Positions 1 through 64,000 of a stretch of DNA of 64,000 nucleotides are shown here, one piece after another. The stretch is from Pseudonocardia endophytica (GTDB taxonomy: Bacteria; Actinomycetota; Actinomycetes; Mycobacteriales; Pseudonocardiaceae). The notes beneath the pieces were generated by a model. The model saw nothing but the letters and a program-made list of their open reading frames with translations. It had not been told where the DNA came from and did not search any database. The position numbers were made by a program, and so were the translations under genes. Within the stretch, counting starts at the first letter, position 1, and each line of letters opens with the position of its first letter. Location of the stretch: NCBI RefSeq assembly GCF_004339565.1, contig NZ_SMFZ01000001.1, forward strand, positions 3,162,001 to 3,226,000. The letters are read 5' to 3'.

Positions 1-213
1 CTGGCCGTCGAGCTCCAGGGAGCCCTCGACGTAGGCGCCGGGGATGTTCTCGTGCATGCGGTTGATCGAGCGCAGGAACGTCGACTTCCCGCAGCCGGAC
101 GGCCCGATCAGGGCCGTGACGGTCGTCGGCTGGATCTTCAGGTTGACGTCCTCGACCGCGAGGAACGAGCCGTAGTAGATGTTCAGGCTCTTGGCGTCGA
201 TGCTCTTGCCCAT
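1..213 (-). CDS. pstB: Phosphate ABC importer ATP-binding protein PstB (partial)
   Basis: ATPase subunit of the Pst high-affinity phosphate importer; it hydrolyses ATP on the cytoplasmic face to drive transport through PstC and PstA. Only the first 71 codons are present, because the gene runs off the left edge. The visible part begins [15 protein letters not shown] and has the Walker A motif GPSGCGKST at residues 37-45, followed by LRSINRMHE, which is typical of PstB rather than of other ABC ATPases. The ATG lies 9 bases after the pstA stop, so it is the last visible gene of a leftward pstS-pstC-pstA-pstB unit. Signature, Walker B and H-loop motifs would be outside the window. Confidence 0.95.
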
Positions 214-222
214 CAGGGGTCC

Positions 223-1329
223 TTATCGGGTCTTCGGCGCGAACAGGCGGGAGATGATGCGGGCGACGATGTTCAGCAGCATCACGATCAGCATCAGGAC
301 CAGGGCGGCGGTCCATGCTCTGTCGATCGACGGCTCCGGCGGGAAGCCCGGCGACTGGTACGACGTGTAGGCGAACACCGGCAGCGTGGCCATCCGGCTG
401 TCGAACGGGTTGAGGTTCACCCCGGTCGTGAAGCCGACCGCGATGAGCAGCGGTGCCGTCTCACCGATGACGCGGGCGATGGCCAGCGTGATGCCGGTGG
501 CGATACCGCCCGCGGTCGTCGGGAGGACGACCTTGACGATCGTGCGCCACTTCGGGACGCCCAGGGCGAAGGAGGCCTCGCGCAGGTCGTTCGGCACGAT
601 CTTGAGCATCTCCTCGGTGGAGCGCACCACGATCGGGATCATCAGCACGGTCAGCGCGACCGCACCGACGAACCCGAACCGGACGCCCGGCCCGAAGATC
701 ATCGCGAACAGCGCGTAGGCGAACAGACCCGCGACGATCGACGGGATGCCCGTCATGACGTCGACGAAGAACGTGATCGCCCGCGAGAGCCGGCTGTTGT
801 TGGCGTACTCGACGAGATAGATCGCGGTCAGCACACCGACCGGGATCGCCATGATCGCGGCCAGCGCGGTGATGATCAGCGTGCCCTGGATAGCGTGCAG
901 GGCACCGCCACCCGCGCCCACGACGCCGCGCATCGACTCGGTGAAGAACGCGACGTCGAAACGCGCGAAGCCGGCACTGACCACCGTCCACAGCACGGAG
1001 ACCAGCGGGATCATCGCGAGCAGGAACGCGCTGGTCACCACGATCGTGACGACGCGGTCGGCCGCCTTGCGGCCCCCCTCGACGACGCGGGAGATCACGT
1101 AGCTGACGAGCCCGTACACGATCGCCGACAGGAAGACCCACAGACCGATGCTGAAGCCGGTGGCCGCCAGCACGGCGCCGACGACGACGAGCGAGGCACC
1201 GAGGATCGCCCAGGGCGCCCACCGGGGCAGGCTGCCCTTGCGACGGAGGACCGCGGCCGGGTCCTGCGTCTGCGGGACGCTCGCGCCGGTGGAGGTCACG
1301 GTGGGGTCGCGGTCGGTTCCGGTGGACAT
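223..1329 (-). CDS. pstA: Phosphate ABC importer permease PstA
   Basis: Inner-membrane permease that pairs with PstC to form the phosphate channel. The 368-residue protein has several hydrophobic segments and a permease EAA loop (EASFALGVPKWRTIVKVVLP), which docks onto PstB, followed by the conserved ARVIGETAPLLI stretch. It is longer than the usual PstA of about 290-300 residues. The extra part is N-terminal: about 35 polar residues, then two added hydrophobic segments near residues 37-55 and 58-75, before the normal first helix. The ATG is one base downstream of the pstC stop, so the two are probably translationally coupled. Confidence 0.95.
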   Translation of the reverse strand: MSTGTDRDPTVTSTGASVPQTQDPAAVLRRKGSLPRWAPWAILGASLVVVGAVLAATGFSIGLWVFLSAIVYGLVSYVISRVVEGGRKAADRVVTIVVTSAFLLAMIPLVSVLWTVVSAGFARFDVAFFTESMRGVVGAGGGALHAIQGTLIITALAAIMAIPVGVLTAIYLVEYANNSRLSRAITFFVDVMTGIPSIVAGLFAYALFAMIFGPGVRFGFVGAVALTVLMIPIVVRSTEEMLKIVPNDLREASFALGVPKWRTIVKVVLPTTAGGIATGITLAIARVIGETAPLLIAVGFTTGVNLNPFDSRMATLPVFAYTSYQSPGFPPEPSIDRAWTAALVLMLIVMLLNIVARIISRLFAPKTR

Positions 1330-1330
1330 C

Positions 1331-2272
1331 TCAGTTCGCTCCGGAGAACTCGCGCCGGCGCTCGACGATGTAGCGCGCCAGCATGTTGACCAGCAGGGTG
1401 ATCACGAACAGCACGAGGCCGGACGCGATCAGGACGTTGACGTCGATCCCGGACGCCTCCGGGAACTGCAGGGCGATGTTGGCCGCGATCGTCGGCGGGT
1501 TCGCGACGCCGATCAGGTTGAACGTGATCGCGCCGGACGCGGACAGGATGATCGCGACGGCCATCGTCTCGCCGAGCGCGCGACCCAGGCCGAGCATGGC
1601 GCCGGAGATGATGCCGGAGCGCCCGAACGGCAGGACGGCCAGCCGGATCATCTCCCAGCGGGTGGCGCCGAGCGCGAGCGCGGCCTCCTCGTGCAGCTTC
1701 GGCGCCTGCAGGAACACCTCGCGGGTCACCGCCGTGATGATCGGCAGGATCATCACCGCCAGCACGACACCGACCACCAGCATCGTGCGGCCGGACGGCG
1801 AGGGCGGGCCGGCGAACAGCGGGATCCAGCCCAGGTAGCTGTTGAGCCACTCGAGAAGTCCGACCGAGGCGGGCGCCAGTGTGAACGCGCCCCACAGCCC
1901 GTAGACGACCGACGGCACGGCGGCCAGCAGGTCGACCACGTAGCTCAGCGTCGCCGCCACCCGGCGCGGCGCGTAGTGGCTGATGAACAGGGCCACCGCG
2001 ACCGCCAGGGGGGTCGCGATGATCAGCGCGATCAGGGCGCTGACCAGCGTTCCGAAGATGAGCGGGGCGACGTAGACGACGATGCCGCCGTCGGTCTCCG
2101 AGGCCGGGGCGACGAACGCCGGGAACGACTCGGTGAGCAGGAACGCCGCGACCCCGGCCAGTACGACGAGGATCAGGATCCCGGCGCCCTTGGCCGAGCC
2201 GGCGAAGATGCGGTCCCCGAGCTGCGTGACCGGTCTGGCGGCACGCTCGGGAGGAGCTTCTGTGGTGGTCAC
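1331..2272 (-). CDS. pstC: Phosphate ABC importer permease PstC
   Basis: Second permease subunit of the Pst phosphate importer. The 313-residue protein has about six predicted membrane helices; the first follows a short polar N-terminus. Its EAA loop reads EEAALALGATRWEMIRLAVL and is followed by GLGRALGETMAVAIIL, both typical of PstC. The GTG start is preceded on the coding strand by weak purine-rich sequence. A 131-bp gap with a strong hairpin separates it from pstS upstream, whereas pstA follows after one base, so pstC, pstA and pstB look like one tightly coupled block behind pstS. Confidence 0.95.
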   Translation of the reverse strand: MTTTEAPPERAARPVTQLGDRIFAGSAKGAGILILVVLAGVAAFLLTESFPAFVAPASETDGGIVVYVAPLIFGTLVSALIALIIATPLAVAVALFISHYAPRRVAATLSYVVDLLAAVPSVVYGLWGAFTLAPASVGLLEWLNSYLGWIPLFAGPPSPSGRTMLVVGVVLAVMILPIITAVTREVFLQAPKLHEEAALALGATRWEMIRLAVLPFGRSGIISGAMLGLGRALGETMAVAIILSASGAITFNLIGVANPPTIAANIALQFPEASGIDVNVLIASGLVLFVITLLVNMLARYIVERRREFSGAN

Positions 2273-2332
2273 AGTGGTGATCCCTGAGGGAAGAGGGTGG
2301 ACGGCCCGTGCGAGGAGACGAGCAGCCGGGAA

Positions 2333-2367
2333 GCCCGGTCGGTCACCATGGTGGCAACCGCCCGGGC
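2333..2367 (-). terminator. Hairpin between pstS and pstC (possible attenuator)
   Basis: GCCCGG (2333-2338) pairs with CCGGGC (2362-2367), CGGT (2340-2343) with ACCG (2357-2360), and the apex CACCATGGTG is itself a palindrome. No T-tract follows on the coding strand. Its place just after pstS suggests partial termination or mRNA stabilisation that keeps the binding protein more abundant than the permease subunits. That role is inference. Confidence 0.4.
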
Positions 2368-2403
2368 CTCCTGGCTAGATGACATGAGACTCAGGCAACC
2401 CGC

Positions 2404-3504
2404 TCAGCCGTTGGCGGCCTTGATCCCGTCGATGACCGGCGTGATCTGCTGACGCAGCGAGTCCGGGATCGGCGCGGCACCGGCGCTCTGCGCCGCGGCC
2501 TGCTGACCCTCCTGGCTGGTGACGTACTTCAGGAACGCCTTGGTCGTGTCGGCCTGGGCGGCGTCCGGGTACTGCCCGCAGGCGAGCAGGTAGGACACCA
2601 GGACGGCCGGGTAGGCGTTGTTCGCCGTCCGGTTCAGCGTGTAGGCGAACTGCCCCGGGTCGCCGCCCTCCTTCTTCTGCGACTCCTCGAAGATCTTCGC
2701 GGCGGCGTCGGCGGTCGGGCCGACGTAGGTGTTGCCGACCTTGAGGTTCGCCTTGCCGAGCTGCGCGGCCTGGCTCGCGTCGATGTAGCCGATCGAGCCC
2801 GCGCCCTTGCTGATCGCATCCCGGACACCGGACGTGCCCTGCGCGGCCTCGCCGCCGGCGACCGGCCACTTGTCGGCGGCCTTGTCGGTCCAGACCGAGC
2901 CGGCGGCCTTGTTCAGGTAGTCGGTGAAGTTGTTCGTGGTGCCCGAGTCGTCGGCGCGGTGCACCGGGTTGATCCGGGTGGCGGGCAGCTGGGCGCCCGG
3001 GTTGTCGGCGGCGATCTTCGGGTCGTTCCACGTGGTGATCTGGCCCTTGAAGATGCCGGCGACGGTGGCCGGCGCCAGGTTGAGCTGCTGCACGCCGGGC
3101 AGGTTGTAGGCCACCGCGATCGGGGACACGTAGTCCGGGATCTCGATCAGCTGGCCGCCGCAGCGCGTCTTGGCCTTGGCGAGCTGGTCGTCCTTGATCG
3201 CCGAGTCCGAGCCGGCGAACGCGACGCCGCCGTCGACGAACTGGGTACGGCCACCGCCGGAGCCGACGGCGTCGTAGTTGACGGTGGCGCCGTTGTTGGC
3301 ACCCTCGAAGGCCGCCTTCCACGCCTGCATGGCCGCCTGCTGGGACGTCGCACCGGCGCCGGAGATCGTGCCGGAGGCGCCACCGGAGCCGCCCGAGTCG
3401 CCGCCCTCGTTGGCAGCGCCACATCCGGCGACGAGCACGGCGCTCGCCGCTGCGACGCCGATCGCTGCGAGTCGCGCCCGGGTCGCGCGCCGCTTGGTGT
3501 TCAC
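2404..3504 (-). CDS. pstS: Phosphate-binding lipoprotein PstS
   Basis: Extracytoplasmic phosphate receptor that hands substrate to PstCAB. The 366-residue protein begins with a basic n-region (MNTKRRATRARL), a hydrophobic core and the lipobox VAGC near residue 28, so it should be lipid-anchored to the outer face of the membrane. A Gly/Ser-rich linker follows, then the PstS signature start GAGATSQQAAMQAW. The GTG start is chosen because GGAGGA lies about 8 bases upstream. It is the first gene of the pst unit, with a PHO-box-like direct repeat about 110 bases upstream, so phosphate control by a PhoP-type regulator is likely. Confidence 0.95.
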   Translation of the reverse strand: MNTKRRATRARLAAIGVAAASAVLVAGCGAANEGGDSGGSGGASGTISGAGATSQQAAMQAWKAAFEGANNGATVNYDAVGSGGGRTQFVDGGVAFAGSDSAIKDDQLAKAKTRCGGQLIEIPDYVSPIAVAYNLPGVQQLNLAPATVAGIFKGQITTWNDPKIAADNPGAQLPATRINPVHRADDSGTTNNFTDYLNKAAGSVWTDKAADKWPVAGGEAAQGTSGVRDAISKGAGSIGYIDASQAAQLGKANLKVGNTYVGPTADAAAKIFEESQKKEGGDPGQFAYTLNRTANNAYPAVLVSYLLACGQYPDAAQADTTKAFLKYVTSQEGQQAAAQSAGAAPIPDSLRQQITPVIDGIKAANG

Positions 3505-3612
3505 TGCTGGTTCCTCCGTGGTCGGCTCGGCCCATGAGCGGGCCGGACGGTGCGGCTCGGGGTGGCCGCTCGAGGCGGAACGCTAAGCGGGCACGGTGGA
3601 CACAGCGCCCAC

Positions 3613-3634
3613 GCAACATGAACGCAGAATGAAC
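3613..3634 (-). promoter_or_regulatory. PHO-box-like direct repeat upstream of pstS
   Basis: On the minus strand two adjacent 11-base units read GTTCATTCTGC and GTTCATGTTGC. They share GTTCAT and the terminal GC. This matches the known actinobacterial PHO box layout of two 11-nt direct repeat units beginning GTTCA, bound by the response regulator PhoP. The site lies 109 bases upstream of the pstS start, in the orientation expected for activation during phosphate limitation. Confidence 0.7.
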
Positions 3635-3691
3635 GGGCCCGGCAGTGTCATCGGCTTCGTCACACGGACGGCGACACCGGCTCCGGCCAGG

Positions 3692-4594
3692 TCACCGCGC
3701 GTAGTTGACGTCCGCGGCGTGCACGGTGAAACCGAGCCGTTCGTAGACCCGGACGGCCGGGCCGTTGTCCGCCTCCACGTAGAGCAGGACGGCTCCGAGT
3801 CCGCGATCGCGGAGATGCCGCAGACCGGCGAGCGTCAGCATCCGCCCGAGCCCCTTGCCGTGCGCGGCCGGATCGACCCCGAGCACGTAGACCTCGCCGA
3901 TCGCCGGCTCGCCGTCCGTGGCGGGGTGCACCTTCGTCCAGTGGTAGCCGAGCAGGCGGCCGTCACCGTCCGTGGCGAGCAGGAACCCGGCCGCGTCGAA
4001 CCAGTCCTCACCCATCCGCTCGTCGAGCTCGTGGTGCGTCCACCCGCCCTGCTCGGGATGCCAGTCGAACGCGGCGTTGTTGACGCGCAGGAACTCCTCG
4101 TCGTCGCGGCCGGCGACGAACGAACGCAGCGTGACGCCGTCCGGAAGGTGCACCTCGGGCAGCGGGTCCCCGCCCTCCAGGGGACGGCGCATCTGCCAGA
4201 GCACCCGGTCGCGCCGGTATCCCCGCCGTTCGGCCAGGTGGGCCGCGGCCGGCAGGTCGCCGTGCGCCCAGATCCGCGGGCCGCCGTCGACGTCGTCGCC
4301 GCCGACGAGCGACTCGAGCACGGCGGCCAGCTCGCCGCCGGTGCCCTTCCCGCGGGCGTCCGGGTGCACGACCATCTCGGCGTACCCGTCGTCGAGCTGG
4401 GCGTAGCCGACGACGCCGTCCGGGCCGCCGGACACGACGTGCCGGAGCCCGTCGCGCTCGTCGGTGCCGCGCAGGTTCAGCAGGAACTGCTCGGACAGCG
4501 GCGGCGTGCCGTCGGTCCTGGTCGCGTCGTCCAGCAGAGCGGAGACCTGCTCGCGGACGTCCGGGGCGAGCCGGTCCGACACCTGCGGTTGCAC
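3692..4594 (-). CDS. mshD: Mycothiol synthase MshD
   Basis: Acetyl-CoA:Cys-GlcN-Ins N-acetyltransferase, the last step of mycothiol biosynthesis in the cytoplasm. The 300-residue length and two tandem GNAT domains fit MshD. The C-terminal domain has the acetyl-CoA pyrophosphate loop (VLGVDPAAHGKGLGRML) and the end segment YVEADNGPAVRVYERLGF; the N-terminal domain carries a related VVHPDARGKGTGGEL. The GTG start is used. It lies 21 bases downstream of glnR on the same strand, and the order glnR-mshD-pst is also known from mycobacteria. Its presence marks the organism as a mycothiol-producing actinobacterium. Confidence 0.93.
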   Translation of the reverse strand: MQPQVSDRLAPDVREQVSALLDDATRTDGTPPLSEQFLLNLRGTDERDGLRHVVSGGPDGVVGYAQLDDGYAEMVVHPDARGKGTGGELAAVLESLVGGDDVDGGPRIWAHGDLPAAAHLAERRGYRRDRVLWQMRRPLEGGDPLPEVHLPDGVTLRSFVAGRDDEEFLRVNNAAFDWHPEQGGWTHHELDERMGEDWFDAAGFLLATDGDGRLLGYHWTKVHPATDGEPAIGEVYVLGVDPAAHGKGLGRMLTLAGLRHLRDRGLGAVLLYVEADNGPAVRVYERLGFTVHAADVNYAR

Positions 4595-4615
4595 GAGGGC
4601 GACCTTAACCCGGCC

Positions 4616-5374
4616 TCAGACCGCCCCTTGTCCCACCTCGGGTCCGCGGTCGTCGGCGGCCGAGTCGCCGGCGTCGAGATCAGGGTCGGGCGGAGCGGTC
4701 ATCCCGTTGCGCGACGGGCGGACGAACTTGTACCCGACGTTGCGCACGGTGCCGATCATCTGTTCGTGCTCGCCGCCGAGCTTGGCCCGCAGCCGCCGGA
4801 CGTGGACGTCCACGGTGCGGGTGCCGCCGAAGAAGTCGTAGCCCCAGACCTCCTGCAGCAGCTGCGCGCGGGTGAAGACCCGGCCTGCGTGCTGCGCGAG
4901 GTACTTGAGCAGCTCGAACTCCTTGTAGGTCAGCTCGAGCAGCCGCCCGCGCAGGCGCGCGGAGTAGGTCGCCTCGTCGATCACCAGCTCGCCGAGCACG
5001 AGCGCCCCGCCGCCGGAGTTCGCCTCGTTCCCCGGACGGGAGCGCAGCAGCCGCAGGCGGGCGTCGATCTCCGCGGGGCCGGTGTCCGGCAGCAGGATCT
5101 CGTCCACGACCCACTCGCCGGACACGGCGACCAGCCCGCCCTCGTTCAGCACGGCGACGACCGGAACGTCCGTCCCGGTGCTGCCGAGCAGCCGGCACAG
5201 GCTGCGGGCCGCGACGAGATCGGTGCGCGCGTCGACGAGCACGGCGTCGTGCGGGCCGGCGTCCAGCAGCGCGGCCACCTCGGGGGCGGCCGTCCGGACA
5301 CCGTGCGGGAGCAGGGCAAGTGACGGGAGCACGGACGCGGGGTCGGACACGGTGGTCAGCAGGAGCAGTTCCAT
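4616..5374 (-). CDS. glnR: GlnR-type nitrogen response regulator
   Basis: OmpR-family transcription factor, probably the global nitrogen regulator GlnR. The receiver-like domain (about 1-120) begins [20 protein letters not shown] and includes [17 protein letters not shown]; the cluster of acidic phosphorylation residues is poorly conserved, as in the atypical GlnR receivers. The C-terminal winged helix (about 140-225) has [20 protein letters not shown] and [20 protein letters not shown] polar tail of about 25 residues follows. The ATG is preceded by AGGAGGAG. It is divergent from the lmeA-like gene and upstream of mshD. The same arrangement in mycobacteria (Rv0817c-Rv0819) supports the name; the sequence alone shows only an OmpR-type regulator. 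Confidence 0.88.
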
Positions 5375-5554
5375 GACTCCTCCTCTCGATACGTGGACGA
5401 TACCCCGCCGTCATCCGCTGGTCAGCGGAGCGCGGCGCAGCTCACGCGAAAATGGTTGATCGATACTCCATATCGGTTCAGAGACGCCCGCCCGCAGGCC
5501 CTCCGAGCGGCTTCTCTACCGTTCGAGGGGTTACGGGTTCCGGCTGGAGGTCAC

Positions 5555-6361
5555 GTGAGGCGTCTGATCGTCGCCGTCGTCGTGCTCGTCGGGCTGCTCG
5601 TCGTCGCCGACTTCTCGGCCGCGGCCGCCGCCGAGTCGACGATCTCGCGCCAGATGCGCGACCGGCTCTCGCTGCCGGAGGACCCGTCGGTCCGGGTCAA
5701 CGGCGTCTCGTTCCTCGCCCAGGCCGCGACCGGCCGCTACCGGTCGGTGGACGTGTCGATGGAGCGCCTGCCCGTCGGGTCGCTGCGATCCCGCGCGGTC
5801 GAGGTGAAGATCCACGACCTGCGCGCGCCGTGGTCCGAGCTGACCGGCTCGGCCCCGGCCCCCCGGTTCCGGGCCACCGACGCCCGCAGCGTCGTCACGA
5901 TCGGCTCCGGCGACGTCATGCGGATGGTGCCCCGTTCCACGCAGCTGTCGCTGGCCACGGTCGACGCGAACGACATCGACGAGATCGTGCTCGACGGCGG
6001 CGACCCGACGCTGCGCGGCCTGGATCCGCGCAACGCGGCACTGCTCACCGCGACGATGACGGTGCGCGGCGTCGAGCAGCCGGTCGAGGTGCTGACGGCG
6101 TTGCAGGTCACGAACGACGGGCTGATCCGCCTGACTCCGCGCGACGTCCGTCTGACCGGCGGCGACGACCTCACGGCTGCCGAGACCGCCGCCCTGACCA
6201 GGACGTTCTCCCTGCTCATCGACCCGGGCAAGCTGCCGTTCCGGGTGACCCCGACGACGCTGCGGGTCGACTCCGACGGCGCGCTGGAGCTCTCCGGCCA
6301 GGTCAAGGATCTGATCGTCGGCGAGGGCGACCGATCATCGTCGTCGAGCGCGCAGGGCTGA
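5555..6361 (+). CDS. lmeA: LmeA-like DUF2993 protein
   Basis: Exported or membrane-anchored DUF2993 protein of 268 residues. Residues 3-24 (LIVAVVVLVGLLVVADFSAA) form an uncleaved anchor or signal peptide, and the rest is a periplasmic domain with alternating beta segments. The mycobacterial relative LmeA (Rv0817c) binds phospholipid and is needed for mannan elongation of lipomannan, so a cell-envelope role is likely. The GTG start is chosen over upstream in-frame codons because GGAGG ends 4 bases before it and the hydrophobic segment then begins at once. The gene diverges from glnR and is followed after 5 bases by the thioredoxin-like gene. Confidence 0.8.
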   Translation: MRRLIVAVVVLVGLLVVADFSAAAAAESTISRQMRDRLSLPEDPSVRVNGVSFLAQAATGRYRSVDVSMERLPVGSLRSRAVEVKIHDLRAPWSELTGSAPAPRFRATDARSVVTIGSGDVMRMVPRSTQLSLATVDANDIDEIVLDGGDPTLRGLDPRNAALLTATMTVRGVEQPVEVLTALQVTNDGLIRLTPRDVRLTGGDDLTAAETAALTRTFSLLIDPGKLPFRVTPTTLRVDSDGALELSGQVKDLIVGEGDRSSSSSAQG

Positions 6362-6366
6362 GCCGG

Positions 6367-6780
6367 ATGAGCGTCGCGGGCGTCGCCACGGTCCTGGTCG
6401 TCGTGCTCGTCGTCGGCGTCGTGGGTGTGCTGCTGCGCCGGCGGTCCGGACGGGTGCGCACGCCGTCGGACCGCGGGGTCGACGGCTGGTCGCTCGCCGG
6501 CGTGCAACCGGGCACCGACGACCGGTTCCTGCTGCTGCAGCTGTCGTCGCCGGTCTGCGCACCGTGCCGGACGACGGCGGGGGTGCTCGCCGGCATGGCG
6601 GCGGGCGATCCCGGCATGCGGCACGTCGAGGTCGACGTCGCCGAACGGGTCGACGTCGCCCGCGCGCTCGGCGTGATGAGCACCCCGACGACGGTCGCGT
6701 TCGGCCGGGACGGCGCCGAGCTCCTGCGGGTGTCCGGCGTGCCGAGCGCCGACGAGCTGCGGAGCGCGCTGGCCGGGTGA
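6367..6780 (+). CDS. Membrane-anchored thioredoxin-like protein
   Basis: Predicted thiol-disulfide oxidoreductase of 137 residues. An N-terminal membrane helix (about 4-23, rich in Val) is followed by a basic RRRSGR stretch and a thioredoxin fold with the redox motif CAPC, giving SSPVCAPCRTTAG, and the cis-proline segment GVMSTPTTVAF. The basic residues after the helix suggest that the catalytic domain stays on the cytoplasmic side, but this is uncertain. It starts 5 bases after the lmeA-like gene and is likely co-transcribed. The position matches thiX (Rv0816c) of mycobacteria, next to sulfur-metabolism genes. Substrate unknown. Confidence 0.85.
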   Translation: MSVAGVATVLVVVLVVGVVGVLLRRRSGRVRTPSDRGVDGWSLAGVQPGTDDRFLLLQLSSPVCAPCRTTAGVLAGMAAGDPGMRHVEVDVAERVDVARALGVMSTPTTVAFGRDGAELLRVSGVPSADELRSALAG

Positions 6781-6825
6781 CCGAGCGCGCACCCGCCGTC
6801 GGTGCCGTTGACCGGTCATTTCGGT

Positions 6826-6831
6826 TACGAT
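6826..6831 (+). promoter_or_regulatory. -10 element of the sulfur-operon leader transcript
   Basis: TACGAT fits the actinobacterial TANNNT -10 consensus. It ends 7 bases before the GTG of the leader peptide, so transcription should begin at or next to that GTG and the leader would be translated from a leaderless mRNA. TTGACC at 6808-6813 is too close (12-base spacing) to be a standard -35 partner. Confidence 0.55.
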
Positions 6832-6838
6832 CGCGCCC

Positions 6839-6913
6839 GTGAACTGGCCGCTGACCCGACGTCGCACAGTCGATCTGTGCCGTCTGGCCGGCTGCCTGTG
6901 TCGGGCGTCCTGA
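6839..6913 (+). CDS. Cysteine-rich attenuator leader peptide (24 aa)
   Basis: A 25-codon reading frame starting GTG encodes MNWPLTRRRTVDLCRLAG followed by CLCRAS. Cys codons are at positions 14, 19 and 21 (6878, 6893, 6899). The RRRxVDLCR core resembles small leader peptides known upstream of sulfur-metabolism genes in actinobacteria, where slow decoding of Cys codons under cysteine shortage raises translation of the genes behind. It is the first frame of the transcript carrying DUF4395, sulfurtransferase and DUF1416. It is too short for automatic gene calls and has no Shine-Dalgarno, in keeping with leaderless initiation. The peptide itself probably has no function. Confidence 0.75.
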   Translation: MNWPLTRRRTVDLCRLAGCLCRAS

Positions 6914-6957
6914 CCCCAGGACCTCCGCGGCGTCCTGCCGCGCCCCGACTCCAGGAG
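6907..6957 (+). promoter_or_regulatory. Four-segment translational attenuator controlling DUF4395 and downstream genes
   Basis: Four short segments can pair in two exclusive ways. Segment 1 is GTCCTG (6907-6912, overlapping the leader stop), segment 2 CAGGAC (6917-6922), segment 3 GTCCTG (6932-6937) and segment 4 CAGGAG (6952-6957), which is the Shine-Dalgarno of the 6965 gene. Pairing 1:2 (loop ACCC) plus 3:4 hides the Shine-Dalgarno; pairing 2:3 frees it. A ribosome paused at Cys codons 19-21 would cover segment 1 and favour 2:3, so low cysteine should turn the operon on. The pairings are visible; the regulation is inferred. Confidence 0.65.
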
Positions 6958-6964
6958 CGAGTTC

Positions 6965-7426
6965 ATGTCCGTCACGGACCCCGGACCCGTGCGCGCCGAG
7001 CTCCGGCTCGACCCACGTGGCGTCCGGTTCTCCGCCGCGGTGACGTCGGTCGTCCTCGTGCTGGTACTGATCAGCTCGAGCGGCTGGCTCGCGGCGGCAC
7101 AGGCCGTCGTGTTCGCCGTCGCCTCCGTCGCCGGTATGCGGTTCGCCCCCTACGGCGTCCTGTACCGGTTCCTCGTCGCGCCCCGGCTGGGTCCGCCCGC
7201 CGAGCGCGAGGACGCCGCCCCGGTCCGCTTCTCGCAGACCGTCGGGCTGGTCTTCACGGTCGTCGCCGCGGCCGGCTACCTGTCCGGGCTCACCGTGCTC
7301 GGACTCGTCGCCACGGCGTTCGCACTGGTGGCGGCCCTGTTGAACGCGGTCTTCGGCTTCTGCCTCGGCTGCGAGATGTACGCCCTGCTGGCCCGGCTGC
7401 GCGCGCCGCGCGCGTCCGGTGCCTGA
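6965..7426 (+). CDS. DUF4395 membrane protein
   Basis: Integral membrane protein of 153 residues and unknown activity. It has about four hydrophobic helices, two near residues 22-55 and two near 85-125, and ends with the DUF4395 hallmark FGFCLGCEMY, whose two cysteines probably act in thiol or sulfur chemistry. It is the first full gene behind the cysteine leader peptide and precedes the sulfurtransferase, with a 48-base gap, so a part in sulfur handling is reasonable. AGGAG lies 7 bases before the ATG and is the Shine-Dalgarno caught in the proposed RNA switch. Confidence 0.85.
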   Translation: MSVTDPGPVRAELRLDPRGVRFSAAVTSVVLVLVLISSSGWLAAAQAVVFAVASVAGMRFAPYGVLYRFLVAPRLGPPAEREDAAPVRFSQTVGLVFTVVAAAGYLSGLTVLGLVATAFALVAALLNAVFGFCLGCEMYALLARLRAPRASGA

Positions 7427-7474
7427 GCAGACGACGACCCCGTACCCGCACAACCATCTGGGAGCAATCGCATC

Positions 7475-8311
7475 ATGAGCCGAGAGGACGTCCTCGTCAC
7501 CGCCGACTGGGCGGAGCAGAACCTGGACACCGACGGAATCGTCTTCCTCGAGGTCGACGAGGACACGACCGCGTACGACGGCGGGCACATCCCCGGTGCC
7601 GTCAAGGTCAACTGGACCGACGAGCTCCAGGACCCGGTCCGCCGCGACATCGTCACGAAGGAGCAGTTCGAGCAGCTGCTCGGCGCCAAGGGCGTGGGGC
7701 AGGACGACAAGGTCGTGCTCTACGGGGGCAACAACAACTGGTTCGCCGCGTACGCGTACTGGGAGTTCAAGCTCTACGGACACACGAACGTCGTCCTGCT
7801 CGACGGTGGTCGCAAGAAGTGGGAGCTCGACGGCCGCACGCTGACCACCGACGTCAAGGACCGGCCGGCGACGACGTACTCGGCGAAGGACGCCGACACG
7901 TCGATCCGCGCGTTCCGCGACGAGGTCGTCGACGCGATCGACACCAAGAACCTGGTCGACGTCCGGTCGCCCGACGAGTTCTCCGGGAAGATCCTCGCGC
8001 CCGCGCACCTGCCGCAGGAGCAGTCCCAGCGGCCGGGCCACATCCCGAGCGCGATCAACATCCCGTGGTCGAAGGCGGCCAACGAGGACGGCACGTTCAA
8101 GTCGAACGACGATCTCGCCGCCCTCTACAAGGAGGCCGGCTACGACGAGGGCCGCCCGACGATCGCGTACTGCCGCATCGGGGAGCGCTCCAGCCACACG
8201 TGGGTCGTGCTGCACGAGCTGCTGGGGCACGCCGACGTCAAGAACTACGACGGCAGCTGGACCGAGTACGGCTCGCTGATCGGCGTGCCGATCGAGCTGG
8301 GAGCGAAGTGA
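7475..8311 (+). CDS. sseA: Thiosulfate sulfurtransferase (rhodanese family)
   Basis: Two-domain rhodanese of 278 residues, the usual family length. The N-terminal domain (about 1-130, with GHIPGAVKVNW) is the inactive copy. The C-terminal domain holds the catalytic Cys233 in the loop CRIGERSSHTW, the same loop as mycobacterial CysA2/CysA3. It likely moves sulfane sulfur from thiosulfate or 3-mercaptopyruvate to an acceptor. The gene sits between DUF4395 and DUF1416 in the leader-controlled sulfur operon, and DUF1416 starts one base after its stop. No signal peptide is seen, so it is cytosolic. The exact donor cannot be read from sequence. Confidence 0.92.
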   Translation: MSREDVLVTADWAEQNLDTDGIVFLEVDEDTTAYDGGHIPGAVKVNWTDELQDPVRRDIVTKEQFEQLLGAKGVGQDDKVVLYGGNNNWFAAYAYWEFKLYGHTNVVLLDGGRKKWELDGRTLTTDVKDRPATTYSAKDADTSIRAFRDEVVDAIDTKNLVDVRSPDEFSGKILAPAHLPQEQSQRPGHIPSAINIPWSKAANEDGTFKSNDDLAALYKEAGYDEGRPTIAYCRIGERSSHTWVVLHELLGHADVKNYDGSWTEYGSLIGVPIELGAK

Positions 8312-8312
8312 C

Positions 8313-8612
8313 ATGTGTGCTGCACCCGACCAGGCCGTCGAGCTTCCCGCGGGGACGGACCTGAGCAAGGAGACGGTCCTGGCCGGACGCGTCGTCTCCG
8401 GAGGTGAGCCGGTCGGCGGGGCGTTCGTCCGCCTGCTGGACTCGACCGGCGAGTTCACGGCCGAGGTCGTCTCGTCGGCGTCCGGGAACTTCCGGTTCTT
8501 CGCCGCGCCGGGGAGCTGGACCGTCCGGGCGCTGTCGCGCTCGGGCAACGGCCAGTCCGAACTGAGCCCCGAGGGTCCCGGCCTGCACCAGACCGAGATC
8601 GCGGTGGCCTGA
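8313..8612 (+). CDS. sseC: DUF1416 protein (SseC-like)
   Basis: Cytosolic protein of 99 residues in the DUF1416 family, with a beta-sandwich-like pattern (ETVLAGRVVSGGEPVGGAFV, then SASGNFRFFAAPGSWTVRAL). It is nearly always found directly after the CysA/SseA-type sulfurtransferase in actinobacteria (SseC2 in mycobacteria). Its biochemical role is unknown; a partner or acceptor role for the sulfurtransferase is a guess from linkage. The ATG is one base after the upstream stop, so translation is coupled. A long perfect hairpin follows and probably ends the operon. One Cys is present (residue 2) and may not be catalytic. Confidence 0.85.
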   Translation: MCAAPDQAVELPAGTDLSKETVLAGRVVSGGEPVGGAFVRLLDSTGEFTAEVVSSASGNFRFFAAPGSWTVRALSRSGNGQSELSPEGPGLHQTEIAVA

Positions 8613-8630
8613 CCCGCACCCACCCCACCG

Positions 8631-8679
8631 AACGAGGGGGCCCTTCGGGCAACGTCATTGCTCGAAGGGCCCCCTCGTT
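8631..8679. repeat. Palindromic repeat family A, copy 1 (terminator-like)
   Basis: AACGAGGGGGCCCTTCG (8631-8647) pairs perfectly with 8663-8679. A G-T wobble and GCAA/TTGC extend the stem inwards to a CGTCA loop, about 22 bp in all. It lies between the end of the sulfur operon and the next gene and is symmetric, so it could stop transcription from either side. A second copy with the same loop but altered stem bases is at 62172-62224. Confidence 0.8.
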
Positions 8680-8710
8680 CACTGCGGGGTGCCGACTATG
8701 CTGGCGCGCC

Positions 8711-8875
8711 GTGCACTGGTTCTCCACGGGTCTGCTGATCGCGCTCACGGCGGGTACCGCCGTCTGGACCGGCTACCTGGTGCGACGGCTGTTCGTGGTG
8801 GAGCCGGCCGCCTCTGCTGCGCCGGCCGCCGTCCAGGGCACGGACGACCCGAACGCAGAGGAGCCGACCGCGTGA
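8711..8875 (+). CDS. Small single-pass membrane protein (54 aa)
   Basis: A 54-residue frame beginning MHWFSTGLLIALTAGTAV (GTG start) has one membrane helix at about 5-22, a WTGYLVRRL boundary, and an acidic, Ala-rich tail of about 25 residues. It is not a family I recognise. Support for reality: TATGCT lies 8 bases before the GTG, as at other apparent leaderless starts here, and its stop overlaps the next start as GTGA (8872-8875), which implies translational coupling to the nitrobindin-like gene. A small membrane helper or a coupling frame are both possible. Confidence 0.55.
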   Translation: MHWFSTGLLIALTAGTAVWTGYLVRRLFVVEPAASAAPAAVQGTDDPNAEEPTA

Positions 8876-9513
8876 CCGATCCCGCTCCGGGCGACGGGCC
8901 GGAGGAGCTGTCCACCACGATCAGCGGCCCGAAGAACGCAGCGCCCGACTCCCCGCAACGCAACCGTCCCCAGTGGGACGACCTGCCGATCCCGGACGAC
9001 ACCGCCAACCTGCGGCAGGGGCCCGACCTGCACGAGCAGTGCCTGGGCCTGCTGCCGCTCGTCGGTGTCTGGCGCGGGACCGGCGAGGTCGTCTACCCGA
9101 CGATCGACGGTCCGTTCCACTTCGGACAGCAGCTCACGTTCGCGCACGACGGGCGCCCGTTCCTCACCTACGAGGCGCGGTCCTGGCTGCTCGGCCAGGA
9201 CGGCGAGATCATCCGCCCGGCGGCCCGCGAGACCGGGTTCTGGCGCCCCCAGGAGGACGGCTCCCTCGAGGTCTTGATCGCGCACGCCACCGGCATCATC
9301 GAGATGTACTACGGCCCCAAGGGCGACATGCGGTCGTGGGAGATCGAGACGGACGCCGTGGTGCGCACGCCGTCGGCCAAGGACGTGCAGGGGTCGAAGC
9401 GCCTCTACGGGCTCGTCAACCAGGGCGACCTGGCCTACGTCGACGAGCGGGCCATGGAGGGGCAGCCGATGCAGCCGCACCTGTCCGCGCTGCTGCACCG
9501 GGTCGTCGGCTGA
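8872..9513 (+). CDS. Nitrobindin-like FABP-fold protein
   Basis: Cytosolic 213-residue protein related to the THAP4/nitrobindin and mycobacterial Rv0813c group, a ten-stranded beta-barrel that binds heme in nitrobindins. Residues 50-213 form the barrel: LLPLVGVWRGTGEVVYPTI opens it, ARETGFWRPQEDGSLEVL and HATGIIEMYYG are conserved strands, and the C-terminal LSALLHRV carries the His expected to bind heme iron. About 45 variable residues come first. The GTG start overlaps the preceding small frame by four bases. Peroxynitrite isomerisation or NO handling is known for relatives and is only inferred here. Confidence 0.82.
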   Translation: MTDPAPGDGPEELSTTISGPKNAAPDSPQRNRPQWDDLPIPDDTANLRQGPDLHEQCLGLLPLVGVWRGTGEVVYPTIDGPFHFGQQLTFAHDGRPFLTYEARSWLLGQDGEIIRPAARETGFWRPQEDGSLEVLIAHATGIIEMYYGPKGDMRSWEIETDAVVRTPSAKDVQGSKRLYGLVNQGDLAYVDERAMEGQPMQPHLSALLHRVVG

Positions 9514-9515
9514 GC

Positions 9516-10136
9516 GTGGCGCCGATCCGCCCCCGGGTCCGCGCCTGCGGCCGGTGGGCGTTGCTGCTGGAGCTGGACACGGCCGACGAGGTGGCCGCGA
9601 CGGCCGCCGCGCTGCGCGACGCCGCGTTGCCGGACGTCGTCGAGCTGGTCCCGGCGGCTCGCACGGTGCTGGTCGCGGTGCGGCCGGGCGGCGACCTGGC
9701 GGCGGTCCGTTCGGCGGTCTCCACGGTCGATCCGTCGTCGTCCGGGCAGACCGCAGGAACCCTGCACACGATCCCGGTCGTCTACGACGGCGAGGACCTC
9801 GAGTTCGTGGCGTCGACGGCCGGGGTGAGCGTCGACGAGGTCGTCGCGCTGCACACCGGGGCCGAGTACACGGTGGACTTCTGCGGGTTCGCGCCCGGCT
9901 TCGGCTACCTGTCCGGGCTCCCGGAGCCACTGCGGCAGCCGCGGCTGGAGAGCTCGCGCCCGGCCGTCCCGGCCGGCTCCGTCGGCCTCGCCGACGTGTA
10001 CAGCTGCGTGTACCCCCGCCGCTCCCCCGGTGGCTGGCGGCTGCTCGGACGGACCGATCTCGTGATGTTCGACGCGACGGCTGACCCGCCCGCCCGCCTG
10101 TCCCCCGGGGACCGCGTCCGGTTCGAGGCGCGGTGA
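9516..10136 (+). CDS. pxpB: 5-oxoprolinase subunit PxpB (KipI family)
   Basis: Subunit B of the ATP-dependent 5-oxoprolinase PxpABC, which opens the damage product 5-oxoproline to glutamate. The 206-residue protein carries the signature TVDFCGFAPGFGYLSGLP and the downstream RPAVPAGSVGLADVYSCVYP, both typical of the KipI/PxpB family. The GTG start lies two bases after the nitrobindin-like stop and gives a protein of normal length. It overlaps pxpC by four bases (GTGA). No pxpA (LamB/YcsF family) gene is in the window, so that subunit must lie elsewhere if the enzyme is complete. Confidence 0.88.
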   Translation: MAPIRPRVRACGRWALLLELDTADEVAATAAALRDAALPDVVELVPAARTVLVAVRPGGDLAAVRSAVSTVDPSSSGQTAGTLHTIPVVYDGEDLEFVASTAGVSVDEVVALHTGAEYTVDFCGFAPGFGYLSGLPEPLRQPRLESSRPAVPAGSVGLADVYSCVYPRRSPGGWRLLGRTDLVMFDATADPPARLSPGDRVRFEAR

Positions 10137-10996
10137 ACGCGCTGCACGTGCTCGCCTCCGGGCCGCAGGCGATCGTCGTGGACCACGGGCGGCCGGGCTA
10201 CGCGCACCTCGGCGTGCCGCCGTCCGGGGCGCTGGACGGGCCTGCTCTGGACCTGGCGAACCGGCTGGTCGGGAACTCTCCTGGCACGGCCGGGCTGGAG
10301 CTGCTGTTCGGCGGCCTTCGCTTCCGGGCCCGCGGCACGGTCACGGTGGCGGTGACCGGTGCGCCGGCGCCCGTCCGTCGCGACGGCTCCCCCGTGGCCG
10401 CCCACGAGGCCGTCACGGTGCAGGACGGCGGCACGCTGGAGATCGGGGCGCCGGTCGGTGGGCTGCGGGTCTACCTGGGCGTGTCCGGTGGGATCGCCGT
10501 CGAACCCGCACTGGGCAGCCGCAGCACCGACCTGCTGTCCTCGCTCGGCCCCGCGCCCGTCGCCGACGACGACGTGCTGCCGCTCGGATCACCGAACGGC
10601 CCGGCTCCCGCGTCCGGGCCGGTTCCGGTCTCGGTCCCGGCGGCGGAGATCCGGGTGCGCGTGCGCCTCGGACCGCGCGACGACTGGTTCGACGACCCCT
10701 CGTGGGCCCTGACCGGTCCCACGTGGACGGTCAGCGCGACGAGCAACCGGATCGGCCTGCGCCTCGAGGGACCCGCGCCGGCCCGGCACCCGGAGCGCGG
10801 CACGGGCGAGCTGGCCAGCGAGGGGATGGTGACCGGCGCCGTGCAGGCGCCGCCGGACGGTCCGCCGGTCGTGTTCCTCGCCGACCACCCGACGACCGGC
10901 GGTTACCCGGTCATCGGAGTCGTCGAGCCCGACGACCTGCCGCTGCTCGCGCAGGCCGTGCCGGGGAGCGGGCTGCGGTTCGTGCTCGCCCGCTGA
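10133..10996 (+). CDS. pxpC: 5-oxoprolinase subunit PxpC (KipA/biotin-dependent carboxylase-like)
   Basis: Subunit C of 5-oxoprolinase, 287 residues. The N-terminus has VVDHGRPGYAHLGVPPSGAL and later GLELLFGG, the usual KipA/PxpC opening; GVSGGIAVEPALGSRSTDLL and the late TGGYPVIGVVEPDDLPLLAQ are also family landmarks. It begins inside the end of pxpB with a GTGA overlap, so the two subunits are made together. Its 3' end, including the stop, is the first unit of a three-copy imperfect tandem repeat. The pair functions in the cytoplasm. Confidence 0.88.
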   Translation: MNALHVLASGPQAIVVDHGRPGYAHLGVPPSGALDGPALDLANRLVGNSPGTAGLELLFGGLRFRARGTVTVAVTGAPAPVRRDGSPVAAHEAVTVQDGGTLEIGAPVGGLRVYLGVSGGIAVEPALGSRSTDLLSSLGPAPVADDDVLPLGSPNGPAPASGPVPVSVPAAEIRVRVRLGPRDDWFDDPSWALTGPTWTVSATSNRIGLRLEGPAPARHPERGTGELASEGMVTGAVQAPPDGPPVVFLADHPTTGGYPVIGVVEPDDLPLLAQAVPGSGLRFVLAR

Positions 10997-11055
10997 GCGG
11001 GTGCGGTTCGTGCTCGGGGGCCGAGCGGGCTGCGGCTCCACCTCGCGCTGAGCGG
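10972..11055. repeat. Three-unit imperfect tandem repeat at the pxpC stop
   Basis: Units of 29, 28 and 27 bases (10972-11000, 11001-11028, 11029-11055) each run from TGCGG to GAGCGG. The first contains the final codons and stop of pxpC. It looks like local slippage duplication; no function is visible. Confidence 0.55.
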
Positions 11056-11179
11056 GCAGCCCGTGGACATCGCATCGGTGGCGGGGCTCGGCGCGGGCCG
11101 TGCTGCGGGCACCGGCCGACATCGCACCGGTGGCGGTTACCGGTGCCGGCTCACCACCATGCGTGCGATCTCGGCCGGA

Positions 11180-12835
11180 TCAGCGGCCGCCGCTGCCCTC
11201 GCCGGACGGCCCCTGCAGGATCTCCTGGACGTCGGCGCACTCGAGCCCGGCCAGCTCCCCGATCTGCTCACCGGTGAGGCCGGACGCGTGCAGCCGGTGC
11301 ACGGCCGTCGCGAGATCGGCGCGACGGCGGCGCAGCACGTCCCCGATCTGGTCGATCCGCGCGCGCGTGTCGTCGAGCTCGGTCGTGGCGCCGACGGCGG
11401 TGGCCGGATCCGTCAGCAGGACCGACAGCAGCCGGTCCCTGGCGTCGGACACGGGGACCGGGACCACATCGTCGGCGGCCAGGTCCGGCACGTCGGGGCG
11501 CCCCCTGGCCCGCTGCACGGCCCGCGCGGCCAGAGCCTGCTGGACCGCGAACGACATGGGCTCCGGCGAGCCGGCGCTGTCCGCGTCCGTCCCGGCGTCC
11601 TGGCCCGTTCCGGCGCTCGCCGCGATCCGCTCGGGCGACCATGGTGGCAGCACGGGGTCGGCCGACGCGACCGCGGCACCGGGAACATCTGCGGCGCCGT
11701 CGGGCGCGTCCGCGGCGCCGCAGGGCACGTCCGCGGCGCCGTCGTCCGGGCCGTCCTCGTCGCCGTCGACGTCCGGGACGACGTGACCGTCGGTGTGGCC
11801 GTGATCGCCACCGTCCGGACCGCCGGCGCCCAGACCGTCGGCACTCGGGTCGTTACCGTGCGGATCGCCGCCGCCCGGACCGCCGTCCTGCGGATCGCCG
11901 CCCTGCGGATCGCTGCCGCCCGGACCGCCGGCGCCCAGATCGTCGGCACTCGGATCGCTGCCGTGCGGATCGCCGCCGCCCGGACCGCCGGCGCCCAGAT
12001 TGTCGGCACTCGGATCGCTGCCGTGCGGATCGCCGGCGCCCAGATCGTCGGCAGTCGGATCGCTGCCGTGCGGGTCGCTGCCGTGCGGGTCGCTGCCGTT
12101 CTGACCGCGCCACGTCGAGCCTGCCGGATCCGTCGCTCCGAGCTCGGGCGACGCGGCGAGGCCGGCCGCGGACGCTGCGGGGGCCACCGAGGCGACAGGG
12201 GCCCCGGCGGCCGCGGACTCGGTGACGTCCGCACCGGGTTCCACCCTCGCCGGGGCGGCCGCGGCGACCTCGGCACCGGTGTGACGCGGCCTCCACTGCC
12301 GGGCCGCGCGCCGGTCGCCCGGGCCGGACTCGGCCGTCGAGCCGTGCGCGTCCACGTCCGATCCGTCTTCGTCGTCGACGAGACGGTGCTGCCCCGCACG
12401 CACCGGTCGAGACGACTCCTCGGCGGCGGGCGGAGCGCCGGATCGGTCACCGGCCTCCTCGTCGACGGTGAGCGGCACGAGCGCGGGAACCAGGGCCGGT
12501 GCGGGGGTCGGAGAGCACCGCTCCGGCGGGTCGGCGTCCACGACGGCGGGCATCGGCTGCGTGTCCGCGCCCCGGGCGGCGACCGCGTCCGCGACGGTCG
12601 GTCGTCGCGGAGGCCGCGGCGGGTCGGCCTCGCCGCTCGCCGCCTCGCCCGTCCAGTCCCGGGCGCCGGGCTCCGGGGACGGCTCGGCGCGAGCGTCGTG
12701 CCGGTCTGTCGGGGCCGGGAGGCCGGACGAGCTCCGCACCCGGAGCACACCCCACAGAACGAGCCCGGCCAGCACGACCGCCACGCCCACCGCAACGGCA
12801 GGCAGGAGCGGGATCGTCGACGTGCCGAGCTGCAT
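11180..12835 (-). CDS. Repeat-rich single-pass membrane protein
   Basis: Protein of 551 residues, not a family I recognise. Residues 8-28 form one membrane helix after MQLGTST. A long Asp/Pro/Gly-rich region follows, with many imperfect repeats such as DPHGSDPSADDLGAGGPGG over roughly residues 250-350. The last 150 residues are ordered: a helix-rich block with TRARIDQIGDVLRRRRADLA and a helix-turn-helix-like end (LTGEQIGELAGLECADVQ). The layout suggests a membrane-tethered, flexible spacer carrying a cytoplasmic binding or DNA-contacting domain; this is inference. It lies 45 bases downstream of the DivIVA-like gene on the same strand, so a shared cell-envelope role is possible. Confidence 0.7.
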   Translation of the reverse strand: MQLGTSTIPLLPAVAVGVAVVLAGLVLWGVLRVRSSSGLPAPTDRHDARAEPSPEPGARDWTGEAASGEADPPRPPRRPTVADAVAARGADTQPMPAVVDADPPERCSPTPAPALVPALVPLTVDEEAGDRSGAPPAAEESSRPVRAGQHRLVDDEDGSDVDAHGSTAESGPGDRRAARQWRPRHTGAEVAAAAPARVEPGADVTESAAAGAPVASVAPAASAAGLAASPELGATDPAGSTWRGQNGSDPHGSDPHGSDPTADDLGAGDPHGSDPSADNLGAGGPGGGDPHGSDPSADDLGAGGPGGSDPQGGDPQDGGPGGGDPHGNDPSADGLGAGGPDGGDHGHTDGHVVPDVDGDEDGPDDGAADVPCGAADAPDGAADVPGAAVASADPVLPPWSPERIAASAGTGQDAGTDADSAGSPEPMSFAVQQALAARAVQRARGRPDVPDLAADDVVPVPVSDARDRLLSVLLTDPATAVGATTELDDTRARIDQIGDVLRRRRADLATAVHRLHASGLTGEQIGELAGLECADVQEILQGPSGEGSGGR

Positions 12836-12880
12836 GAGGGCGCACCCTATGCGCCCCGTTCGGCCCTTGCGCGGAGGTCG

Positions 12881-14794
12881 TCAGGTGGTGCGCGACGGTG
12901 ACGACGGACGCGGAGCGCCGCCCCGCTCGCGCTCCTCGCGGCCGTTGCCGTTCGAGCGCTGACCGTTGCCCTGCCCGTTCCTCGGCTGCCCCGCGGCGCC
13001 GGAGCCCGAGCCGGAACCCTGCCCCGAGCTGGGCTTATCGGCGCGATCACCGCTCGAGGAACCGCCGTCGGACGGACGGGACTGGTCGCCGCGGCGATCC
13101 CCGCCCTGGTTCTGCACGGGCCGGTTCATCGCCGTCGGCGGCTCACCCGCCTGCTCCGTGGCGGAGCCGCCGTCGTGCCGGTCCTGCCCGGAGCCCGGCG
13201 ACGATCCATCCGATGAGGTGTCACCGGACCGGGTCACCGAGCCGACGGCGACCGTCCGCTCGACGTCACCACCCGAGCCCTTCCCGGCCGACGGGCCACC
13301 GCTCGGCCCTTCCGGCTTCTGCTGCGGAACGGCCGTCGTCGACGGCTCGCGCCCGGCGCCCGACGCCGGGCGGAACAGATCGGCGGGCTCCGGCTCGTCG
13401 CTCGGGCGCATGGCCGTGGTCCGCTCCGCGCGGTTGTCCTCGGCGGGCTTCCCTCCGGCCTGCTGCCCCGGCTTGCCCTGCTGCGTGGGGCCGGACGGCT
13501 TCTGCTGACCGGCGCCGCCGCCTCCGGTCGGGGCCTTCGGCGCGGCCGGGTTCGACGCGCCATGGCCCGACGACGGCTGGTTGCCCTTCGCCTGGTTCGA
13601 GGCTGCCTGGTTCGGGGCCGCCTGGTTCGGGGCCGCCTGGTTCGCGGACGGCTGACCCTGAGCGCCCTTCGGCACGCCGTTCCGGTCGTCGTGCTGACCG
13701 GCCGGCGACGGACCGGACGGTTGTCCCTGACGCCCGGCCGGCTGCGGCGCGGCCTGCCCCGGCTTCGACGGCTGACCCGCCTGCGGAGCGGACTGTCCGG
13801 CCCGGCCGGCGCCCGACTGGCCCTGCGCGGGCTGACCCTGGCCCTGCTGACCGACGCCGCCGGATGCCGCAGCCGGTCGCGGACGGTTCTCCTGGCGCGA
13901 CGGCGACGGGCCCGGAGCGGGCTTCGGTGCCGGGGTCGGTCGGGGCCCGTGGGTCCCGGCCTGACCGGGCTGACTCGGCTGGCCGGACTGGCCCGCAGTG
14001 CCGAGCTGCCCCGGCTGACCGGGCTGAGCCGGCTGGCCGTCGCGAGCGGCAGCGCCTGCCTTCCCGTCACCCTGACCGGAACGGTCGCCGTGGCCGGCAC
14101 GGCCGTGGGCGCTCTCCTGGTCCGGGGCACCTGCCGACGCGGCGCGCGCCACGGACGTCGGATCGGCGTCCGGGCCGGAGGCGTTCGCACGCTGGTCGGG
14201 GCGGGCCGAGTGTTGGCTGCGCAGACGGGTGACCTCGGACCGCAGCTCGTCGCGCTGGCGGGTCAGCTCGCCGATCTCGGTCTTCAGCTTCTCGCCCTGT
14301 GCGCGGGCCTGGTCGGCGTCGGAACGCGCCTTGTCGACGACCTTGGTCGCCTCGGAGCGCACGCGCTCGGCGTCGGCACGGGCGCGCTCGGTCTCCGACT
14401 TCGCGCTCGCCCTGGCCTTGGAGCGGATCTCCTCGGCCTCCTCCTCGGCCTTCTGCAGGATCGTCTGCATCCGGTCCGAGAAGTCGTTGATCGCGTCCGG
14501 GCGCTCGGGCCCGGGCCGCGGCGACGGACGCGGGGCGGGCGACGGGCCGTGCGGCGGCGCGCCGGGCCCCGGTGGACGTGGCCCCGGCGCCCCTGCGGCG
14601 AACCCACCGGGCGGCGGGACCGGCGGTGCGGGCGGCATCGGACGGCTGCGCAGCGCCTCGATGTCGGCGCGCATCCGCGCCATCACCCGCTGCACCTGGA
14701 GGACGTGCTCGTCCACCTGACGCCGGTCGTAACCGCGGAGTACGACGTCGAACCGCGGGGGACCGCCCGTCCGGTCCGCCCCGTCTGCCGTCAT
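12881..14794 (-). CDS. DivIVA-like coiled-coil protein with long low-complexity tail
   Basis: Protein of 637 residues. Residues 13-35 (RFDVVLRGYDRRQVDEHVL) match the start of DivIVA-type domains, which place proteins at curved or polar membranes. After a Pro-rich linker (about 50-100) comes a charged coiled coil (about 105-195, with AEEEAEEIRSKARASAKSET). The remaining 430 residues are a Gln/Pro/Gly/Ser-rich disordered tail with short repeats such as NQAAPNQAAPNQAASNQA. It is much larger than Wag31/DivIVA and is probably a separate paralogue with a scaffold role. The ATG follows a purine-rich stretch. The membrane protein at 11180-12835 is downstream on the same strand. Confidence 0.75.
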   Translation of the reverse strand: MTADGADRTGGPPRFDVVLRGYDRRQVDEHVLQVQRVMARMRADIEALRSRPMPPAPPVPPPGGFAAGAPGPRPPGPGAPPHGPSPAPRPSPRPGPERPDAINDFSDRMQTILQKAEEEAEEIRSKARASAKSETERARADAERVRSEATKVVDKARSDADQARAQGEKLKTEIGELTRQRDELRSEVTRLRSQHSARPDQRANASGPDADPTSVARAASAGAPDQESAHGRAGHGDRSGQGDGKAGAAARDGQPAQPGQPGQLGTAGQSGQPSQPGQAGTHGPRPTPAPKPAPGPSPSRQENRPRPAAASGGVGQQGQGQPAQGQSGAGRAGQSAPQAGQPSKPGQAAPQPAGRQGQPSGPSPAGQHDDRNGVPKGAQGQPSANQAAPNQAAPNQAASNQAKGNQPSSGHGASNPAAPKAPTGGGGAGQQKPSGPTQQGKPGQQAGGKPAEDNRAERTTAMRPSDEPEPADLFRPASGAGREPSTTAVPQQKPEGPSGGPSAGKGSGGDVERTVAVGSVTRSGDTSSDGSSPGSGQDRHDGGSATEQAGEPPTAMNRPVQNQGGDRRGDQSRPSDGGSSSGDRADKPSSGQGSGSGSGAAGQPRNGQGNGQRSNGNGREERERGGAPRPSSPSRTT

Positions 14795-14999
14795 CGACTC
14801 CTCCTCGTACGACCAGCGTGTCCGGCCCTCGCGGACCGGCTACGCCGACCAGGGTAGCCAGCTCACCCGTCACACGGCGACATCCGAAGGTACGGCCCGG
14901 TGTGGCGGTACCACCGACACCCCGGTCGCGTGAAACAATGCACCGTTCGTCGTGCTGCTCGTTGCCAGGGTACCGCCCGGTACCGCCTACCATGCGGGT

Positions 15000-15458
15000 G
15001 TGGACTCCTCGCTCAAGGGCACGCTGCACCAGCGGGGCCTTCGGATGACCCCGCAACGGCAGCTCGTCCTGGACGCCGTGCGCGATCTCGGGCACGCCAC
15101 ACCGGAGCAGGTGTGCAGCCAGGTGCAGGCCATCGCGCCCGCCGTGAACATCACGACCGTCTACCGCACACTGGACCTGCTCGAGCAGCTCGGCGTCGTC
15201 CGGCACGCCCATCTCGGGCACGGCGCGCCGACCTACTCCGAGCACCAGCACCGGCACGTCCACCTGGTCTGTCACCGGTGTGGCCGGGTCGACGAGGCGC
15301 CCGTGGACATGATGTCGGCGATCGCCGAACGAGCCTCCGACGAGCACGGGTTCCGGCTGGACGCCACGCACGTCGCGCTGTCCGGCACGTGCGCGGACTG
15401 TCAGAGGACCGAGGACGCCGAGAGCGAGACCGACACCGCCGAGGAGGTGCGTGGATGA
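15000..15458 (+). CDS. Fur-family metalloregulator (FurB/Zur-like)
   Basis: Metal-dependent repressor of 152 residues. The N-terminal winged helix includes GLRMTPQRQLVLDAVRDLG and VNITTVYRTLDLLEQLGVV; the dimerisation part has the metal site HQHRHVHLVCHRCG and a second Cys pair, CADC, near the end, giving the two CxxC motifs of a structural zinc site. The mix fits the FurB/Zur type, but the sensed metal is not certain. The GTG at 15000 is chosen because TACCAT (14988-14993) lies 6 bases upstream, as in leaderless genes. The stop overlaps the ygfZ ATG (ATGA), so the two genes are coupled. Confidence 0.87.
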   Translation: MDSSLKGTLHQRGLRMTPQRQLVLDAVRDLGHATPEQVCSQVQAIAPAVNITTVYRTLDLLEQLGVVRHAHLGHGAPTYSEHQHRHVHLVCHRCGRVDEAPVDMMSAIAERASDEHGFRLDATHVALSGTCADCQRTEDAESETDTAEEVRG

Positions 15459-16552
15459 CCCGTCCGGACCCGACCGTCACCACCGAGGAGACAACCGACC
15501 CGGACACGGCCGTCCCGGCCCACCGCGGCGACCCGTTCGCCGAGCAGCGCGCGATGGCGCGCGGGGCCGCCGTCGTCGACCGCGGGCATCGCGACGTGAT
15601 CGCCGTCCCCGGCGACGACCGGCTGTCCTGGCTGCACCTGCTGCTCACCCAGCACGTCAGCGAGCTACCCGCGGACTCCGGCACCGAGGCGCTGATCCTC
15701 GACCTGAACGGCCGTGTGCTGCACCACATGTCCGTCGCGCACGTGGACGGGACCGTGTTCCTGGACACCGAGCCGGGCGACGGGGAAGCCCTCCTGGCCT
15801 ACCTGGACTCGATGCGGTTCTGGTCCGCGGTCGAACCGCGCGCGGCGACCGACGAGCTCGCCGTGCTGTCGGTGGTCGGCCCGGAGACGCCGTCGGTGCT
15901 GACGGCCGCCGGGCTGCCGGTCCCGGAAGCGCCGTACGGCAGTGCCGCGGCGGCGGGCGACGGCCTCGTCCGGCGGATGCCGTGGCCGGGACGCGACGCC
16001 GCCGACGTCGTCGTCCCGCGGGCACAGAAGGACGGGTGGTGGGAGCGCCTGACCGGCGCCGGCGCACGGGCGGCCGGGACGACGGCGTTCGAGGCTCTGC
16101 GCGCCGAATCGCTGCAGCCCCGCCTGCACACCGACACCGACGAGCGGACGATCCCGCACGAGGTCGGCTGGATCGGCCCGGCCGTACACCTGCAGAAGGG
16201 CTGCTACCGGGGCCAGGAGACGGTCGCACGCGTCGCCAACCTCGGACGGCCGCCGCGGCGGATGGTCCTGCTGCACCTGGACGCGGGCGACGAGGAGCTC
16301 CCGGTCACCGGTGACCCGGTCGTGCGCGACGGACGCACGGTCGGTCGGGTCGGCACCGTCGTGCAGCACCACGAGCTCGGGCCGGTCGCACTGGCCCTGC
16401 TCAAGCGCTCGGTACCGGCCGACGCGGAACTCGTCGCGGGCGTCGAGGACCGCACGACACCGGCCGCGGTCGCCCCGTCCAGCTACGTCGAGGACGTCGG
16501 GACCCCACCGCCGGGACGCGCCGCGCAGGTCCGGGGCGGGCTGCGCGGCTGA
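15455..16552 (+). CDS. ygfZ: Folate-binding YgfZ/CAF17-like iron-sulfur repair protein
   Basis: Protein of 365 residues with the GcvT-like fold and the YgfZ signature KGCYRGQE near residue 250, whose Cys is functionally essential in relatives. The family uses tetrahydrofolate and helps assemble or repair [4Fe-4S] enzymes. A GcvT-like N-terminal part (with LSWLHLLLTQHV) and the C-terminal barrel segment VGRVGTVVQHHELGPVALAL are visible. The ATG overlaps the stop of the Fur-family gene and follows GAGGAGG, so it is translated with a metal regulator, which fits an iron-sulfur or metal-stress role. The exact client enzymes are unknown. Confidence 0.88.
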   Translation: MTRPDPTVTTEETTDPDTAVPAHRGDPFAEQRAMARGAAVVDRGHRDVIAVPGDDRLSWLHLLLTQHVSELPADSGTEALILDLNGRVLHHMSVAHVDGTVFLDTEPGDGEALLAYLDSMRFWSAVEPRAATDELAVLSVVGPETPSVLTAAGLPVPEAPYGSAAAAGDGLVRRMPWPGRDAADVVVPRAQKDGWWERLTGAGARAAGTTAFEALRAESLQPRLHTDTDERTIPHEVGWIGPAVHLQKGCYRGQETVARVANLGRPPRRMVLLHLDAGDEELPVTGDPVVRDGRTVGRVGTVVQHHELGPVALALLKRSVPADAELVAGVEDRTTPAAVAPSSYVEDVGTPPPGRAAQVRGGLRG

Positions 16553-16704
16553 ACGGACGGTGAACGGTCCCGTCATCGCGCAGGTCGCGACGACGGACAC
16601 GCCGAACGCGACCGGAGCCACGTCGCACGTCCCGCCTGCCGCAGGGTACGGTGTCACCAGGACATTGATGAGATGAATGGGGCCGCCGAGTGAATTCCCG
16701 GCCG

Positions 16705-16725
16705 CCCCTTCCCTGTTGTAAGGGG
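16705..16725 (+). promoter_or_regulatory. Hairpin over the DUF3073 ribosome binding site
   Basis: CCCCTT (16705-16710) pairs with AAGGGG (16720-16725), which is the Shine-Dalgarno of the 16734 gene. The same CCCC can instead pair with GGGG just upstream, at about 16678-16682, in an imperfect hairpin. That makes two exclusive forms, one hiding and one freeing the ribosome site. Function is inferred. Confidence 0.35.
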
Positions 16726-16733
16726 GACCAGCC

Positions 16734-16940
16734 ATGGGGCGCGGACGAGCCAAGGCCAAGCAGACGAAGGTGGCCCGCGAGCTCAAGTACAGCTCCCCCA
16801 CGATGGATCTCGACGCGCTGCAACGTGAGATCGGTAGTGGGACGGCGGTGACCACCGACGACGACGGCGACTACGACGAGTACAGCGACTACGCCGACAA
16901 GTACGCCGTCGACGACGACGAGGACGAGCAGCGCCGCTGA
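16734..16940 (+). CDS. DUF3073 small acidic protein
   Basis: Cytosolic 68-residue protein of the actinobacterial DUF3073 family. The basic start MGRGRAKAKQTKVARELKYS is nearly invariant in the family, followed by TMDLDALQREIG and a very acidic, Tyr-containing tail (DDDGDYDEYSDYADKYAVD). The basic head and acidic tail suggest a nucleic-acid or ribosome partner, but no function is established. AAGGGGG stands 9 bases before the ATG. A -10-like TACGGT is at 16647-16652, so it has its own promoter with an mRNA leader of about 80 bases. The same gene (Rv0810c) lies in this place in mycobacteria. Confidence 0.9.
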   Translation: MGRGRAKAKQTKVARELKYSSPTMDLDALQREIGSGTAVTTDDDGDYDEYSDYADKYAVDDDEDEQRR

Positions 16941-17115
16941 GGCCGGCCCGGCACCGGTGGCCCGGTCGCGCTGCGTCACCGTTGCCACCCGCCGGTTCCG
17001 TCTCGTACCCGGATAGGGCAAGATCACCACGCCGGTTCGGACGTTCCGTCCGTGCCGGTTCGTCGCGAACCGACGACCAGGTCAGGGTCGATCCTTCCGA
17101 GGTGTACGAGAGAGC

Positions 17116-17835
17116 ATGCGCGGCAACCTTTTCGCCGTTGCGGTCAACCTGATCGTGCTCACGGTGCGCAGTCACCGTCTGCATGTTCTGTTGATCGAGC
17201 GGGGAGAACAGCCGTTCCTCGGCGAGTGGGCACTACCCGGCGGCTTCGTGCAGCCGGACGAGGACCTCGTGCACACGGGGACCCGCCTGCTCCGCGAGGA
17301 GACCGGCGATCCGACCGGGGACGCGGTCGTCGGGCACCTCGAGCAGCTGGGCAGCTACGCGGACCCGAGCAGGGACCCACGCGGTCGCGTGCTGAGCGTC
17401 GCCTACCTCGCACTCGTCCCGGACCTGCCGGAGCCGACACCCGGTTCGGACGCGGCGGCGTCGGCGTGGCGCCCGGTCGACGAGGTCGGGCCGCTGGCGT
17501 TCGACCACGAGCAGCTCCTGGCCGACGGCGTCGAACGGGCCCGCTCGAAGATCGAGTACACGACGCTGGCCGCGTCGTTCTGCCCGCCGGAGTTCACCGT
17601 GACCGAACTCCGGCGCGTCTACGAGGCGGTGTGGCGCAGCGAGCTGGACCCGCGCAACTTCCAGCGCAAGGTGACCTCCACCGACGGATTCCTGGTCCCG
17701 ACGCCGACGCTGGTCACCGGAGGCCGCGGCCGCCCGCCACGGCTGTTCCGACGGGGGCCCGCGACGGTGCTGCACCCGCCGATGCTGCGCGAGTCGCACC
17801 GGGTGAACCGCAACGGCGACGCCCCGGAGCAGTAG
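17116..17835 (+). CDS. NrtR-like Nudix-domain transcriptional regulator
   Basis: Protein of 239 residues with an N-terminal Nudix domain (about 1-150) and a C-terminal winged helix (about 155-225, with FTVTELRRVYEAVWRSELDP and RNFQRKVTSTDGF). This architecture is that of NrtR, which senses ADP-ribose and represses NAD-related or sugar genes. The Nudix box reads GGFVQPDEDLVHTGTRLLRE followed by ETG: the glutamate in the expected REU position is replaced by Leu, while the EE pair is kept, so hydrolysis may be weak or lost. It stands alone, convergent with purM, and its target genes are not evident from the neighbours. Confidence 0.82.
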   Translation: MRGNLFAVAVNLIVLTVRSHRLHVLLIERGEQPFLGEWALPGGFVQPDEDLVHTGTRLLREETGDPTGDAVVGHLEQLGSYADPSRDPRGRVLSVAYLALVPDLPEPTPGSDAAASAWRPVDEVGPLAFDHEQLLADGVERARSKIEYTTLAASFCPPEFTVTELRRVYEAVWRSELDPRNFQRKVTSTDGFLVPTPTLVTGGRGRPPRLFRRGPATVLHPPMLRESHRVNRNGDAPEQ

Positions 17836-17850
17836 CCCGGACGCGCGAGC

Positions 17851-18954
17851 TCAGAAGCGCGGGTGGTCCCCGCGCAGCTGCACCCGGGCCCCGACCTCGC
17901 CGGTGTCCGCGCCGCCGACGTCCGGCAGTCGCGAGACCTCGCCGAGTATCCACGACGGGACGTGCCGCGCGGTCAGCACGGCGAGCGCCCGGTCGACGTC
18001 GTCGGGCGGGATGACGGCGACCATGCCGACGCCCATGTTGAACGTCCTCTCCATCTCCGGACGGTCCACACGACCGCGTCCGGCGATGAGCTTGAACACC
18101 GGCGCCGGGGTCCACGAGCCCCTGTCGATCACGGCGGCCAGCCCGTCCGGCAGCACGCGCTCCACGTTGCGGGCCAGCCCGCCGCCGGTGACGTGCGCGA
18201 ACGTCCGGACGCCGGTCTCGGCCGCGATCGCAAGGCAGTCCTTGGCGTAGATGCGGGTCGGCACCAGCATCTCCTCGCCGAGCGAGTGCTCGAACTCCTC
18301 CACGTGCCCGTCCAGCGGCAGCCGGGCGATCTCCAGCAGCACGTGCCGGGCCAGGGAGTAGCCGTTGCTGTGCAGGCCCGACGAGCCCATCGCCAGGAGC
18401 ACGTCGCCCGGCCGGACGTGCTCCGGGCGCAGCATCCGCTCGCGGTCGACGATCCCGACGCCGGTGGCGGACAGGTCGTAGCCGCCGTCCTCCATCAGGC
18501 CGGGGTGCTCGGCCGTCTCGCCGCCCAACAGCGCGCACCCGGCCTGCTGGCACCCCTCCGCGATACCGCTCACGATCGCCGCGACCTGCTCCGGGACGAG
18601 CCGGCCGACCGCGATGTAGTCCTGCAGGAACAGCGGCTCCGCACCACAGACGACGAGGTCGTCGACCACCATCGCGACCAGGTCCAGCCCGATCGTGTCG
18701 TGCTTGTCCATCGCCTGAGCGACCGCGACCTTCGTGCCGACCCCGTCGGTCGACGCGGCGAGCACGGGCTCGGTGTACTTGCTCCACTTCGCCGCGAACA
18801 GGCCGGCGAATCCACCGATGCCGCCGAGCACCTCCGGCCGGGTCGCCTTCTCCGCGAACGGGCGCAGCCCCTCGACCGCGCGTTCCCCCGCGTCGATGTC
18901 GACGCCTGCTGCGGCGTAGGTCGCGCGCGGCTGGTCGGGGTCGGTGCGGGGCAT
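17851..18954 (-). CDS. purM: Phosphoribosylformylglycinamidine cyclo-ligase PurM
   Basis: AIR synthetase, fifth step of de novo purine synthesis: it closes the imidazole ring of FGAM with ATP. The 367-residue protein shows the standard landmarks TYAAAGVDIDAGERAVE, VLAASTDGVGTKVAVAQAM, DLVVCGAEPLFLQDYIAVG, GGETAEHPG and HVTGGGLARNVERVLP. The ATG start is chosen because GGAG lies 9 bases upstream and it gives a normal-length protein; the longer in-frame reading has no family similarity. It is 67 bases downstream of purF on the same strand, so the two are likely co-transcribed. Confidence 0.96.
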   Translation of the reverse strand: MPRTDPDQPRATYAAAGVDIDAGERAVEGLRPFAEKATRPEVLGGIGGFAGLFAAKWSKYTEPVLAASTDGVGTKVAVAQAMDKHDTIGLDLVAMVVDDLVVCGAEPLFLQDYIAVGRLVPEQVAAIVSGIAEGCQQAGCALLGGETAEHPGLMEDGGYDLSATGVGIVDRERMLRPEHVRPGDVLLAMGSSGLHSNGYSLARHVLLEIARLPLDGHVEEFEHSLGEEMLVPTRIYAKDCLAIAAETGVRTFAHVTGGGLARNVERVLPDGLAAVIDRGSWTPAPVFKLIAGRGRVDRPEMERTFNMGVGMVAVIPPDDVDRALAVLTARHVPSWILGEVSRLPDVGGADTGEVGARVQLRGDHPRF

Positions 18955-19021
18955 GGGAAACGACTCCAGTATGTGTCGACGGATCTCGGGGGACACCCCG
19001 GGGACACCGCCGGGGCAGGGC

Positions 19022-20617
19022 TCAGGGCCGGGCCAGTGCCTCCGCGGCACCGTAGCCGACCGGGAGCGGTCCGGGGTCCGGGACAGGGCGGGCCGATGAC
19101 GCCGTGGCCCCGGACACGGACGGCTCGGGAGTCTCGGGGACGTCCTCGAGCAGGTGCTTGCCCAGCTTCGCCTCGTCCGGCAGCGCGATCGGGTACTCGC
19201 CGTCGAAGCAGGCGCAGCACAGGCGGCTGCGCGGTTGCTCGGACGCGGCGACCATGTGGTCCACCGAGACGTACCCGAGCGTGTCCGAGCCGATCGACCG
19301 TCGCACACCCTCGGTGTCGGCACCCGCGGCGATCAGCTCGGCGCGGCTGGCGAAGTCGATCCCGTAGAAGCAGGGCCAGCGCACCGGCGGCGACGCGATC
19401 CGCACGTGGACCTCGACGGCGCCGGCCTCGCGCAGCATCCGTACGAGCGCGCGCTGCGTGTTGCCGCGCACGATCGAGTCGTCCACCACGACGAGGCGCT
19501 TGCCGCGGATCACGTTGCGCAACGGGTTGAGCTTCAGCCGGATGCCCAGCTGGCGGATCGTCTGGCTCGGCTGGATGAACGTGCGCCCGACGTAGGCGTT
19601 CTTGACCAGTCCCTGGCCGTAGGGGATGCCGGAGCCCTGCGCGTAGCCGATCGCGGCGGGCGTGCCGGACTCCGGGACCGGGATCACCAGGTCGGCCTCG
19701 ACGGGGTGCTCCTCGGCGAGCCGGCGCCCGATCTCGACGCGGGTGTCGTACACCGACCGCCCGGAGATCACGGTGTCCGGACGGGCGAGGTAGACGTACT
19801 CGAACACGCAGCCCTTCGGCTCCGGGTTCGCGAACCGCATGCTGCGGATGCCGTCGGAGTCGATCGCGATCAGCTCGCCGGGCTCGACGTCGCGGACGTA
19901 GGAGGCGCCGACGATGTCCAGCGCCGCCGTCTCACTGGCCACGACCCAGCCGCGCTCCAGCCGTCCGAGCGCGAGCGGGCGGACGCCGTGCGGGTCGCGG
20001 GCCGCGTAGAGGGTGCGCTCGTCGGCGAACGCGAACGAGAACGCCCCGCGCAGCCGCGGCAGCAGCCGCATCGCGGCCTCGGCGATGCCGAGGTCGGCGG
20101 CCTCGGCCGCGAGCAGCTCGGTGACCAGGTCGGAGTCGGTGGTGGCGCGCAGTCCGGAGCGGTGGTCCCGCTGGAGCACGCCGACGGCGTCGCGGAGCTC
20201 CGCCGTGTTCACGAGATTGCCGTTGTGCCCCAGCGCGAGCCCGCTGCCGGTGGCCGTCGTGCGGAACGTGGGCTGCGCGTTCTCCCAGGTGACCGAACCG
20301 GTCGTGGAGTAGCGACAGTGCCCGATCGCCAGGTGCCCGCGCAGCGAGGACAGCGTCTGCTCGTCGAAGACCTGGCTGACCAGCCCGAGGTCCTTGAACA
20401 CGACCATGCGGCGCCCGTCGGAGACCGCGATGCCCGCCGCCTCCTGACCACGGTGCTGCAGCGCGTACAGCCCGTAGTAGGTCATCTTGGCGACGTCCTC
20501 GCCGGGGGCCCACACCCCGAACACGCCGCACTCCTCGCGGGGGCCAGCGTCGAGCTCGGCGTCGTCTACGTGATCCGTGGGGTCTGCAGGGTGTTCGTTC
20601 CGGGCGGAACCCAACAC
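19022..20617 (-). CDS. purF: Amidophosphoribosyltransferase PurF
   Basis: First committed enzyme of purine synthesis; it transfers glutamine amide nitrogen to PRPP. The 531-residue protein has a 29-residue propeptide ending REE before the catalytic Cys30 (CGVFGVW), a class II glutaminase domain with GHCRYSTTG and ALGHNGNLVN, and a phosphoribosyltransferase domain with the PRPP loop VVVDDSIVRGNT. Cysteines in KGCVFEY, PCFYGIDF and LCCACFDGEYP fit the [4Fe-4S] type known from Bacillus PurF. The GTG start follows GAGGAG. A palindromic repeat separates it from the SCP-like gene upstream. Confidence 0.96.
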   Translation of the reverse strand: MLGSARNEHPADPTDHVDDAELDAGPREECGVFGVWAPGEDVAKMTYYGLYALQHRGQEAAGIAVSDGRRMVVFKDLGLVSQVFDEQTLSSLRGHLAIGHCRYSTTGSVTWENAQPTFRTTATGSGLALGHNGNLVNTAELRDAVGVLQRDHRSGLRATTDSDLVTELLAAEAADLGIAEAAMRLLPRLRGAFSFAFADERTLYAARDPHGVRPLALGRLERGWVVASETAALDIVGASYVRDVEPGELIAIDSDGIRSMRFANPEPKGCVFEYVYLARPDTVISGRSVYDTRVEIGRRLAEEHPVEADLVIPVPESGTPAAIGYAQGSGIPYGQGLVKNAYVGRTFIQPSQTIRQLGIRLKLNPLRNVIRGKRLVVVDDSIVRGNTQRALVRMLREAGAVEVHVRIASPPVRWPCFYGIDFASRAELIAAGADTEGVRRSIGSDTLGYVSVDHMVAASEQPRSRLCCACFDGEYPIALPDEAKLGKHLLEDVPETPEPSVSGATASSARPVPDPGPLPVGYGAAEALARP

Positions 20618-20733
20618 GCACGCTCCTCGGCAGCGACGTCATCTCCGGCACGACGATCGTACGCCCCGGACCCCGGCAAACCCCCGGGGACGGGACCCGT
20701 GTCACGTGGTCCCCCGGCTCCGCACCGCGTGTC

Positions 20734-20793
20734 GCACCCCTCCTCGGCGTGCCGCACCGGTCGCAACGGGTGCGACACGCCGACCAGGGGTGC
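20734..20793. repeat. Palindromic repeat family B, copy 1
   Basis: Inner arms GGCGTGCCGCACC (20746-20758) and GGTGCGACACGCC (20769-20781) pair with one mismatch; outer arms GCACCCCT (20734-20741) and AGGGGTGC (20786-20793) pair perfectly. It lies in the 222-bp gap upstream of purF. The same nested layout recurs at 32261-32320. Confidence 0.7.
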
Positions 20794-20839
20794 AGCGCCG
20801 GGGTCACGCGAGCCGCACCTGGCGGGGGCCGTGCGCCCG

Positions 20840-21169
20840 TCAGGTCAACGGCAGCAGACCCGCGACGTCGTCGGCCCGGCTCCCGGAGGCGCGCACCGCA
20901 CCCGTCGCCGTCGCCTCGGCCCAGGACGTCCGGCCCAGCGCCAGCGCGAGCCACGTCCGCGCGTCGGCCTCGACGACGTTCGGCGGGGTGCCCCGGGTGT
21001 GTCGTGGCCCCTCGACGCACTGCACCGCACCGAACGGCGGCACCCGGACCTCGACGCTGCGGCCCGGTGCCCGGCGGGCCAGCTCGGCCAGCGACTCCTT
21101 GACCGCCGCCTTCCGTACCGAACGCTCCGGTTCCGGGCCGCCGTCGAGCCACGCGAGGATCTCGTCCAT
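20840..21169 (-). CDS. SCP-like (sterol carrier family) protein
   Basis: Small cytosolic protein of 109 residues resembling the bacterial SCP-orthologue family found beside purine genes in actinobacteria (Rv0807 position). Conserved parts are PGRSVEVRVPPFGAVQCVEG, then PRHTRGTPPNVVEADARTWL and LALALGRTSW. Any ligand is unknown. The ATG directly abuts a CTAG target duplication of a 160-bp inserted element. Without that insert the purL stop TAG would touch this ATG, so it was probably translated by coupling to purL and may now be expressed differently. No clear Shine-Dalgarno precedes it. Confidence 0.75.
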   Translation of the reverse strand: MDEILAWLDGGPEPERSVRKAAVKESLAELARRAPGRSVEVRVPPFGAVQCVEGPRHTRGTPPNVVEADARTWLALALGRTSWAEATATGAVRASGSRADDVAGLLPLT

Positions 21170-21337
21170 CTAGTGCCCCGTCAAGGAACGTCGGTGCCGA
21201 AATCGGCGGATCCAGGCGTTCGCCGGCAAGGCGCCGGCCGGGCCTCGTACCGGGCGTACTCGGCCCGGTCGGCAACGCCGCCGGCGGGCGCCTGGGCCGC
21301 CGAGTTCCGTGCCGAACGTTTCTGGACGGGGCACTAG
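21170..21337. mobile_element. MITE-like palindromic element with CTAG target duplication
   Basis: A 160-bp insert (21174-21333) is flanked by direct CTAG repeats (21170-21173 and 21334-21337). Its ends are inverted repeats beginning TGCCCCGTC; similarity between the two ends continues imperfectly for about 50 bases and weakly towards the middle. No transposase is encoded. CTAG duplications are known for IS701-type transposases (YTAR targets), so mobilisation in trans by such an element is a fair guess. The left CTAG abuts the SCP-like ATG, and the right CTAG supplies the purL stop TAG. Confidence 0.75.
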
Positions 21338-23625
21338 ATCGACGGGTCGCCGAACCGGGCCGGGAGCGTTCCCTCCCACGCCGTGCGCAGCTCGTCGAGC
21401 GGCAGGCCGCCGACGCCGTCGATCCGCAGCTCCGACCCTCCGGTGCGACCCAGCCGCGCGACCGGGATCCCGGCGTCCGCGGCCCGGGCCGAGAACGCGT
21501 CCGCGTCCTGCTCGGTCGCCGTGACGAGGACCCGGCCCGCGGACTCGGAGAACAACGCCACGAACGGGTCGATGTGCACGTCGGTCAGCGCCACCGTCGC
21601 CCCGGATCCCCCGACCAGCGCCGACTCGACGAGTGCCTGGGCCAGCCCGCCGTCGGACAGGTCGTGGCTCCCGGTGAGCTCCCCCGCGGTGGCGGCCGCG
21701 GCCAGCAGGGCGCCGAGGCGCCGCTCGTGGGCCAGGTCGACGGCCGGGGGCCGCCCGCCGAGATGCCCGTGGGCGACGTGCGCCCACTCGCCGCCGCCGA
21801 TCTCCTCGGCCGTGCGGCCGAGCAGCAGCACGACGTCGCCGTCACCGCCCGCGAACCCGGACGGGACCGCGCGGGCGACGTCGTCGATCACGCCGAGCAC
21901 GCCGACGACCGGGGTGGGCAGGATCGCGGTCGATCCGGTCTGGTTGTAGAAGCTGACGTTCCCGCCGGTCACCGGCGTGCCGAGCACGGCACAGCCGTCC
22001 GCGAGACCGCGCACGGCCTGCCCGAACTGCCACATCACGTGCGGGTCCTCCGGCGAGCCGAAGTTCAGGCAGTCGGTGACGGCCAGCGGCACGGCGCCGG
22101 AGCTCGCGACGTTGCGGTAGGCCTCGGCCAGCGCGAGCTGCGCGCCCGCGTACGGGTCCAGCGCGACGAACCGGGAGTTGCAGTCCGTCGAGACCGCGAT
22201 CCCGCGGCCGGTCGTCTCGTCGACCCGGACCACGCCGGAGTCCGCGGGCTGCGCGGCGACGGTGTTGCCGCGCACGTAGCGGTCGTACTGGTCGGTGACC
22301 CAGCCGCGGTGGGCGAGGTTCGGCGACGCGGCCATCCGGACGATCTCGGCGCGCAGCTCGGACGGGGTCTCCGGGCGGGGCAGTGCGGACGGGTCGTCGG
22401 CGACGAGCCCGTCCTGGCGGACGTCGTCGCGCGCGACCGGACGTTCGTAGACCGGGCCCTCGTGGGCGACGGTGCGCGGCGGCACGTCGACGACGGTCTC
22501 ACCGCCGGACGTGATCACCAGGCGGTCGCCGTCGGTCACCTCGCCGATCACCGTGGCGATCGTGTCCCACTTCGCGCAGACGGCCATGAACTTCTCGACG
22601 TCCTCGGGCCGCACGACGGCGCACATCCGCTCCTGCGACTCGCTGGAGAGGATCTCGGCCGCGGTCATCCCGGTGGCGCGCAGCGGGACCCGGTCGAGGT
22701 CGACGTGCATGCCGCCGTCGCCGGCACTGGCCAGCTCGCTCGTCGCGCAGGACAGTCCGGCGCCGCCGAGGTCCTGGATGCCGACCACCAGCCCGGAGGA
22801 GAACAGCTCCAGGCAGCACTCGATCAGGACCTTCTCGGTGAACGGGTCGCCCACCTGCACGGCCGGGAGCTTCTTGCGCCCGCTCGACTCCTCGAACGTC
22901 TCGGACGCCAGCACGGAGACACCGCCGATGCCGTCCAGCCCGGTCGTCGCACCGAAGAGAATGATCTTGTTGCCGGTGCCGGAGGCGAACGCCAGGTGCA
23001 GGTCCTCGACCTTGAGCGCCCCGACGCACAGCGCGTTGACCAGCGGGTTGCCCGAATACGACGCGTCGAAGACGACCTCGCCGCCGACGTTCGGCAGGCC
23101 CAGGCAGTTCCCGTAGCCGCCGATCCCGGCGACGATCCCGGGCAGCACCCGCCCGGTGTCCTCGGCCTCCAGCGGGCCGAAGCGCAGCGGGTCACCGACC
23201 GCGATCGGCCGCGCGCCCATCGCCATGATGTCGCGCACGATGCCGCCGACGCCGGTCGCCGCGCCCTGGTAGGGCTCCACATAGGACGGGTGGTTGTGCG
23301 ACTCGACCTTGAACGTGACGGCCCATCCGTCGCCGATGCTCACGACGCCGGCGTTCTCGCCGATGCCGGCGAGCATCGTCGCCCGCATCTCCTCGGTGGT
23401 GGTCTCGCCGAAGTAGCGAAGGTGCACCTTCGACGACTTGTAGGAGCAGTGCTCGCTCCACATCACCGAGTACATCGCCAGCTCGGCGTCCGTCGGACGG
23501 CGCCCGAGGATCTCCCGGATGCGGGCGTACTCGTCCTCCTTGAGACCGAGCGCCGCGTACGGCTGGTCGACCTCCGGCGTCGCGGCCGCCCGCTCCACCG
23601 TGTCGGCTGCGGCGACGGCGGTCAC
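21334..23625 (-). CDS. purL: Phosphoribosylformylglycinamidine synthase subunit PurL
   Basis: Synthetase subunit of FGAM synthase, fourth step of purine synthesis, using ATP and ammonia delivered by PurQ. The 763-residue length fits small PurL. Landmarks include [67 protein letters not shown] and [18 protein letters not shown]. The GTG start overlaps the purS stop by four bases (GTGA). Its stop TAG is part of the CTAG target duplication of the inserted element, so the end GDPSI appears unchanged. purQ, which usually lies between purS and purL in this phylum, is absent here. Confidence 0.96.
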
Positions 23626-23855
23626 AGCCGCGTCACCGTCCAGTCCTCGATCACCGGGTTCGCCAGCAGCGAGCCGGCGAGCCGGTGCAGTGTCTCGTCG
23701 TCGACGCCGTCCTCGACCTCGAGCTCGAAGTGCTTGCCCTGCCGCACGTCGGACACACCGGACACGCCGATCCTGCCCAGCGCCCGGGACACGGCCTGCC
23801 CCTGGACGTCCAGGATCTCGGGCTTGGGCATCACGTCCACCACCACTCTGGCCAC
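23622..23855 (-). CDS. purS: FGAM synthase subunit PurS
   Basis: Small subunit (77 residues) that bridges PurL and PurQ in the FGAM synthase complex. The sequence follows the family pattern: [20 protein letters not shown], then [14 protein letters not shown] and VIEDWTV near the end. The GTG start has TAGGCT ending 6 bases upstream on the coding strand, suggesting a leaderless mRNA that begins at this codon and also carries purL. The stop overlaps the purL start. It diverges from the flavin-type oxidase-like gene at 23923. Confidence 0.94.
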
Positions 23856-23922
23856 GCCGCCAGCCTACGGGCGCCGATCTGCGCCCTCGACGTGACCGCG
23901 CCGACTCCGGTACGCATGCCGG

Positions 23923-24426
23923 GTGGGTGACGCACGGGTGGGCGAAGCCGATCTCGAGGACATGACCCAGGCCCGGCTGGACCCCGGCGATCTGGCCGAG
24001 CTCGCGGACGCGGCCCCGGAGTGCACGCTCGTGTTCGTCGACGACGACGGGTGGCCGGGCGGCGTGACCATGAGCCACCTGTTCCACGAGGGCCGGTTCT
24101 GGCTGACGTCGGTCCGCGGGCGGGCGCAGGTACGCGCCGTCGAGCGCGACGAGCGGGTCGGGCTCGTGGTGAGCAGCGCGGGCAGCCCTCTGCCGGGGCG
24201 GCGGATGGTGCGGGTCCGCGGACGGGCCGTCGTGCTCGACGACCGGGCCACCCGCGACGCGATCCTCCCGCTAATCAGCGCCCGCCTGCAGCCGTCGGAC
24301 CCGGACCGGATGCTGGCCCTGCTGGACAGCCCGCGGCGGGTGCTGATCCGGGTCGACCCGGTCGCCTGCCCGCAGAGCCACGACTCGCGCCGGGTCGCGG
24401 GCGACGGCCGGGGAGGAGCACGCTGA
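23923..24426 (+). CDS. Pyridoxamine 5'-phosphate oxidase-like (PPOX class) protein
   Basis: Protein of 167 residues with the split-barrel FMN or F420-binding pattern: [40 protein letters not shown] and [20 protein letters not shown]. Such proteins bind FMN, F420 or heme and act as small oxidoreductases; which cofactor is used here cannot be read. The GTG start is taken from the good domain fit; TACGCA 6 bases upstream is only a weak -10. The MBL-fold gene follows after four bases, so they are likely co-transcribed. It diverges from purS with 67 bases between. Confidence 0.75.
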
Positions 24427-24430
24427 TCGC

Positions 24431-25066
24431 ATGCAGCTCACGCACTACGGGCACTCGTGTGTCCTGCTCGACACCGGCTCGGCCCGCATCCTGATCGACC
24501 CGGGCGCGTTCTCCTCGGGGTTCGCCGGCCTGGAGGGCCTGGACGCGATCCTGGTCACCCACCAGCACTTCGACCATCTCGACCCCGAGCAGCTGACCGT
24601 CCTGCTGCGCGGCAACCCGGACGCGACGGTGTACGTCGACCACGGCACGGCGGGCGAGCTGCCGGACGGGATCGACCACCGCGTCGTCGCGCCGGGCGAC
24701 AGCTTCCCGGCGGGCGGCTCCGAGGTCCGCGTCGTCGGCTACGGCAACCACGCGGTGATCCATCCGGACGTCCCGATCGTGCCGAACAACGGCTACCTGG
24801 TCGACGGCCGCGTGCTGCACCCCGGCGATGCGTACGTCCCGCACGGCCCGGAGGAGCTGGAGACGCTCCTGCTGCCGACCGGCGCGCCGTGGCTGAAGCT
24901 CTCGGAGGCCGTCGACTACCTCCGCCTGGTCGCGCCGCGCACGGTCGTGCCGATCCACGAGCAGACGCTGTCCCGGCCGCAGATGCACTACGGCATGTTC
25001 GACTCGCTCGGCCCGGCGTCCAGCACGGTGGTCGTGCCGGAGCGGGAGAAGCCGGTCGACGTCTGA
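24431..25066 (+). CDS. MBL-fold metal-dependent hydrolase
   Basis: Metallo-beta-lactamase-fold protein of 211 residues, similar in pattern to UlaG/UPF0173 hydrolases and to Rv0786c of mycobacteria. It opens MQLTHYGHSCVLLDTGSARI, has the metal motif THQHFDH, and further candidate ligands in GYGNHAVIH, LHPGDAYVPH and PIHEQTLSRP. The substrate is unknown. Translation starts at an ATG four bases after the PPOX-like gene. It is convergent with the DUF2334 gene and close to the purSL unit, as in mycobacteria. Confidence 0.85.
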   Translation: MQLTHYGHSCVLLDTGSARILIDPGAFSSGFAGLEGLDAILVTHQHFDHLDPEQLTVLLRGNPDATVYVDHGTAGELPDGIDHRVVAPGDSFPAGGSEVRVVGYGNHAVIHPDVPIVPNNGYLVDGRVLHPGDAYVPHGPEELETLLLPTGAPWLKLSEAVDYLRLVAPRTVVPIHEQTLSRPQMHYGMFDSLGPASSTVVVPEREKPVDV

Positions 25067-25070
25067 CCGG

Positions 25071-25850
25071 TCAGGCCGCGGACGCCAGCGACGGCAGCAG
25101 CCCACGGTGCACGGACGGCGACGCGCCCTCCTCGATCGCCGCGCGCACCCCGCGGAGCGCGGCGTCGACCCGGTTCTGCTTGCGAAGGTCCTTGGCCCGC
25201 AGGGCGATCCGGACGGTGCCACCCCTTCCTGCGGTGCGGGCGGCTGCCTGCTCCAGCGCGCGGGCGCGCCGGTTCTCCCCCGCCGGACGTTCCGCGGACC
25301 GCGGCCACTGGTCGGAGCTGCGGAAGGTCAGCAGGCGAGCGCGCAGCACCGGTCCGGCCGGGTCCGGCGACCGCAGGGCCGACTCGTCGGCCAGCAGCCG
25401 GAAGCCGTGCTCGCGCAGCGCGGCGAGCGTCCCGTCGGAGGCGACCCAGCGGGGCGGCGCGAAGCCGTCGGTGGTGAGCCCGATCCGGGTCAGGATCCGG
25501 CGGGCGGCCGTGACCCGCAGCGTCGCCTCGTGCTCGGGCAGCGCGCCGAACTCGGTGCGGCGCCCGATCCGCGGGACGGACTGCCAGGACCCGATCGGGT
25601 CGGCGGTGTGGTCGTAGCCGTGCAGCAGGACGTCGTCGCCCGCCCGGACGCGGCCGGCCACCCAGTGCACGAGCGGCGAGCCGGCCGCGAGGGGGCCCTC
25701 CGGACCGCGGGGCTGCAGGAGGTGGGTCACCGGCACGCCGTGCCGATCGAGCTCCCCCGCGAACGCGACGGCGCGGGCGTGGTCGGCGTCGTCGCCGTCG
25801 GTGAGGCCGGACAGGGACACGAGGAGCAGCGGACCACTCATGGGACCCAT
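25071..25850 (-). CDS. DUF2334 deacetylase-like protein
   Basis: Protein of 259 residues with the polysaccharide deacetylase-like fold of DUF2334. Visible parts are PLLLVSLSGLTDGDDADHAR, LLHGYDHT (matching the HGxxH metal motif), GFAPPRWVASDGTL and RLLTFRSSDQWPRS. A signal peptide is not evident, so substrate and place of action are unclear. An alternative ATG three codons later (MSGPLL) is equally possible. The gene is convergent with the MBL-fold gene, four bases away, and shows no operon partner. Confidence 0.75.
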   Translation of the reverse strand: MGPMSGPLLLVSLSGLTDGDDADHARAVAFAGELDRHGVPVTHLLQPRGPEGPLAAGSPLVHWVAGRVRAGDDVLLHGYDHTADPIGSWQSVPRIGRRTEFGALPEHEATLRVTAARRILTRIGLTTDGFAPPRWVASDGTLAALREHGFRLLADESALRSPDPAGPVLRARLLTFRSSDQWPRSAERPAGENRRARALEQAAARTAGRGGTVRIALRAKDLRKQNRVDAALRGVRAAIEEGASPSVHRGLLPSLASAA

Positions 25851-25929
25851 GAGGCCATACGGACGTGAACCGCTCGTGAGGCCGGGGAGTCGGTCGGGCG
25901 ACGAACGGCGGCCGCGCCGGCGCCGCGGG

Positions 25930-26416
25930 TCAGCGCGCCGTGAAACCGCCGTCGACCCTCAGCTCCGCGTCGTTGACCATCGCGGCCTCCGGAGAGGCGA
26001 GGTAGACGACGGCCGCCGCGACCTCGGCCGGCTCGGCGAAGCGGCCCGCGGGGATCTCGGCCCGGTGCGCGTCGCCGGCCGGGTTGTCCCACGCGGTCCG
26101 TCCGAGCTCGGTGAGCACGACCGTCGGCGAGACCGCGTCGACCGTGACCCCCTGCGGCCCCCACTCGCCGGCCAGCACCCGGGTGAGGCCGTTGAGCCCG
26201 CGGCCTTCGACGCGCGGTAGGCGGCGTGCCGGTCGAGCCCGCTGCTCGCGGCCTGGGAGGCCAGGTTCACGATCCGGCCGTACCCCTGGCCGACCATCAC
26301 CCGCCCGGCCGCCTTCGCCGTCAGCCACGATCCGGGCAGAGCGAGCGGGCGACCTCGGCACCGATGCCGGACGCCGCTCCGGTGACCAGGGCGACCGAAC
26401 CGGTCAGGTCGAACAT
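25930..26416 (-). pseudogene. Broken short-chain dehydrogenase/reductase gene
   Basis: Three pieces of one SDR lie in three frames. The first 26 codons give [20 protein letters not shown] with the TGxxxGxG cofactor motif. They then join, out of frame near 26331-26345, to a middle piece (GSWLTAKAAGRVMV, then HAAYRASKAA with the YxxxK active site), so about 85-90 residues are missing. A second shift near 26196-26204 leads to the C-terminal piece (LTRVLAGEWGPQGVTVDAVS to the end). It overlaps the isomerase stop by one base (TGATG), so it was the last gene of the polyol operon. In known threitol pathways an SDR oxidises D-threitol; that identity is only a suggestion. Confidence 0.85.
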
Positions 26417-26916
26417 CAGCGGTCCGTCCCCGCGGTGCCCGCCCCGGCGAACCGGTCGTGCCCGTCGTAGCCCTCGATCGCGGCGACCTTGTCCGCGGAG
26501 GCACTCTGCGGGTCGAACCGGTAGCCCAGCCACTCGGAGGCCAGCCTGCGGGCGAGCTCGATCCCGATCACCCGCTGCCCCATGCACAGCACCTGCGCGT
26601 CGTTGGACATCACGGAGCGCTCGACGGAGAACGAGTCGTGCGCGGTGACGGCCCGGATGCCGGGCACCTTGTTCGCCGAGATCGCGACGCCGAGGCCGGT
26701 GCCGCAGACCAGCAGCGCCCGGTCCGCCTCGCCGTCGGCGACCTTGCGGGCCGCGGCGACGCCGATGTGCGGGTAGGCGGTGTGGCCGTCCTCCGCGACG
26801 CCGACGTCGATCACCTCGGCGACCCGGTCGTCGGCCTGCAGGTCGGCCTTCAGGGTTTCCTTGTAGTCGAAACCGGCGTCGTCGGCGCCCACGACGATTC
26901 GCAGCTTCCCGGTCAC
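26416..26916 (-). CDS. derI: RpiB/LacAB-family sugar-phosphate isomerase (DerI-like)
   Basis: Aldose-ketose isomerase of 166 residues. It has the family motifs [53 protein letters not shown] (active-site Cys and GTGxG loop) and [20 protein letters not shown]. Beside a DhaK-DhaL kinase and a tetritol-type dehydrogenase, the best reading is D-erythrulose-4-phosphate isomerase (DerI), giving D-erythrose 4-phosphate, rather than housekeeping ribose-5-phosphate isomerase. The GTG start overlaps the kinase stop (GTGA), and its stop overlaps the broken SDR start. Substrate assignment rests on context. Confidence 0.8.
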
Positions 26917-28637
26917 GCGTTCTCCTCCCCGGACGTCAGCACGGTCCCGACCGCGGTGAGGACCAGCGCCATCGACGTCGCCCCCGCGTCGGGTGTTCCC
27001 AGGCTCTTCTCGGCCAGCGGGCGTGCCCGGCCGATCCGCGGCCGCAGCTCGGCGGTCTCCCGCGCCCTGCCGGTGGCGATCCCCGCCGCCGCGGTCCAGC
27101 CTTCGGCGAGGTCAGCGCCGTCGCCGACCCGCCGCTCCAGCTCGTCGACGAACGGCAGCAGGGCGTCGAGGAGGGTCTTGTCCCCCGGCTCCGCGCCGCC
27201 GAGCAGCTGGATCGTCGCCGCGAACTCGCGCGCCCCCGCCGCGACCGTGCTCGCCGGGTAGCTGTCGGCGGTGTCGCCGAGGTGCCGCCCGAGCGACTCC
27301 AGCGCCGCGCCCCACAACACCCCGGACGTGCCGCCGGCACGCTCGGCCCAGGCCTGCCCGGCCTGCTGCAGCAGCCAGCCGCCGCCGACGTCGTCGCCGC
27401 ACTCGGCGATCCGTGCGGTGGCGGCGGTGACGCCCTTGACCATGCCGCGGCCGTGGTCGCCGTCGCCCGCGACCGCGTCGATCCGGCCCAGCTCGTGCTC
27501 GTTCTCCCGGATCACCGACTCGACGGCGGCGAGCGCGGCGCGGACGGTCCCTGCCATGCGCCGCCCCGCCTCGCCGGCCACCGGTGCGGTCACGACGGCC
27601 TCGGCGTCGGCGAGCTCGTCGGCGGTCGGCTCGCGCAACGCGGCGACGGGTGCGCCCGCCTTGCGGTAGGCCGGGGTGTAGGCGTCGGCCCGCCAGAGCG
27701 CGTCGAGCTCGTCGTCGAGCCACATCAGGGTCAGCGAGCAGCCGCCCATGTCGAGGCTGGTCACGAGCTCACCCACCTCCGGCTCGACGAGCTCGCACCC
27801 GGCGTCGCGCAGACGCGGCGCGATGTGGCGCCAGAGCAGGAACAGCTCCTCGTACTTCGTGGTCCCGAGCCCGTTGAGGATCACCCCGACGTTCCGGCCG
27901 GCCCCGGCGGGCGTGTTCTTGAGCACGTCGTCGACGAGCAGCGCGGCCAGGTCCCGGGCCGGGAGCATCGGCACGTCGCGGATGCCGGGCTCGCCGTGGA
28001 TGCCCAGCCCGAGACCGAGATGCCCCTCCGGCACGGAGAACAGCGGCTCCTCCTCGCCGGGCATCGTGCAGCCGGAGAACGCGACGCCGAGCGTGCGGGT
28101 CGCCGCGTTCGCCGCGTTGCCGAGCCGCTCGACCTCGTCGATGCCGAGGCCCTCTGCCGCGGCCGCGCCCATCACCTTGAACACCGTGAAGTCGCCCGCG
28201 ATGCCGCGCCGCTCCTCCTCGGTGTCGGAGGAGGCGACGTCGTCGGTGACGACGACGATCCGGGTGTCGATCCCCTCGGCCCGCAGCCGCTCGGCCGCGA
28301 TCCCGAAGTTGATGGTGTCGCCCGCGTAGTTGCCGAAGCTGAAGATCACGCCCCGGCCCTGGTTCGCGGCCTTGCCGACGGAGTAGGCCTGGGCCGCCGA
28401 CGGCGAGGTGAAGATGTTGCCGACCACCGCACCGGTGGCGAGGCCGGGCCCGACCGTGCCGCAGAACGCCGGGTAGTGCCCGGACCCGCCGCCGATCACG
28501 ACCGCGACCTGCGGCCGCTCCCCGCGGTGCGACACCACGCCGCCGTGCACCCCCCGGACACGGTCGGCGTAGAGGTCGAGGAAGCCGGCGAGCTGGTCGT
28601 CGGCGAAGTCGGCCGGGTCGTCGAAGATCCTGGTCAT
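26913..28637 (-). CDS. derK: DhaK-DhaL fusion ketose kinase (DerK-like)
   Basis: ATP-dependent kinase of the dihydroxyacetone kinase family, 574 residues. The DhaK part (about 1-330) has [29 protein letters not shown]-like [15 protein letters not shown], and GIHGEPG with the His expected to bind the ketose. The DhaL part (about 360-574) has [26 protein letters not shown] and [14 protein letters not shown] for ATP and metal. In mycobacterial tetritol catabolism such fusions phosphorylate D- or L-erythrulose; the linked RpiB-type isomerase favours D-erythrulose 4-kinase. The ATG follows a GGAGGGG ribosome site. Glycerone itself cannot be excluded as substrate. Confidence 0.83.
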
Positions 28638-28691
28638 GTCCCCTCCTCGGGACGGGTCCGGGCGGACCGGCTCGCGGCCGCCCGTCGCGGG

Positions 28692-29990
28692 CTAGTGGGC
28701 GGCGGCGGCAGCGCGGAGCTGCGTCGCGTCCTCGGGGACGTTCAGGAACGAGACCATCACGAAGGCCGCCGCGTAGAGGACGACGAAGGCCCAGACGACG
28801 CCGGTGTTCCCGGTGCCGATTCCGAGCATCAGCGCGACGACGCCGGAGCCGAGGAACGCGGCGCCACCGGCGGCCGTCGTGTACATGGCCATCGCGGCAC
28901 CCTTATGCTCCGGGGCGAGTGCGGGCATGATCGCGCCCATCGGGACGAACCCGGCGAGCAGGCAGCCGAACACGCAGCCTGCGACGACCGAGACCCAGAA
29001 CCCCCAGGTGGAGCCGGCCGGGACGGCGTGCGGCACGTACCACCAGAGCAGCAGTCCGACGGCGGAGCCGAACACGCCGAACCACTGCACGGTGCGACGC
29101 CAGCCCCACTTGTCCCCCACGGCACCGAAGACGGCGTTGACCAGGATGTTCGTCGCGTAGACGAACACGGTCATGGTGAGCCAGCGGCTCTGCCCCCAGC
29201 CGAGATCGGTGGCGATGACCGTCGGCAGGATGATGAACATGCCGTACTGCGGCGCCGTGTTGATCAGCCGGACGAGGAAGCCCATGAGGATCTTCGGGTT
29301 GCGCGCGGTGAGCCGCAGGCCCGCCGTCATCACCTGACCGGTCGACTCGCCCGCCGGGGCCAGGCGCTTCGTCGCGTGCGGCTCGTGCACGCCGTACCGC
29401 GCGATCAGGAAGCCGGCGACGACCAGGACCGTCGAGCCGATCATGGCCGCGGTCTCGCCACCGGTCGCCCCGCCGAACGCCGGGATCATCCCCAGCGCGA
29501 ACAGCGAGCCGAGCGTGGGCAGGCCACCGGTGAACATGACGTAGAACCAGCCGACCGCGACGCCGTTGCGCTCGTACGGCGTGACGACGTTGATCCAGAC
29601 CAGGAACGCGAACGCGAACAGCGGGTAGCCGAAGCCGCGCAGGAAGTAGGTGGCCGCGACGAGCGGGAGGCTGCCGATCTGCAGGCTGAGCAGGAACAGC
29701 ACCTCGAACACGACCCACACGACCATGCCGAGCGTCATCACCCGTCGCGGACCCCACAGGTCGGCCAGTGCGCCGGACAGATAGCTGGCGACCAGCACGG
29801 CGAGGCTGTATCCGGTGATCACCGTCGCGACGGTCGCCTCCGGCGAGCCGAGCACGGCCTCGATGTGCGGGGAGATGAAGTTGGACTCGGTCCCGTTGCC
29901 GGTCATGAAGACCAGCACGCCGAGGAAGCCCCAGCGCAGGGAGTGCGGGATGCCGATGCGGTCGAGGAAGGTCTCGTGCGGCGTCGTCAT
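28692..29990 (-). CDS. MFS polyol permease (RbtT/DalT/CsbX type)
   Basis: Major facilitator transporter of 432 residues with about twelve hydrophobic segments. The start MTTPHETFLDRIGIPHSLRW and the segment FMTGNGTESNFISPHIEAVL resemble the ribitol/arabitol permease group; GALADLWGPRRVMTLG is the loop 2-3 motif and GAVGDKWGWRRTVQWFG the matching one in the second half. Linkage to a tetritol dehydrogenase and ketose kinase suggests uptake of erythritol, threitol or a related polyol. The gene lies 11 bases after the dehydrogenase and 54 before the kinase, all on one strand. Confidence 0.87.
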   Translation of the reverse strand: MTTPHETFLDRIGIPHSLRWGFLGVLVFMTGNGTESNFISPHIEAVLGSPEATVATVITGYSLAVLVASYLSGALADLWGPRRVMTLGMVVWVVFEVLFLLSLQIGSLPLVAATYFLRGFGYPLFAFAFLVWINVVTPYERNGVAVGWFYVMFTGGLPTLGSLFALGMIPAFGGATGGETAAMIGSTVLVVAGFLIARYGVHEPHATKRLAPAGESTGQVMTAGLRLTARNPKILMGFLVRLINTAPQYGMFIILPTVIATDLGWGQSRWLTMTVFVYATNILVNAVFGAVGDKWGWRRTVQWFGVFGSAVGLLLWWYVPHAVPAGSTWGFWVSVVAGCVFGCLLAGFVPMGAIMPALAPEHKGAAMAMYTTAAGGAAFLGSGVVALMLGIGTGNTGVVWAFVVLYAAAFVMVSFLNVPEDATQLRAAAAAH

Positions 29991-30001
29991 GTCCGGCCCC
30001 C

Positions 30002-31099
30002 TCACGCGTTCGGGAGGATCGAGACCTTGACCGACGCACCGGAGGTGTCGCCGACGAGGTCGAGGGCCTTCTGGAAGTCCGCGAGCGGCACCTGGTGGGT
30101 GCAGATGTCGGAGATCGGGAGCTTGCCGTCCTCCAACATCTTGATCGCGGCCGGCCAGCAGTGCGGGCCGAGGTGGGCGCCGCGGACGTCGAGCTCCTTG
30201 TCGTCGGAGATGATCGACCAGTCGACGGTGACCTCGGAGCCGAACACGGAGTACTCGACGTAGGTGCCGAGCTTGCGCAGCAGGTTCAGGCCCTGCGCGA
30301 CGGCCGGGACGGCGCCGGAGCCCTCGAGGTAGACGTCGGCGCCGTAGCCGTCGGTCAGTTCCTTGACCCGGGCGACGGCGTCCTCGCGGCCGATGTTGAT
30401 CGTCAGGTCGGCTCCGGTGCGGCGGCCCAGCTCGAGCTTGTGGTCGTCGAGGTCCAGCGCGATCAGCAGGCGTGGGTTCTTCGCCCGCGCGCCGGCGATC
30501 AGCCCGAGACCGATCGGACCGCACCCGGCGACGACCACCACGTCGTCGAAGGAGATGGTGGCCCGCTCCACGGCGTGCAGCGCGCAGGACAGGGGCTCGG
30601 CGAACGCGGCGTGCTGCGGCTCCAGGTCGGCGGAGACCGTGTGCACGCGTGCCCGGGTCGGTACCACCATGTACTGGGCCATCGCGCCGTCGAAGTTGCG
30701 GAAGCCGAACATGTCGTGCGGGCCGCACATCCAGTACTGGCCGCGCAGGCAGTAGCGGCACTGCTCGCACGGGACGATCTGCTCGCAGACGACCCGGTCA
30801 CCGACCGAGACGCCGTGCAGCGCGAGACCCTCGGCGTCGCCGTCGACGACGCGCCCGACGAACTCGTGGCCGGGGGTGACACCGGTCTGGGCCCACGCCG
30901 GGCGGTTCTCGTCGCCCCAGAACTTCGCCGCGCCGTGGTAGCACTTCAGGTCGCTCGCGCAGACCCCCACGGCCTCGACCTGCATGAGCAGCTCACCGGC
31001 CCCCGGCTTCGGGACGTCCACCTCCTCCAGCCGGTAGTCCTCGGGGCCGTGCACGACCACGGCCTGCATCCGGGCGGGAATCGCTGTCTCGGCAGCCAC
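30002..31099 (-). CDS. eltD: Zinc-dependent polyol dehydrogenase (EltD-like)
   Basis: Medium-chain zinc dehydrogenase of 365 residues. The catalytic domain has VGVCASDLKCYHGAAKFWGD, GHEFVGRVV, and the structural zinc cysteines in PCEQCRYCLRGQYWMC; the cofactor domain has VVAGCGPIGLGLIAGA. The stretch from CASDLKCYHG through DENRPAWA closely matches my memory of the erythritol/L-threitol dehydrogenase EltD of M. smegmatis, so oxidation of a tetritol to erythrulose with NAD is likely. The GTG start at 31099 is chosen because GGAGG lies 8 bases upstream. It is the first gene of the polyol operon, with operator-like repeats in front. Confidence 0.85.
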   Translation of the reverse strand: MAAETAIPARMQAVVVHGPEDYRLEEVDVPKPGAGELLMQVEAVGVCASDLKCYHGAAKFWGDENRPAWAQTGVTPGHEFVGRVVDGDAEGLALHGVSVGDRVVCEQIVPCEQCRYCLRGQYWMCGPHDMFGFRNFDGAMAQYMVVPTRARVHTVSADLEPQHAAFAEPLSCALHAVERATISFDDVVVVAGCGPIGLGLIAGARAKNPRLLIALDLDDHKLELGRRTGADLTINIGREDAVARVKELTDGYGADVYLEGSGAVPAVAQGLNLLRKLGTYVEYSVFGSEVTVDWSIISDDKELDVRGAHLGPHCWPAAIKMLEDGKLPISDICTHQVPLADFQKALDLVGDTSGASVKVSILPNA

Positions 31100-31134
31100 G
31101 GCGGAACCTCCATCGGCGTCACGCTCACCTCGGC

Positions 31135-31207
31135 GTGAACGGATGTCCTGAGCATGCGTTCTGCTGTGAACATCCGTCAACACATCCGTTCTAATGTGAA
31201 CAAACGT
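31135..31207. promoter_or_regulatory. Operator array between the polyol operon and its regulator
   Basis: Three 12-mers of the form GTGAACnnnnGT recur at 31135 (GTGAACGGATGT), 31166 (GTGAACATCCGT) and 31196 (GTGAACAAACGT), spaced 31 and 30 bases, about three helical turns. GAACGGATGT (31137-31146) also has a perfect inverted partner ACATCCGTTC (31182-31191). A -10-like TACGAT for the regulator gene is at 31212-31217. The regular spacing fits a multimeric SorC-family regulator acting on both divergent genes. Confidence 0.65.
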
Positions 31208-31256
31208 GCAGTACGATGGTGGGAGAGGATCCGGGGGTGGACGGAAGGAGGCGGTG

Positions 31257-32231
31257 ATGGCGCCGCGGGACTTCACCCGCCGTGACCTGAGGCTGATGCA
31301 TCGGGCGGCACGGCTGTACTATGTGGACGAACTGAACCAGGCCGCGATCGCGGAGCGTCTGACCGTCTCCCGGCCGACCGTGTCCCGGCTGCTCGCCGAG
31401 GCACGACGGGTCGGGATCGTGCGGATCTCGGTGCACGACCCGGACTCGCTCGGCACCGGCGGCGACGAGGCACTGCGGCTCGCGGAGGCGCTCGGCGTCG
31501 AGAAGGTGTGGGTCGCGCCGTTCGCCGCGACCGATCTCGGGCCTGCGCTGGCGGAACCGGTCGGCGAGGCGCTGCGCGACGCCGGCCTGCACTCCGGGGA
31601 CGTGCTGCTGGTGTCGTCCGGACGGACCGTGTGGGAGCTGGGCCACGAGGCACTCCCCGCGGTGCCGGGTCTGCACATCGTGCCGACCGTCGGCGGGGTC
31701 TCCGAGCCGGAGGCGTGGCACCAGACGAACGAGATCACCCGCGCGGTCGCCGAGCGGATGCAGGGCCGCCCGAACTTCCTGTTCACGCAGGCCATGCCGT
31801 CCCCGGCGATGCGCCGCACCCTCGCAGAGGATCCGGAGTTCCAGCGGGTCACCGGGTTCTGGACCAACGCCGACGCCGCGCTGGTCGGCATCGGTGCCCC
31901 GCCCGCCGGGCGTGAGTCGATCTCGACGTCGGTCCCGCTGGACGACGAGGGACTGCGCGCCGCGGTCGGCGACGTCTGCCTGAACTTCTACCGCGCCGAC
32001 GGCGGCCCGATCGACTTCCCGGGCAGCGACCGCATGGTGCGCATCGCCCCCGAGCAGCTGCGGAAGGTGCCGCGGACGATCGCCGCGGCCGCCGGGACGG
32101 AGAAGGTGCCGAGCATCGTCGTCGCCGCGCGGGCGGGTCTGTTCAACCGGCTCGTCACCGACGCCCCGACGGCCGCGGCGCTGCTCGACCGGCTCGACCC
32201 CGGCGCTCCTGGCGGGCACGCGCCGTCGTGA
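31257..32231 (+). CDS. SorC/DeoR-type sugar-binding transcriptional regulator
   Basis: Regulator of 324 residues with an N-terminal helix-turn-helix (about 8-60: LYYVDELNQAAIAERLTVSR, PTVSRLLAEARRVGIV) and a C-terminal sugar-phosphate-binding domain of the SorC type (LLVSSGRTVWELGH, VPTVGGVSEPEAWHQTNEIT, GFWTNADAALVGIGAPP). Such proteins bind phosphorylated sugars and control the adjacent catabolic operon. It diverges from the EltD-like gene across an operator-like array, so it probably senses a tetrulose phosphate. The ATG is chosen because GGAGG lies 5 bases upstream; a GTG one codon earlier is possible. Confidence 0.87.
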   Translation: MAPRDFTRRDLRLMHRAARLYYVDELNQAAIAERLTVSRPTVSRLLAEARRVGIVRISVHDPDSLGTGGDEALRLAEALGVEKVWVAPFAATDLGPALAEPVGEALRDAGLHSGDVLLVSSGRTVWELGHEALPAVPGLHIVPTVGGVSEPEAWHQTNEITRAVAERMQGRPNFLFTQAMPSPAMRRTLAEDPEFQRVTGFWTNADAALVGIGAPPAGRESISTSVPLDDEGLRAAVGDVCLNFYRADGGPIDFPGSDRMVRIAPEQLRKVPRTIAAAAGTEKVPSIVVAARAGLFNRLVTDAPTAAALLDRLDPGAPGGHAPS

Positions 32232-32260
32232 CGGTCTGCCGCACACCTGCCGGGCGTGGC

Positions 32261-32320
32261 GCACCCCGCGCCGGCGTGTCGCACCCGTCGCGGACGGTGC
32301 GGCACGCCGGGCCGGGGTGC
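32261..32320. repeat. Palindromic repeat family B, copy 2
   Basis: Inner arms CCGGCGTGTCGCACC (32271-32285) and GGTGCGGCACGCCGG (32296-32310) pair over 15 bases with one G-T wobble; outer arms GCACCCC (32261-32267) and GGGGTGC (32314-32320) also pair. It lies between the convergent regulator gene and purC. The centre differs from copy 1 (T-G here, C-A there) and the loop differs, but the nested layout is kept. Confidence 0.7.
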
Positions 32321-32333
32321 ACCGGCTCCGCGG

Positions 32334-33191
32334 TCACCGCGCCGGGGAGATCCACTCCTGCCCGGTGATCCGGCGGTAGACCTCGGCGTAGCGGTCGTGC
32401 ACGACCCGCACCACGTCGTCGGGGACCTCGGGGCCGGGGGCGGTGCGGTCCCAGTCCAGATGCGACGACCAGTCGCGCACGTACTGCTTGTCGAACGAGA
32501 ACTGCGGGCGGCCGGGTTCGTACCGGTCGGCCGGCCAGAACCGCGACGAGTCGGGCGTCAGGACCTCGTCGCCGAGCACGATCTCGCCGCTCGCGTCGCG
32601 GCCGAACTCCAGCTTGGTGTCCGCGACGAGGATGCCGCCGTCCGCGGCCGACGACGCGCCGCGGCGGTAGACCTCCAGTGTCAGGGCCCGCAGCGTCTCC
32701 GCCGCGTCGCCGCCGACGAGTGCGACGACGTCGTCGAACGTCATGAACTCGTCGTGCTCGCCGACCGGTGCCTTGGTGGTCGGCGTGAAGATCGGCTCCG
32801 GGAGCTGCGAGCCGTCGACAAGGCCGTCCGGGAGCCGCACGCCGGAGACCGCCCCGTCCCGCTCGTACTCCTTGAGCCCGAGGCCCGTCAGGTAGCCGCG
32901 GGCGATGCACTCGACCGGCAGCATCTCCAGCGGGCGGCAGCGCACGGCGCGCCCGGCGAACTCGCCCGGGATCCGCTCGGTGCCGATGACATGGTTCGGC
33001 ACGAGGTCCGCGGTGCGCTCGAACCAGTACAGCGACAGCGCCGTGAGGATCGCGCCCTTGTCCGGGATGGGCGTCGGCAGGATCACGTCGTAGATCGAGA
33101 GCCGGTCGGACGCGACGAGCAGCAGCTCGGCGGGGTCGCAGTCCTCGTCGAGGTACAGCTCGCGGACCTTGCCCGAGTGGATCAGCTTCAC
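32334..33191 (-). CDS. purC: SAICAR synthetase PurC
   Basis: Phosphoribosylaminoimidazole-succinocarboxamide synthase, which joins CAIR and aspartate using ATP. The 285-residue protein shows LIHSGKVRELY, LVASDRLSIYDVILPTPIPD, ECIARGYLTG, LVDGSQLPEPIFTPTTKAP and ILVADTKLEFG, and near the end PDSSRFWPADRYEPG and SFDKQYVRDW. The GTG start is used, giving the normal MKLIHSGK opening; it overlaps the purB stop by four bases (GTGA), so the two are coupled. A family B palindrome follows the stop and may end the transcript. Confidence 0.96.
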   Translation of the reverse strand: MKLIHSGKVRELYLDEDCDPAELLLVASDRLSIYDVILPTPIPDKGAILTALSLYWFERTADLVPNHVIGTERIPGEFAGRAVRCRPLEMLPVECIARGYLTGLGLKEYERDGAVSGVRLPDGLVDGSQLPEPIFTPTTKAPVGEHDEFMTFDDVVALVGGDAAETLRALTLEVYRRGASSAADGGILVADTKLEFGRDASGEIVLGDEVLTPDSSRFWPADRYEPGRPQFSFDKQYVRDWSSHLDWDRTAPGPEVPDDVVRVVHDRYAEVYRRITGQEWISPAR

Positions 33192-34606
33192 AGGATCGCT
33201 CCTGGGGCGTACTTGGCCGCGTCCTGGTTGCGGTCGGTGATCGTGGCGATCCGCTCGCACACGGCGGTGACCTGCGCGGACGCGGCGCCGGTGAACCGCA
33301 TCGGGTCCTCCAGCAGGCCGTCAAGCGTGCCGGAGGGCAGGCCGAGACGGTCGTCGCCGGCCAGGCGCTGCAGCAGGTCGTTGTCGGCCTGGCCCCGCTC
33401 GCGCATGGCGAGCGCGACGCCGACGGCGTGCTCCTTGATCACCTCGTGCGCCGTCTCCCGCCCGACGCCCGCGCGCACGGCGGCCATCAGCACGGCCGTC
33501 GTCGCGAGGAACGGGAGGTAGCGGTCCAGCTCGCGGGCGATCACGGCCGGGTATGCGCCGAACTCGTCGAGCACGGTCAGCGCCGTCTCGTACAGCCCGT
33601 CGAGCGCGAAGAACGCGTCCGGCAGCGCGACCCGGCGCACCACCGAGCAGCTCACGTCGCCCTCGTTCCACTGTGCACCGGCCAGGTCGGCGGTCATCGT
33701 GGACAGTCCACGCAGGATCACCATCAGGCCGTTGATCCGCTCCGCGGAGCGGGCGTTCATCTTGTGCGGCATGGCGGACGAGCCGACCTGTCCGGGTGCG
33801 AAGCCCTCGGTGGCGAGCTCGGCGCCCGCCATCAGGCGGATCGTCGTGGCCAGCGACGACGGCGCCGCGGCCAGCTGCACGAGCGCGGTCACCACGTCGT
33901 GGTCGAGGGAGCGGGGGTAGACCTGTCCGACGCTGGTGAACACCTCCGAGAAGCCGAGGTGCTCCGCGACGCGCCGCTCCAGCCGGTCCAGCTTGTCCGC
34001 GTCACCGCCCAGCAGGTCGAGCATGTCCTGCGCGGTGCCCATCGGGCCCTTGATCCCGCGCAGCGGGTAGCGGGAGCGCAGGTCGTCGAGCCGGGCGTGC
34101 GCGACGAGCAGCTCGTCGGCGGCGCTCGCGAACCGCTTGCCCAGCGTCGTCGTCTGGGCGGCGACGTTGTGACTGCGCCCGGCCATCACCAGCTCCGCGT
34201 ACTCGGCGGCGCGGCGGCCGAGGCGGGCCAGCAGCGCCACCGTGCGGTCGGCGACCAGCTCGAGCGAGAGCCGGATCTGCAGCTGCTCGACGTTCTCGGT
34301 GAGGTCGCGGCTGGTCATGCCCTTGTGCACGTGCTCGTGCCCGGCCAGCGCGTTGAACTCCTCGATGCGGGCCTTCACGTCGTGGCGGGTGACGCGCTCG
34401 CGCTCGGCGATGCTCGCGAGGTCGACCCGGTCCACGACGGCCTCGTAGTCGGCGATCGCCTGCTCCGGAACCTCGATGCCGAGATCCCGCTGGGCACGCA
34501 GGACCGCGATCCACAGCCGTCGCTCCAGCTCGATCTTGTACTCGGGCGACCAGAGGCGGACCAGCTCGGCGCTCGCGTAGCGGGCGGCCAGGACGTTGGG
34601 GATCAC
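33188..34606 (-). CDS. purB: Adenylosuccinate lyase PurB
   Basis: Cleaves SAICAR and adenylosuccinate, two fumarate-releasing steps in purine and AMP synthesis. The 472-residue protein begins MIPNVLAARYAS and has EHVHKGMTSRDLTENVEQLQ, the fumarase-superfamily signature GSSAMPHKMNARSAERINGL, and a C-terminal helical domain. The GTG start is consistent with the family N-terminus. It is followed by purC with a four-base overlap, and the TetR-type gene ends 11 bases upstream on the same strand. Confidence 0.95.
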   Translation of the reverse strand: MIPNVLAARYASAELVRLWSPEYKIELERRLWIAVLRAQRDLGIEVPEQAIADYEAVVDRVDLASIAERERVTRHDVKARIEEFNALAGHEHVHKGMTSRDLTENVEQLQIRLSLELVADRTVALLARLGRRAAEYAELVMAGRSHNVAAQTTTLGKRFASAADELLVAHARLDDLRSRYPLRGIKGPMGTAQDMLDLLGGDADKLDRLERRVAEHLGFSEVFTSVGQVYPRSLDHDVVTALVQLAAAPSSLATTIRLMAGAELATEGFAPGQVGSSAMPHKMNARSAERINGLMVILRGLSTMTADLAGAQWNEGDVSCSVVRRVALPDAFFALDGLYETALTVLDEFGAYPAVIARELDRYLPFLATTAVLMAAVRAGVGRETAHEVIKEHAVGVALAMRERGQADNDLLQRLAGDDRLGLPSGTLDGLLEDPMRFTGAASAQVTAVCERIATITDRNQDAAKYAPGAIL

Positions 34607-34617
34607 GTGGGAGAAGG

Positions 34618-35190
34618 TTACGTGCTCAGCGCGTCGGCCAGCGCGGCGCGGGCGATGGTCCGGGTGTCGGCGTCCGCCTCGATCAGTGCGGACACGACGG
34701 CGCCGTCGACGAGCGCGACGATCCGCCGCAGCGCGACCGGGTCCGGATGGTGGCCCGCGCGGGCGAGCGCCGTGGTCAGCAGCGCGTCCAGCTCGGCGCG
34801 CTGGGCGCGCATCAGCGGCGCCAGGTACGGCCGCCTGCCCGCCCCGACGAGGCGCTCGAAGTGCCGGAGCACGGCGTCCAGTCCGTCGGTGCGCGACGCG
34901 GGACCGAGCAGCATGTCCAGCACGATCTCGCGGGGGTCGTCGTCGGATCCGGCCGCGTCGAGGGTCGCCATGGCCTCGTCCAGCTCGGTGCGGCCCAGCA
35001 CCTCGGCGGCGGCCGTGACGAGCTCGTCCAGCGACGCGTAGTAGTACGTCGTCGACGCCAGCGGCAACCCGGCCCGCTCCGCGACGGCGCGGTGCCGGAC
35101 CGCCTCGAAACCGCCCTCGGCCAGGAGCCCCGCCGCCGCCTCGGCGAGCAGCCGTCGCCGCCGCTCCCCCTTCTCGGTCGGACGCGCCAT
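34618..35190 (-). CDS. TetR-family transcriptional regulator
   Basis: Repressor-type protein of 190 residues. The N-terminal helix-turn-helix is clear: RRRRLLAEAAAGLLAEGGFE, AVRHRAVAERAGLPLASTTYY and YASLDELVTAAAEVLGR. The C-terminal ligand domain (about 65-190) is alpha-helical with no recognisable specificity. The ATG start is used. It ends 11 bases before purB on the same strand and diverges from the threonine aldolase gene, so it may control that gene or itself; no operator was picked out. Confidence 0.87.
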   Translation of the reverse strand: MARPTEKGERRRRLLAEAAAGLLAEGGFEAVRHRAVAERAGLPLASTTYYYASLDELVTAAAEVLGRTELDEAMATLDAAGSDDDPREIVLDMLLGPASRTDGLDAVLRHFERLVGAGRRPYLAPLMRAQRAELDALLTTALARAGHHPDPVALRRIVALVDGAVVSALIEADADTRTIARAALADALST

Positions 35191-35305
35191 CGCACCATCC
35201 TGCCGGGGTACGCCCGCCCGACCGCTCGTGGCCCGCTCACCGCATCCGTGACCCTTTCGTGACCCGAGTGTGTCGTCGACGACTCCGATGACGGATAGTG
35301 GTCGC

Positions 35306-36430
35306 GTGCGAGCGACCACACGCAACCGGAGGGCCACCCCGATCGACGAGCCGATCGACCTCCGCTCGGACACGGTCACCGCCCCGTCCGCCGCGATGCG
35401 CAAGGCCATGAGCACGGCCGAGGTCGCCGACGACGTGCTGGACCGCGACCCGACGATGCGCGAGCTCGAACGCCGCGTCGCCGGGATGCTCGGCGCCGCG
35501 GACGCGCTGTGGACGCCGACCGGGTCGATGGCCAACCTGATCGCCCTGATGAGCCACCTCGGCCGGGGCGAAGCGTTCCTCGCGCCGCAGGGCGCGCACG
35601 TCCTCGACTTCGAGCTGGGGACGGCGGCCTGGCTGGCCGGTGGGATGCCACGTCCGCTACCGCACGACGCCGGCCCGGGCAAGGTGTCGGCGACGGCCGT
35701 GCGCCGCGCCGCCGCCGTCGACGACTCGTACGCCACGCTCCGCCCGGCGCTGCTGTGCCTGGAGAACACCCACAACTCGGCGGGCGGCACGGTCGTCCCG
35801 CCGGAGGAGCACGCGTCGGTGGCCGCGGCCGCCCGCGCCGCGCGGCTGGCCGTGCACCTGGACGGTGCGCGGCTGTGGAACGCGGCGGTCGCGCTCGGCG
35901 TGCCGCCCGCGGCCTTGACGGTCGGCGCGGACACCGTGTCGGTCTGCCTGAGCAAGGGTCTCGGCGCGCCGGTCGGGTCCGTGGTGGCCGGGTCCGCGGA
36001 GTTCGTCGAGCAGGCGCGGCGGCTGCGCAAGATGCTGGGCGGCGGCGTGCGCCAGGGCGGGATCATGGCCGCGGCCGGCCTCGTCGCGCTGGACTCGATG
36101 GACCGGCTCGCCGAGGACCACGCGCTGGCCTCGACGTTGGCGGACGGCCTGCGCGAGCGGGGCTGGCGGGTGCGCGAGCCGCAGACCAACATCGTCCTCG
36201 TGGAGGTCGCCGACCTGGCCGGCACGATCGAGCACTTCGCCGAGGTGGGCGTACGGGCCGCCGGCATCGGCGGGAAGCTGCGGCTGATGACCCACCGCGA
36301 CGTCACCGAGCGGCACGTCCGCACCGCGCTCGACCGGATCGGCGAGGTGGGCCCGGCCAGCACCGGTCCGGCCGGCCGGATCGGCGGCGTGGGACCGGCG
36401 GCGCCGCAGGAGCGACCCGCCGCCGGCTGA
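35306..36430 (+). CDS. Low-specificity threonine aldolase
   Basis: PLP-dependent aldolase that cleaves threonine or allo-threonine to glycine and acetaldehyde. The 374-residue protein has the family opening IDLRSDTVTAPSAAMRKAM, LWTPTGSMANLIALMSHLGR, LCLENTHNSAGGTVVPPEE, HLDGARLWNAAVALG and VSVCLSKGLGAPVGSVVAG, with the PLP lysine in CLSKG. The GTG at 35306 is preferred because GATAGT lies 6 bases upstream (leaderless-like); an in-frame ATG at 35288 is the alternative. Its stop touches the stop of the convergent aminotransferase gene, forming a 14-bp palindrome (CGGCTGATCAGCCG). Confidence 0.88.
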   Translation: MRATTRNRRATPIDEPIDLRSDTVTAPSAAMRKAMSTAEVADDVLDRDPTMRELERRVAGMLGAADALWTPTGSMANLIALMSHLGRGEAFLAPQGAHVLDFELGTAAWLAGGMPRPLPHDAGPGKVSATAVRRAAAVDDSYATLRPALLCLENTHNSAGGTVVPPEEHASVAAAARAARLAVHLDGARLWNAAVALGVPPAALTVGADTVSVCLSKGLGAPVGSVVAGSAEFVEQARRLRKMLGGGVRQGGIMAAAGLVALDSMDRLAEDHALASTLADGLRERGWRVREPQTNIVLVEVADLAGTIEHFAEVGVRAAGIGGKLRLMTHRDVTERHVRTALDRIGEVGPASTGPAGRIGGVGPAAPQERPAAG

Positions 36431-37666
36431 TCAGCCGATCCAGCCCCGCAGCCGTCGCAACGCCTCCCGGACGTCGTCCTCGGCGCCGGCGCAGGAGAAG
36501 CGCACGAACCGGCCGCCGTCGACCGGGTCGAAGTCGGCGCCGGGCGCGACGGCGATCCCGATCTCGTCCAGCAGCCGGTAGACCAGGCCCATCGAGTCCT
36601 CACCCGGCTTCAGCAGGTGCCCGATGTCGGCGTAGACGTAGAACGCGCCGTCCGGCGGGGCGACCCTGTCGACGCCCAGCTCGCGCAGGCCCTCGACGAG
36701 CAGGTCCCGGTTGCGCCCGTAGCGCGGGACGTGACCGTCGGCCTCGGCCAGCGCCGCCTCGGTGAACGCGGCGAGCGCCGCGTGCTGCGGCAGCGCGGGC
36801 GGGCACACCGTGAAGTTGCCGGCGAGGCCCTCGACGGTGCGGCGCAGCCGCGGCGGGCAGACCAGCCACCCGAGCCGCCACCCGGTCATCGAGAAGTACT
36901 TAGAGAACGAGTTGACCAGGACCGCCTCGCGCGAGGACTCCCACGCGCACGCCGTCTGCGGGGCTCCGCCGTCACCGCCGAACGTGATGCCGTGGTAGAT
37001 CTCGTCGCTGACCAGCTGCACGCCGGTGCGCTCGCACCAGGTCGCGATCCGGGCCAGCTCGTCGGGCGCGACGACGGTGCCGGTCGGGTTCGCCGGGCTG
37101 GCCAGGATCAGGCCGCGCACCGGCTCGTCGAGCGCCTCCAGCATCTCGACGGTCGGCTGGAACCGGGTCTCCGGCCCGCAGGGGAGCTCGACGACCTCGC
37201 ATCCGAGCGCGGCGAGGATGTTGCGGTAGCAGGGGTAGCCGGGGCGGGCCAGCGCGACGCGGTCGCCCGCGTCGAACGCGGCGAGGAACGCGAGCAGGAA
37301 ACCGCCGGACGACCCGGTCGTCACGACGACGTCCTCGCGCGCCACGTCCACGCGGTAGGTGCGGCCGTAGTGCGCGGCGATCGCGTCCCGCAGCTCGGCG
37401 TTCCCCGGGGCCACGGTGTAGCCGAGGACCTCGGTCTGCAGCGCCTCGACGGCCGCGGCGCGCACCGCCTCCGGCGCCGGGGTGGACGGCTGGCCGGCCG
37501 AGAGGTTGACCAGGTCGCCGTGCGTGCGCTGCCGTTCCGCGGCGGCGGCCCACACGTCCATCACGTGGAACGGGGCGACGGCGGCGCGGGCGGCGACGCC
37601 CAGTCTGCGCCCTTCCCGCCCCGCCGGCTCCGCCGACGTCCATCCGCCAGTGCTCTGTCCGGTCAC
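36431..37666 (-). CDS. Class I PLP aminotransferase
   Basis: Fold-type I aminotransferase of 411 residues. Key parts are VNLSAGQPSTPAPEAVRAAA, VTTGSSGGFLLAFLAAFDAG, LILASPANPTGTVVAPDELA, LVSDEIYHGITFGG and the PLP-lysine motif SFSKYFSMTGWRLGW, then RFSCAGAEDDV with a carboxylate-binding Arg. The family includes aspartate, alanine and aromatic aminotransferases; the amino-acid preference cannot be set from sequence. The GTG start is used. It is convergent with the threonine aldolase gene without a gap and has no close partner upstream. Confidence 0.87.
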   Translation of the reverse strand: MTGQSTGGWTSAEPAGREGRRLGVAARAAVAPFHVMDVWAAAAERQRTHGDLVNLSAGQPSTPAPEAVRAAAVEALQTEVLGYTVAPGNAELRDAIAAHYGRTYRVDVAREDVVVTTGSSGGFLLAFLAAFDAGDRVALARPGYPCYRNILAALGCEVVELPCGPETRFQPTVEMLEALDEPVRGLILASPANPTGTVVAPDELARIATWCERTGVQLVSDEIYHGITFGGDGGAPQTACAWESSREAVLVNSFSKYFSMTGWRLGWLVCPPRLRRTVEGLAGNFTVCPPALPQHAALAAFTEAALAEADGHVPRYGRNRDLLVEGLRELGVDRVAPPDGAFYVYADIGHLLKPGEDSMGLVYRLLDEIGIAVAPGADFDPVDGGRFVRFSCAGAEDDVREALRRLRGWIG

Positions 37667-37747
37667 GACCGTGAGGGTAGTTCCGGGTCGGGGGACCCCG
37701 GAGCCCCGGCGGTACGCACCGCCGGGGCCCGAGAACGTCGTGCGTGC

Positions 37748-37960
37748 CTACTCGGCGGCCTTCAGCCCGAGGTCGTCCAGCACCGCGCCGAGCTGGGCCT
37801 CGGTGTCCGCCACGGTCTGGTCGAGGTACTCGGCGACCGGGGTCAGCTCGGCCGCCTGGGCCGAGCCGGAGAAGGCCAGGACGGCCAGCGGAGCCGCGAC
37901 GAGGCCGGCGACGACGGCCTTGCGACGGTTCCTGCGGGCCGGCTGGGGAGCGTTGGCCAT
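37748..37960 (-). CDS. Small secreted protein (70 aa)
   Basis: Exported peptide of 70 residues, not a recognised family. A basic n-region (PQPARRNRRK) is followed by a hydrophobic core (AVVAGLVAAPLAVLAFSG) and a likely signal-peptidase site after SAQA. The mature part is about 34 residues, acidic and Leu-rich (AELTPVAEYLDQTVADTEAQ and onward), probably an amphipathic helix. The ATG follows AGGAGGAAC. Its mRNA leader probably holds three successive hairpins, so expression may be controlled after transcription. A stable exported helix of this kind could be structural or a signalling peptide; nothing in the neighbours decides this. Confidence 0.7.
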   Translation of the reverse strand: MANAPQPARRNRRKAVVAGLVAAPLAVLAFSGSAQAAELTPVAEYLDQTVADTEAQLGAVLDDLGLKAAE

Positions 37961-37973
37961 GAGGTTCCTCCTG

Positions 37974-38074
37974 TGATCACGACACACCGGATGTGTGTCG
38001 GTGATCAGGACGATTCACTCCCGACCGGGAGCGAATCAACCGGGAACGAGTCGGTTAACAGGCTGTTTGCCTGT
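37974..38074 (-). promoter_or_regulatory. Three hairpins upstream of the small secreted protein
   Basis: Hairpin 1 (37974-38007) pairs TGATCA with TGATCA and GACACAC with GTGTGTC, and ends just before the ribosome site of the 37960 start. Hairpin 2 (38012-38037) has arms GATTCACTCCC and GGGAGCGAATC with one mismatch. Hairpin 3 (38058-38074) pairs ACAGGC with GCCTGT. Hairpin 1 could also be an operator. No known riboswitch consensus was recognised. Confidence 0.5.
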
Positions 38075-38218
38075 TTTGTACAGCACCATTCGGCGTAGTC
38101 ACCGACGCCATGAGCATCAGCAGGTCAGCAACCGCTTACCTCGAGACGGCCGGAACGGGGCGGGGTGACCGACCGGTAACCCCGGCGACACACGACGCGT
38201 GCCGCGCCGTGGCGCGGC

Positions 38219-39481
38219 TCACCCCGACGGAATCGCGATCTCGCCGCGCTCCGCGCGCAGCCCGATGTCGGTGCGGTGGTGCGAGCCGGCCAGGTGGATC
38301 GGCGCCAGGCGGGCGTACGCCTCGGCCCGCGCCGCGGCGAGATCGGGCCCGGTGCCGACCACCGACAGGACGCGACCGCCGCTGGAGACGACGGCGCCGT
38401 CGTCGCGCCGCCGGGTGCCCGCGTGCAGGACGCCGTCGGAGTCCGCCCCGGTGATCACGTCACCGAGGTGCGGCGTCGCCGGGTACCCGTCGGCGGCGAC
38501 CACCACCGCCACCGCGGATCCCGGCGCCCACTCCGGCGCAGGCTGCTCGGCGAGCGTGCCGGTCGCCGTGGCGTGCAGCAGGCGGGACAGCGGGCTGCGC
38601 AGCAGCGCGAGGACGGCCTGGGTCTCCGGGTCGCCGAACCGGCAGTTGAACTCGATCACGGCAGGGCCCTGCGAGGTGAGCGCAATCCCGGCGTAGAGCA
38701 GCCCGGAGAACGGGGCGCCGCGCCGGTCGAGCTCCTCGGCGACCGGCCGGACGACGCTCGCCACGAGCTCGTCCGCGAGATCCGGGCCGGCCCACGGCAG
38801 CGGCGCGTAGGCACCCATCCCGCCGGTGTTCGGGCCGGTGTCGTCGTCACCGACGCGCTTGAAGTCCTGCGCCGGCAGCAGCGGGACGACGGTCGTGCCG
38901 TCGACCAGGCAGAACAGCGACGCCTCCGGGCCGTCCAGGAAGGACTCCAGCAACGCCGGGTGCCCGGAGTCGAGCAGGTGCAGCGCGTGCGCCCTGGCGA
39001 CCTCGAGATCGTCGGAGACGACGACGCCCTTGCCGGCCGCGAGCCCGTCGTCCTTGACGACGTAGGGCGGGGAGAACACGCCGAGCGCGGTCTCCAGGTG
39101 GGCCGGGTTGTCCACCATCACCGAGGACGCGGTCGCCACCCCGGCCGAGCTCATCACGCTCTTCGCGAACGCCTTCGAGCCCTCGATCCGGGCCGCGGCG
39201 GCACTCGGGCCGAAGCACGCGATGCCGGCCTCGCGCACCGCGTCCGCGGCGCCGTTGACCAGGGGGACCTCCGGGCCGATCACGACCAGGTCGGCCTGCC
39301 ACCGACCGGCGAGAGCGACCAGCGCGTCGTTGTCGCTCACGTCGAGACCGAGCTGCTCGGCGACGGCGGCGGTCCCCGCGTTGCCCGGGGCACAGGCCAG
39401 AGCCGTCACCTCCGGGTCCTGCGCCAGCGACACCGCGATGGCGTGCTCACGCGCGCCGTTTCCGACCACCAGGACTCGCAC
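38219..39481 (-). CDS. purD: Phosphoribosylamine-glycine ligase PurD
   Basis: GAR synthetase, second step of purine synthesis, an ATP-grasp enzyme of 420 residues. It begins MRVLVVGNGAREHAIAVSLA and has VVIGPEVPLVNGAADAVREA, FGPSAAAARIEGSKAFAK, PPYVVKDDGLAAGKGVVV, PNTGGMGAYAPLPW and IEFNCRFGDPETQAVL. The GTG start at 39481 has TACGCT 8 bases upstream, suggesting an almost leaderless transcript. It is monocistronic here, separated from purB/purC by four genes, and diverges from the phosphodiesterase gene. Confidence 0.96.
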   Translation of the reverse strand: MRVLVVGNGAREHAIAVSLAQDPEVTALACAPGNAGTAAVAEQLGLDVSDNDALVALAGRWQADLVVIGPEVPLVNGAADAVREAGIACFGPSAAAARIEGSKAFAKSVMSSAGVATASSVMVDNPAHLETALGVFSPPYVVKDDGLAAGKGVVVSDDLEVARAHALHLLDSGHPALLESFLDGPEASLFCLVDGTTVVPLLPAQDFKRVGDDDTGPNTGGMGAYAPLPWAGPDLADELVASVVRPVAEELDRRGAPFSGLLYAGIALTSQGPAVIEFNCRFGDPETQAVLALLRSPLSRLLHATATGTLAEQPAPEWAPGSAVAVVVAADGYPATPHLGDVITGADSDGVLHAGTRRRDDGAVVSSGGRVLSVVGTGPDLAAARAEAYARLAPIHLAGSHHRTDIGLRAERGEIAIPSG

Positions 39482-39582
39482 GACCGACGAGCGTAGATCC
39501 CGGTCGTCCGGGCCGCCGCACCGGCATCTCCAGTTCACCCGCCGTCCTGTACCCGGTCGCTCTGGCGTGTCACGGTGCGTCC

Positions 39583-40710
39583 GTGACCCTCTCCTCCCTG
39601 CGTATCGGGCGTCGTTCGCTGCTGACCGCGACCGGCTCGGCCGCCGTCCTCGGCACGCTCGCGGCGGGTGCCGCCGTCAGCCACGGCGTCCGGCCGGTGG
39701 CCGACTCCGCGCCCGACCGGCCACTCGTCGTCGGGCACCGGGGTGCGTCCGGCTACCGCCCCGAGCACACGCTCGCCTCCTACGAGCTGGCCGCCCGGAT
39801 GGGCGCGGACTACATGGAGACCGACCTGGTGTCCACGAAGGACGGCGAGCTCGTCTGCAGGCACGAGCCGGAGATCGGCGGCACGACCGACGTCGCGAAG
39901 CACCCCGAGTTCGCCTCCCGCAGGACCGCCAAGACGATCGACGGCACCCGCTACGAGGGCTGGTTCACCGACGACTTCACGCTCGCCGAGCTGCGTACGC
40001 TGCGCGCCGTCGAGCGCATCCCGCAGACGCGGCCGCACAACCGGATCTACGACGGCCGGTTTCCGATTCCGACGTTCGGCGAGCTGATCGAGCTGAAGGC
40101 GCGGCTGTCCGAGGAGCTCGGCCGCGACATCGGGATCTACCCCGAGATCAAGCACAGCACGTGGTTCACCGGGCGCGGTCTGGCGATGGAGCAGAAGGTC
40201 GTCGACGCACTCGACGCCGCGCGGCTGAACCGGCCGGGCGCGACGGTGTTCGTACAGTCGTTCGAGACCGGGAACCTGCGCGCGCTGCGGTCGTCGCTGA
40301 AGGTGCCGCTGGTCCAGCTCACGGACGCGACCGGGGCGCCGGCCGACCTCGTCGCCGCCGGGGACGAGCGGACGTGGGCGGACCTGACGACCGCCGCGGG
40401 CCTGAAGGAGATCGCGACCTACGCCGACGCCGTCGGGCCGAACAAGGACCAGGTGATCGCCCGCAACCCGGACGGCTCGCTCGGCGCGGTCACCCCGCTC
40501 GTCGCGAACGCGCACGCGGCCGGGCTGCTGGTGCACCCCTACACGTTCCGCAACGAGAACGAGTTCCTGCCGACGAACCTGCGCTCGCCCGGCACGCCGG
40601 CGGACTACGGCGACATCTTCGCCGAGTACACGGCGTTCCTCGACGCGGGCGTGGACGGTGTGTTCTCCGACAACGCGGACACGGCGCTGCTGGCCGTCAC
40701 CGCGCGATGA
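39583..40710 (+). CDS. Tat-exported glycerophosphodiester phosphodiesterase
   Basis: GDPD-family hydrolase of 375 residues that releases sn-glycerol 3-phosphate from glycerophosphodiesters. The N-terminus has a twin-arginine signal (LRIGRRSLLTATGSAAVLG) and an Ala-rich end near residue 31, so export by the Tat route is likely. The catalytic segment VVGHRGASGYRPEHTLASYE, the metal residues in METDLVSTKDGELVCRHEPE, IGIYPEIKHSTWF and the C-terminal VDGVFSDNADTAL are typical. The GTG start gives a complete signal. Its 3' end overlaps the convergent hydrolase gene by 14 bases. It diverges from purD. Confidence 0.9.
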   Translation: MTLSSLRIGRRSLLTATGSAAVLGTLAAGAAVSHGVRPVADSAPDRPLVVGHRGASGYRPEHTLASYELAARMGADYMETDLVSTKDGELVCRHEPEIGGTTDVAKHPEFASRRTAKTIDGTRYEGWFTDDFTLAELRTLRAVERIPQTRPHNRIYDGRFPIPTFGELIELKARLSEELGRDIGIYPEIKHSTWFTGRGLAMEQKVVDALDAARLNRPGATVFVQSFETGNLRALRSSLKVPLVQLTDATGAPADLVAAGDERTWADLTTAAGLKEIATYADAVGPNKDQVIARNPDGSLGAVTPLVANAHAAGLLVHPYTFRNENEFLPTNLRSPGTPADYGDIFAEYTAFLDAGVDGVFSDNADTALLAVTAR

Positions 40711-41629
40711 GGAACGCTCCGATCAGCCCGGACGTCTCCTCCGGGCGCTCCTGGTGCGGGAAGTGCCCGACGCCGGGCAGCGCGTGGTGCGTGAACTCGC
40801 CCGCCGCCCGGCCGCGGCAGGCGCGCATCGTTCGGTCCAGCACGCACGGGTCGTCGGCGCCGTGCACCTGCAGCACCGGCACGTGCGTCGGCGCCGAGAC
40901 GGCCTTGGCGAAGCGTGCGCCGTCCGTGCGGAACTGGGAGCGGACGGCCCACCGGTAGTACTCCAGCGAGCAGTGCGCGACGGTCGAGATCTGCATGGCG
41001 CGGCGGTTGTGCCGGGCGGCGTCGGCGAAGTCGGGCGTGCTCGTCCAGTCCGGGCCGGACCAGGCTCGCATGATCTTCTCGACGCGCGCGCCGTCGTCCC
41101 GGCGCAGGGAGCGCTCCGGGGCGCGCGGCACCTGGAAGCCCAGCATGTAGCGGCTGGCCCGGCCCTGACCGGCCGGGTCGAGCAGCAGGCGGTCGCGCAT
41201 GGTCACGGGGTGCGGCGCACCGAGCGTGGTCAGCGACCGGACCAGGCGCGGGTGCAGGGCGGCGACACTCCACGCGATCGCCGCACCCCAGTCGTGCCCG
41301 ACGAGGTGGGCCCGCGGCTCGCCCAGCGCCCGGATCAGGCCGGCGCAGTCACCGGCCAGCGTCCACAGGTCGTAGCCGCGCGGCGTCTTGTCCGTGTCGC
41401 CGTAGCCGCGCAGGTCCGGCGCGACGACACGGAACCCCGCGTCCCCGAGCGCCGTGATCTGGTGGCGCCAGGTCCACCAGAACTCCGGGAACCCGTGCAG
41501 CAGCACGACCAGCGGGCCGCTGCCGTACTCCGCGACGTGGATCCGGATGCCGTTGGCCGACACCGAGCGGTGCGTCCACGGGCCGGGCAGCCGGACGGTG
41601 GCCGGGTCCGGCGGGTGGCGCTCGCCCAC
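40697..41629 (-). CDS. Alpha/beta hydrolase (epoxide-hydrolase-like, EphE type)
   Basis: Serine/aspartate-type alpha/beta hydrolase of 310 residues. It has the oxyanion motif LLHGFPEFWWTWRHQI, PDLRGYGDTDKTP and the nucleophile elbow LVGHDWGAAIAW, where Asp is the nucleophile as in epoxide hydrolases; the acid may be in HGADDPCV and the base His in LPGVGHFPHQE. A lid region of variable sequence lies between. The order with a holin-like membrane protein recalls EphE-Rv3669 in mycobacteria. The natural substrate is unknown. The stop is 14 bases inside the convergent phosphodiesterase gene. Confidence 0.85.
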   Translation of the reverse strand: MGERHPPDPATVRLPGPWTHRSVSANGIRIHVAEYGSGPLVVLLHGFPEFWWTWRHQITALGDAGFRVVAPDLRGYGDTDKTPRGYDLWTLAGDCAGLIRALGEPRAHLVGHDWGAAIAWSVAALHPRLVRSLTTLGAPHPVTMRDRLLLDPAGQGRASRYMLGFQVPRAPERSLRRDDGARVEKIMRAWSGPDWTSTPDFADAARHNRRAMQISTVAHCSLEYYRWAVRSQFRTDGARFAKAVSAPTHVPVLQVHGADDPCVLDRTMRACRGRAAGEFTHHALPGVGHFPHQERPEETSGLIGAFLIAR

Positions 41630-41636
41630 CGAAGCG

Positions 41637-42164
41637 TCAGCTGCCGGCGGGCCGTCCGGTCGAGGCCCCCGCGTTCACGGTGAGCTCGCGCGGCCGGTCC
41701 TCGTCGGACTTGCCGATCTGGGAGAACACCTGCGCGGACGCCTTCAACGAGTCGACCGTCTTCTCCGGCTTGCGGATCTTGCGAACCCGCAGGTAGCCGA
41801 GGAGGCCGAACAGGCCCGCGGCCAGCAGCATGATCAGGAACGTGATGCCGAACGCCGCCCAGCGCTGCAGCCACACGGCGAGCAGCTCGGCGATGAAGAA
41901 GAAGAGGTAGAACAGGCTGAACAGGCCGATCGCGGCGGCGACCACGAAGAAGATGCTGCCCTGCACGCCCTTCTTGACCTCGGCGGTGACCTCGGCCTTG
42001 GCCAGCTCCACCTCGGCGCGCACGAGCGACGAGAGGTGCGTGGTCACGTCCTTGGCGAGCGATCCGATGGACTGCTCGCGCGGACCGGGCTCCGGGGAGA
42101 GCGGGATCGAGGGCAGGACGGGCGGGACGTCTCCGTTACCGGAGTTGCTGGTCGAGCTGGCCAC
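41637..42164 (-). CDS. Holin-superfamily III-like membrane protein
   Basis: Membrane protein of 175 residues of the Phage_holin_3_6 type, common on bacterial chromosomes and not a sign of a prophage. A polar N-terminus of about 30 residues leads to an amphipathic stretch (SLAKDVTTHLSSLVRAEVEL, AKAEVTAEVKKG), then two hydrophobic helices (about 72-97 and 103-125), and a basic, then acidic, cytoplasmic tail. The GTG start is used. It lies 7 bases before the hydrolase gene on the same strand, so they are likely co-transcribed. Function unknown; envelope organisation is possible. Confidence 0.82.
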   Translation of the reverse strand: MASSTSNSGNGDVPPVLPSIPLSPEPGPREQSIGSLAKDVTTHLSSLVRAEVELAKAEVTAEVKKGVQGSIFFVVAAAIGLFSLFYLFFFIAELLAVWLQRWAAFGITFLIMLLAAGLFGLLGYLRVRKIRKPEKTVDSLKASAQVFSQIGKSDEDRPRELTVNAGASTGRPAGS

Positions 42165-42286
42165 CGTCTTCCCTCCAGAACCACAGGTCTGTTCGCGAGG
42201 GTCCTTCCGACGAGGACCCCGATCACTGGGGCGTCATCGTGCCATGAGGCCCCGTGCCCCGCTCGGCTGCGCCACGCCCGTTCGGG

Positions 42287-42718
42287 TCACTCGTCCGGCC
42301 GACCGCGCAGACGCTTGATCGCACCCCGGCGCGTCTTGGCGTCCAGTCGCCGTCGTCGTGAGCCCGCGGTCGGCCGCGTCGGGCGGCGCGGCGGAGGACC
42401 GGCGGCGGTCGCCTCGGCCAGCAGGCCGGCCAACCGCTCGCGGGCGGCCTCGCGGTTGCGCAGCTGACTGCGGTGCTCCGAGGCGACGACGGTCAGCACG
42501 CCGCCGACCAGCCGGTGCGCGAGCCGTTCCAGCGCACGCGTCCGCAGTCCCTCCGGCACGCTCGGCGAGCCGGCCAGGTCGAACGACAGCTCGACCCGCG
42601 AGTCGGTGGTGTTCACGCCCTGCCCGCCGGGACCGGAGGCGCGTGAGAAGCGCCACCGCAGCTCGGACTCCGGAACGACGACGCCGCGTCGCACCCGGAT
42701 CCCGTCGCCGTCCGCCAC
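42287..42718 (-). CDS. arfB: ArfB/YaeJ-type peptidyl-tRNA hydrolase (ribosome rescue)
   Basis: Release-factor-like protein of 143 residues that frees stalled ribosomes. The catalytic GGQ loop is in SRASGPGGQGVNTTDSRVEL, preceded by IRVRRGVVVPESELRWRF, and the basic C-terminal tail (RRLDAKTRRGAIKRLRGR) is the part that enters the empty mRNA channel in known ArfB. The GTG at 42718 is chosen because GGGAGGG lies about 8 bases upstream and the family usually begins close to the IRV segment; longer reading frames run into repeat DNA. It has no operon partner; repetitive noncoding DNA lies upstream. Confidence 0.85.
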   Translation of the reverse strand: MADGDGIRVRRGVVVPESELRWRFSRASGPGGQGVNTTDSRVELSFDLAGSPSVPEGLRTRALERLAHRLVGGVLTVVASEHRSQLRNREAARERLAGLLAEATAAGPPPRRPTRPTAGSRRRRLDAKTRRGAIKRLRGRPDE

Positions 42719-42782
42719 ACGGTCACCCTCCCCCACCGGCGCCTCCGACACACGCGTGTTCCCGGAGCGCCACGACATCGGC

Positions 42783-43150
42783 GACACGGGACGGGCGCGT
42801 CCCGGGTGCCACAGGGCCGGGTGGCGCGGGACGCCCGCCCTCGACGCACCGGGAGTCGCACGGACCGGGCGGCGCGGGACGGGTGCCCCGGCATACCGGG
42901 CACCGCACAGACCGGGTGGCGCGGGACGGGTGCCCCGGCGTACCGGGCACCGCACGGGCCGGGCGGCGCGACGCTCGCCTTCCCGGACCCCGCCCTCCAC
43001 GCACGGTCGATCCGCCCGGTGATCGACGGTTGTGGCGTGGGTGGTTCGCCGAGCGACCGCTCAGCTCCTCATCCGCGGATCGACGGTTGAGGCGCCCGGG
43101 GCGCGCGGGACGGGCGCCTCGGCGTACCGGGTGCCGCACGGGTCGGCGCG
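42783..43150. repeat. Array of palindromic tandem repeats between arfB and the Fic-like gene
   Basis: The 503-bp gap 42719-43221 holds no convincing gene. Units of about 47 bases run head to tail: 42783-42822 (partial), 42823-42870, 42871-42917 and 42918-42964, with a diverged unit at 43101-43150. Units 42871 and 42918 are nearly identical and contain arms GGTGCCC and GGGCACC around CGG/CCGG, so each can fold into a hairpin. A separate 12-mer, GATCGACGGTTG, recurs at 43021 and 43078 between the array and the last unit. There are no unique spacers, so it is not a CRISPR array. Confidence 0.75.
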
Positions 43151-43221
43151 CCCCGACACCCCCGTCGGCCACACGGGCCGGGCGGCGCGGCACCACGACG
43201 CCGCGGTGCGACGATTCCCGT

Positions 43222-43977
43222 GTGCCACCCACCGCCACCGATCCGCTGGCCCCGCTCGTCGACCTCCCCGGTGTCGCCGACGCCGTGGCGAGGGCGCGGG
43301 ACGCGGTGACAGGAGTCCACAACCACCCGGTGAACCGCCGCGGCTGGCCCGCGACCTCGGCCGAGGCGGCCCTGCGGGCGGCACGCGCGTCCGCGGCGCT
43401 GGACGGGGCGCCGCTGGAACCGGTGCGCGCCGACCACGTCGAGGACCCGGTGCTCGCCGGCGCCGTCCGCGTCGCCGACGAGCGCGACCGGCTGCTCGAC
43501 GTCTGGCGCACGGCCCCGATGCAGGGGCTGGCCCGGCTGCACATGCTCGCCGCGGCCGACCTCGTCCCGGTCGAGGACCACTCCCGCGTGCTCGGCCGCC
43601 CGCAGGGCGACGCCGAGGTGTCCGGGCGGCTGTCGCTCCTGGCCGGGTTCATCACCGGTGGGACGTCGGTGCCGGCACCGGTACTCGTCGCCGTTGTGCA
43701 CGGAGAGTTACTGGGGTTGCAGCCGTTCGGCACCGCCAACGGCGTCGTGGCCCGTGCGGCGGCGCGGCTGACGGCGATGTCGTCCGGCCTGGACCCGCGG
43801 GGGCTCGCGGTGCCGGAGGTCGGGCACCTGCGGCGCTCCGGCGACTACCGCGCGGCGGTCGAGGGGTTCGCGTCCGGCACCCCGGACGGCCTGGCGGCAT
43901 GGATCCTGCACTGCTGCGCGCAGTGGGAGGCCGGTGGCCGCGAGGGCACGTCGATCGCGGAGGCGCAGGCAGGCTGA
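43222..43977 (+). CDS. Degenerate Fic-domain protein (Rv3662c-like)
   Basis: Cytosolic protein of 251 residues. The helical core has WRTAPMQGLARLHMLAAADL and, where Fic enzymes have HPFxxGNGRxxR, this protein reads LQPFGTANGVVARAAARLT: the catalytic His is Gln, GNGR is ANGV, while the second Arg survives. AMP transfer is therefore doubtful, and it may be a pseudoenzyme. The GTG start is the first with good domain fit; GACGAT lies just upstream. It is followed by a 12-bp hairpin and then by the HAD gene on the other strand, the order known from Rv3661-Rv3662c. Confidence 0.7.
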   Translation: MPPTATDPLAPLVDLPGVADAVARARDAVTGVHNHPVNRRGWPATSAEAALRAARASAALDGAPLEPVRADHVEDPVLAGAVRVADERDRLLDVWRTAPMQGLARLHMLAAADLVPVEDHSRVLGRPQGDAEVSGRLSLLAGFITGGTSVPAPVLVAVVHGELLGLQPFGTANGVVARAAARLTAMSSGLDPRGLAVPEVGHLRRSGDYRAAVEGFASGTPDGLAAWILHCCAQWEAGGREGTSIAEAQAG

Positions 43978-43996
43978 CCCGCCCCTGACACGAGTC

Positions 43997-44026
43997 GGGC
44001 GGCGCTCCCCTGGAGGAGCGCCGCCC
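43997..44026 (+). terminator. Hairpin downstream of the Fic-like gene
   Basis: GGGCGGCGCTCC (43997-44008) pairs perfectly with GGAGCGCCGCCC (44015-44026) around a six-base loop, 20 bases after the stop. No T-tract follows. The strength and position suggest a terminator for the rightward gene. Confidence 0.65.
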
Positions 44027-44319
44027 AACCTGCGCGACAACCGGGATCCTGGCGTGCACTACGTGTCGTGTCGGCGGCCTCGGCGTCCGGCGTCCCGGTA
44101 CGCAGGCCCACGACGACATGCCTCCCGCGGCGTGCTCGGCGTGGAAGTGCCCGGCTCTCGTGCACGGAGCCCGGACGGGGGAGACGGGTACTTCTCTGCC
44201 GTACCGCCTCTGGCCTGACCGAGGTCCGTGGGGACATTCCTAGCCGTGTGCGACGCGCGCGGCAAGGGTCCGGATCCGGTGCACCGGTTCAGGCACCGGC
44301 CGTGACCGGGGTCACCCGA
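44027..44319. other. Noncoding gap downstream of two convergent genes
   Basis: Reading frames of about 70-118 codons exist on both strands, but none shows a domain, a ribosome site or a family I know. The stretch lies downstream of both flanking genes and looks less structured than the neighbouring gaps. No function is proposed. Confidence 0.4.
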
Positions 44320-45147
44320 TCATCCGCCGCCGCGACCCGCACGCCGCAGCCGGGCGGAGTACCAGCCGGCGCCGGTGAGGACGAGTGCGGCGCAGGCACC
44401 GGCCACGCCGAGCACGGACCGTGAGCGCAGGCGCGACCGCAGCGGGACCGGATGCGCGAACGTCCGCACCGGCCAGTCGCGTTCGCGCGCGACCCGCCGG
44501 AGCTCCTTGTCCGGGTTCACGACGACCGGGTGCCCGACGGCCTCGAGCAGCGGCAGGTCGGTGATCGAGTCGGTGTACGCGTGGCAGTCGGCCAGGTCGT
44601 AGCCGTGCTCGTCGGCGAGCCGCCGGGCGGCGTTCGCCTTCTCCTCGCCGTAGCAGTAGAACTCGATCTCGCCCGCGTACCGGCCGTGCCGGATCGCCAT
44701 CCGGGTCGCGACGGCCCGGTCGGCGCCGACCAGCGCCGCGATCGGTTCGACGACCTCCTGGCCGGATGCCGAGAGCACGACGACGTCCTCCCCCGCGGCG
44801 CGGTGCCGCGCGATCAGCTCGGTGGCTTCGGCGTAGACCATCGGCCGGACGATCTCGTCCAGCGTCTCGCCGACGATCGCCCGGACCTGATCGACCTCCC
44901 AGCCCTCGCACAGCGCCGTCAGACGGCGCCGCAACGACTCCATCGTCTGCGCGTCCGCACCGGACAGGACGAGCAGCAGCTGGGCGTAGGCGCCGCGGAG
45001 CATCGTCCGCCTGCTGATCAGTCCCTCGCGCCGGAACGGTCTCGAGAACGCCAGCGCACTGGACCCGGCGATGATCGTCTTGTCCAGATCGAGAAACGCG
45101 GCCGTGCGCGGCACGGGACCGGCTGCGGGGACAGGATCGGCGGGCAC
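44320..45147 (-). CDS. HAD-IB family phosphatase (SerB-like) with C-terminal helix
   Basis: Phosphatase of 275 residues. HAD motif I is DLDKT with Asp20 and Asp22, motif II is VVLSASGQEVVEP, and motif III/IV lie in EEKANAARRL and YTDSITDLPLLEAVG. It belongs to the SerB-related HAD-IB group with a helical cap (about 35-110). A hydrophobic helix near residues 245-262 followed by RRAGRGGG may tether it to the membrane. The substrate is not set; phosphoserine is only one candidate. The GTG start is used. It diverges from the Tad operon, as Rv3661 does in mycobacteria. Confidence 0.82.
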   Translation of the reverse strand: MPADPVPAAGPVPRTAAFLDLDKTIIAGSSALAFSRPFRREGLISRRTMLRGAYAQLLLVLSGADAQTMESLRRRLTALCEGWEVDQVRAIVGETLDEIVRPMVYAEATELIARHRAAGEDVVVLSASGQEVVEPIAALVGADRAVATRMAIRHGRYAGEIEFYCYGEEKANAARRLADEHGYDLADCHAYTDSITDLPLLEAVGHPVVVNPDKELRRVARERDWPVRTFAHPVPLRSRLRSRSVLGVAGACAALVLTGAGWYSARLRRAGRGGG

Positions 45148-45631
45148 GGCGCCGCAGCCTGCCAGACCGGTCTTCGCAGGTCGGCAGCGCGGTCGCGGTG
45201 GCGCACGGCACTCGCGCGATCAGCCGCGACGATCGCGGTGCCCCGCTCCGACGGAGTAGCGATACTGGGCCGGTCGGAGCAGACCCGCGTCGGGGTATGG
45301 GCGTGACGGGTCAGTTACAGCTACAGTTGTCGATAGCTCGGACGCGTTCCGAGCGGTTCAGCTCGACCCCCCGGAGCTGAACCAACCGACGGCCCCCGCC
45401 AATCCCCCCTGGCGGGGGCCGTCCTGGTTCCCGGGCGCGGTTCAGGGGTCCCCCGGTCTCATCATCCCGCCGGTGGGCGACGGATTCCGGTGCTCAGGGC
45501 CGCCCCTCCGGTCGTCTGTCCACAACCCTGCGGATCCGTCCACAGGCGCCCGGTTCGTCGTGGCGGGCGGCTCCGGCGACCGCACGCTGGAGGTCGGCTC
45601 GCAACCGGCGGGCGGTGTGGAGGGGACGACG
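45148..45631. other. Divergent promoter region with two hairpins upstream of ssd
   Basis: The 484-bp gap separates the leftward phosphatase gene from ssd. It holds a -10-like TACAGT (45322-45327) and, just after it, two adjacent hairpins: arms GGTTCAGCTC/GAGCTGAACC (45355-45364, 45374-45383), then GACGGCCCCCGCCA/TGGCGGGGGCCGTC (45388-45401, 45410-45423) with flanking AACC/GGTT. A short transcript ending at the second hairpin would be about 90-100 nt, so a small RNA or an attenuated leader is possible. The rest shows nothing else. Confidence 0.45.
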
Positions 45632-46711
45632 ATGGACCAGCGCTGCCTGATCATGGCCGACGAGCCGGAGCTGCTGGACGCGGTGCTGCGGCTGGCCGCC
45701 GCCGCGTGCGTCGAGGTGCAGCGGGCCGCCGACCCCGCCGACGCGCGGCGGTGGTGGGCGGGCGCCCCCATGGTGCTGCTCGAGGGCGAGGCCGCCCGGC
45801 GGTGCGCCGCAGCGGGTCTGCCCCGCCGCGACGGCGTGGTGCTGGTCGCGCGGGGCGAGCCACCGGGATGGGTGTGGCAGGCCGCCGTGACGGTCGGGGC
45901 GACCGAGGTGGTCACGCTGCCGGAGGCGGAGGCCTGGCTGGTCGCGGCGCTGGCCGACTCGACCGACCGGTCCGGGTCCGGGCGGCCCGGCGCGGTCGTC
46001 GCGATCGTGGGCGCGCGCGGCGGTGCGGGCGCGTCGACGCTCGCAGCGGCGACGGCCGTGGCGGCAGCCCGCAGCGGCACCGGCACCCTGCTGGTCGACT
46101 GCGACCCGCTCGGCGGCGGGCTCGACCTGCTGCTCGGCGTCGAGCAGGAGCCCGGCCTGCGGTGGCCGGAGCTGACCGTCGCCGACGGGCGGGTGCGCGC
46201 GGGGGCGTTGCACGACGCGCTGCCCCACGCCGTCGTCGGCGGGCCGGACGGGCGCGGGCTCGCCGTGCTGTCCTGCGCCCGCTCGGCCCACGGTCCCGAA
46301 CGGACGGCCGTGGCAGCCGTGCTGGAGGCCGGGCGGCGCGTCGGGGACACGGTCGTCTGCGACCTCCCCCGCTACCCGACCGAAGCGGCACTCGCCGCGC
46401 TCGGCGGCGCCGATCTCGTCGTGCTCGTGGTGCCTGCCGACGTCCGCTCGTGCGCCGCGGGTGGTCGGGTCGCACAGATCCTCGCCGAGCACACGGCGGG
46501 CGTCGAGGTGGTCGTGCGCGGTCCCTCGCCCGGAGGCATCACGGCGACCGAGGCCGCGCGGGCGGTGGGGCTGCCGCTGCTCACCGACATGCGGCCGGAC
46601 GGCGGCCTCGGGCACGACACGGAGCGCGGCCGCCCGCCGGGAACGGGCCGCGGACCGCTCGGCGCCGCCGCCGTCGTCGTGCTGGACCGGCTGGCCGGGG
46701 CCCGGCCGTGA
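45632..46711 (+). CDS. ssd: Septum-site-determining-like/TadZ-type ATPase
   Basis: MinD/ParA-like protein of 359 residues. A variable N-terminal receiver-like domain (about 1-105) is followed by an ATPase domain with the deviant P-loop VGARGGAGASTLAAATA, DCDPLGGGLDLLLG and VCDLPRYPTEAALAAL. In tad loci this protein (TadZ/CpaE, Ssd in mycobacteria) places the pilus machine; the mycobacterial form was also named for an effect on septum formation. The ATG follows GGAGGGG. Its stop overlaps the tadA start (GTGA), so it is the first gene of the pilus operon. Confidence 0.85.
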   Translation: MDQRCLIMADEPELLDAVLRLAAAACVEVQRAADPADARRWWAGAPMVLLEGEAARRCAAAGLPRRDGVVLVARGEPPGWVWQAAVTVGATEVVTLPEAEAWLVAALADSTDRSGSGRPGAVVAIVGARGGAGASTLAAATAVAAARSGTGTLLVDCDPLGGGLDLLLGVEQEPGLRWPELTVADGRVRAGALHDALPHAVVGGPDGRGLAVLSCARSAHGPERTAVAAVLEAGRRVGDTVVCDLPRYPTEAALAALGGADLVVLVVPADVRSCAAGGRVAQILAEHTAGVEVVVRGPSPGGITATEAARAVGLPLLTDMRPDGGLGHDTERGRPPGTGRGPLGAAAVVVLDRLAGARP

Positions 46712-47868
46712 ACCCGCTGGTCGAACGGGTCCGTGCCCGGCTGGCCGACGGGGGCGGCGAGACCGGACCCGCGGCCGTCGCGGCGGCCGTGCGCGCCGAG
46801 GCCGGGGGTGTCGCCTCGGATCTCGACGTGCTTGCCGCGCTCCAGACGCTGCGCCAGGAGTTCGTCGGGGCGGGTCCGCTGGACGCGTTGCTCCGCGACC
46901 CACGCACCACCGACGTGCTCGTCACCGCCCCGGACGCGGTCTGGACCGACCGCGGGCGCGGGCTCGAGCGCAGCGCCGTCACGTTCCAGGACGAGGCGGC
47001 CGTCCGGAGGCTGGCCCAGCGGCTCGCGCTGTCCGCGGGCCGTCGGCTGGACGACGCGAGCCCCTACGTCGACGGCTGGCTCGCCGACTCCGGGGTGCGC
47101 CTGCACGCCGTCCTCCCTCCGGTGTGCGCGGACGGGACGTCGATCTCACTGCGGGTGCTCCGGCCGGCGGCGCACGACCTCACGGAGCTGCGACGACGAG
47201 GAACGCTCGACGCGACCGCGGAGGCGTGGTTGCGAGCGGTCGTCGACGCGCGGCTGGCCGTTCTCGTGTCCGGGGGAACCGGGTCGGGGAAGACAACGCT
47301 CCTGAACGCACTGCTGGGCGCGGTCGACCCGGTCGAGCGGCTCGTCACCGTCGAGGACGCCGAGGAGCTGCGACCGGACCACCCGCACGTCGTGCGCCTG
47401 GTGGCCCGCCCGCCGAACATCGAGGGCGCCGGTGGGGTGCCGCTGCGTGACCTGGTGCGCCAGGCCCTGCGGATGCGGCCGGACCGGCTCGTCGTCGGCG
47501 AGGTCCGCGGAGCGGAGGTCTGCGATCTCCTGGCCGCCCTGAACACCGGTCACGACGGCGGCGCGTGCACCGTCCACGCGAACTCGGTGCGCGAGATCCC
47601 GGCCCGGATGCAGGCGCTGGCCGGGCTCGGCGGGATGGCCCCGGCGACCCTGCAGAGCCAGCTCGCGGCCGCCGTCCAGGTGGTGCTCCACATGTCCCGC
47701 GGCCGGGACGGTCGGCGCGCGCTGGACGCCGTCGGGGTCGTGCACCGCGACGCGGGCGACGGTGCCGTGCGGGTGTCCCCCGCCTGGGTCCGCGGCGAGG
47801 GCGTCGGACCGGGCCGTTCCGCCCTGGACGCGCTCGTCCGCGAGCGCGGCGTGGTGCCGTCGTGGTGA
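46708..47868 (+). CDS. tadA: Type II/IV secretion ATPase TadA
   Basis: Hexameric ATPase of 386 residues that powers assembly of the Flp/Tad pilus. The N-terminal domain includes VGAGPLDALLRDPRTTDVLV; the motor domain has Walker A SGGTGSGKTTLLNALLG, the Asp box VTVEDAEELRPDHPHVVRL, Walker B-type RPDRLVVGEVRGAEVCDLL and the His box NTGHDGGACTVHANS. It starts inside the end of ssd and ends at the tadB start, both with GTGA overlaps. It acts at the cytoplasmic face with TadB and TadC. Confidence 0.93.
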   Translation: MNPLVERVRARLADGGGETGPAAVAAAVRAEAGGVASDLDVLAALQTLRQEFVGAGPLDALLRDPRTTDVLVTAPDAVWTDRGRGLERSAVTFQDEAAVRRLAQRLALSAGRRLDDASPYVDGWLADSGVRLHAVLPPVCADGTSISLRVLRPAAHDLTELRRRGTLDATAEAWLRAVVDARLAVLVSGGTGSGKTTLLNALLGAVDPVERLVTVEDAEELRPDHPHVVRLVARPPNIEGAGGVPLRDLVRQALRMRPDRLVVGEVRGAEVCDLLAALNTGHDGGACTVHANSVREIPARMQALAGLGGMAPATLQSQLAAAVQVVLHMSRGRDGRRALDAVGVVHRDAGDGAVRVSPAWVRGEGVGPGRSALDALVRERGVVPSW

Positions 47869-48677
47869 CGGCGGCGGCCCTGTGCGCGCTGGCCGGGGCG
47901 GTGCTCTGCCTACCGCGTTCACCCGGGAGCGGCCGGCTGCGGCACGTCGCGCCGCTGACCGCCACGGGGCGTCGCGGTGGTGACCGGCTCCGGCGGTACG
48001 GCCCGGGCGCGCTCGCCCTCGCGTGCGGAGTTGTCGGCGCAGCGGCACTCGGTCCGGTGGGTGGCGTGATCGCCGCCGTCGGCGTGGTCGGCGTGCGGCG
48101 GGTCCGCCGACGGCTGGCCGCGGACCGGCGGACGACGTCGGCGACGACCGAACTCGCCGACGCGCTCGCCCGGATCTCCGACGAGCTGCGCTCCGGCGCG
48201 CATCCGGCCGCCGCACTGGCCGGGGTCGTGCACGACGGCCCGCTCGCCCGCCGGTTGCTCGCCCCCGCCGACGCGGCGGCACGTCTCGGGGAACCGGTGC
48301 CGGACGCCCTGCGGCGCGGCGCCCGCAGCGGCACTGCCGCCGCCGAGACGGAGCGCGTCGCCGCGGCGTGGGAGCTGGCCGACCGCTACGGCGCTCCCCT
48401 CGCCGACCTGTTGAGCGGTGTCCTGGACGACGTCCGCTGGCGCCTCGGGCACGCCTCCCGTGTCCGCGCACAACTGGCCGGGCCCCGCTCGACCGCCACG
48501 GTGCTGACCGCGCTGCCGCTGCTCGGCGTCGGTCTCGGCCAGATGATGGGGACCGACCCGCTGGCCGTACTCCGTGACGGCCTGCTGGGTCAGGGCCTCC
48601 TCCTGCTGGGGTGCGGGCTCACCGCCGCGGGGATGGCCTGGTCGGACCGGATCCTGCGCTCGGCGGTACCGACATGA
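47865..48677 (+). CDS. tadB: Tad pilus platform protein TadB
   Basis: Inner-membrane platform protein of 270 residues. It has N-terminal hydrophobic helices (about 2-17 and 45-75), a cytoplasmic GspF-like domain (ADALARISDELRSGAHPAAA and DRYGAPLADLLSGVLDDVRW), and C-terminal helices (about 205-225 and 235-255). The start is one of two adjacent GTG codons (47862 or 47865) that overlap the tadA stop. tadC does not follow directly: a 409-bp gap with two repeated palindromic elements lies between, which is unusual for this operon. Confidence 0.88.
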   Translation: MTAAALCALAGAVLCLPRSPGSGRLRHVAPLTATGRRGGDRLRRYGPGALALACGVVGAAALGPVGGVIAAVGVVGVRRVRRRLAADRRTTSATTELADALARISDELRSGAHPAAALAGVVHDGPLARRLLAPADAAARLGEPVPDALRRGARSGTAAAETERVAAAWELADRYGAPLADLLSGVLDDVRWRLGHASRVRAQLAGPRSTATVLTALPLLGVGLGQMMGTDPLAVLRDGLLGQGLLLLGCGLTAAGMAWSDRILRSAVPT

Positions 48678-48699
48678 CACCCGTGCACGCGCGACCTTC

Positions 48700-48760
48700 G
48701 TCGAGATGTCACCAGTGGTTGATCCACAGACCCGGCGACGACCATGAGTGCGATCTCGAC
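48700..48760. repeat. Palindromic repeat family C, copy 1
   Basis: A 61-base element with terminal inverted repeats GTCGAGAT (48700-48707) and ATCTCGAC (48753-48760). Its first 29 bases are identical to those of copy 2; a small internal hairpin GTGG-TTGAT-CCAC is included. It begins 22 bases after the tadB stop. Confidence 0.7.
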
Positions 48761-48990
48761 GGGACCGGCCACGCGAGGCGCGTGCGGGCTACCGATCCGA
48801 GCCACGTACTTCGCCGACACCCCGCTCGAGGGGAGCGAACTCCGGCCACGCCGCACCGGTGGCTGCCTCGCCCCGCCGTCGATCCTCACAACGCCCGTCT
48901 CAACCGGATTGGTCCCGTGGGCGATCGGCGGCCGGGCACACAGGAGTGGCTCGCGCCCGCCCCGGAACCCGCGCATGCCGGGCAACCCCG

Positions 48991-49051
48991 GTCGAGATGT
49001 CACCAGTGGTTGATCCACACCCGCGCGAACAACCATGAGCGCCATCTCGAC
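48991..49051. repeat. Palindromic repeat family C, copy 2
   Basis: Second 61-base element with the same ends, GTCGAGAT (48991-48998) and ATCTCGAC (49044-49051), and the same first 29 bases as copy 1. The centres differ at several places. It ends 35 bases before the tadC start. Confidence 0.7.
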
Positions 49052-49086
49052 CGGATCCGCCGCAGCGGCGAGCACGCGGTGTCGCC

Positions 49087-49806
49087 GTGAGCACCTCGGC
49101 GGCGCTCCTCGCTGCGGCCGGAGCACTCGTCGTCGCCGACGCGCGCACGGGCCCGGCACGGATCCGGGCGCTGGATCCCGATCGGTCGGCGGCCGGTGCC
49201 ACCACCGTCTCGCCCGCGGTACGGATCGCGATCGTCGCGGCCGCGGCGGGCGGGCTTCTCTGGGCCGTGATCGGAGGTCTCGGTGGCGCGGTCACCGCGG
49301 TGCTGACCGCCGTCGCCGTCGCGATCGCCGCGCGGCGGTTGTCCGGCCGGTCGGTCGCACGGACCGGCGCCGGCGATCTCGCCGCCGCGTGGGACCTGCT
49401 CGCCGTCTGTCTCAGGGCGGGACTGGCCGTACCGGTCGCCGTCGAGGCGGCCGCCGCACGCCTGCCCGGCGGATCGGGCGAGGCGCTGCGCCGGACAGCC
49501 GGTCTGCTGGCACTCGGAGCCGGTGCCGATGAGGCATGGGCCGGTCCGGCCGCGCTGCCCGAGATGGCCACGTTCGGCCGGGCCGCCGCGCGCTCCGCCG
49601 CCACCGGGGCCGCGCTCGGCCGCACCGCCGCGGCGGAGGCGGTACGGCTCCGCGCCGAACTGGCCGATCTCGCCGAAGCCCGTGCCCAGCGGGCCGCAGT
49701 GCGGATCACCGCCCCACTCGGCCTCTGCTTCCTCCCCGCCTTCCTGGTCCTCGGCATCGCGCCGGTCGTGATCGGGCTCGCCGGCGAGGTGTTCTCCCGG
49801 TGGTGA
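49087..49806 (+). CDS. tadC: Tad pilus platform protein TadC
   Basis: Second membrane platform protein, 239 residues. Hydrophobic helices are at about 5-18, 45-83 and 210-235; the cytoplasmic GspF-like part contains AWDLLAVCLRAGLAVPVAVE and AARSAATGAALGRTAAAEAV. It should pair with TadB in the inner membrane beneath the growing pilus. The GTG start lies just after the second family C repeat and has only a weak ribosome site. The prepilin gene follows after 52 bases. Confidence 0.85.
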   Translation: MSTSAALLAAAGALVVADARTGPARIRALDPDRSAAGATTVSPAVRIAIVAAAAGGLLWAVIGGLGGAVTAVLTAVAVAIAARRLSGRSVARTGAGDLAAAWDLLAVCLRAGLAVPVAVEAAAARLPGGSGEALRRTAGLLALGAGADEAWAGPAALPEMATFGRAAARSAATGAALGRTAAAEAVRLRAELADLAEARAQRAAVRITAPLGLCFLPAFLVLGIAPVVIGLAGEVFSRW

Positions 49807-49858
49807 CCACCGGGTCCGTCCCGGGGCGATCGCCCCTCCCTGTTCGAGGAGACCTCAT

Positions 49859-50578
49859 ATGACCAGCACGTTCGACACGGCGCCCGCTGCCACGGCCGAT
49901 CCGCGTACCGGAGCGCTCGGAGCGCCCGCTCCGACACCCGACCGGGCGTCGGAGACGGTGACCGCGCTCCGCACCGAGGCCGGATCGACGTTCCACGAGT
50001 CCGATCTGACGCCCGCCGGCGTCCACCCGGCAACGACCGGCCGGGGCTCGACCGATCTCGGCGCTGCAGTGCCCACCCCGACCAACCACGGCACGGCCGA
50101 CCAGGACACGACCGGCCCGGGCCCGCTCGAGCCCACCGCGACCGACCCTGGCGCCGCGGTGTCCGGCACGGCCGACCAGGACACGACCGGCTTCGGCCCA
50201 CGCGACACCGGCACGACCGGCCCCGGCACGGCGGCGTCCAGCGCAACCGACCCCGGCCCGGCCACGACGGTCGAGCCGGTGTCCGGCCGCGAGCGCTCCG
50301 GCACCCGACGGACGATCCGGCGGTCCCGTCGCGGCGGGCCGCAGGCCGAGTCGGCCGGGGCGCGTGGTTCCTCGGACGGCGCCGGAACGGCCACCGAGGC
50401 GCGCGGCACCGTCCGCGCCCTCCTCCGCGACGACAGCGGGATGAGCACGGTCGAATACGCGATCGGGACGGTCGCCGCCGCGGCGTTCGCGGCCATCCTC
50501 TACGCCGTCGTCAGCGGCGACACGATCCTCGGTGCCCTGACCGGCATCGTGCAGCGTGCTCTGTCCACGACGTTCTGA
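49859..50578 (+). CDS. DUF4244 Flp-type prepilin with an unusually long leader
   Basis: Pilin precursor of 239 residues. The last 45 residues are a normal Flp-like pilin: a class III cleavage site DSG/MSTVEYA with Glu at +5, then a hydrophobic helix (IGTVAAAAFAAILYAVVSG). Unusually, 194 residues precede the cleavage site, rich in Thr, Asp, Pro and Gly, with two copies of GTADQDTTG (P or F) GP about 25 residues apart, and a basic patch (RRTIRRSRRGG). Relatives usually have short leaders. The ATG follows GAGGAG, so the long form is probably real. It sits between tadC and the TadE-like gene. Confidence 0.82.
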   Translation: MTSTFDTAPAATADPRTGALGAPAPTPDRASETVTALRTEAGSTFHESDLTPAGVHPATTGRGSTDLGAAVPTPTNHGTADQDTTGPGPLEPTATDPGAAVSGTADQDTTGFGPRDTGTTGPGTAASSATDPGPATTVEPVSGRERSGTRRTIRRSRRGGPQAESAGARGSSDGAGTATEARGTVRALLRDDSGMSTVEYAIGTVAAAAFAAILYAVVSGDTILGALTGIVQRALSTTF

Positions 50579-51056
50579 CGCCGATCGCGGCGCCGTGACG
50601 GTGGAGGCGGCGATCGCGGTCGGGACGCTGGTCCTGGTGGCCGCGGCCGTGATCGCGGCCGTCGCCTCCGTGCTGGCGTCGATCCGGTGCGTGGACGCGG
50701 CCCGGGAACTCGCCCGGGCCGCGGCCCGTGGGGACACCGACGTCGGCCGTGCGGCGGCGGCCCGGATCGCGCCGTCGGGAGCGCGGATGGACGTGCGGAT
50801 CGACGGCGACGAGGTGGTGGTGCTCGTCGCGGCCGATCCGGTCGGTCTGATCCCGATCGAGGTGACCGGGCGGGCGACCGGGCTGATGGAGCCCGGCGTG
50901 GTCCGCGCCGTCACGCCGCCGGTGCCGGACTCGCCGCCGGACGACGCTCCGGGCGGAGCGGTACCCGAGGAAGCCGATCCGGGAACGCCGTCCACATCGG
51001 CCGGTCCCGGAACCCCGGGTTCCCCGGCGACGACGGTTCCGGAGACCGGACCGTGA
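50556..51056 (+). CDS. TadE-like pseudopilin
   Basis: Minor pilin-like protein of 166 residues. The opening DADRGAVTVEAAIAVGTLVL has the TadE pattern, a class III-type site before a VTVEAA helix with Glu, followed by a hydrophobic stretch to about residue 43, CVDAARELARAAARGD, and an extracytoplasmic domain. The last 40 residues are Pro/Gly/Thr-rich. The GTG start is taken inside the end of the prepilin gene (23-base overlap) because it keeps the RG pair before the helix. The next gene overlaps by four bases. Confidence 0.8.
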   Translation: MLCPRRSDADRGAVTVEAAIAVGTLVLVAAAVIAAVASVLASIRCVDAARELARAAARGDTDVGRAAAARIAPSGARMDVRIDGDEVVVLVAADPVGLIPIEVTGRATGLMEPGVVRAVTPPVPDSPPDDAPGGAVPEEADPGTPSTSAGPGTPGSPATTVPETGP

Positions 51057-51532
51057 GCGGCCACGCGGCGGACCCCGGGCGGACCGCACGCGAGACCGGT
51101 CGTGGCGAGCGGGCGGGACCGGCTGATCCGACCGACCGCGGTTCGGCCACCGTCTGGGCGGCCGGGCTGATCGTGGTGGTGCTGCTCATCGGCACCGTCG
51201 GGATCGATCTGGTCTCGGCCGTGCGTGCCCGGCACGTCGCGGGGTCGGCCGCCGATCTGGCGGCGCTCGCGGCGGCCGGGGTGTCGTCCGATGGTGAGCA
51301 GCGGGCCTGTGCCACCGCCCGGGAGTCGGCCGAGTCCAACGGCGCCACGGTCCGTGAGTGCCGACTCGAGGGCTGGGACGCGCTGATCCGCGTCGAGGTC
51401 GAGCGCGGCTGGACGTGGGTGGGACGCGGTCCGGCGTCGGCCGCCGCCCGGGCGGGGCCCGCTCCCCCGGAACCGTCGGAACACACGGCGGACACCCGGA
51501 CACCGGTCCCGCGAGAAGCGAAAGGGCGGTGA
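51053..51532 (+). CDS. TadG/Rv3654c-like pseudopilin
   Basis: Protein of 159 residues ending the Tad operon. The pattern DRGSATVWAAGLIVVVLLIG is the start of the TadE/TadG-like membrane helix (about 30-55), after a polar leader of about 28 residues. Then comes RARHVAGSAADLAALAAAGV and an external domain with two Cys (ACATARESAESNGATVRECR), likely a disulfide. It overlaps the TadE-like gene (GTGA). Members of this group are thought to be minor pilus or export components. A hairpin about 280 bases downstream may end the transcript. Confidence 0.78.
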   Translation: MSGHAADPGRTARETGRGERAGPADPTDRGSATVWAAGLIVVVLLIGTVGIDLVSAVRARHVAGSAADLAALAAAGVSSDGEQRACATARESAESNGATVRECRLEGWDALIRVEVERGWTWVGRGPASAAARAGPAPPEPSEHTADTRTPVPREAKGR

Positions 51533-51870
51533 ACGGTCATCGGCCCCAGGTGAACGGACGGTGCGTTTTGTGAGACCACGTCGTTCGTCCGAGCGGTGCA
51601 GTACGTGCGGATCCTCCCCGGCAATTCGGCGTCGCCGAACGCCCGATCGCCGACGACGACGTCGCGGCGTCTGGTATCGGCCCGGATTCTGCGGCCTACT
51701 GAACGGGTCGCGTCGGACGGATCGAACCGGCCCCGCGTCACGGACACGCTCCCCAGACAGCGGTGGGATCGGAGTGCCCCAGCGCCCCGTCCGGCACCAC
51801 CGCACGGAGGTCGTCGCCGGTCCGTCCACCCCCCGACGGGCGGACCGGCGACGTCCCCGCTGTGTCCCTC
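51533..51870. other. Gap between the Tad operon and the convergent helicase gene
   Basis: The 338 bases hold no convincing gene. In mycobacteria a small cold-shock gene (cspA) lies near this helicase, but no cold-shock sequence is present here. The right part contains a 12-bp hairpin listed separately; the left part shows nothing recognisable. Confidence 0.5.
51813..51852. terminator. Bidirectional hairpin before the helicase stop
   Basis: GTCGCCGGTCCG (51813-51824) pairs perfectly with CGGACCGGCGAC (51841-51852) around a 16-base loop. It lies 18 bases from the stop of the leftward helicase gene and downstream of the rightward Tad operon, so it may serve both. Confidence 0.55.
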
Positions 51871-54291
51871 TCAGGCGCCCAGGGCGTCCAGGACGACGTC
51901 GAGCACCCGGACCGCGCCGTCCTTGTCGAGCGGCGAGTTCCCGTTGCCGCACTTCGGCGACTGCACGCACGACGGGCATCCGGTGCTGCACTCGCAGTCC
52001 CGGACCGCCGTGCGTGTCGCGTCCAGCCAGCGCGCCAGCACCGCGTGCCCCCGCTCGGCCAGTCCCGCGCCTCCCGGGTGCCCGTCGTGCACGAACACCG
52101 TCGGGCTCCCGGTGTCCGGATGCAGCGCCGTGGACAGCCCACCGATGTCCCACCGGTCGCAGATCGCGAACAGCGGGAGCAGGCCGATCGCGGCGTGCTC
52201 GGCCGCGTGCAGCGACCCCGGCACCCGCGCCGGATCCACCCCGGCCGCGGCCAGTGCGTCGTCGTCGACCGTGTACCAGACCGAGCGGGTGTGCAGCGTC
52301 TGCACCGGCAGCTCGAGCGGCGTGCTGTCCAGCACGGTGCCGTCCGGCCCCCGCCGCCGGTACCCGACGACCTGGCTGGACACGGACACGTCGCCGAAGC
52401 AGACCTCCACCGGTCCGTAGCTCGCCTTCGACGACACCTCGAGCACCTCGACGTCGGAGACCGACTGGGACTCGGTCCGCCAGTCCGGCTCCTCGGCGTG
52501 CACGAGCGCCACTCCCGCGTCGAGGTCCAGCTCGTCGACCACGTAGCTCTCGCCGCGGTGTAGGTACACGGCACCGGAATGCACCGTCCCCGGCGCACTG
52601 CTGCCGTCCACCGTGCCGAGCATCCGCCCGGTCGACGCCTCCACGACGGCGACCTGCCCGAGCCCGGACCCGCGGATGTCCACCGACGCGGCCGGGCGCT
52701 GACCGGAGTCCGGCCAGAACCAGCCGCCGGGCCGTCGTCGCAGCACGCCGTCCTCGACGAGCGCGTCCAGCACCTCCTCCGCGGGAGCACCGCCGAACGT
52801 CGTCTCGACGTCGACGGTCGTCAGCGGCAGTTCTGCGGCGGCGCAGGCGAGCTGCGGCGCGAGCACGTACGGGTTGACCGGATCGAGCACGCAGCTCTCC
52901 ACCGGCGCTCCGACGAGTGCCTGCGGATGGTGCACGAGGTAGGTGTCCAGCGGGTCGTCACGGGCGACGAGCACGACCAGCGCCTCGTCGGACTCCCGTC
53001 CGGCACGGCCGGCCTGCTGCCAGAACGACGCACGCGTCCCCGGGAACCCGGCCAGCACCACCGAGTCCAGGCCGGAGATGTCGACGCCGAGCTCCAGCGC
53101 GTTCGTCGTCGCCACCCCCAGCAGCTCGCCGGACGACAGCGCCGACTCCAGCGCGCGGCGTTCCTCGGGCAGGTAGCCGCCGCGGTAGGACTCGATCCGG
53201 TCCGCCAGCTCCGGCGCGACGCCCGCGACCTGGCGGCGTGCGCCCAGCGCGGTCAGCTCGGCCGCCCGCCGGGACCGGACGAACGCGAGCGTCCGTGCAC
53301 CCTCCAGGACGAGGTCGGCGAGCATCCGGGCGGCCTCCGCCCCGGCCGCGCGCCGGACCGGGGCGCCGTTGTCCCCGGTGATCTCGGTCAGCAGCGGAGG
53401 CTCCCAGAACGCGACCGTCCTCCCGCCGTGCGGCGAGCCGTCGTCGGTCACCGCCGTGACGTCCCGCCCGGCCAGCACGGACGCGAACTCGGCGGGCCGC
53501 GCGACCGTCGCCGACGCCATCACGACGACCGGGTGCGCCCCGTACCGCGCTGCCACCCGGAGCAGCCGTCGCAGCAGCAGCGCGACGTGCGAGCCGAACA
53601 CGCCGCGGTAGGTGTGGCACTCGTCGACGACGATCCACCGCAGCCGTCTCAGGAACCGCGCCCATCGCGAGTGCCACGGCAGCAGCGAACGGTGCAGCAT
53701 GTCCGGGTTCGAGAACACCCAGCGCGCGTGGCGGCGGATCCAGTCGCGTTCGTCCATCGGCGTGTCCCCGTCGAACGACGCCTGCCGCACCGTCGGACCG
53801 GCCAGGCCGTCCAGAGCGCGCAGCTGGTCGGCCGCCAGCGCCTTCGTCGGAGCCAGGTAGAGCGCCGTCGCGCGCGGGTCGGAGTCCAGGCCCGCGAGCA
53901 CCGGCAGCTGGTAGACCAGCGACTTCCCGGACGCCGTCCCGGTGGCGACGACGACGTCCGTGCCGGAGTGCACCAGCGACGCCCCGGACGCCTGGTGCGT
54001 CCACGGTCGCACCACGCCCCGCTCGGCGAGAGAGGTACGCAGCGGCGTCGGTACCCATTCCGGCCAGTCCACCGTGCTGCCCTCGCGCGCCGGCAGCCGG
54101 ATGACGTGGCGCAGCGGGTCGAGGTCGTCGCCCGCCGGGTCCTGGCGTGGCGCCGCGCCGGTCGGGTCGTCGAGGTCGACGTCGGTCAGGGCGGACTCCG
54201 GATCGATCCCGGACCCGGCGACGACACGGCGCAGGAGGTGCAGCCCCCGACCGGATCCCGCCGACGTGTCCACGATCGACCACGCTTGCAC
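51871..54291 (-). CDS. sftH: SftH/MrfA-type superfamily 2 DNA helicase
   Basis: ATP-dependent 3'-5' DNA helicase of 806 residues. The motor has Q-motif RPWTHQASGASLVHSGTDVV, Walker A GTASGKSLVYQLPVL, APTKALAADQLRALDGLAGP, Walker B VVDECHTYRG, ASATVA, and the second lobe with TTNALELGVDISGLDSVVLA and QQAGRAGRESDEAL. The C-terminal DUF1998 region carries a four-Cys metal site, CECSTGCPSCVQSPKC. This matches mycobacterial SftH (Rv3649) and Bacillus MrfA, a mitomycin-damage repair factor, so a role in DNA repair is likely. The GTG start is used; it diverges from the pyrophosphatase gene. Confidence 0.88.
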   Translation of the reverse strand: MQAWSIVDTSAGSGRGLHLLRRVVAGSGIDPESALTDVDLDDPTGAAPRQDPAGDDLDPLRHVIRLPAREGSTVDWPEWVPTPLRTSLAERGVVRPWTHQASGASLVHSGTDVVVATGTASGKSLVYQLPVLAGLDSDPRATALYLAPTKALAADQLRALDGLAGPTVRQASFDGDTPMDERDWIRRHARWVFSNPDMLHRSLLPWHSRWARFLRRLRWIVVDECHTYRGVFGSHVALLLRRLLRVAARYGAHPVVVMASATVARPAEFASVLAGRDVTAVTDDGSPHGGRTVAFWEPPLLTEITGDNGAPVRRAAGAEAARMLADLVLEGARTLAFVRSRRAAELTALGARRQVAGVAPELADRIESYRGGYLPEERRALESALSSGELLGVATTNALELGVDISGLDSVVLAGFPGTRASFWQQAGRAGRESDEALVVLVARDDPLDTYLVHHPQALVGAPVESCVLDPVNPYVLAPQLACAAAELPLTTVDVETTFGGAPAEEVLDALVEDGVLRRRPGGWFWPDSGQRPAASVDIRGSGLGQVAVVEASTGRMLGTVDGSSAPGTVHSGAVYLHRGESYVVDELDLDAGVALVHAEEPDWRTESQSVSDVEVLEVSSKASYGPVEVCFGDVSVSSQVVGYRRRGPDGTVLDSTPLELPVQTLHTRSVWYTVDDDALAAAGVDPARVPGSLHAAEHAAIGLLPLFAICDRWDIGGLSTALHPDTGSPTVFVHDGHPGGAGLAERGHAVLARWLDATRTAVRDCECSTGCPSCVQSPKCGNGNSPLDKDGAVRVLDVVLDALGA

Positions 54292-54596
54292 ACGTCACCG
54301 ACAGTCGCGGCGCCGCGGCCGGTCCTCGACCCGGGCGACCACGATGTGGTGTCGATCACTGTGACCGGAATCGCCGCACGTTGGGCCCGGCCCGGGAGCA
54401 TACGACCGAAACCACACTTCTACACTGCACGCGCCTGCCCGTCCGGTCACCGGACGGGCGCATACACACGCGTGGCAGGCATCACGCCGCGCCCAGTCGA
54501 CGCCAGGGACGACGTCGTCGGAGGTCCGCCGCCCCCGCGGTGACCGCCCGTCGCCGGCCGACCTGGTGGACGAACCCAGTCAACCCAGGAGGACGG
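54292..54596. other. Divergent promoter region of helicase and pyrophosphatase genes
   Basis: The 305-bp gap holds no gene. A -10-like TACACT (54421-54426) may serve hppA, giving an mRNA leader of about 165 bases. A GTGTCGATCACTGTGAC stretch near 54351 is partly palindromic and could be an operator. No further element was recognised. Confidence 0.4.
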
Positions 54597-56930
54597 ATGT
54601 CCCACACCCTCGCGGCGGGCTTCGAGCTCGGTGCGGGTGACTACGCCATCGTGGTCGTAGTCGCGGTGGTCGCCCTCGTCGCCCTGGCCGTCGGCTTTCT
54701 CCTGCGCAGGGAGGTGCTCGCGTTCGACGAGGGCACCACCTCGATGCAGGAGATCGGCCGAGCGGTCCAGGAAGGCGCGGTGGCCTACCTCAACCGCCAG
54801 TTCAAGACGCTCGGAATCTTCGCGGCCATCGTGTTCGTCGTGCTCTTCGCCCTTCCGGCGGAGGACATCGGGGAGCGCATCGGCCGGTCGATCTTCTTCC
54901 TCGTCGGTGCCGCGTTCTCCGCGATCATCGGCAACCTCGGCATGCGTCTGGCCACCCAGGCCAACATCCGCGTGGCCTCGGCCGCCCGCAAGGAGAACGG
55001 CCGCGTCATCGCGACCCGGATCGCGTTCCGCACCGGTGGCGTCGTCGGCATGTTCACCGTCGGCCTCGGCCTGCTCGGTGCGTCGGTCGTCGTGCTGGCC
55101 TACACCGGCCAGGCCCCGCGCGTGCTGGAGGGCTTCGGCTTCGGCGCGGCCCTGCTCGCCATGTTCATGCGTGTCGGCGGCGGCATCTTCACCAAGGCCG
55201 CCGACGTCGGCGCCGACCTGGTCGGCAAGGTCGAGCAGAACATCCCCGAGGACGACCCGCGCAACGCCGCGACGATCGCCGACAACGTCGGTGACAACGT
55301 CGGTGACTGCGCCGGCATGGCGGCGGACCTGTTCGAGTCCTACGCCGTCACACTCGTCGCGGCCCTGATCCTGGGCACCGCCGCGTTCGGCCTGCAGGGC
55401 CTGCTGTTCCCGCTGATCGTGCCGGCAATCGGTGTGATCACGGCGATCCTCGGCGTCTACCTGACCAAGGCGCGCCAGGGCGAGAACACGCTGATCGCGA
55501 TCAACCGCAGCTTCTACCTGTCGGCCGTGTTCGCCGGCGTGCTGTCGATCGTCGCCGCGTACGTCTACCTGCCCGGCTCGTTCGCCGACCTGACCGGTCC
55601 GTCGGACGCGTCCGTCGCGTCGATCGCCGGTGACCCGCGTCTGGTCGCCTCGATCGCCGTCGTCATCGGCATCGTGCTGGCCGCGGTCATCCTGAAGCTG
55701 ACCGGCTACTACACCGGCACCGAGGACGCCCCGGTCAAGGACGTCGGCAAGTCGTCGCTGACCGGTTCGGCCACGGTCATCCTGGCCGGTATCTCGGTCG
55801 GCTTCGAGTCCGCCGTCTACACCGCCGTCGTCATCGGCGCGGCCGTGTACGGCGCGTTCCTGCTGTCCGGCTCGATCGTCGTCTCGCTGTTCGCGGTCGC
55901 GCTGGCCGGTACCGGCCTGCTGACCACGGTCGGCGTCATCGTCGCGATGGACACGTTCGGCCCGGTCTCGGACAACGCGCAGGGCATCGCCGAGATGTCC
56001 GGCGACGTCGAGGGCGAGGGCGTCGAGATCCTCACCGAGCTCGACGCCGTCGGCAACACCACCAAGGCGATCACCAAGGGCATCGCGATCGCGACGGCCG
56101 TGCTCGCCGCGACGGCGCTGTTCGGCTCCTACCGCGACGCGATCAACCAGGCCCTGACGTCAGCCGGCCAGACGGCCCAGGACGCGGGCCAGTCGTTCGC
56201 CTACGAGGTGTTCAGCCCGAACACCCTGGTCGGCGTGATCCTCGGCGCCTCGGCCGTGTTCATGTTCTCCGGGCTGGCGATCAACGCGGTCAGCCGCGCC
56301 GCCGGTGTCATCGTGGGCGAGGTCCGGCGCCAGTTCGCCGAGATCCCGGGGATCATGTCCTACGGGCAGAAGAAGGACGACGGCACGCGGGAGACCACGG
56401 GTCGTCCGGAGTACCAGCGCGTCGTCGACATCTGCACCCGGGACTCGCTGCGCGAGCTGGCCACCCCCGGCCTGCTGGCGATCCTGGCCCCGATCGCGGT
56501 CGGTTTCGGCCTCGGCGTCGGCCCGCTGGCCGGCTACCTGGCCGGTGCGATCGCGGCCGGCACGCTGATGGCGATCTTCCTGGCCAACTCCGGTGGAGCC
56601 TGGGACAACGCCAAGAAGCTCGTCGAGGACGGCAACCACGGCGGCAAGGGCTCGGCGGCCCACGAGGCCACGATCATCGGTGACACCGTCGGTGACCCGT
56701 TCAAGGACACCGCAGGCCCGTCGATCAACCCGCTGATCAAGGTCATGAACCTGGTCTCGGTGCTGATCGCGCCGGCCGTCGTCGCCCTGTCCGTGGGTGA
56801 CGTCTCTCCGGCGATCCGGATCGTCATCGCGGTCGTCGCGGTCCTGATCATCGCGGGCGCGATCGTCGTGTCCAAGCGGCGGTCGACCACGATCGCGGAC
56901 GAGGAGCCGGCCCAGACGCCGGTCGGCTAG
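54597..56930 (+). CDS. hppA: Membrane proton-pumping pyrophosphatase HppA
   Basis: H+-translocating inorganic pyrophosphatase, an integral membrane pump of 777 residues with about 16 helices. The substrate site motifs are present: DVGADLVGKVEQNIPEDDPR, NVGDNVGDCAGM and, near the end, GDTVGDPFKDTAGPSINPLI. The segment GNTTKAITKGIAI has Lys where potassium-dependent enzymes have Ala, so it should be the potassium-independent class. The N-terminal loop and polar C-terminal tail (RRSTTIADEEPAQTPVG) are ordinary. The ATG follows AGGAGG. A hairpin 17 bases after the stop likely ends the transcript. Confidence 0.95.
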   Translation: MSHTLAAGFELGAGDYAIVVVVAVVALVALAVGFLLRREVLAFDEGTTSMQEIGRAVQEGAVAYLNRQFKTLGIFAAIVFVVLFALPAEDIGERIGRSIFFLVGAAFSAIIGNLGMRLATQANIRVASAARKENGRVIATRIAFRTGGVVGMFTVGLGLLGASVVVLAYTGQAPRVLEGFGFGAALLAMFMRVGGGIFTKAADVGADLVGKVEQNIPEDDPRNAATIADNVGDNVGDCAGMAADLFESYAVTLVAALILGTAAFGLQGLLFPLIVPAIGVITAILGVYLTKARQGENTLIAINRSFYLSAVFAGVLSIVAAYVYLPGSFADLTGPSDASVASIAGDPRLVASIAVVIGIVLAAVILKLTGYYTGTEDAPVKDVGKSSLTGSATVILAGISVGFESAVYTAVVIGAAVYGAFLLSGSIVVSLFAVALAGTGLLTTVGVIVAMDTFGPVSDNAQGIAEMSGDVEGEGVEILTELDAVGNTTKAITKGIAIATAVLAATALFGSYRDAINQALTSAGQTAQDAGQSFAYEVFSPNTLVGVILGASAVFMFSGLAINAVSRAAGVIVGEVRRQFAEIPGIMSYGQKKDDGTRETTGRPEYQRVVDICTRDSLRELATPGLLAILAPIAVGFGLGVGPLAGYLAGAIAAGTLMAIFLANSGGAWDNAKKLVEDGNHGGKGSAAHEATIIGDTVGDPFKDTAGPSINPLIKVMNLVSVLIAPAVVALSVGDVSPAIRIVIAVVAVLIIAGAIVVSKRRSTTIADEEPAQTPVG

Positions 56931-56946
56931 TCCGCACCTCGCACGC

Positions 56947-56988
56947 CACGACGGCCGTCCACTCCGCACGGGGTGGGCGGCCGTCGTG
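56947..56988 (+). terminator. Hairpin downstream of hppA
   Basis: CACGACGGCCG (56947-56957) pairs perfectly with CGGCCGTCGTG (56978-56988); an inner CCAC/GTGG extends it. There is no T-tract, as is common for actinobacterial terminators. Confidence 0.7.
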
Positions 56989-57052
56989 TGTCACCCGGTT
57001 CGGCTAGTGTCCTCTCACCCGGAGCGAGACGGATCGTCCGGTGGGAGGAGCC

Positions 57053-57673
57053 ATGGGACGACGGTCACCGGCACGCCGGAGCGTCGCCAGCCTCGGCCTC
57101 CTGCTGGCGGTCGCGACGCTGGTGGGTTGCGGTTCGGACGTCACCGCCGACCAGTGGACCGACCGGATGTGCTCGGCGGTCCTCCCGTTCGTCCGCACGG
57201 CGACGACGCCGCCCCAGCAGGCCGCGGACCCGGGCACCACGGCCGACGGGATCAGCGACTACTTGGGACGCACCGTCTCCGCGCTGGACACGACGATGAC
57301 CTCGCTGCAGGAGCTCGGCCCGGCCCCCGTCGACGACGGCGAGGCGATCGCGAACCAGCTCCGCGGCGGGCTCGACGGCATCCGGGCCGCGTTCTCGAAC
57401 GCCCGCACGCAGGTCGACGCGCTGCGCGGGAAGCCGGCCGCCGACATCGAGCGCGGGCTGCCGGCGGCGCTGGCCCCGGTCGCCCGGCTCGGCGACACCA
57501 CCGGACCGCTGGCGAACGTCACGCGCGACCCACAGCTCGGCGCGGCATCGCGCAACTCGGCGAACTGCCGCGACCTCGGTTCCGTGTCCCGTGCCGCACA
57601 GGGCGCCTCGGCCGGTCCGGACGCCGCTCCCGCCCCACCGGCCGCCGATACCGGACAGGCCGGAGGCAACTGA
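57053..57673 (+). CDS. Putative lipoprotein, paralogue 1
   Basis: Exported protein of 206 residues of unknown function. The signal peptide has a basic start (MGRRSPARRS), a hydrophobic core and a lipobox LVGC near residue 27. The mature part is helical with WTDRMCSAVLPFVRTA and GISDYLGRTVSALDTTMTSL, and ends in a Pro/Ala-rich tail. Two further Cys (in RMCSAV and SANCRDLG) may form a disulfide. The ATG at 57053 is preferred because GGAGGAG lies directly before it. The next gene is a related lipoprotein 56 bases later. Confidence 0.75.
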   Translation: MGRRSPARRSVASLGLLLAVATLVGCGSDVTADQWTDRMCSAVLPFVRTATTPPQQAADPGTTADGISDYLGRTVSALDTTMTSLQELGPAPVDDGEAIANQLRGGLDGIRAAFSNARTQVDALRGKPAADIERGLPAALAPVARLGDTTGPLANVTRDPQLGAASRNSANCRDLGSVSRAAQGASAGPDAAPAPPAADTGQAGGN

Positions 57674-57729
57674 CCCGGGCGGCCGTCCTACGGTCGAAAC
57701 CAGCACACCGACCCCGAGGAGCCCCCGAC

Positions 57730-58338
57730 GTGTCCCGCTTCCCCCGCCAGACCGCAGCCGCCGCGGCTCTGCTCGCCGCGCTGTTCGCAGGCGGATGTGC
57801 GACGACCATCGCCGGCACCCCGTCCGCCGACCCGGCGCCCCGGCCGACGTCCGGGCCGGGTGCCGACCCGGCGGCCTGGACGGACAAGGTCTGCGGCGCG
57901 CTCGTCACGTACTGGAAGCCGATGACGCCCGGCGCGCTCCCGAACTTCGCCGGCGACAGCACCGAGGACGCGATCAAGAAGCGCCTCAGCGACTACCTGG
58001 GTACCGTCTCGGCCGCCATCGACCAGGGCCAGCAGCAGCTTAAGGCCGCGGGCGCCTCCCCGGTCACCGGCGGCGACGACCTGGTGAAGTCCTACGCCGA
58101 CGCGATGACCCGCAACGGTAAGACGGTCGCCGACGCCAAGGCCGAGGTGGACTCCGTCGACCCGGCCAATGCCCAGGCGTTCCAGCAGAAGCTCGACTCG
58201 GCCGACGCGAAGCTGAAGACGTTCGCGGCACCGCAGGGCCTGGACAAGCTCGGCAACACGCCGCGGCTGGTCAAGGCGATCGAGAAGTCGCCGAAGTGCG
58301 GCGAGTACCGGCAGATCACGCAGCCGCCCCCTCCCTGA
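57730..58338 (+). CDS. Putative lipoprotein, paralogue 2
   Basis: Exported protein of 202 residues. Signal peptide with core AAAAALLAALF and lipobox AGGC near residue 23, then a Pro-rich linker. The mature domain resembles its neighbour: WTDKVCGALVTYW, RLSDYLGTVSAAIDQGQQQL and a late Cys (SPKCGEY) sit in the same order, so the two are diverged tandem copies of one helical fold. Function unknown; envelope location is likely. The GTG start gives a complete signal peptide. Confidence 0.75.
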   Translation: MSRFPRQTAAAAALLAALFAGGCATTIAGTPSADPAPRPTSGPGADPAAWTDKVCGALVTYWKPMTPGALPNFAGDSTEDAIKKRLSDYLGTVSAAIDQGQQQLKAAGASPVTGGDDLVKSYADAMTRNGKTVADAKAEVDSVDPANAQAFQQKLDSADAKLKTFAAPQGLDKLGNTPRLVKAIEKSPKCGEYRQITQPPPP

Positions 58339-58398
58339 TCCACTTCCGACGGCGTGGCGGATGCGCCGCCGTCGAACAGACGTTCTATCCTGCGCGGC

Positions 58399-59019
58399 GT
58401 GCAGCAGATGTCGCTGTTCTCCGCGGAGGCCCGCCCGGCCGGGATGGCCGATCTCGTCGGCCTGCTCTGCGGGCCGGGGCGGATCGAGCGGTTCGGCGCC
58501 GGGGACACCGCCCGCCTGGACGTCCCGCTGCCGTGGCCGGGACGCGAGCGGGCGCTGCGCGCGCTCGCGGCGGCCCGCTCGGTGACGCTGCGCCCGGCAC
58601 CGCCGGAGAACGAGGACGACGACGGGTCGCTGCGCAGCGCCTACCGTCGCGATCTCGTCGGTCTGGCACGCACGTGGACGTGCCCGGCGGGCGCGAAGCG
58701 GATCCCGCCCGGGTTCCAGCTCGACGGCGCCGTGCTGCGGCTCTGGGCGCTCGCGGCGGGCATGACCGACCTGCGCGGCGGGTACGTGCTGCTCCTGGAC
58801 CCGTCGGCGCCCTGGACGCACGGACCGCTGGTCGCCGCGACGACGCGCGTCGGACTACCGCCCGCCCGCCTGGAGGCCGGGGAACACGGCGCGCCCGGCC
58901 CGGCGTTGAGGATCGGTGGGGCACGGCGGCTGGCCCGTCTGGCCGAGCTGGTCGGACCCGAACCGGTAGCGCTGCGACCGGGTGACTGGCCTCGCTGCCA
59001 CGGCCGACCAGCGGCCTGA
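58399..59019 (+). CDS. Conserved hypothetical protein (Rv3647c-like)
   Basis: Soluble protein of 206 residues, not a named family to me. It begins MQQMSLFSAEARPAGMADLV and contains LAARSVTLRPAP-like strands, a segment WTCPAGAKRIPPGFQLDGAV, LRLWALAAGMTDLRGGYVLL and a late ARRLARLAELVG. The pattern suggests a compact mixed alpha/beta domain; no catalytic motif stands out. Its place directly upstream of topA is conserved in mycobacteria (Rv3647c). TATCCT (58386-58391) ends 7 bases before the GTG, pointing to leaderless initiation; an ATG lies four codons... within the same frame, two codons after Gln-Gln. Confidence 0.7.
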   Translation: MQQMSLFSAEARPAGMADLVGLLCGPGRIERFGAGDTARLDVPLPWPGRERALRALAAARSVTLRPAPPENEDDDGSLRSAYRRDLVGLARTWTCPAGAKRIPPGFQLDGAVLRLWALAAGMTDLRGGYVLLLDPSAPWTHGPLVAATTRVGLPPARLEAGEHGAPGPALRIGGARRLARLAELVGPEPVALRPGDWPRCHGRPAA

Positions 59020-59248
59020 CCTGCCGAAGTACGGTGGGCCGTACTGACCGTCCCGGTGGCCTGGTGGTACAACCCACCGCACGGCTGTGCGACGGTATGA
59101 GATCGTGCGTGGCGAGATCGGGTGTTCACTCACCGCAACCCCCGGTGGTGAGGACGCCCGTTAGTCCGGGCTCGCCCTGGGTGGCGGCCGTCCGACGAGG
59201 ACGTCGCCGCGGGGCCGACGGAGCCCGGAAGAGATGAGGTAGGACCAG

Positions 59249-62161
59249 GTGGCAACGGGAACGACCAGTTCGGGCACGACGCGTGGCAAGGCGGGTGGCT
59301 CCAGGCGGACGCCGACCTCGACCGGCACCGCGTCGGGCCGTCCGACGCGACGGCTGGTGATCGTCGAGTCCCCCACCAAGGCGAAGAAGATCGCCCCCTA
59401 CCTGGGGAACGACTACGTCGTCGAATCCTCGGTCGGGCACATCCGCGACCTGCCGCGCGGCGCGGCCGACGTCCCCGCCAAGTACAAGGGCGAGCCGTGG
59501 GCGCGTCTCGGCGTGGACGTGGACAACCAGTTCAGCCCGCTCTACATCGTCACGCCGGAGAAGAAGAGCACCGTCTCCGAGCTGCGCGAGGCGCTCAAGT
59601 CGGTGGACGAGCTGCTGCTCGCGACGGACCCCGACCGCGAGGGCGAGGCCATCGCCTGGCACCTGCTCGAGACGCTGAAGCCGAAGATCCCGGTGCGCCG
59701 GATGGTGTTCCACGAGATCACCGAGTCGGCGATCCGGGCGGCCGCGGAGAACACCCGCGAGCTGGACCAGGACCTCGTCGACGCGCAGGAGACGCGCCGC
59801 ATCCTGGACCGCCTCTACGGCTACGAGGTCTCCCCCGTGCTGTGGAAGAAGGTCATGCCGAAGCTGTCGGCGGGCCGGGTGCAGTCGGTCGCGACGCGGC
59901 TGATCGTCGAACGCGAGTGGGCGCGGATCCGGTTCACCTCCGCCGAGTACTGGGACATCGGCGCGCAGCTGGACGCGGGCGCCGAGGCCACCCCCCGCCA
60001 GTTCGGGGCGCGGCTGACCCAGATCGACGACGACCGGGTCGCCACCGGCCGCGACTTCGACTCGGACGGCAAGCCGAAGGCTCCGACGGGCGCCAGGGCG
60101 CAGCGGACCGACGCCCGGCTGGGCGACGCCGGCAGCGGTCTGCGGATCCTCGCCGAGGCGGACGCCCGCCGGCTGGCCGAGTCGCTCCAGGACCAGGCCA
60201 TGACCGTGTCGTCGGTGGAGTCGAAGCCGTACACGCGCAAGCCGTACCCGCCGTTCATGACCTCGACGCTGCAGCAGGAGGCGGGCCGCAAGCTCCGGTT
60301 CTCCTCCGAGCGGACGATGCGCAGCGCGCAGCGGCTGTACGAGAACGGCCACATCACCTACATGCGGACGGACTCGACGACGCTCTCCGACACCGCCATC
60401 CAGGCCGCCCGCGCCCAGGCTCGCGAGCTCTACGGCGACCGCTACGTCGCCGACTCGCCGCGCCAGTACACGCGCAAGGTGAAGAACGCGCAGGAGGCCC
60501 ACGAGGCGATCCGGCCGGCGGGCGAGTCGTTCCGGACGCCGGGTGAGATCGCCCGCGAGGTCGACGGCGACGACTTCCGCCTCTACGAGCTGATCTGGCA
60601 GCGCACGATCGCGTCCCAGATGAACGACGCCCGCGGCACGACGGTCAGCGTCCGGATCACCGGCACGGCCGGCACCGGCGAGGCGTGCACGTTCTCCGCG
60701 TCCGGTCGGACGATCACGTTCCCCGGGTTCCTCAAGGCCTACGTGGAGTCGGTCGAGGACGAGTCCCCCGGGAACCAGGCCGACGACGCCGAGTCCCGCC
60801 TGCCGGAGCTGACGGAGGGGCAGGCGCTCACCGCCGTCGAACTGGACCCGGACGGGCACTCGACCAACCCGCCGTCGCGGTTCACCGAGCCGGCGCTGGT
60901 CAAGCAGCTCGAGGAGCTGGGGATCGGCAGGCCCTCCACCTACGCGTCGATCATCAAGACGATCCTCGACCGCGGGTACGTGTGGAAGAAGGGCGCGGCC
61001 CTGGTGCCGTCCTGGGTCGCGTTCTCCGTGGTCAACCTGCTGGAGGAGCATTTCGGCCAGCTGGTGGACTACGACTTCACCGCGGGCATGGAGGACGACC
61101 TCGACTCGATCGCCTCGGGTCACGACTCCCGGGTCGACTGGCTCAACGGCTTCTACTTCGGGGCCGGGAAGAGCGCCGAGAGCTCGGTCGCCCAGGCCGG
61201 AGGTCTCAAAAAGCTCGTCGGGGCGAACCTCGAGGAGATCGACGCCCGCACGGTCAACTCGATCACGATGTTCCCGAACGACCCGCAGTACGACAACGTC
61301 GTCGTCCGCGTCGGCCGCTACGGGCCGTACCTGGAGCGGATCGTCGACGGGGAGTCGCAGCGGGCGAACCTGAAGGACGACCTCGCTCCGGACGAGCTGA
61401 CCCCGGAGATCGCCGAGCAGCTGTTCTCGGTCCCGCAGGAGGGCCGCAAGCTGGGCACCGACCCGGTGACCGGGCACGAGATCGTCGCGAAGGAGGGCCG
61501 GTTCGGTCCGTACGTGACCGAACTGCTGCCCGACCCGGAGCCTCCGGCCGATGGCACGACGAAGAAGAAGGCCCCGGCGAAGCCGAAGCCGCGCACCGGG
61601 TCGCTGCTCAAGACGATGTCGCTGGACACGATCACGCTCGATGACGCGCTGAAGCTGCTGTCGCTGCCGCGCGTCGTCGGGACCGACCCGGACTCCGGCG
61701 ACGAGATCACGGCGCAGAACGGCCGCTACGGGCCGTACCTGAAGCGGGGCACCGACTCGCGCTCGCTGAGCGACGAGGAGCAGCTGTTCACCGTGACCCT
61801 CGAGCAGGCGCTGGAGATCTACAAGCAGCCCAAGCAACGGGGACGCGGCGCCGCCGCCCAGCCGCCGCTGCGCGAGCTCGGCACCGACCCGTCGACCGGC
61901 CAGAAGATGGTGATCAAGGACGGCCGCTTCGGGCCGTACGTCACCGACGGCGAGTCGAACGCCAGCCTGCGCAAGGGCGACTCCGTCGAGCAGCTGACCG
62001 ACGAGCGGGCGTCCGAGCTGCTCGCCGAGCGCCGCGCCAAGGCGCCGCCGAAGAAGAAGGCCCCGGCGAAGCGCACCGCGGCCGCGAGCAAGACCGGCAC
62101 CACGACGTCGAAGAAGGCTCCCGCGAAGCGCACCACGACGCGGAAGACGCCGGCGAAGTAA
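59249..62161 (+). CDS. topA: DNA topoisomerase I TopA
   Basis: Type IA topoisomerase that relaxes negative supercoils, 970 residues. The Toprim domain begins RRLVIVESPTKAKKIAPYLG and has the metal motif ATDPDREGEAIAWHLLE. The catalytic Tyr371 is in ITYMRTDSTTLS. The C-terminal half has several repeated modules with GRYGPYL, GRFGPYVTELL and GRFGPYVTDGE, without zinc-finger Cys, as in other actinobacteria, and ends in a Lys/Ala/Pro-rich basic tail (KKKAPAKRTAAASK and further copies) that aids DNA binding and fast strand passage in mycobacteria. The GTG start follows a GAGGTAGGA stretch. A family A palindrome lies just after the stop. Confidence 0.96.
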   Translation: MATGTTSSGTTRGKAGGSRRTPTSTGTASGRPTRRLVIVESPTKAKKIAPYLGNDYVVESSVGHIRDLPRGAADVPAKYKGEPWARLGVDVDNQFSPLYIVTPEKKSTVSELREALKSVDELLLATDPDREGEAIAWHLLETLKPKIPVRRMVFHEITESAIRAAAENTRELDQDLVDAQETRRILDRLYGYEVSPVLWKKVMPKLSAGRVQSVATRLIVEREWARIRFTSAEYWDIGAQLDAGAEATPRQFGARLTQIDDDRVATGRDFDSDGKPKAPTGARAQRTDARLGDAGSGLRILAEADARRLAESLQDQAMTVSSVESKPYTRKPYPPFMTSTLQQEAGRKLRFSSERTMRSAQRLYENGHITYMRTDSTTLSDTAIQAARAQARELYGDRYVADSPRQYTRKVKNAQEAHEAIRPAGESFRTPGEIAREVDGDDFRLYELIWQRTIASQMNDARGTTVSVRITGTAGTGEACTFSASGRTITFPGFLKAYVESVEDESPGNQADDAESRLPELTEGQALTAVELDPDGHSTNPPSRFTEPALVKQLEELGIGRPSTYASIIKTILDRGYVWKKGAALVPSWVAFSVVNLLEEHFGQLVDYDFTAGMEDDLDSIASGHDSRVDWLNGFYFGAGKSAESSVAQAGGLKKLVGANLEEIDARTVNSITMFPNDPQYDNVVVRVGRYGPYLERIVDGESQRANLKDDLAPDELTPEIAEQLFSVPQEGRKLGTDPVTGHEIVAKEGRFGPYVTELLPDPEPPADGTTKKKAPAKPKPRTGSLLKTMSLDTITLDDALKLLSLPRVVGTDPDSGDEITAQNGRYGPYLKRGTDSRSLSDEEQLFTVTLEQALEIYKQPKQRGRGAAAQPPLRELGTDPSTGQKMVIKDGRFGPYVTDGESNASLRKGDSVEQLTDERASELLAERRAKAPPKKKAPAKRTAAASKTGTTTSKKAPAKRTTTRKTPAK

Positions 62162-62171
62162 CCCCTCTCCG

Positions 62172-62224
62172 CGAACGAGGGGCACCGTCGAGCAACGTCA
62201 TTGCTCGAAGGTGCCCCTCGTTCG
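62172..62224. repeat. Palindromic repeat family A, copy 2 (terminator-like)
   Basis: CGAACGAGGGGCACC (62172-62186) pairs perfectly with 62210-62224. After one G-A mismatch, TCGAGCAA pairs with TTGCTCGA around the loop CGTCA. It stands between convergent topA and the YqeY gene and could stop both. The loop and inner stem match copy 1 at 8631-8679, while the middle of the stem has changed in paired fashion. Confidence 0.8.
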
Positions 62225-62238
62225 TGTGGAGGTCGGGG

Positions 62239-62712
62239 TCAGCCTGCGGCGAGCTGCTTCTTCACGGCGGCGGCGACCCGGCCGCCCTCGGCGCGCCCCT
62301 CTGCGGCGGCGTTGGCCTTCTTCATCACCTGGCCCATCTGCCGCTGACCGGGCTTCTCACCGGTCTCCGCCTCGACGGCCGCGACGGCGTCGCGCGCCAG
62401 CTGGTCCACCTCGTCGTCGGAGAGCTGGGTGGGGAGGTAGCGGGCCAGCACCTCGCCCTCCGCGCGCTCCCGCTCCGCCTGCTCGGCGCGGCCCGCGCCC
62501 TCGAACGCCTCCGCGGACTCGGCGCGACGCTTCGTCTCCTTCGTGATGACGGAGCGCACCTCGTCGTCGGACAGCTCCTTCGCCGACGATCCCGCGACCT
62601 CGGCGTTGCCGATCGCGGTCAGGGCCGAACGCAGGGTGGTACGGACGAGCTCGTCGCGGCTCTTCATGGCCGCCGTCAGGTCGGTCCGCAGCTGCTCCTT
62701 GAGGGTGCTCAC
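62239..62712 (-). CDS. GatB/YqeY-domain protein
   Basis: Cytosolic helical protein of 157 residues resembling YqeY and the tail domain of GatB. It begins MSTLKEQLRTDLTAAMKSRD and has ELVRTTLRSALTAIGNAEVA, VRSVITKETKRRAESAEAFE, LARYLPTQLSDDEVDQLARD and GQRQMGQVMKKANAAAEGRA. GatB tail domains bind tRNA in amidotransferases, so tRNA or amidation quality control is a fair guess, but stand-alone forms are uncharacterised. The GTG start at 62712 fits the family. It diverges from the metallophosphoesterase gene. Confidence 0.88.
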   Translation of the reverse strand: MSTLKEQLRTDLTAAMKSRDELVRTTLRSALTAIGNAEVAGSSAKELSDDEVRSVITKETKRRAESAEAFEGAGRAEQAERERAEGEVLARYLPTQLSDDEVDQLARDAVAAVEAETGEKPGQRQMGQVMKKANAAAEGRAEGGRVAAAVKKQLAAG

Positions 62713-62757
62713 GGCGTGCACGGTAGTGGACCGACGGCGGGACGTACGCTGGGATTC

Positions 62758-63699
62758 ATGCCTCGCGTCTCGTCTCCCCTGCGCGTTCTCGCCGGTCTGG
62801 CCGCGGTCGGTGCCGCGACGCTGGCCTACGCGGCCGGGATCGAGCGACGGTGGTGGACGTTGCGCGAGACGGAGATCCCGGTGCTGGCGCCGGACGCGCG
62901 CCCGCTCACGATCCTGCACGTCTCGGACCTGCACCTGACGCCGAACCAGCGCAGCAAGATCCGCTGGGTGTCCGAGCTGGACCGTCTCGACCCCGATCTG
63001 GTGGTCAACACCGGCGACAACCTGGCTCACCCGGGCGCGGTCCCCGGCGTGCTGACCGCGCTGGGCCCGCTGCTGGCCCGCCCGGGGGCGTTCGTGTTCG
63101 GCAGCAACGACTACTACGGCCCCACACCGAAGAACCCGGCCCGGTACCTGACGCCGAGGAACGAGCGGCGGATCCACGGCGAGCCCCTCCCGTGGACCGA
63201 CCTGAGGGCGGCGTTCCGCGAGCACGGCTGGGTCGACGCGACGCACTCCCGCCAGACGCTGACCGTCGACGGCCGCACGGTGTCCGTCGCCGGCGTCGAC
63301 GACCCGCATCTGAACCTCGACCGCTACACGCAGGTCTCCGGCCACGACCCGGACGCCGATCTGCGCCTCGGCCTGACCCATTCCCCCGAGCCGCGCGTGC
63401 TGGACGGCTTCGCCGCCGACGGCTACGATCTCGTGCTCGCCGGCCATACCCACGGCGGCCAGCTGCGCCTGCCGGGCTTCGGCGCGATCGTCACGAACTG
63501 CGGCATCGACCGCTCCCGCGCCCGCGGCGCGTCCCGGTGGGGCAGCCACACGCGCCTGCACGTCTCGGCGGGTCTGGGCACGTCCCCGTACGCGCCGGTC
63601 CGCTTCGCCTGCCCTCCGGAGGCGACCCTCGTGACGCTGGTCCCGCGACCCGCGCAGCCGTCGGATACCCGCGCGCGGGCGGCGGAAGGCGTCGGGTAG
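62758..63699 (+). CDS. Membrane-associated metallophosphoesterase
   Basis: Calcineurin-like phosphoesterase of 313 residues. A hydrophobic segment at about 6-28 anchors or exports it. The metal motifs are all present: [37 protein letters not shown] (GNxx form changed to SND), LTHSPEP and [15 protein letters not shown]. It resembles the YkuE/LpxH-like group; a lipid phosphate or pyrophosphate is a possible substrate but not shown. TACGCT (62745-62750) ends 7 bases before the ATG, so the mRNA is probably leaderless. tRNA-Pro follows 33 bases after the stop. Confidence 0.87.
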
Positions 63700-63732
63700 A
63701 GTTCCACACGGCTCGCGGGAGACTGCGATGCT

Positions 63733-63807
<75 letters not shown>

Positions 63808-63813
63808 AACACA

Positions 63814-63859
63814 AAGGCCCTGGTCAGAGACTCGGAACACCGAGTGAGACCAGGGCCTT
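63814..63859. terminator. Nested hairpin between tRNA-Pro and the integrase gene
   Basis: AAGGCCCTGGTC (63814-63825) pairs with GACCAGGGCCTT (63848-63859), and inside it ACTCGG (63830-63835) pairs with CCGAGT (63840-63845). It follows the tRNA by 7 bases and the integrase stop by 38 bases, so it can end both convergent transcripts. Confidence 0.75.
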
Positions 63860-63897
63860 CGTCGCGTCCGACGGCCGCCGAGTGACTATCTGCGTGA

Positions 63898-64000
63898 CTA
63901 CCCCGCCTCATCGGGAAACAGCCGGTTCATGGCCGTCGCGCCGTCGTCGATCACCGGCCGGATCTGCTTCCGGTAGATCTGCTCGGTGACGGTGCTGCCG
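63898..64000 (-). CDS. Tyrosine integrase, C-terminal end (partial)
   Basis: The last 33 codons of a gene that continues beyond the right edge. They read GSTVTEQIYRKQIRPVIDDG followed by ATAMNRLFPDEAG. The spacing of the Tyr in QIYRKQIRPV before a GATAM segment is typical of the C-terminal active-site end of tyrosine recombinases of actinophages and actinobacterial integrative elements. The gene points at tRNA-Pro, 92 bases away, the usual layout for an element integrated at a tRNA 3' end. The rest of the protein and the element are not visible. Confidence 0.8.
   Translation of the reverse strand, partial: GSTVTEQIYRKQIRPVIDDGATAMNRLFPDEAG

Follow-up and report, generated by a model that had tools for sequence, protein, structure and literature searches.

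In the attenuation model ascribed to Canestrari and colleagues, a ribosome stalled on a leader reportedly blocks RNA structures that hide the ribosome-binding site, which is a model of Shine-Dalgarno (SD) sequestration. Cysteine leader peptides are known in mycobacteria, as the first-pass annotation of the present DNA had stated, and attenuation of this kind has been published there. A section of Shell et al (2015; PMC4633059) describes a conserved, cysteine-rich leaderless frame before cysA2/Msmeg_5788, from which the NCBIfam name leader_Ms5788A presumably derives. One passage of a review attributes cysteine-dependent attenuation to Canestrari et al (2020), and a passage in a 2026 paper says that these genes are regulated by translation attenuation. 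The relevant part of Seliverstov et al (2005; PMC1262725) did not commit itself to a mechanism and put forward Rho. In this study, we analysed a window of 64,000 nucleotides from Pseudonocardia endophytica, in which a short frame with three Cys codons precedes a sulfur-metabolism operon whose first gene encodes a DUF4395 protein. The leader is probably a cysteine attenuator of an already known kind, and what is new is mainly the pairing site in the RNA. It is likely to act on translation in response to cysteine, as attenuators of the Ms5788A kind do, and it very probably turns the operon on when cysteine is short.

Table 1. Features of the leader, the spacer and the operon, in positions of the window.
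Feature	Position	Strand	Basis
-10 hexamer TACGAT, leaderless-type promoter	6826-6831	+	TAnnnT at -13/-12 in 60/60 Pseudonocardia-type records
Leader frame, 24 aa, GTG start, TGA stop	6839-6913	+	Sequence; NF042933 and NF042934 matches
Possible stem-loop within the leader frame, core 6864-6880	6846-6896	+	RNAalifold consensus, 55 distinct gap-free 75-nt leaders
Cys14 codon TGC	6878-6880	+	TGC in 56/59 equal-length leaders
Cys19 codon TGC	6893-6895	+	TGC in 58/59 equal-length leaders, Ser in one
Predicted 5' strand of SD-hiding helix, window	6895-6905	+	Best and centroid fold, -68.6 kcal/mol
Cys21 codon TGT, likely sensing position	6899-6901	+	TGT in 59/59; mask simulation
Segment 1 (GTCCTG), predicted anti-SD over last codon and stop	6907-6912	+	UCC UGA:CAGGA(G) in most relatives; window 5 bp only
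Segment 2 (CAGGAC), window only, hairpin 1:2	6917-6922	+	1/41 loci; in best fold
GC-rich spacer hairpin CGCGGC-loop-GCCGCG holding segment 3 (GTCCTG, 6932-6937)	6926-6942	+	Best fold; similar in L013, L026, L027
Segment 4 (CAGGAG), SD of DUF4395	6952-6957	+	Sequence
DUF4395 protein, first regulated gene	6965-7426	+	PF14340, E 3.9e-45
Rhodanese (sulfurtransferase)	7475-8311	+	PF00581, E 5.7e-37, two matched stretches
DUF1416 protein	8313-8612	+	PF07210, E 3.1e-42

The leader frame (Table 1) reads GTG AAC TGG CCG CTG ACC CGA CGT CGC ACA GTC GAT, followed by CTG TGC CGT CTG GCC GGC TGC CTG TGT CGG GCG TCC TGA. Its Cys codons lie close to the leader end, as in Cys-responsive leaderless attenuators, although they are spaced and form no contiguous run, and TACGAT ends 7 nt 5' of the GTG. 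For comparison, we gathered 90 leader records, of which 77 were distinct, identical sequences being counted once and one locus in which no gene start was found (L141) being omitted; 60 were of the Pseudonocardia type, 42 with DUF4395 and 18 with rhodanese as the next gene. The start, set by peptide alignment, was GTG in all 60 of these, and it was preceded by TAnnnT, at -13 in 55 records and at -12 in the other 5; elsewhere within 60 nt upstream TAnnnT occurred only twice in total. No -35 element was recognisable, and a sigma-70 two-hexamer search gave no match at the leader promoter. These features suggest a leaderless-type start, with a transcript that may begin at the leader GTG. Both the 24-codon frame with its Cys codons and the hexamer at leaderless distance had been claimed in the first-pass annotation, and they were present as described.

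The leader peptide matched NCBIfam NF042933 (leader_Ms5788A) with 43.8 bits and an E value of 1.5e-11, which is 1.2 bits short of the curated cut-off of 45 bits, and it passed the cut-off of 27 bits of NF042934 (cis_reg_atten, putative leader peptide) with 30.8 bits, or 28.7 bits in the genome scan. A leader_Ms5788A match at E <= 0.01 was obtained in 62/62 genomes of the genus, the window's own counted, with a score above the cut-off in 8/62, and in 1/14 control genomes, where it was weak. An Rfam search over 6600-7200 returned a single chance match (E 6).

The conservation of the peptide raises the alternative that its product is a functional small protein or a self-arresting nascent peptide and not a mere codon sensor. 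The sequence WPLT(R/K)RR(A/T)VDLCR is almost fixed in the genus, with a pN/pS of 0.23 for codons 2-12, and LT(K/R)RRAVD.CR recurs in many other genera. However, some of the fixed codons fit the possible stem-loop within the leader frame, for which RNAalifold listed no two-sided changes at any pair among the 55 leaders, the pN/pS rises to 1.37 for codons 22-24, and RRHVDL and the final Cys are most of what the remaining leader matches of this genome have in common. We consider this alternative improbable and continue to regard the leader as a sensor that acts through its codons.

The Pfam matches of the three genes downstream confirmed the assignment of the first-pass annotation. The ATG of DUF4395 lies 7 nt past the end of its SD. 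Among the 80 best-matching DUF4395 loci listed, a leader was found in 63 (29/80 by a strict pattern and 34/51 of the remainder by a looser pattern that itself demanded TAnnnT before the start and Cys near the end; three loci in which the gene start was not found, L067, L074 and L114, were scored as misses in the looser search), and the gene order DUF4395-rhodanese-DUF1416 was also found in 63/80. Two Mycobacterium loci (L096 and L110) have the leader and all three operon genes. The DUF4395-rhodanese-DUF1416 operon is thus, as judged from these sequences, the usual context of the leader. The earlier suggestion that its use with DUF4395 may not be described therefore largely falls away, given these loci and the leader at cysA2/Msmeg_5788 in the section cited from Shell et al (2015; PMC4633059). 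The gene upstream of the leader, which ends at 6780, is thioredoxin-like (PF00085, E 1e-6). Directly past DUF1416, the window carries a long inverted repeat, GAACGAGGGGGCCCTTCG..CGAAGGGCCCCCTCGTTC (8630-8680), which is likely to be the operon end.

In predicted folds, the SD paired with the leader at a probability of at least 0.7 in 38/42 Pseudonocardia-type DUF4395 loci (the window counted), and the top partner base of the SD was within the last sense codon or the stop in 35/42. The usual contact in Pseudonocardia is thus modelled as that of segment 1 with segment 4 (1:4), in which UCC UGA, the last sense codon and the stop, pairs with the SD. The 1:4 helices reach 8-11 bp in the genus, for example, CUCCUGAG/CUCAGGAG and GGACUCCUG/CAGGAGUCU or UCC, and three loci whose SD is without AGGAG (L031, L116 and L127) have yet retained GGACUCC/GGAGUCC. 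The window has only UCCUG/CAGGA (5 bp), and its 1:4 duplex of -10.6 kcal/mol is the third weakest among 41 loci; as regards 1:4, it is an outlier in its genus according to these models. Strong leader-SD pairing was missing in four of the 42 loci (L010, L015, L134 and L137). Over all 59 DUF4395 records, including those from other genera, the mean SD pairing amounted to 0.71 for the leader, compared with 0.20 for the spacer or the gene. The predicted leader-SD contact is not universal, because the SD in Amycolatopsis-type loci pairs mostly locally. In the 18 of the 60 Pseudonocardia-type loci that have rhodanese first, the duplexes of the leader end with the rhodanese SD ranged from -6.4 to -14.0 kcal/mol with a mean of about -10.4 kcal/mol, being weaker than the DUF4395-class mean of -14.25 kcal/mol. 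Six of these loci (L034, L123, L125, L126, L128 and L129) retain CUCAGGAG about 20-27 nt past the leader stop, and an AUG after it (UUG in L034) opens a short frame at the DUF4395 start site, so that the switch seems to outlive the DUF4395 gene in them.

We further compared native sequences with randomised ones, leaving L015 out of the duplex, recoding, segment and covariation counts (it is without GGAG, and its assigned start looks wrong). The terminal Ser codon was TCC in 35/35, compared with a background share of 0.37 among 609 Ser codons. The mean unpaired probability of the SD was 0.064 in native leaders and 0.240 in synonymous-codon shuffles of the leader, the native value being lower in 39/41 loci (Wilcoxon 1.7e-11, a value that is too small since the sequences are related); in the window, it was 0.20 compared with 0.34, with 0/40 shuffles as low. 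Leader-end/SD duplexes averaged -14.25 kcal/mol in native and -13.18 kcal/mol in swapped combinations (41 loci, with 5/5000 permutations reaching the native value among these related sequences). In a fixed register, 1:4 pairing over 40 distinct rows was 0.681 as against 0.671 in swapped sets, 258/2000 of which reached the native value, and two-sided changes at 1:4 were not in excess (1263/2000 swapped sets reached native); covariation was not above that of swapped rows because the helix core is almost invariant. Sliding one side of 1:4 by 1-3 positions lowered pairing to 0.33-0.49, as a shared consensus alone would also do. Thus, the predicted folds agree with sequestration of the SD by leader RNA, and compensatory changes contribute no support to it.

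The same pairing bears on the possibility that transcription is attenuated between leader and gene, by intrinsic or Rho-dependent termination, and that a stalled ribosome relieves this. The spacer is C-rich, and Rho was weakly suggested for mycobacterial cys leaders in the part of Seliverstov et al (2005; PMC1262725) that deals with them. However, the leader-gene spacer has no U tract and no match to an intrinsic terminator, the sole terminator-like site being upstream of the leader, so that the terminator hairpin and U tract before the gene that mark an intrinsic-terminator attenuator were not found, and in most Pseudonocardia-type loci the partner of the leader is the SD. We therefore judge attenuation of transcription to be quite unlikely here and prefer attenuation of translation at the SD.

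The RNA of the window itself (6839-6970) folded at -68.6 kcal/mol with a z of -4.54, and 0/200 shuffles were as good; its 3' part alone (6908-6970) was unremarkable, with a z of -1.07 and 30/200 shuffles as good. The best fold contains the 1:2 hairpin and a hairpin of 6926-6931 with 6937-6942 that encloses segment 3. In the helix that would hide the SD, 6895-6898 (CCUG) is joined to the CAGG of the SD (6952-6955) and 6900-6905 (GUCGGG) to 6944-6949, so that the predicted partner of the SD is the Cys19-Arg22 codons. Leader bases 6839-6845 pair with the DUF4395 start-codon region (6960-6966) in the same fold. Forcing other pairings in the full leader cost 9.8 kcal/mol for 3:4 or 1:2 plus 3:4, 10.0 kcal/mol for 1:4 and 8.1 kcal/mol for 2:3; that 1:4 is here no cheaper than 3:4 slightly lowers our confidence in the attenuator. 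In mRNA from 6912 on, 2:3 and 3:4 were nearly equal, 3.6-3.7 kcal/mol above the optimum. The fold favoured for the window by these models is neither of the two states in the first-pass annotation nor the genus-typical 1:4 contact.

In those two states, 1:2 with 3:4 would hide the SD, and a ribosome on segment 1 would permit 2:3 and leave the SD free. All four segments are there, and 1:2 and 2:3 are helices of 6 bp, but 3:4 has just 5 bp with a G-G mismatch at one end. When the 38-nt spacer was shuffled 20,000 times with its dinucleotides preserved, exact CAGGAC..GTCCTG arose in 0.015% of the shuffles, and 0.31% satisfied a relaxed criterion that asks for 6 nt complementary to the leader end and 5 nt complementary to the SD, in tests that were picked post hoc. 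Among the loci examined, segment 2 occurs in 1/41 (the window itself) and segment 3 in 3/41; both are missing from the three nearest relatives (L013, L026 and L027), whose leader DNA is 81-90% identical to that of the window. The repeats are real yet not conserved among relatives. The proposed folding with and without the leader upheld 1:2, which is in the best fold, but not 2:3 or 3:4, which were not optimal even in mRNA from 6912 on. Although the presence of every segment, the place of 1:2 in the best fold and the rarity of the exact pattern in shuffles speak for this switch, it is very unlikely, since 1:2 plus 3:4 reaches -58.8 as against -68.6 kcal/mol for the best fold, 2:3 and 3:4 reach -16.1 and -16.0 as against an optimum of -19.7 kcal/mol from 6912 on (3.6-9.8 kcal/mol above the optimum, depending on the hidden 5' sequence), and two exclusive folds conserved in relatives, as in trp-like four-segment attenuators, were not found.

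The effect of a ribosome on the preferred leader-SD pairing was simulated by masking a footprint that extends 15 nt from the P site in both directions. Averaged over 42 loci, the openness of the SD was 0.06 in free RNA, 0.07 at Cys14, 0.10 at Cys19, 0.38 at Cys21 and 0.38 at the stop; in the window, it was 0.20 in free RNA, 0.01 at the start, 0.09 at Cys14, 0.38 at Cys19, 0.38 at Cys21 and 0.42 at the stop. The rise from 0.20 to 0.38 in the window is small and counts against the attenuator. With all mRNA hidden up to 6880, 6892, 6901, 6906 and 6911, the values in the window were 0.02, 0.49, 0.74, 0.63 and 0.61, respectively. The simulation places the sensing step of the window at Cys19-Cys21, because openness rises from 0.02 through 0.49 to 0.74 as upstream mRNA is hidden. 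In Amycolatopsis-type loci, masking at the Cys codons changed little. Openness is as high with the ribosome at the stop as with it at Cys21, so that the on/off contrast would depend on dwell times. A ribosome waiting at Cys21 would tend to uncover the SD under either pairing scheme, which suggests translational attenuation. The earlier proposals are supported in that a cysteine-sensing leader would act via the first gene's SD and that a ribosome paused near Cys21 would cover segment 1, which overlaps the leader stop.

From the frame, its conservation, the leaderless signature, the SD pairing and the codon bias, all of which were computed, we infer a transcript start, translation, a cysteine response and an on/off direction as follows. 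The mRNA would begin at the GTG, and the leader would be translated without an SD. When Cys-tRNA is ample, the ribosome would pass through the leader, terminate at UGA and depart, and the leader end would then pair with the DUF4395 SD, keeping the operon low. When Cys-tRNA is scarce, the ribosome would wait at Cys21, the last Cys codon, and cover the pairing partner of the SD, that is, the last codon and stop in the genus and the Cys19-Arg22 codons in the best fold of the window; the SD would then open, and DUF4395, rhodanese and DUF1416 would be produced.

The codon at the sensing position was TGT in every equal-length leader (Table 1). In the background, TGT made up 7/163 Cys codons in downstream genes (all 90 records, duplicates included) and 12/119 Cys codons in window frames. 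In the own genome, cis_reg_atten was matched 36 times at E <= 1, and 12 of these matches exceeded the cut-off, whereas 6/14 control genomes had a weak match at E <= 1 and none above the cut-off. Twenty of the 36 (L155-L174) were taken as loci for codon counting, and 19 were readable (L173 was not); the sensing Cys was TGT in 18/18 readable leaders with Cys there, the window's counted, against a TGT background of 4-10%. One leader (L159) has further TGC behind the sensing TGT. Another (L169) has Ser AGT, one base different, where other cis_reg_atten leaders carry the final Cys TGT, and is possibly a sensor that lost its codon. Many of the own-genome leaders have the form RRHVDL..SALCR. Of ten N-terminal pieces downstream of them, five matched a Pfam family (NlpA lipoprotein, sugar/MFS transporter, AhpC/TSA, TauD and OsmC, the last just under the cut-off), and Cys leaders may thus form a set that spans the genome. 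In a family-level scan, 25/29 loci were readable (L193, L196, L197 and L200 were not; L176 and L199 belong to the window's genus), and the last Cys was TGT in 16/25 and TGC in 9/25, two leaders (L175 and L191) having TGT at the usual position and a later TGC. Outside the genus, TGT at the sensing position thus appears as the majority and not the rule. Codon 11 third base versus codon 22 second base, considered as a cause of TGT, gave no clear pattern.

We tentatively propose, with rather less confidence than for the attenuator as such, that in Pseudonocardia UCC UGA serves as the anti-SD, so that termination and release of the ribosome themselves would switch the operon off, that the sensing Cys position retains the wobble-read codon TGT in many leaders of one genome, and that the species of the window uses a helix slightly further upstream, within the Cys codons themselves. 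No report of a UCC-UGA anti-SD or of a TGT rule was seen among the listed results of literature searches. If the proposal is true, the sensor would also rest on the choice of codon. The fixed TGT, set against its 4-10% background, makes the tuning of an amino-acid attenuator by codon identity directly testable, and the leader stop with the SD is a concrete pairing that can be tested cheaply. Furthermore, cysteine attenuation, tested in mycobacteria, is now extended to Pseudonocardia and, by sequence, its reach includes other Actinomycetota sharing the same operon.

Among described systems, the uORFC-8-2 motif before cysS in Rhodobacterales is similar in that its Cys codons are thought to sense Cys-tRNA, but unlike the window, it uses an intrinsic terminator and transcription attenuation, according to a section of PMC8632094. 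The actinobacterial cys leaders, as set out in part of Seliverstov et al (2005; PMC1262725), resemble the window in their short frames, Cys codons near the stop and absent terminator hairpin. Compared with Ms5788A and the polycysteine leaderless sORFs of mycobacteria, the window leader differs in having three spaced Cys codons and no Cys run, and unlike in Ms5788A, the anti-SD would mostly be the last codon and stop in Pseudonocardia and the Cys19-Arg22 codons in the best fold of the window. It agrees with these sORFs, as far as they are described in the cited section of PMC4633059 and by NF042933, in being a Cys leader with a leaderless-type start, and it is like the Ms5788A-type mycobacterial loci L096 and L110 in the motif LTKRRAVDLCR and in the operon of DUF4395, rhodanese and DUF1416.
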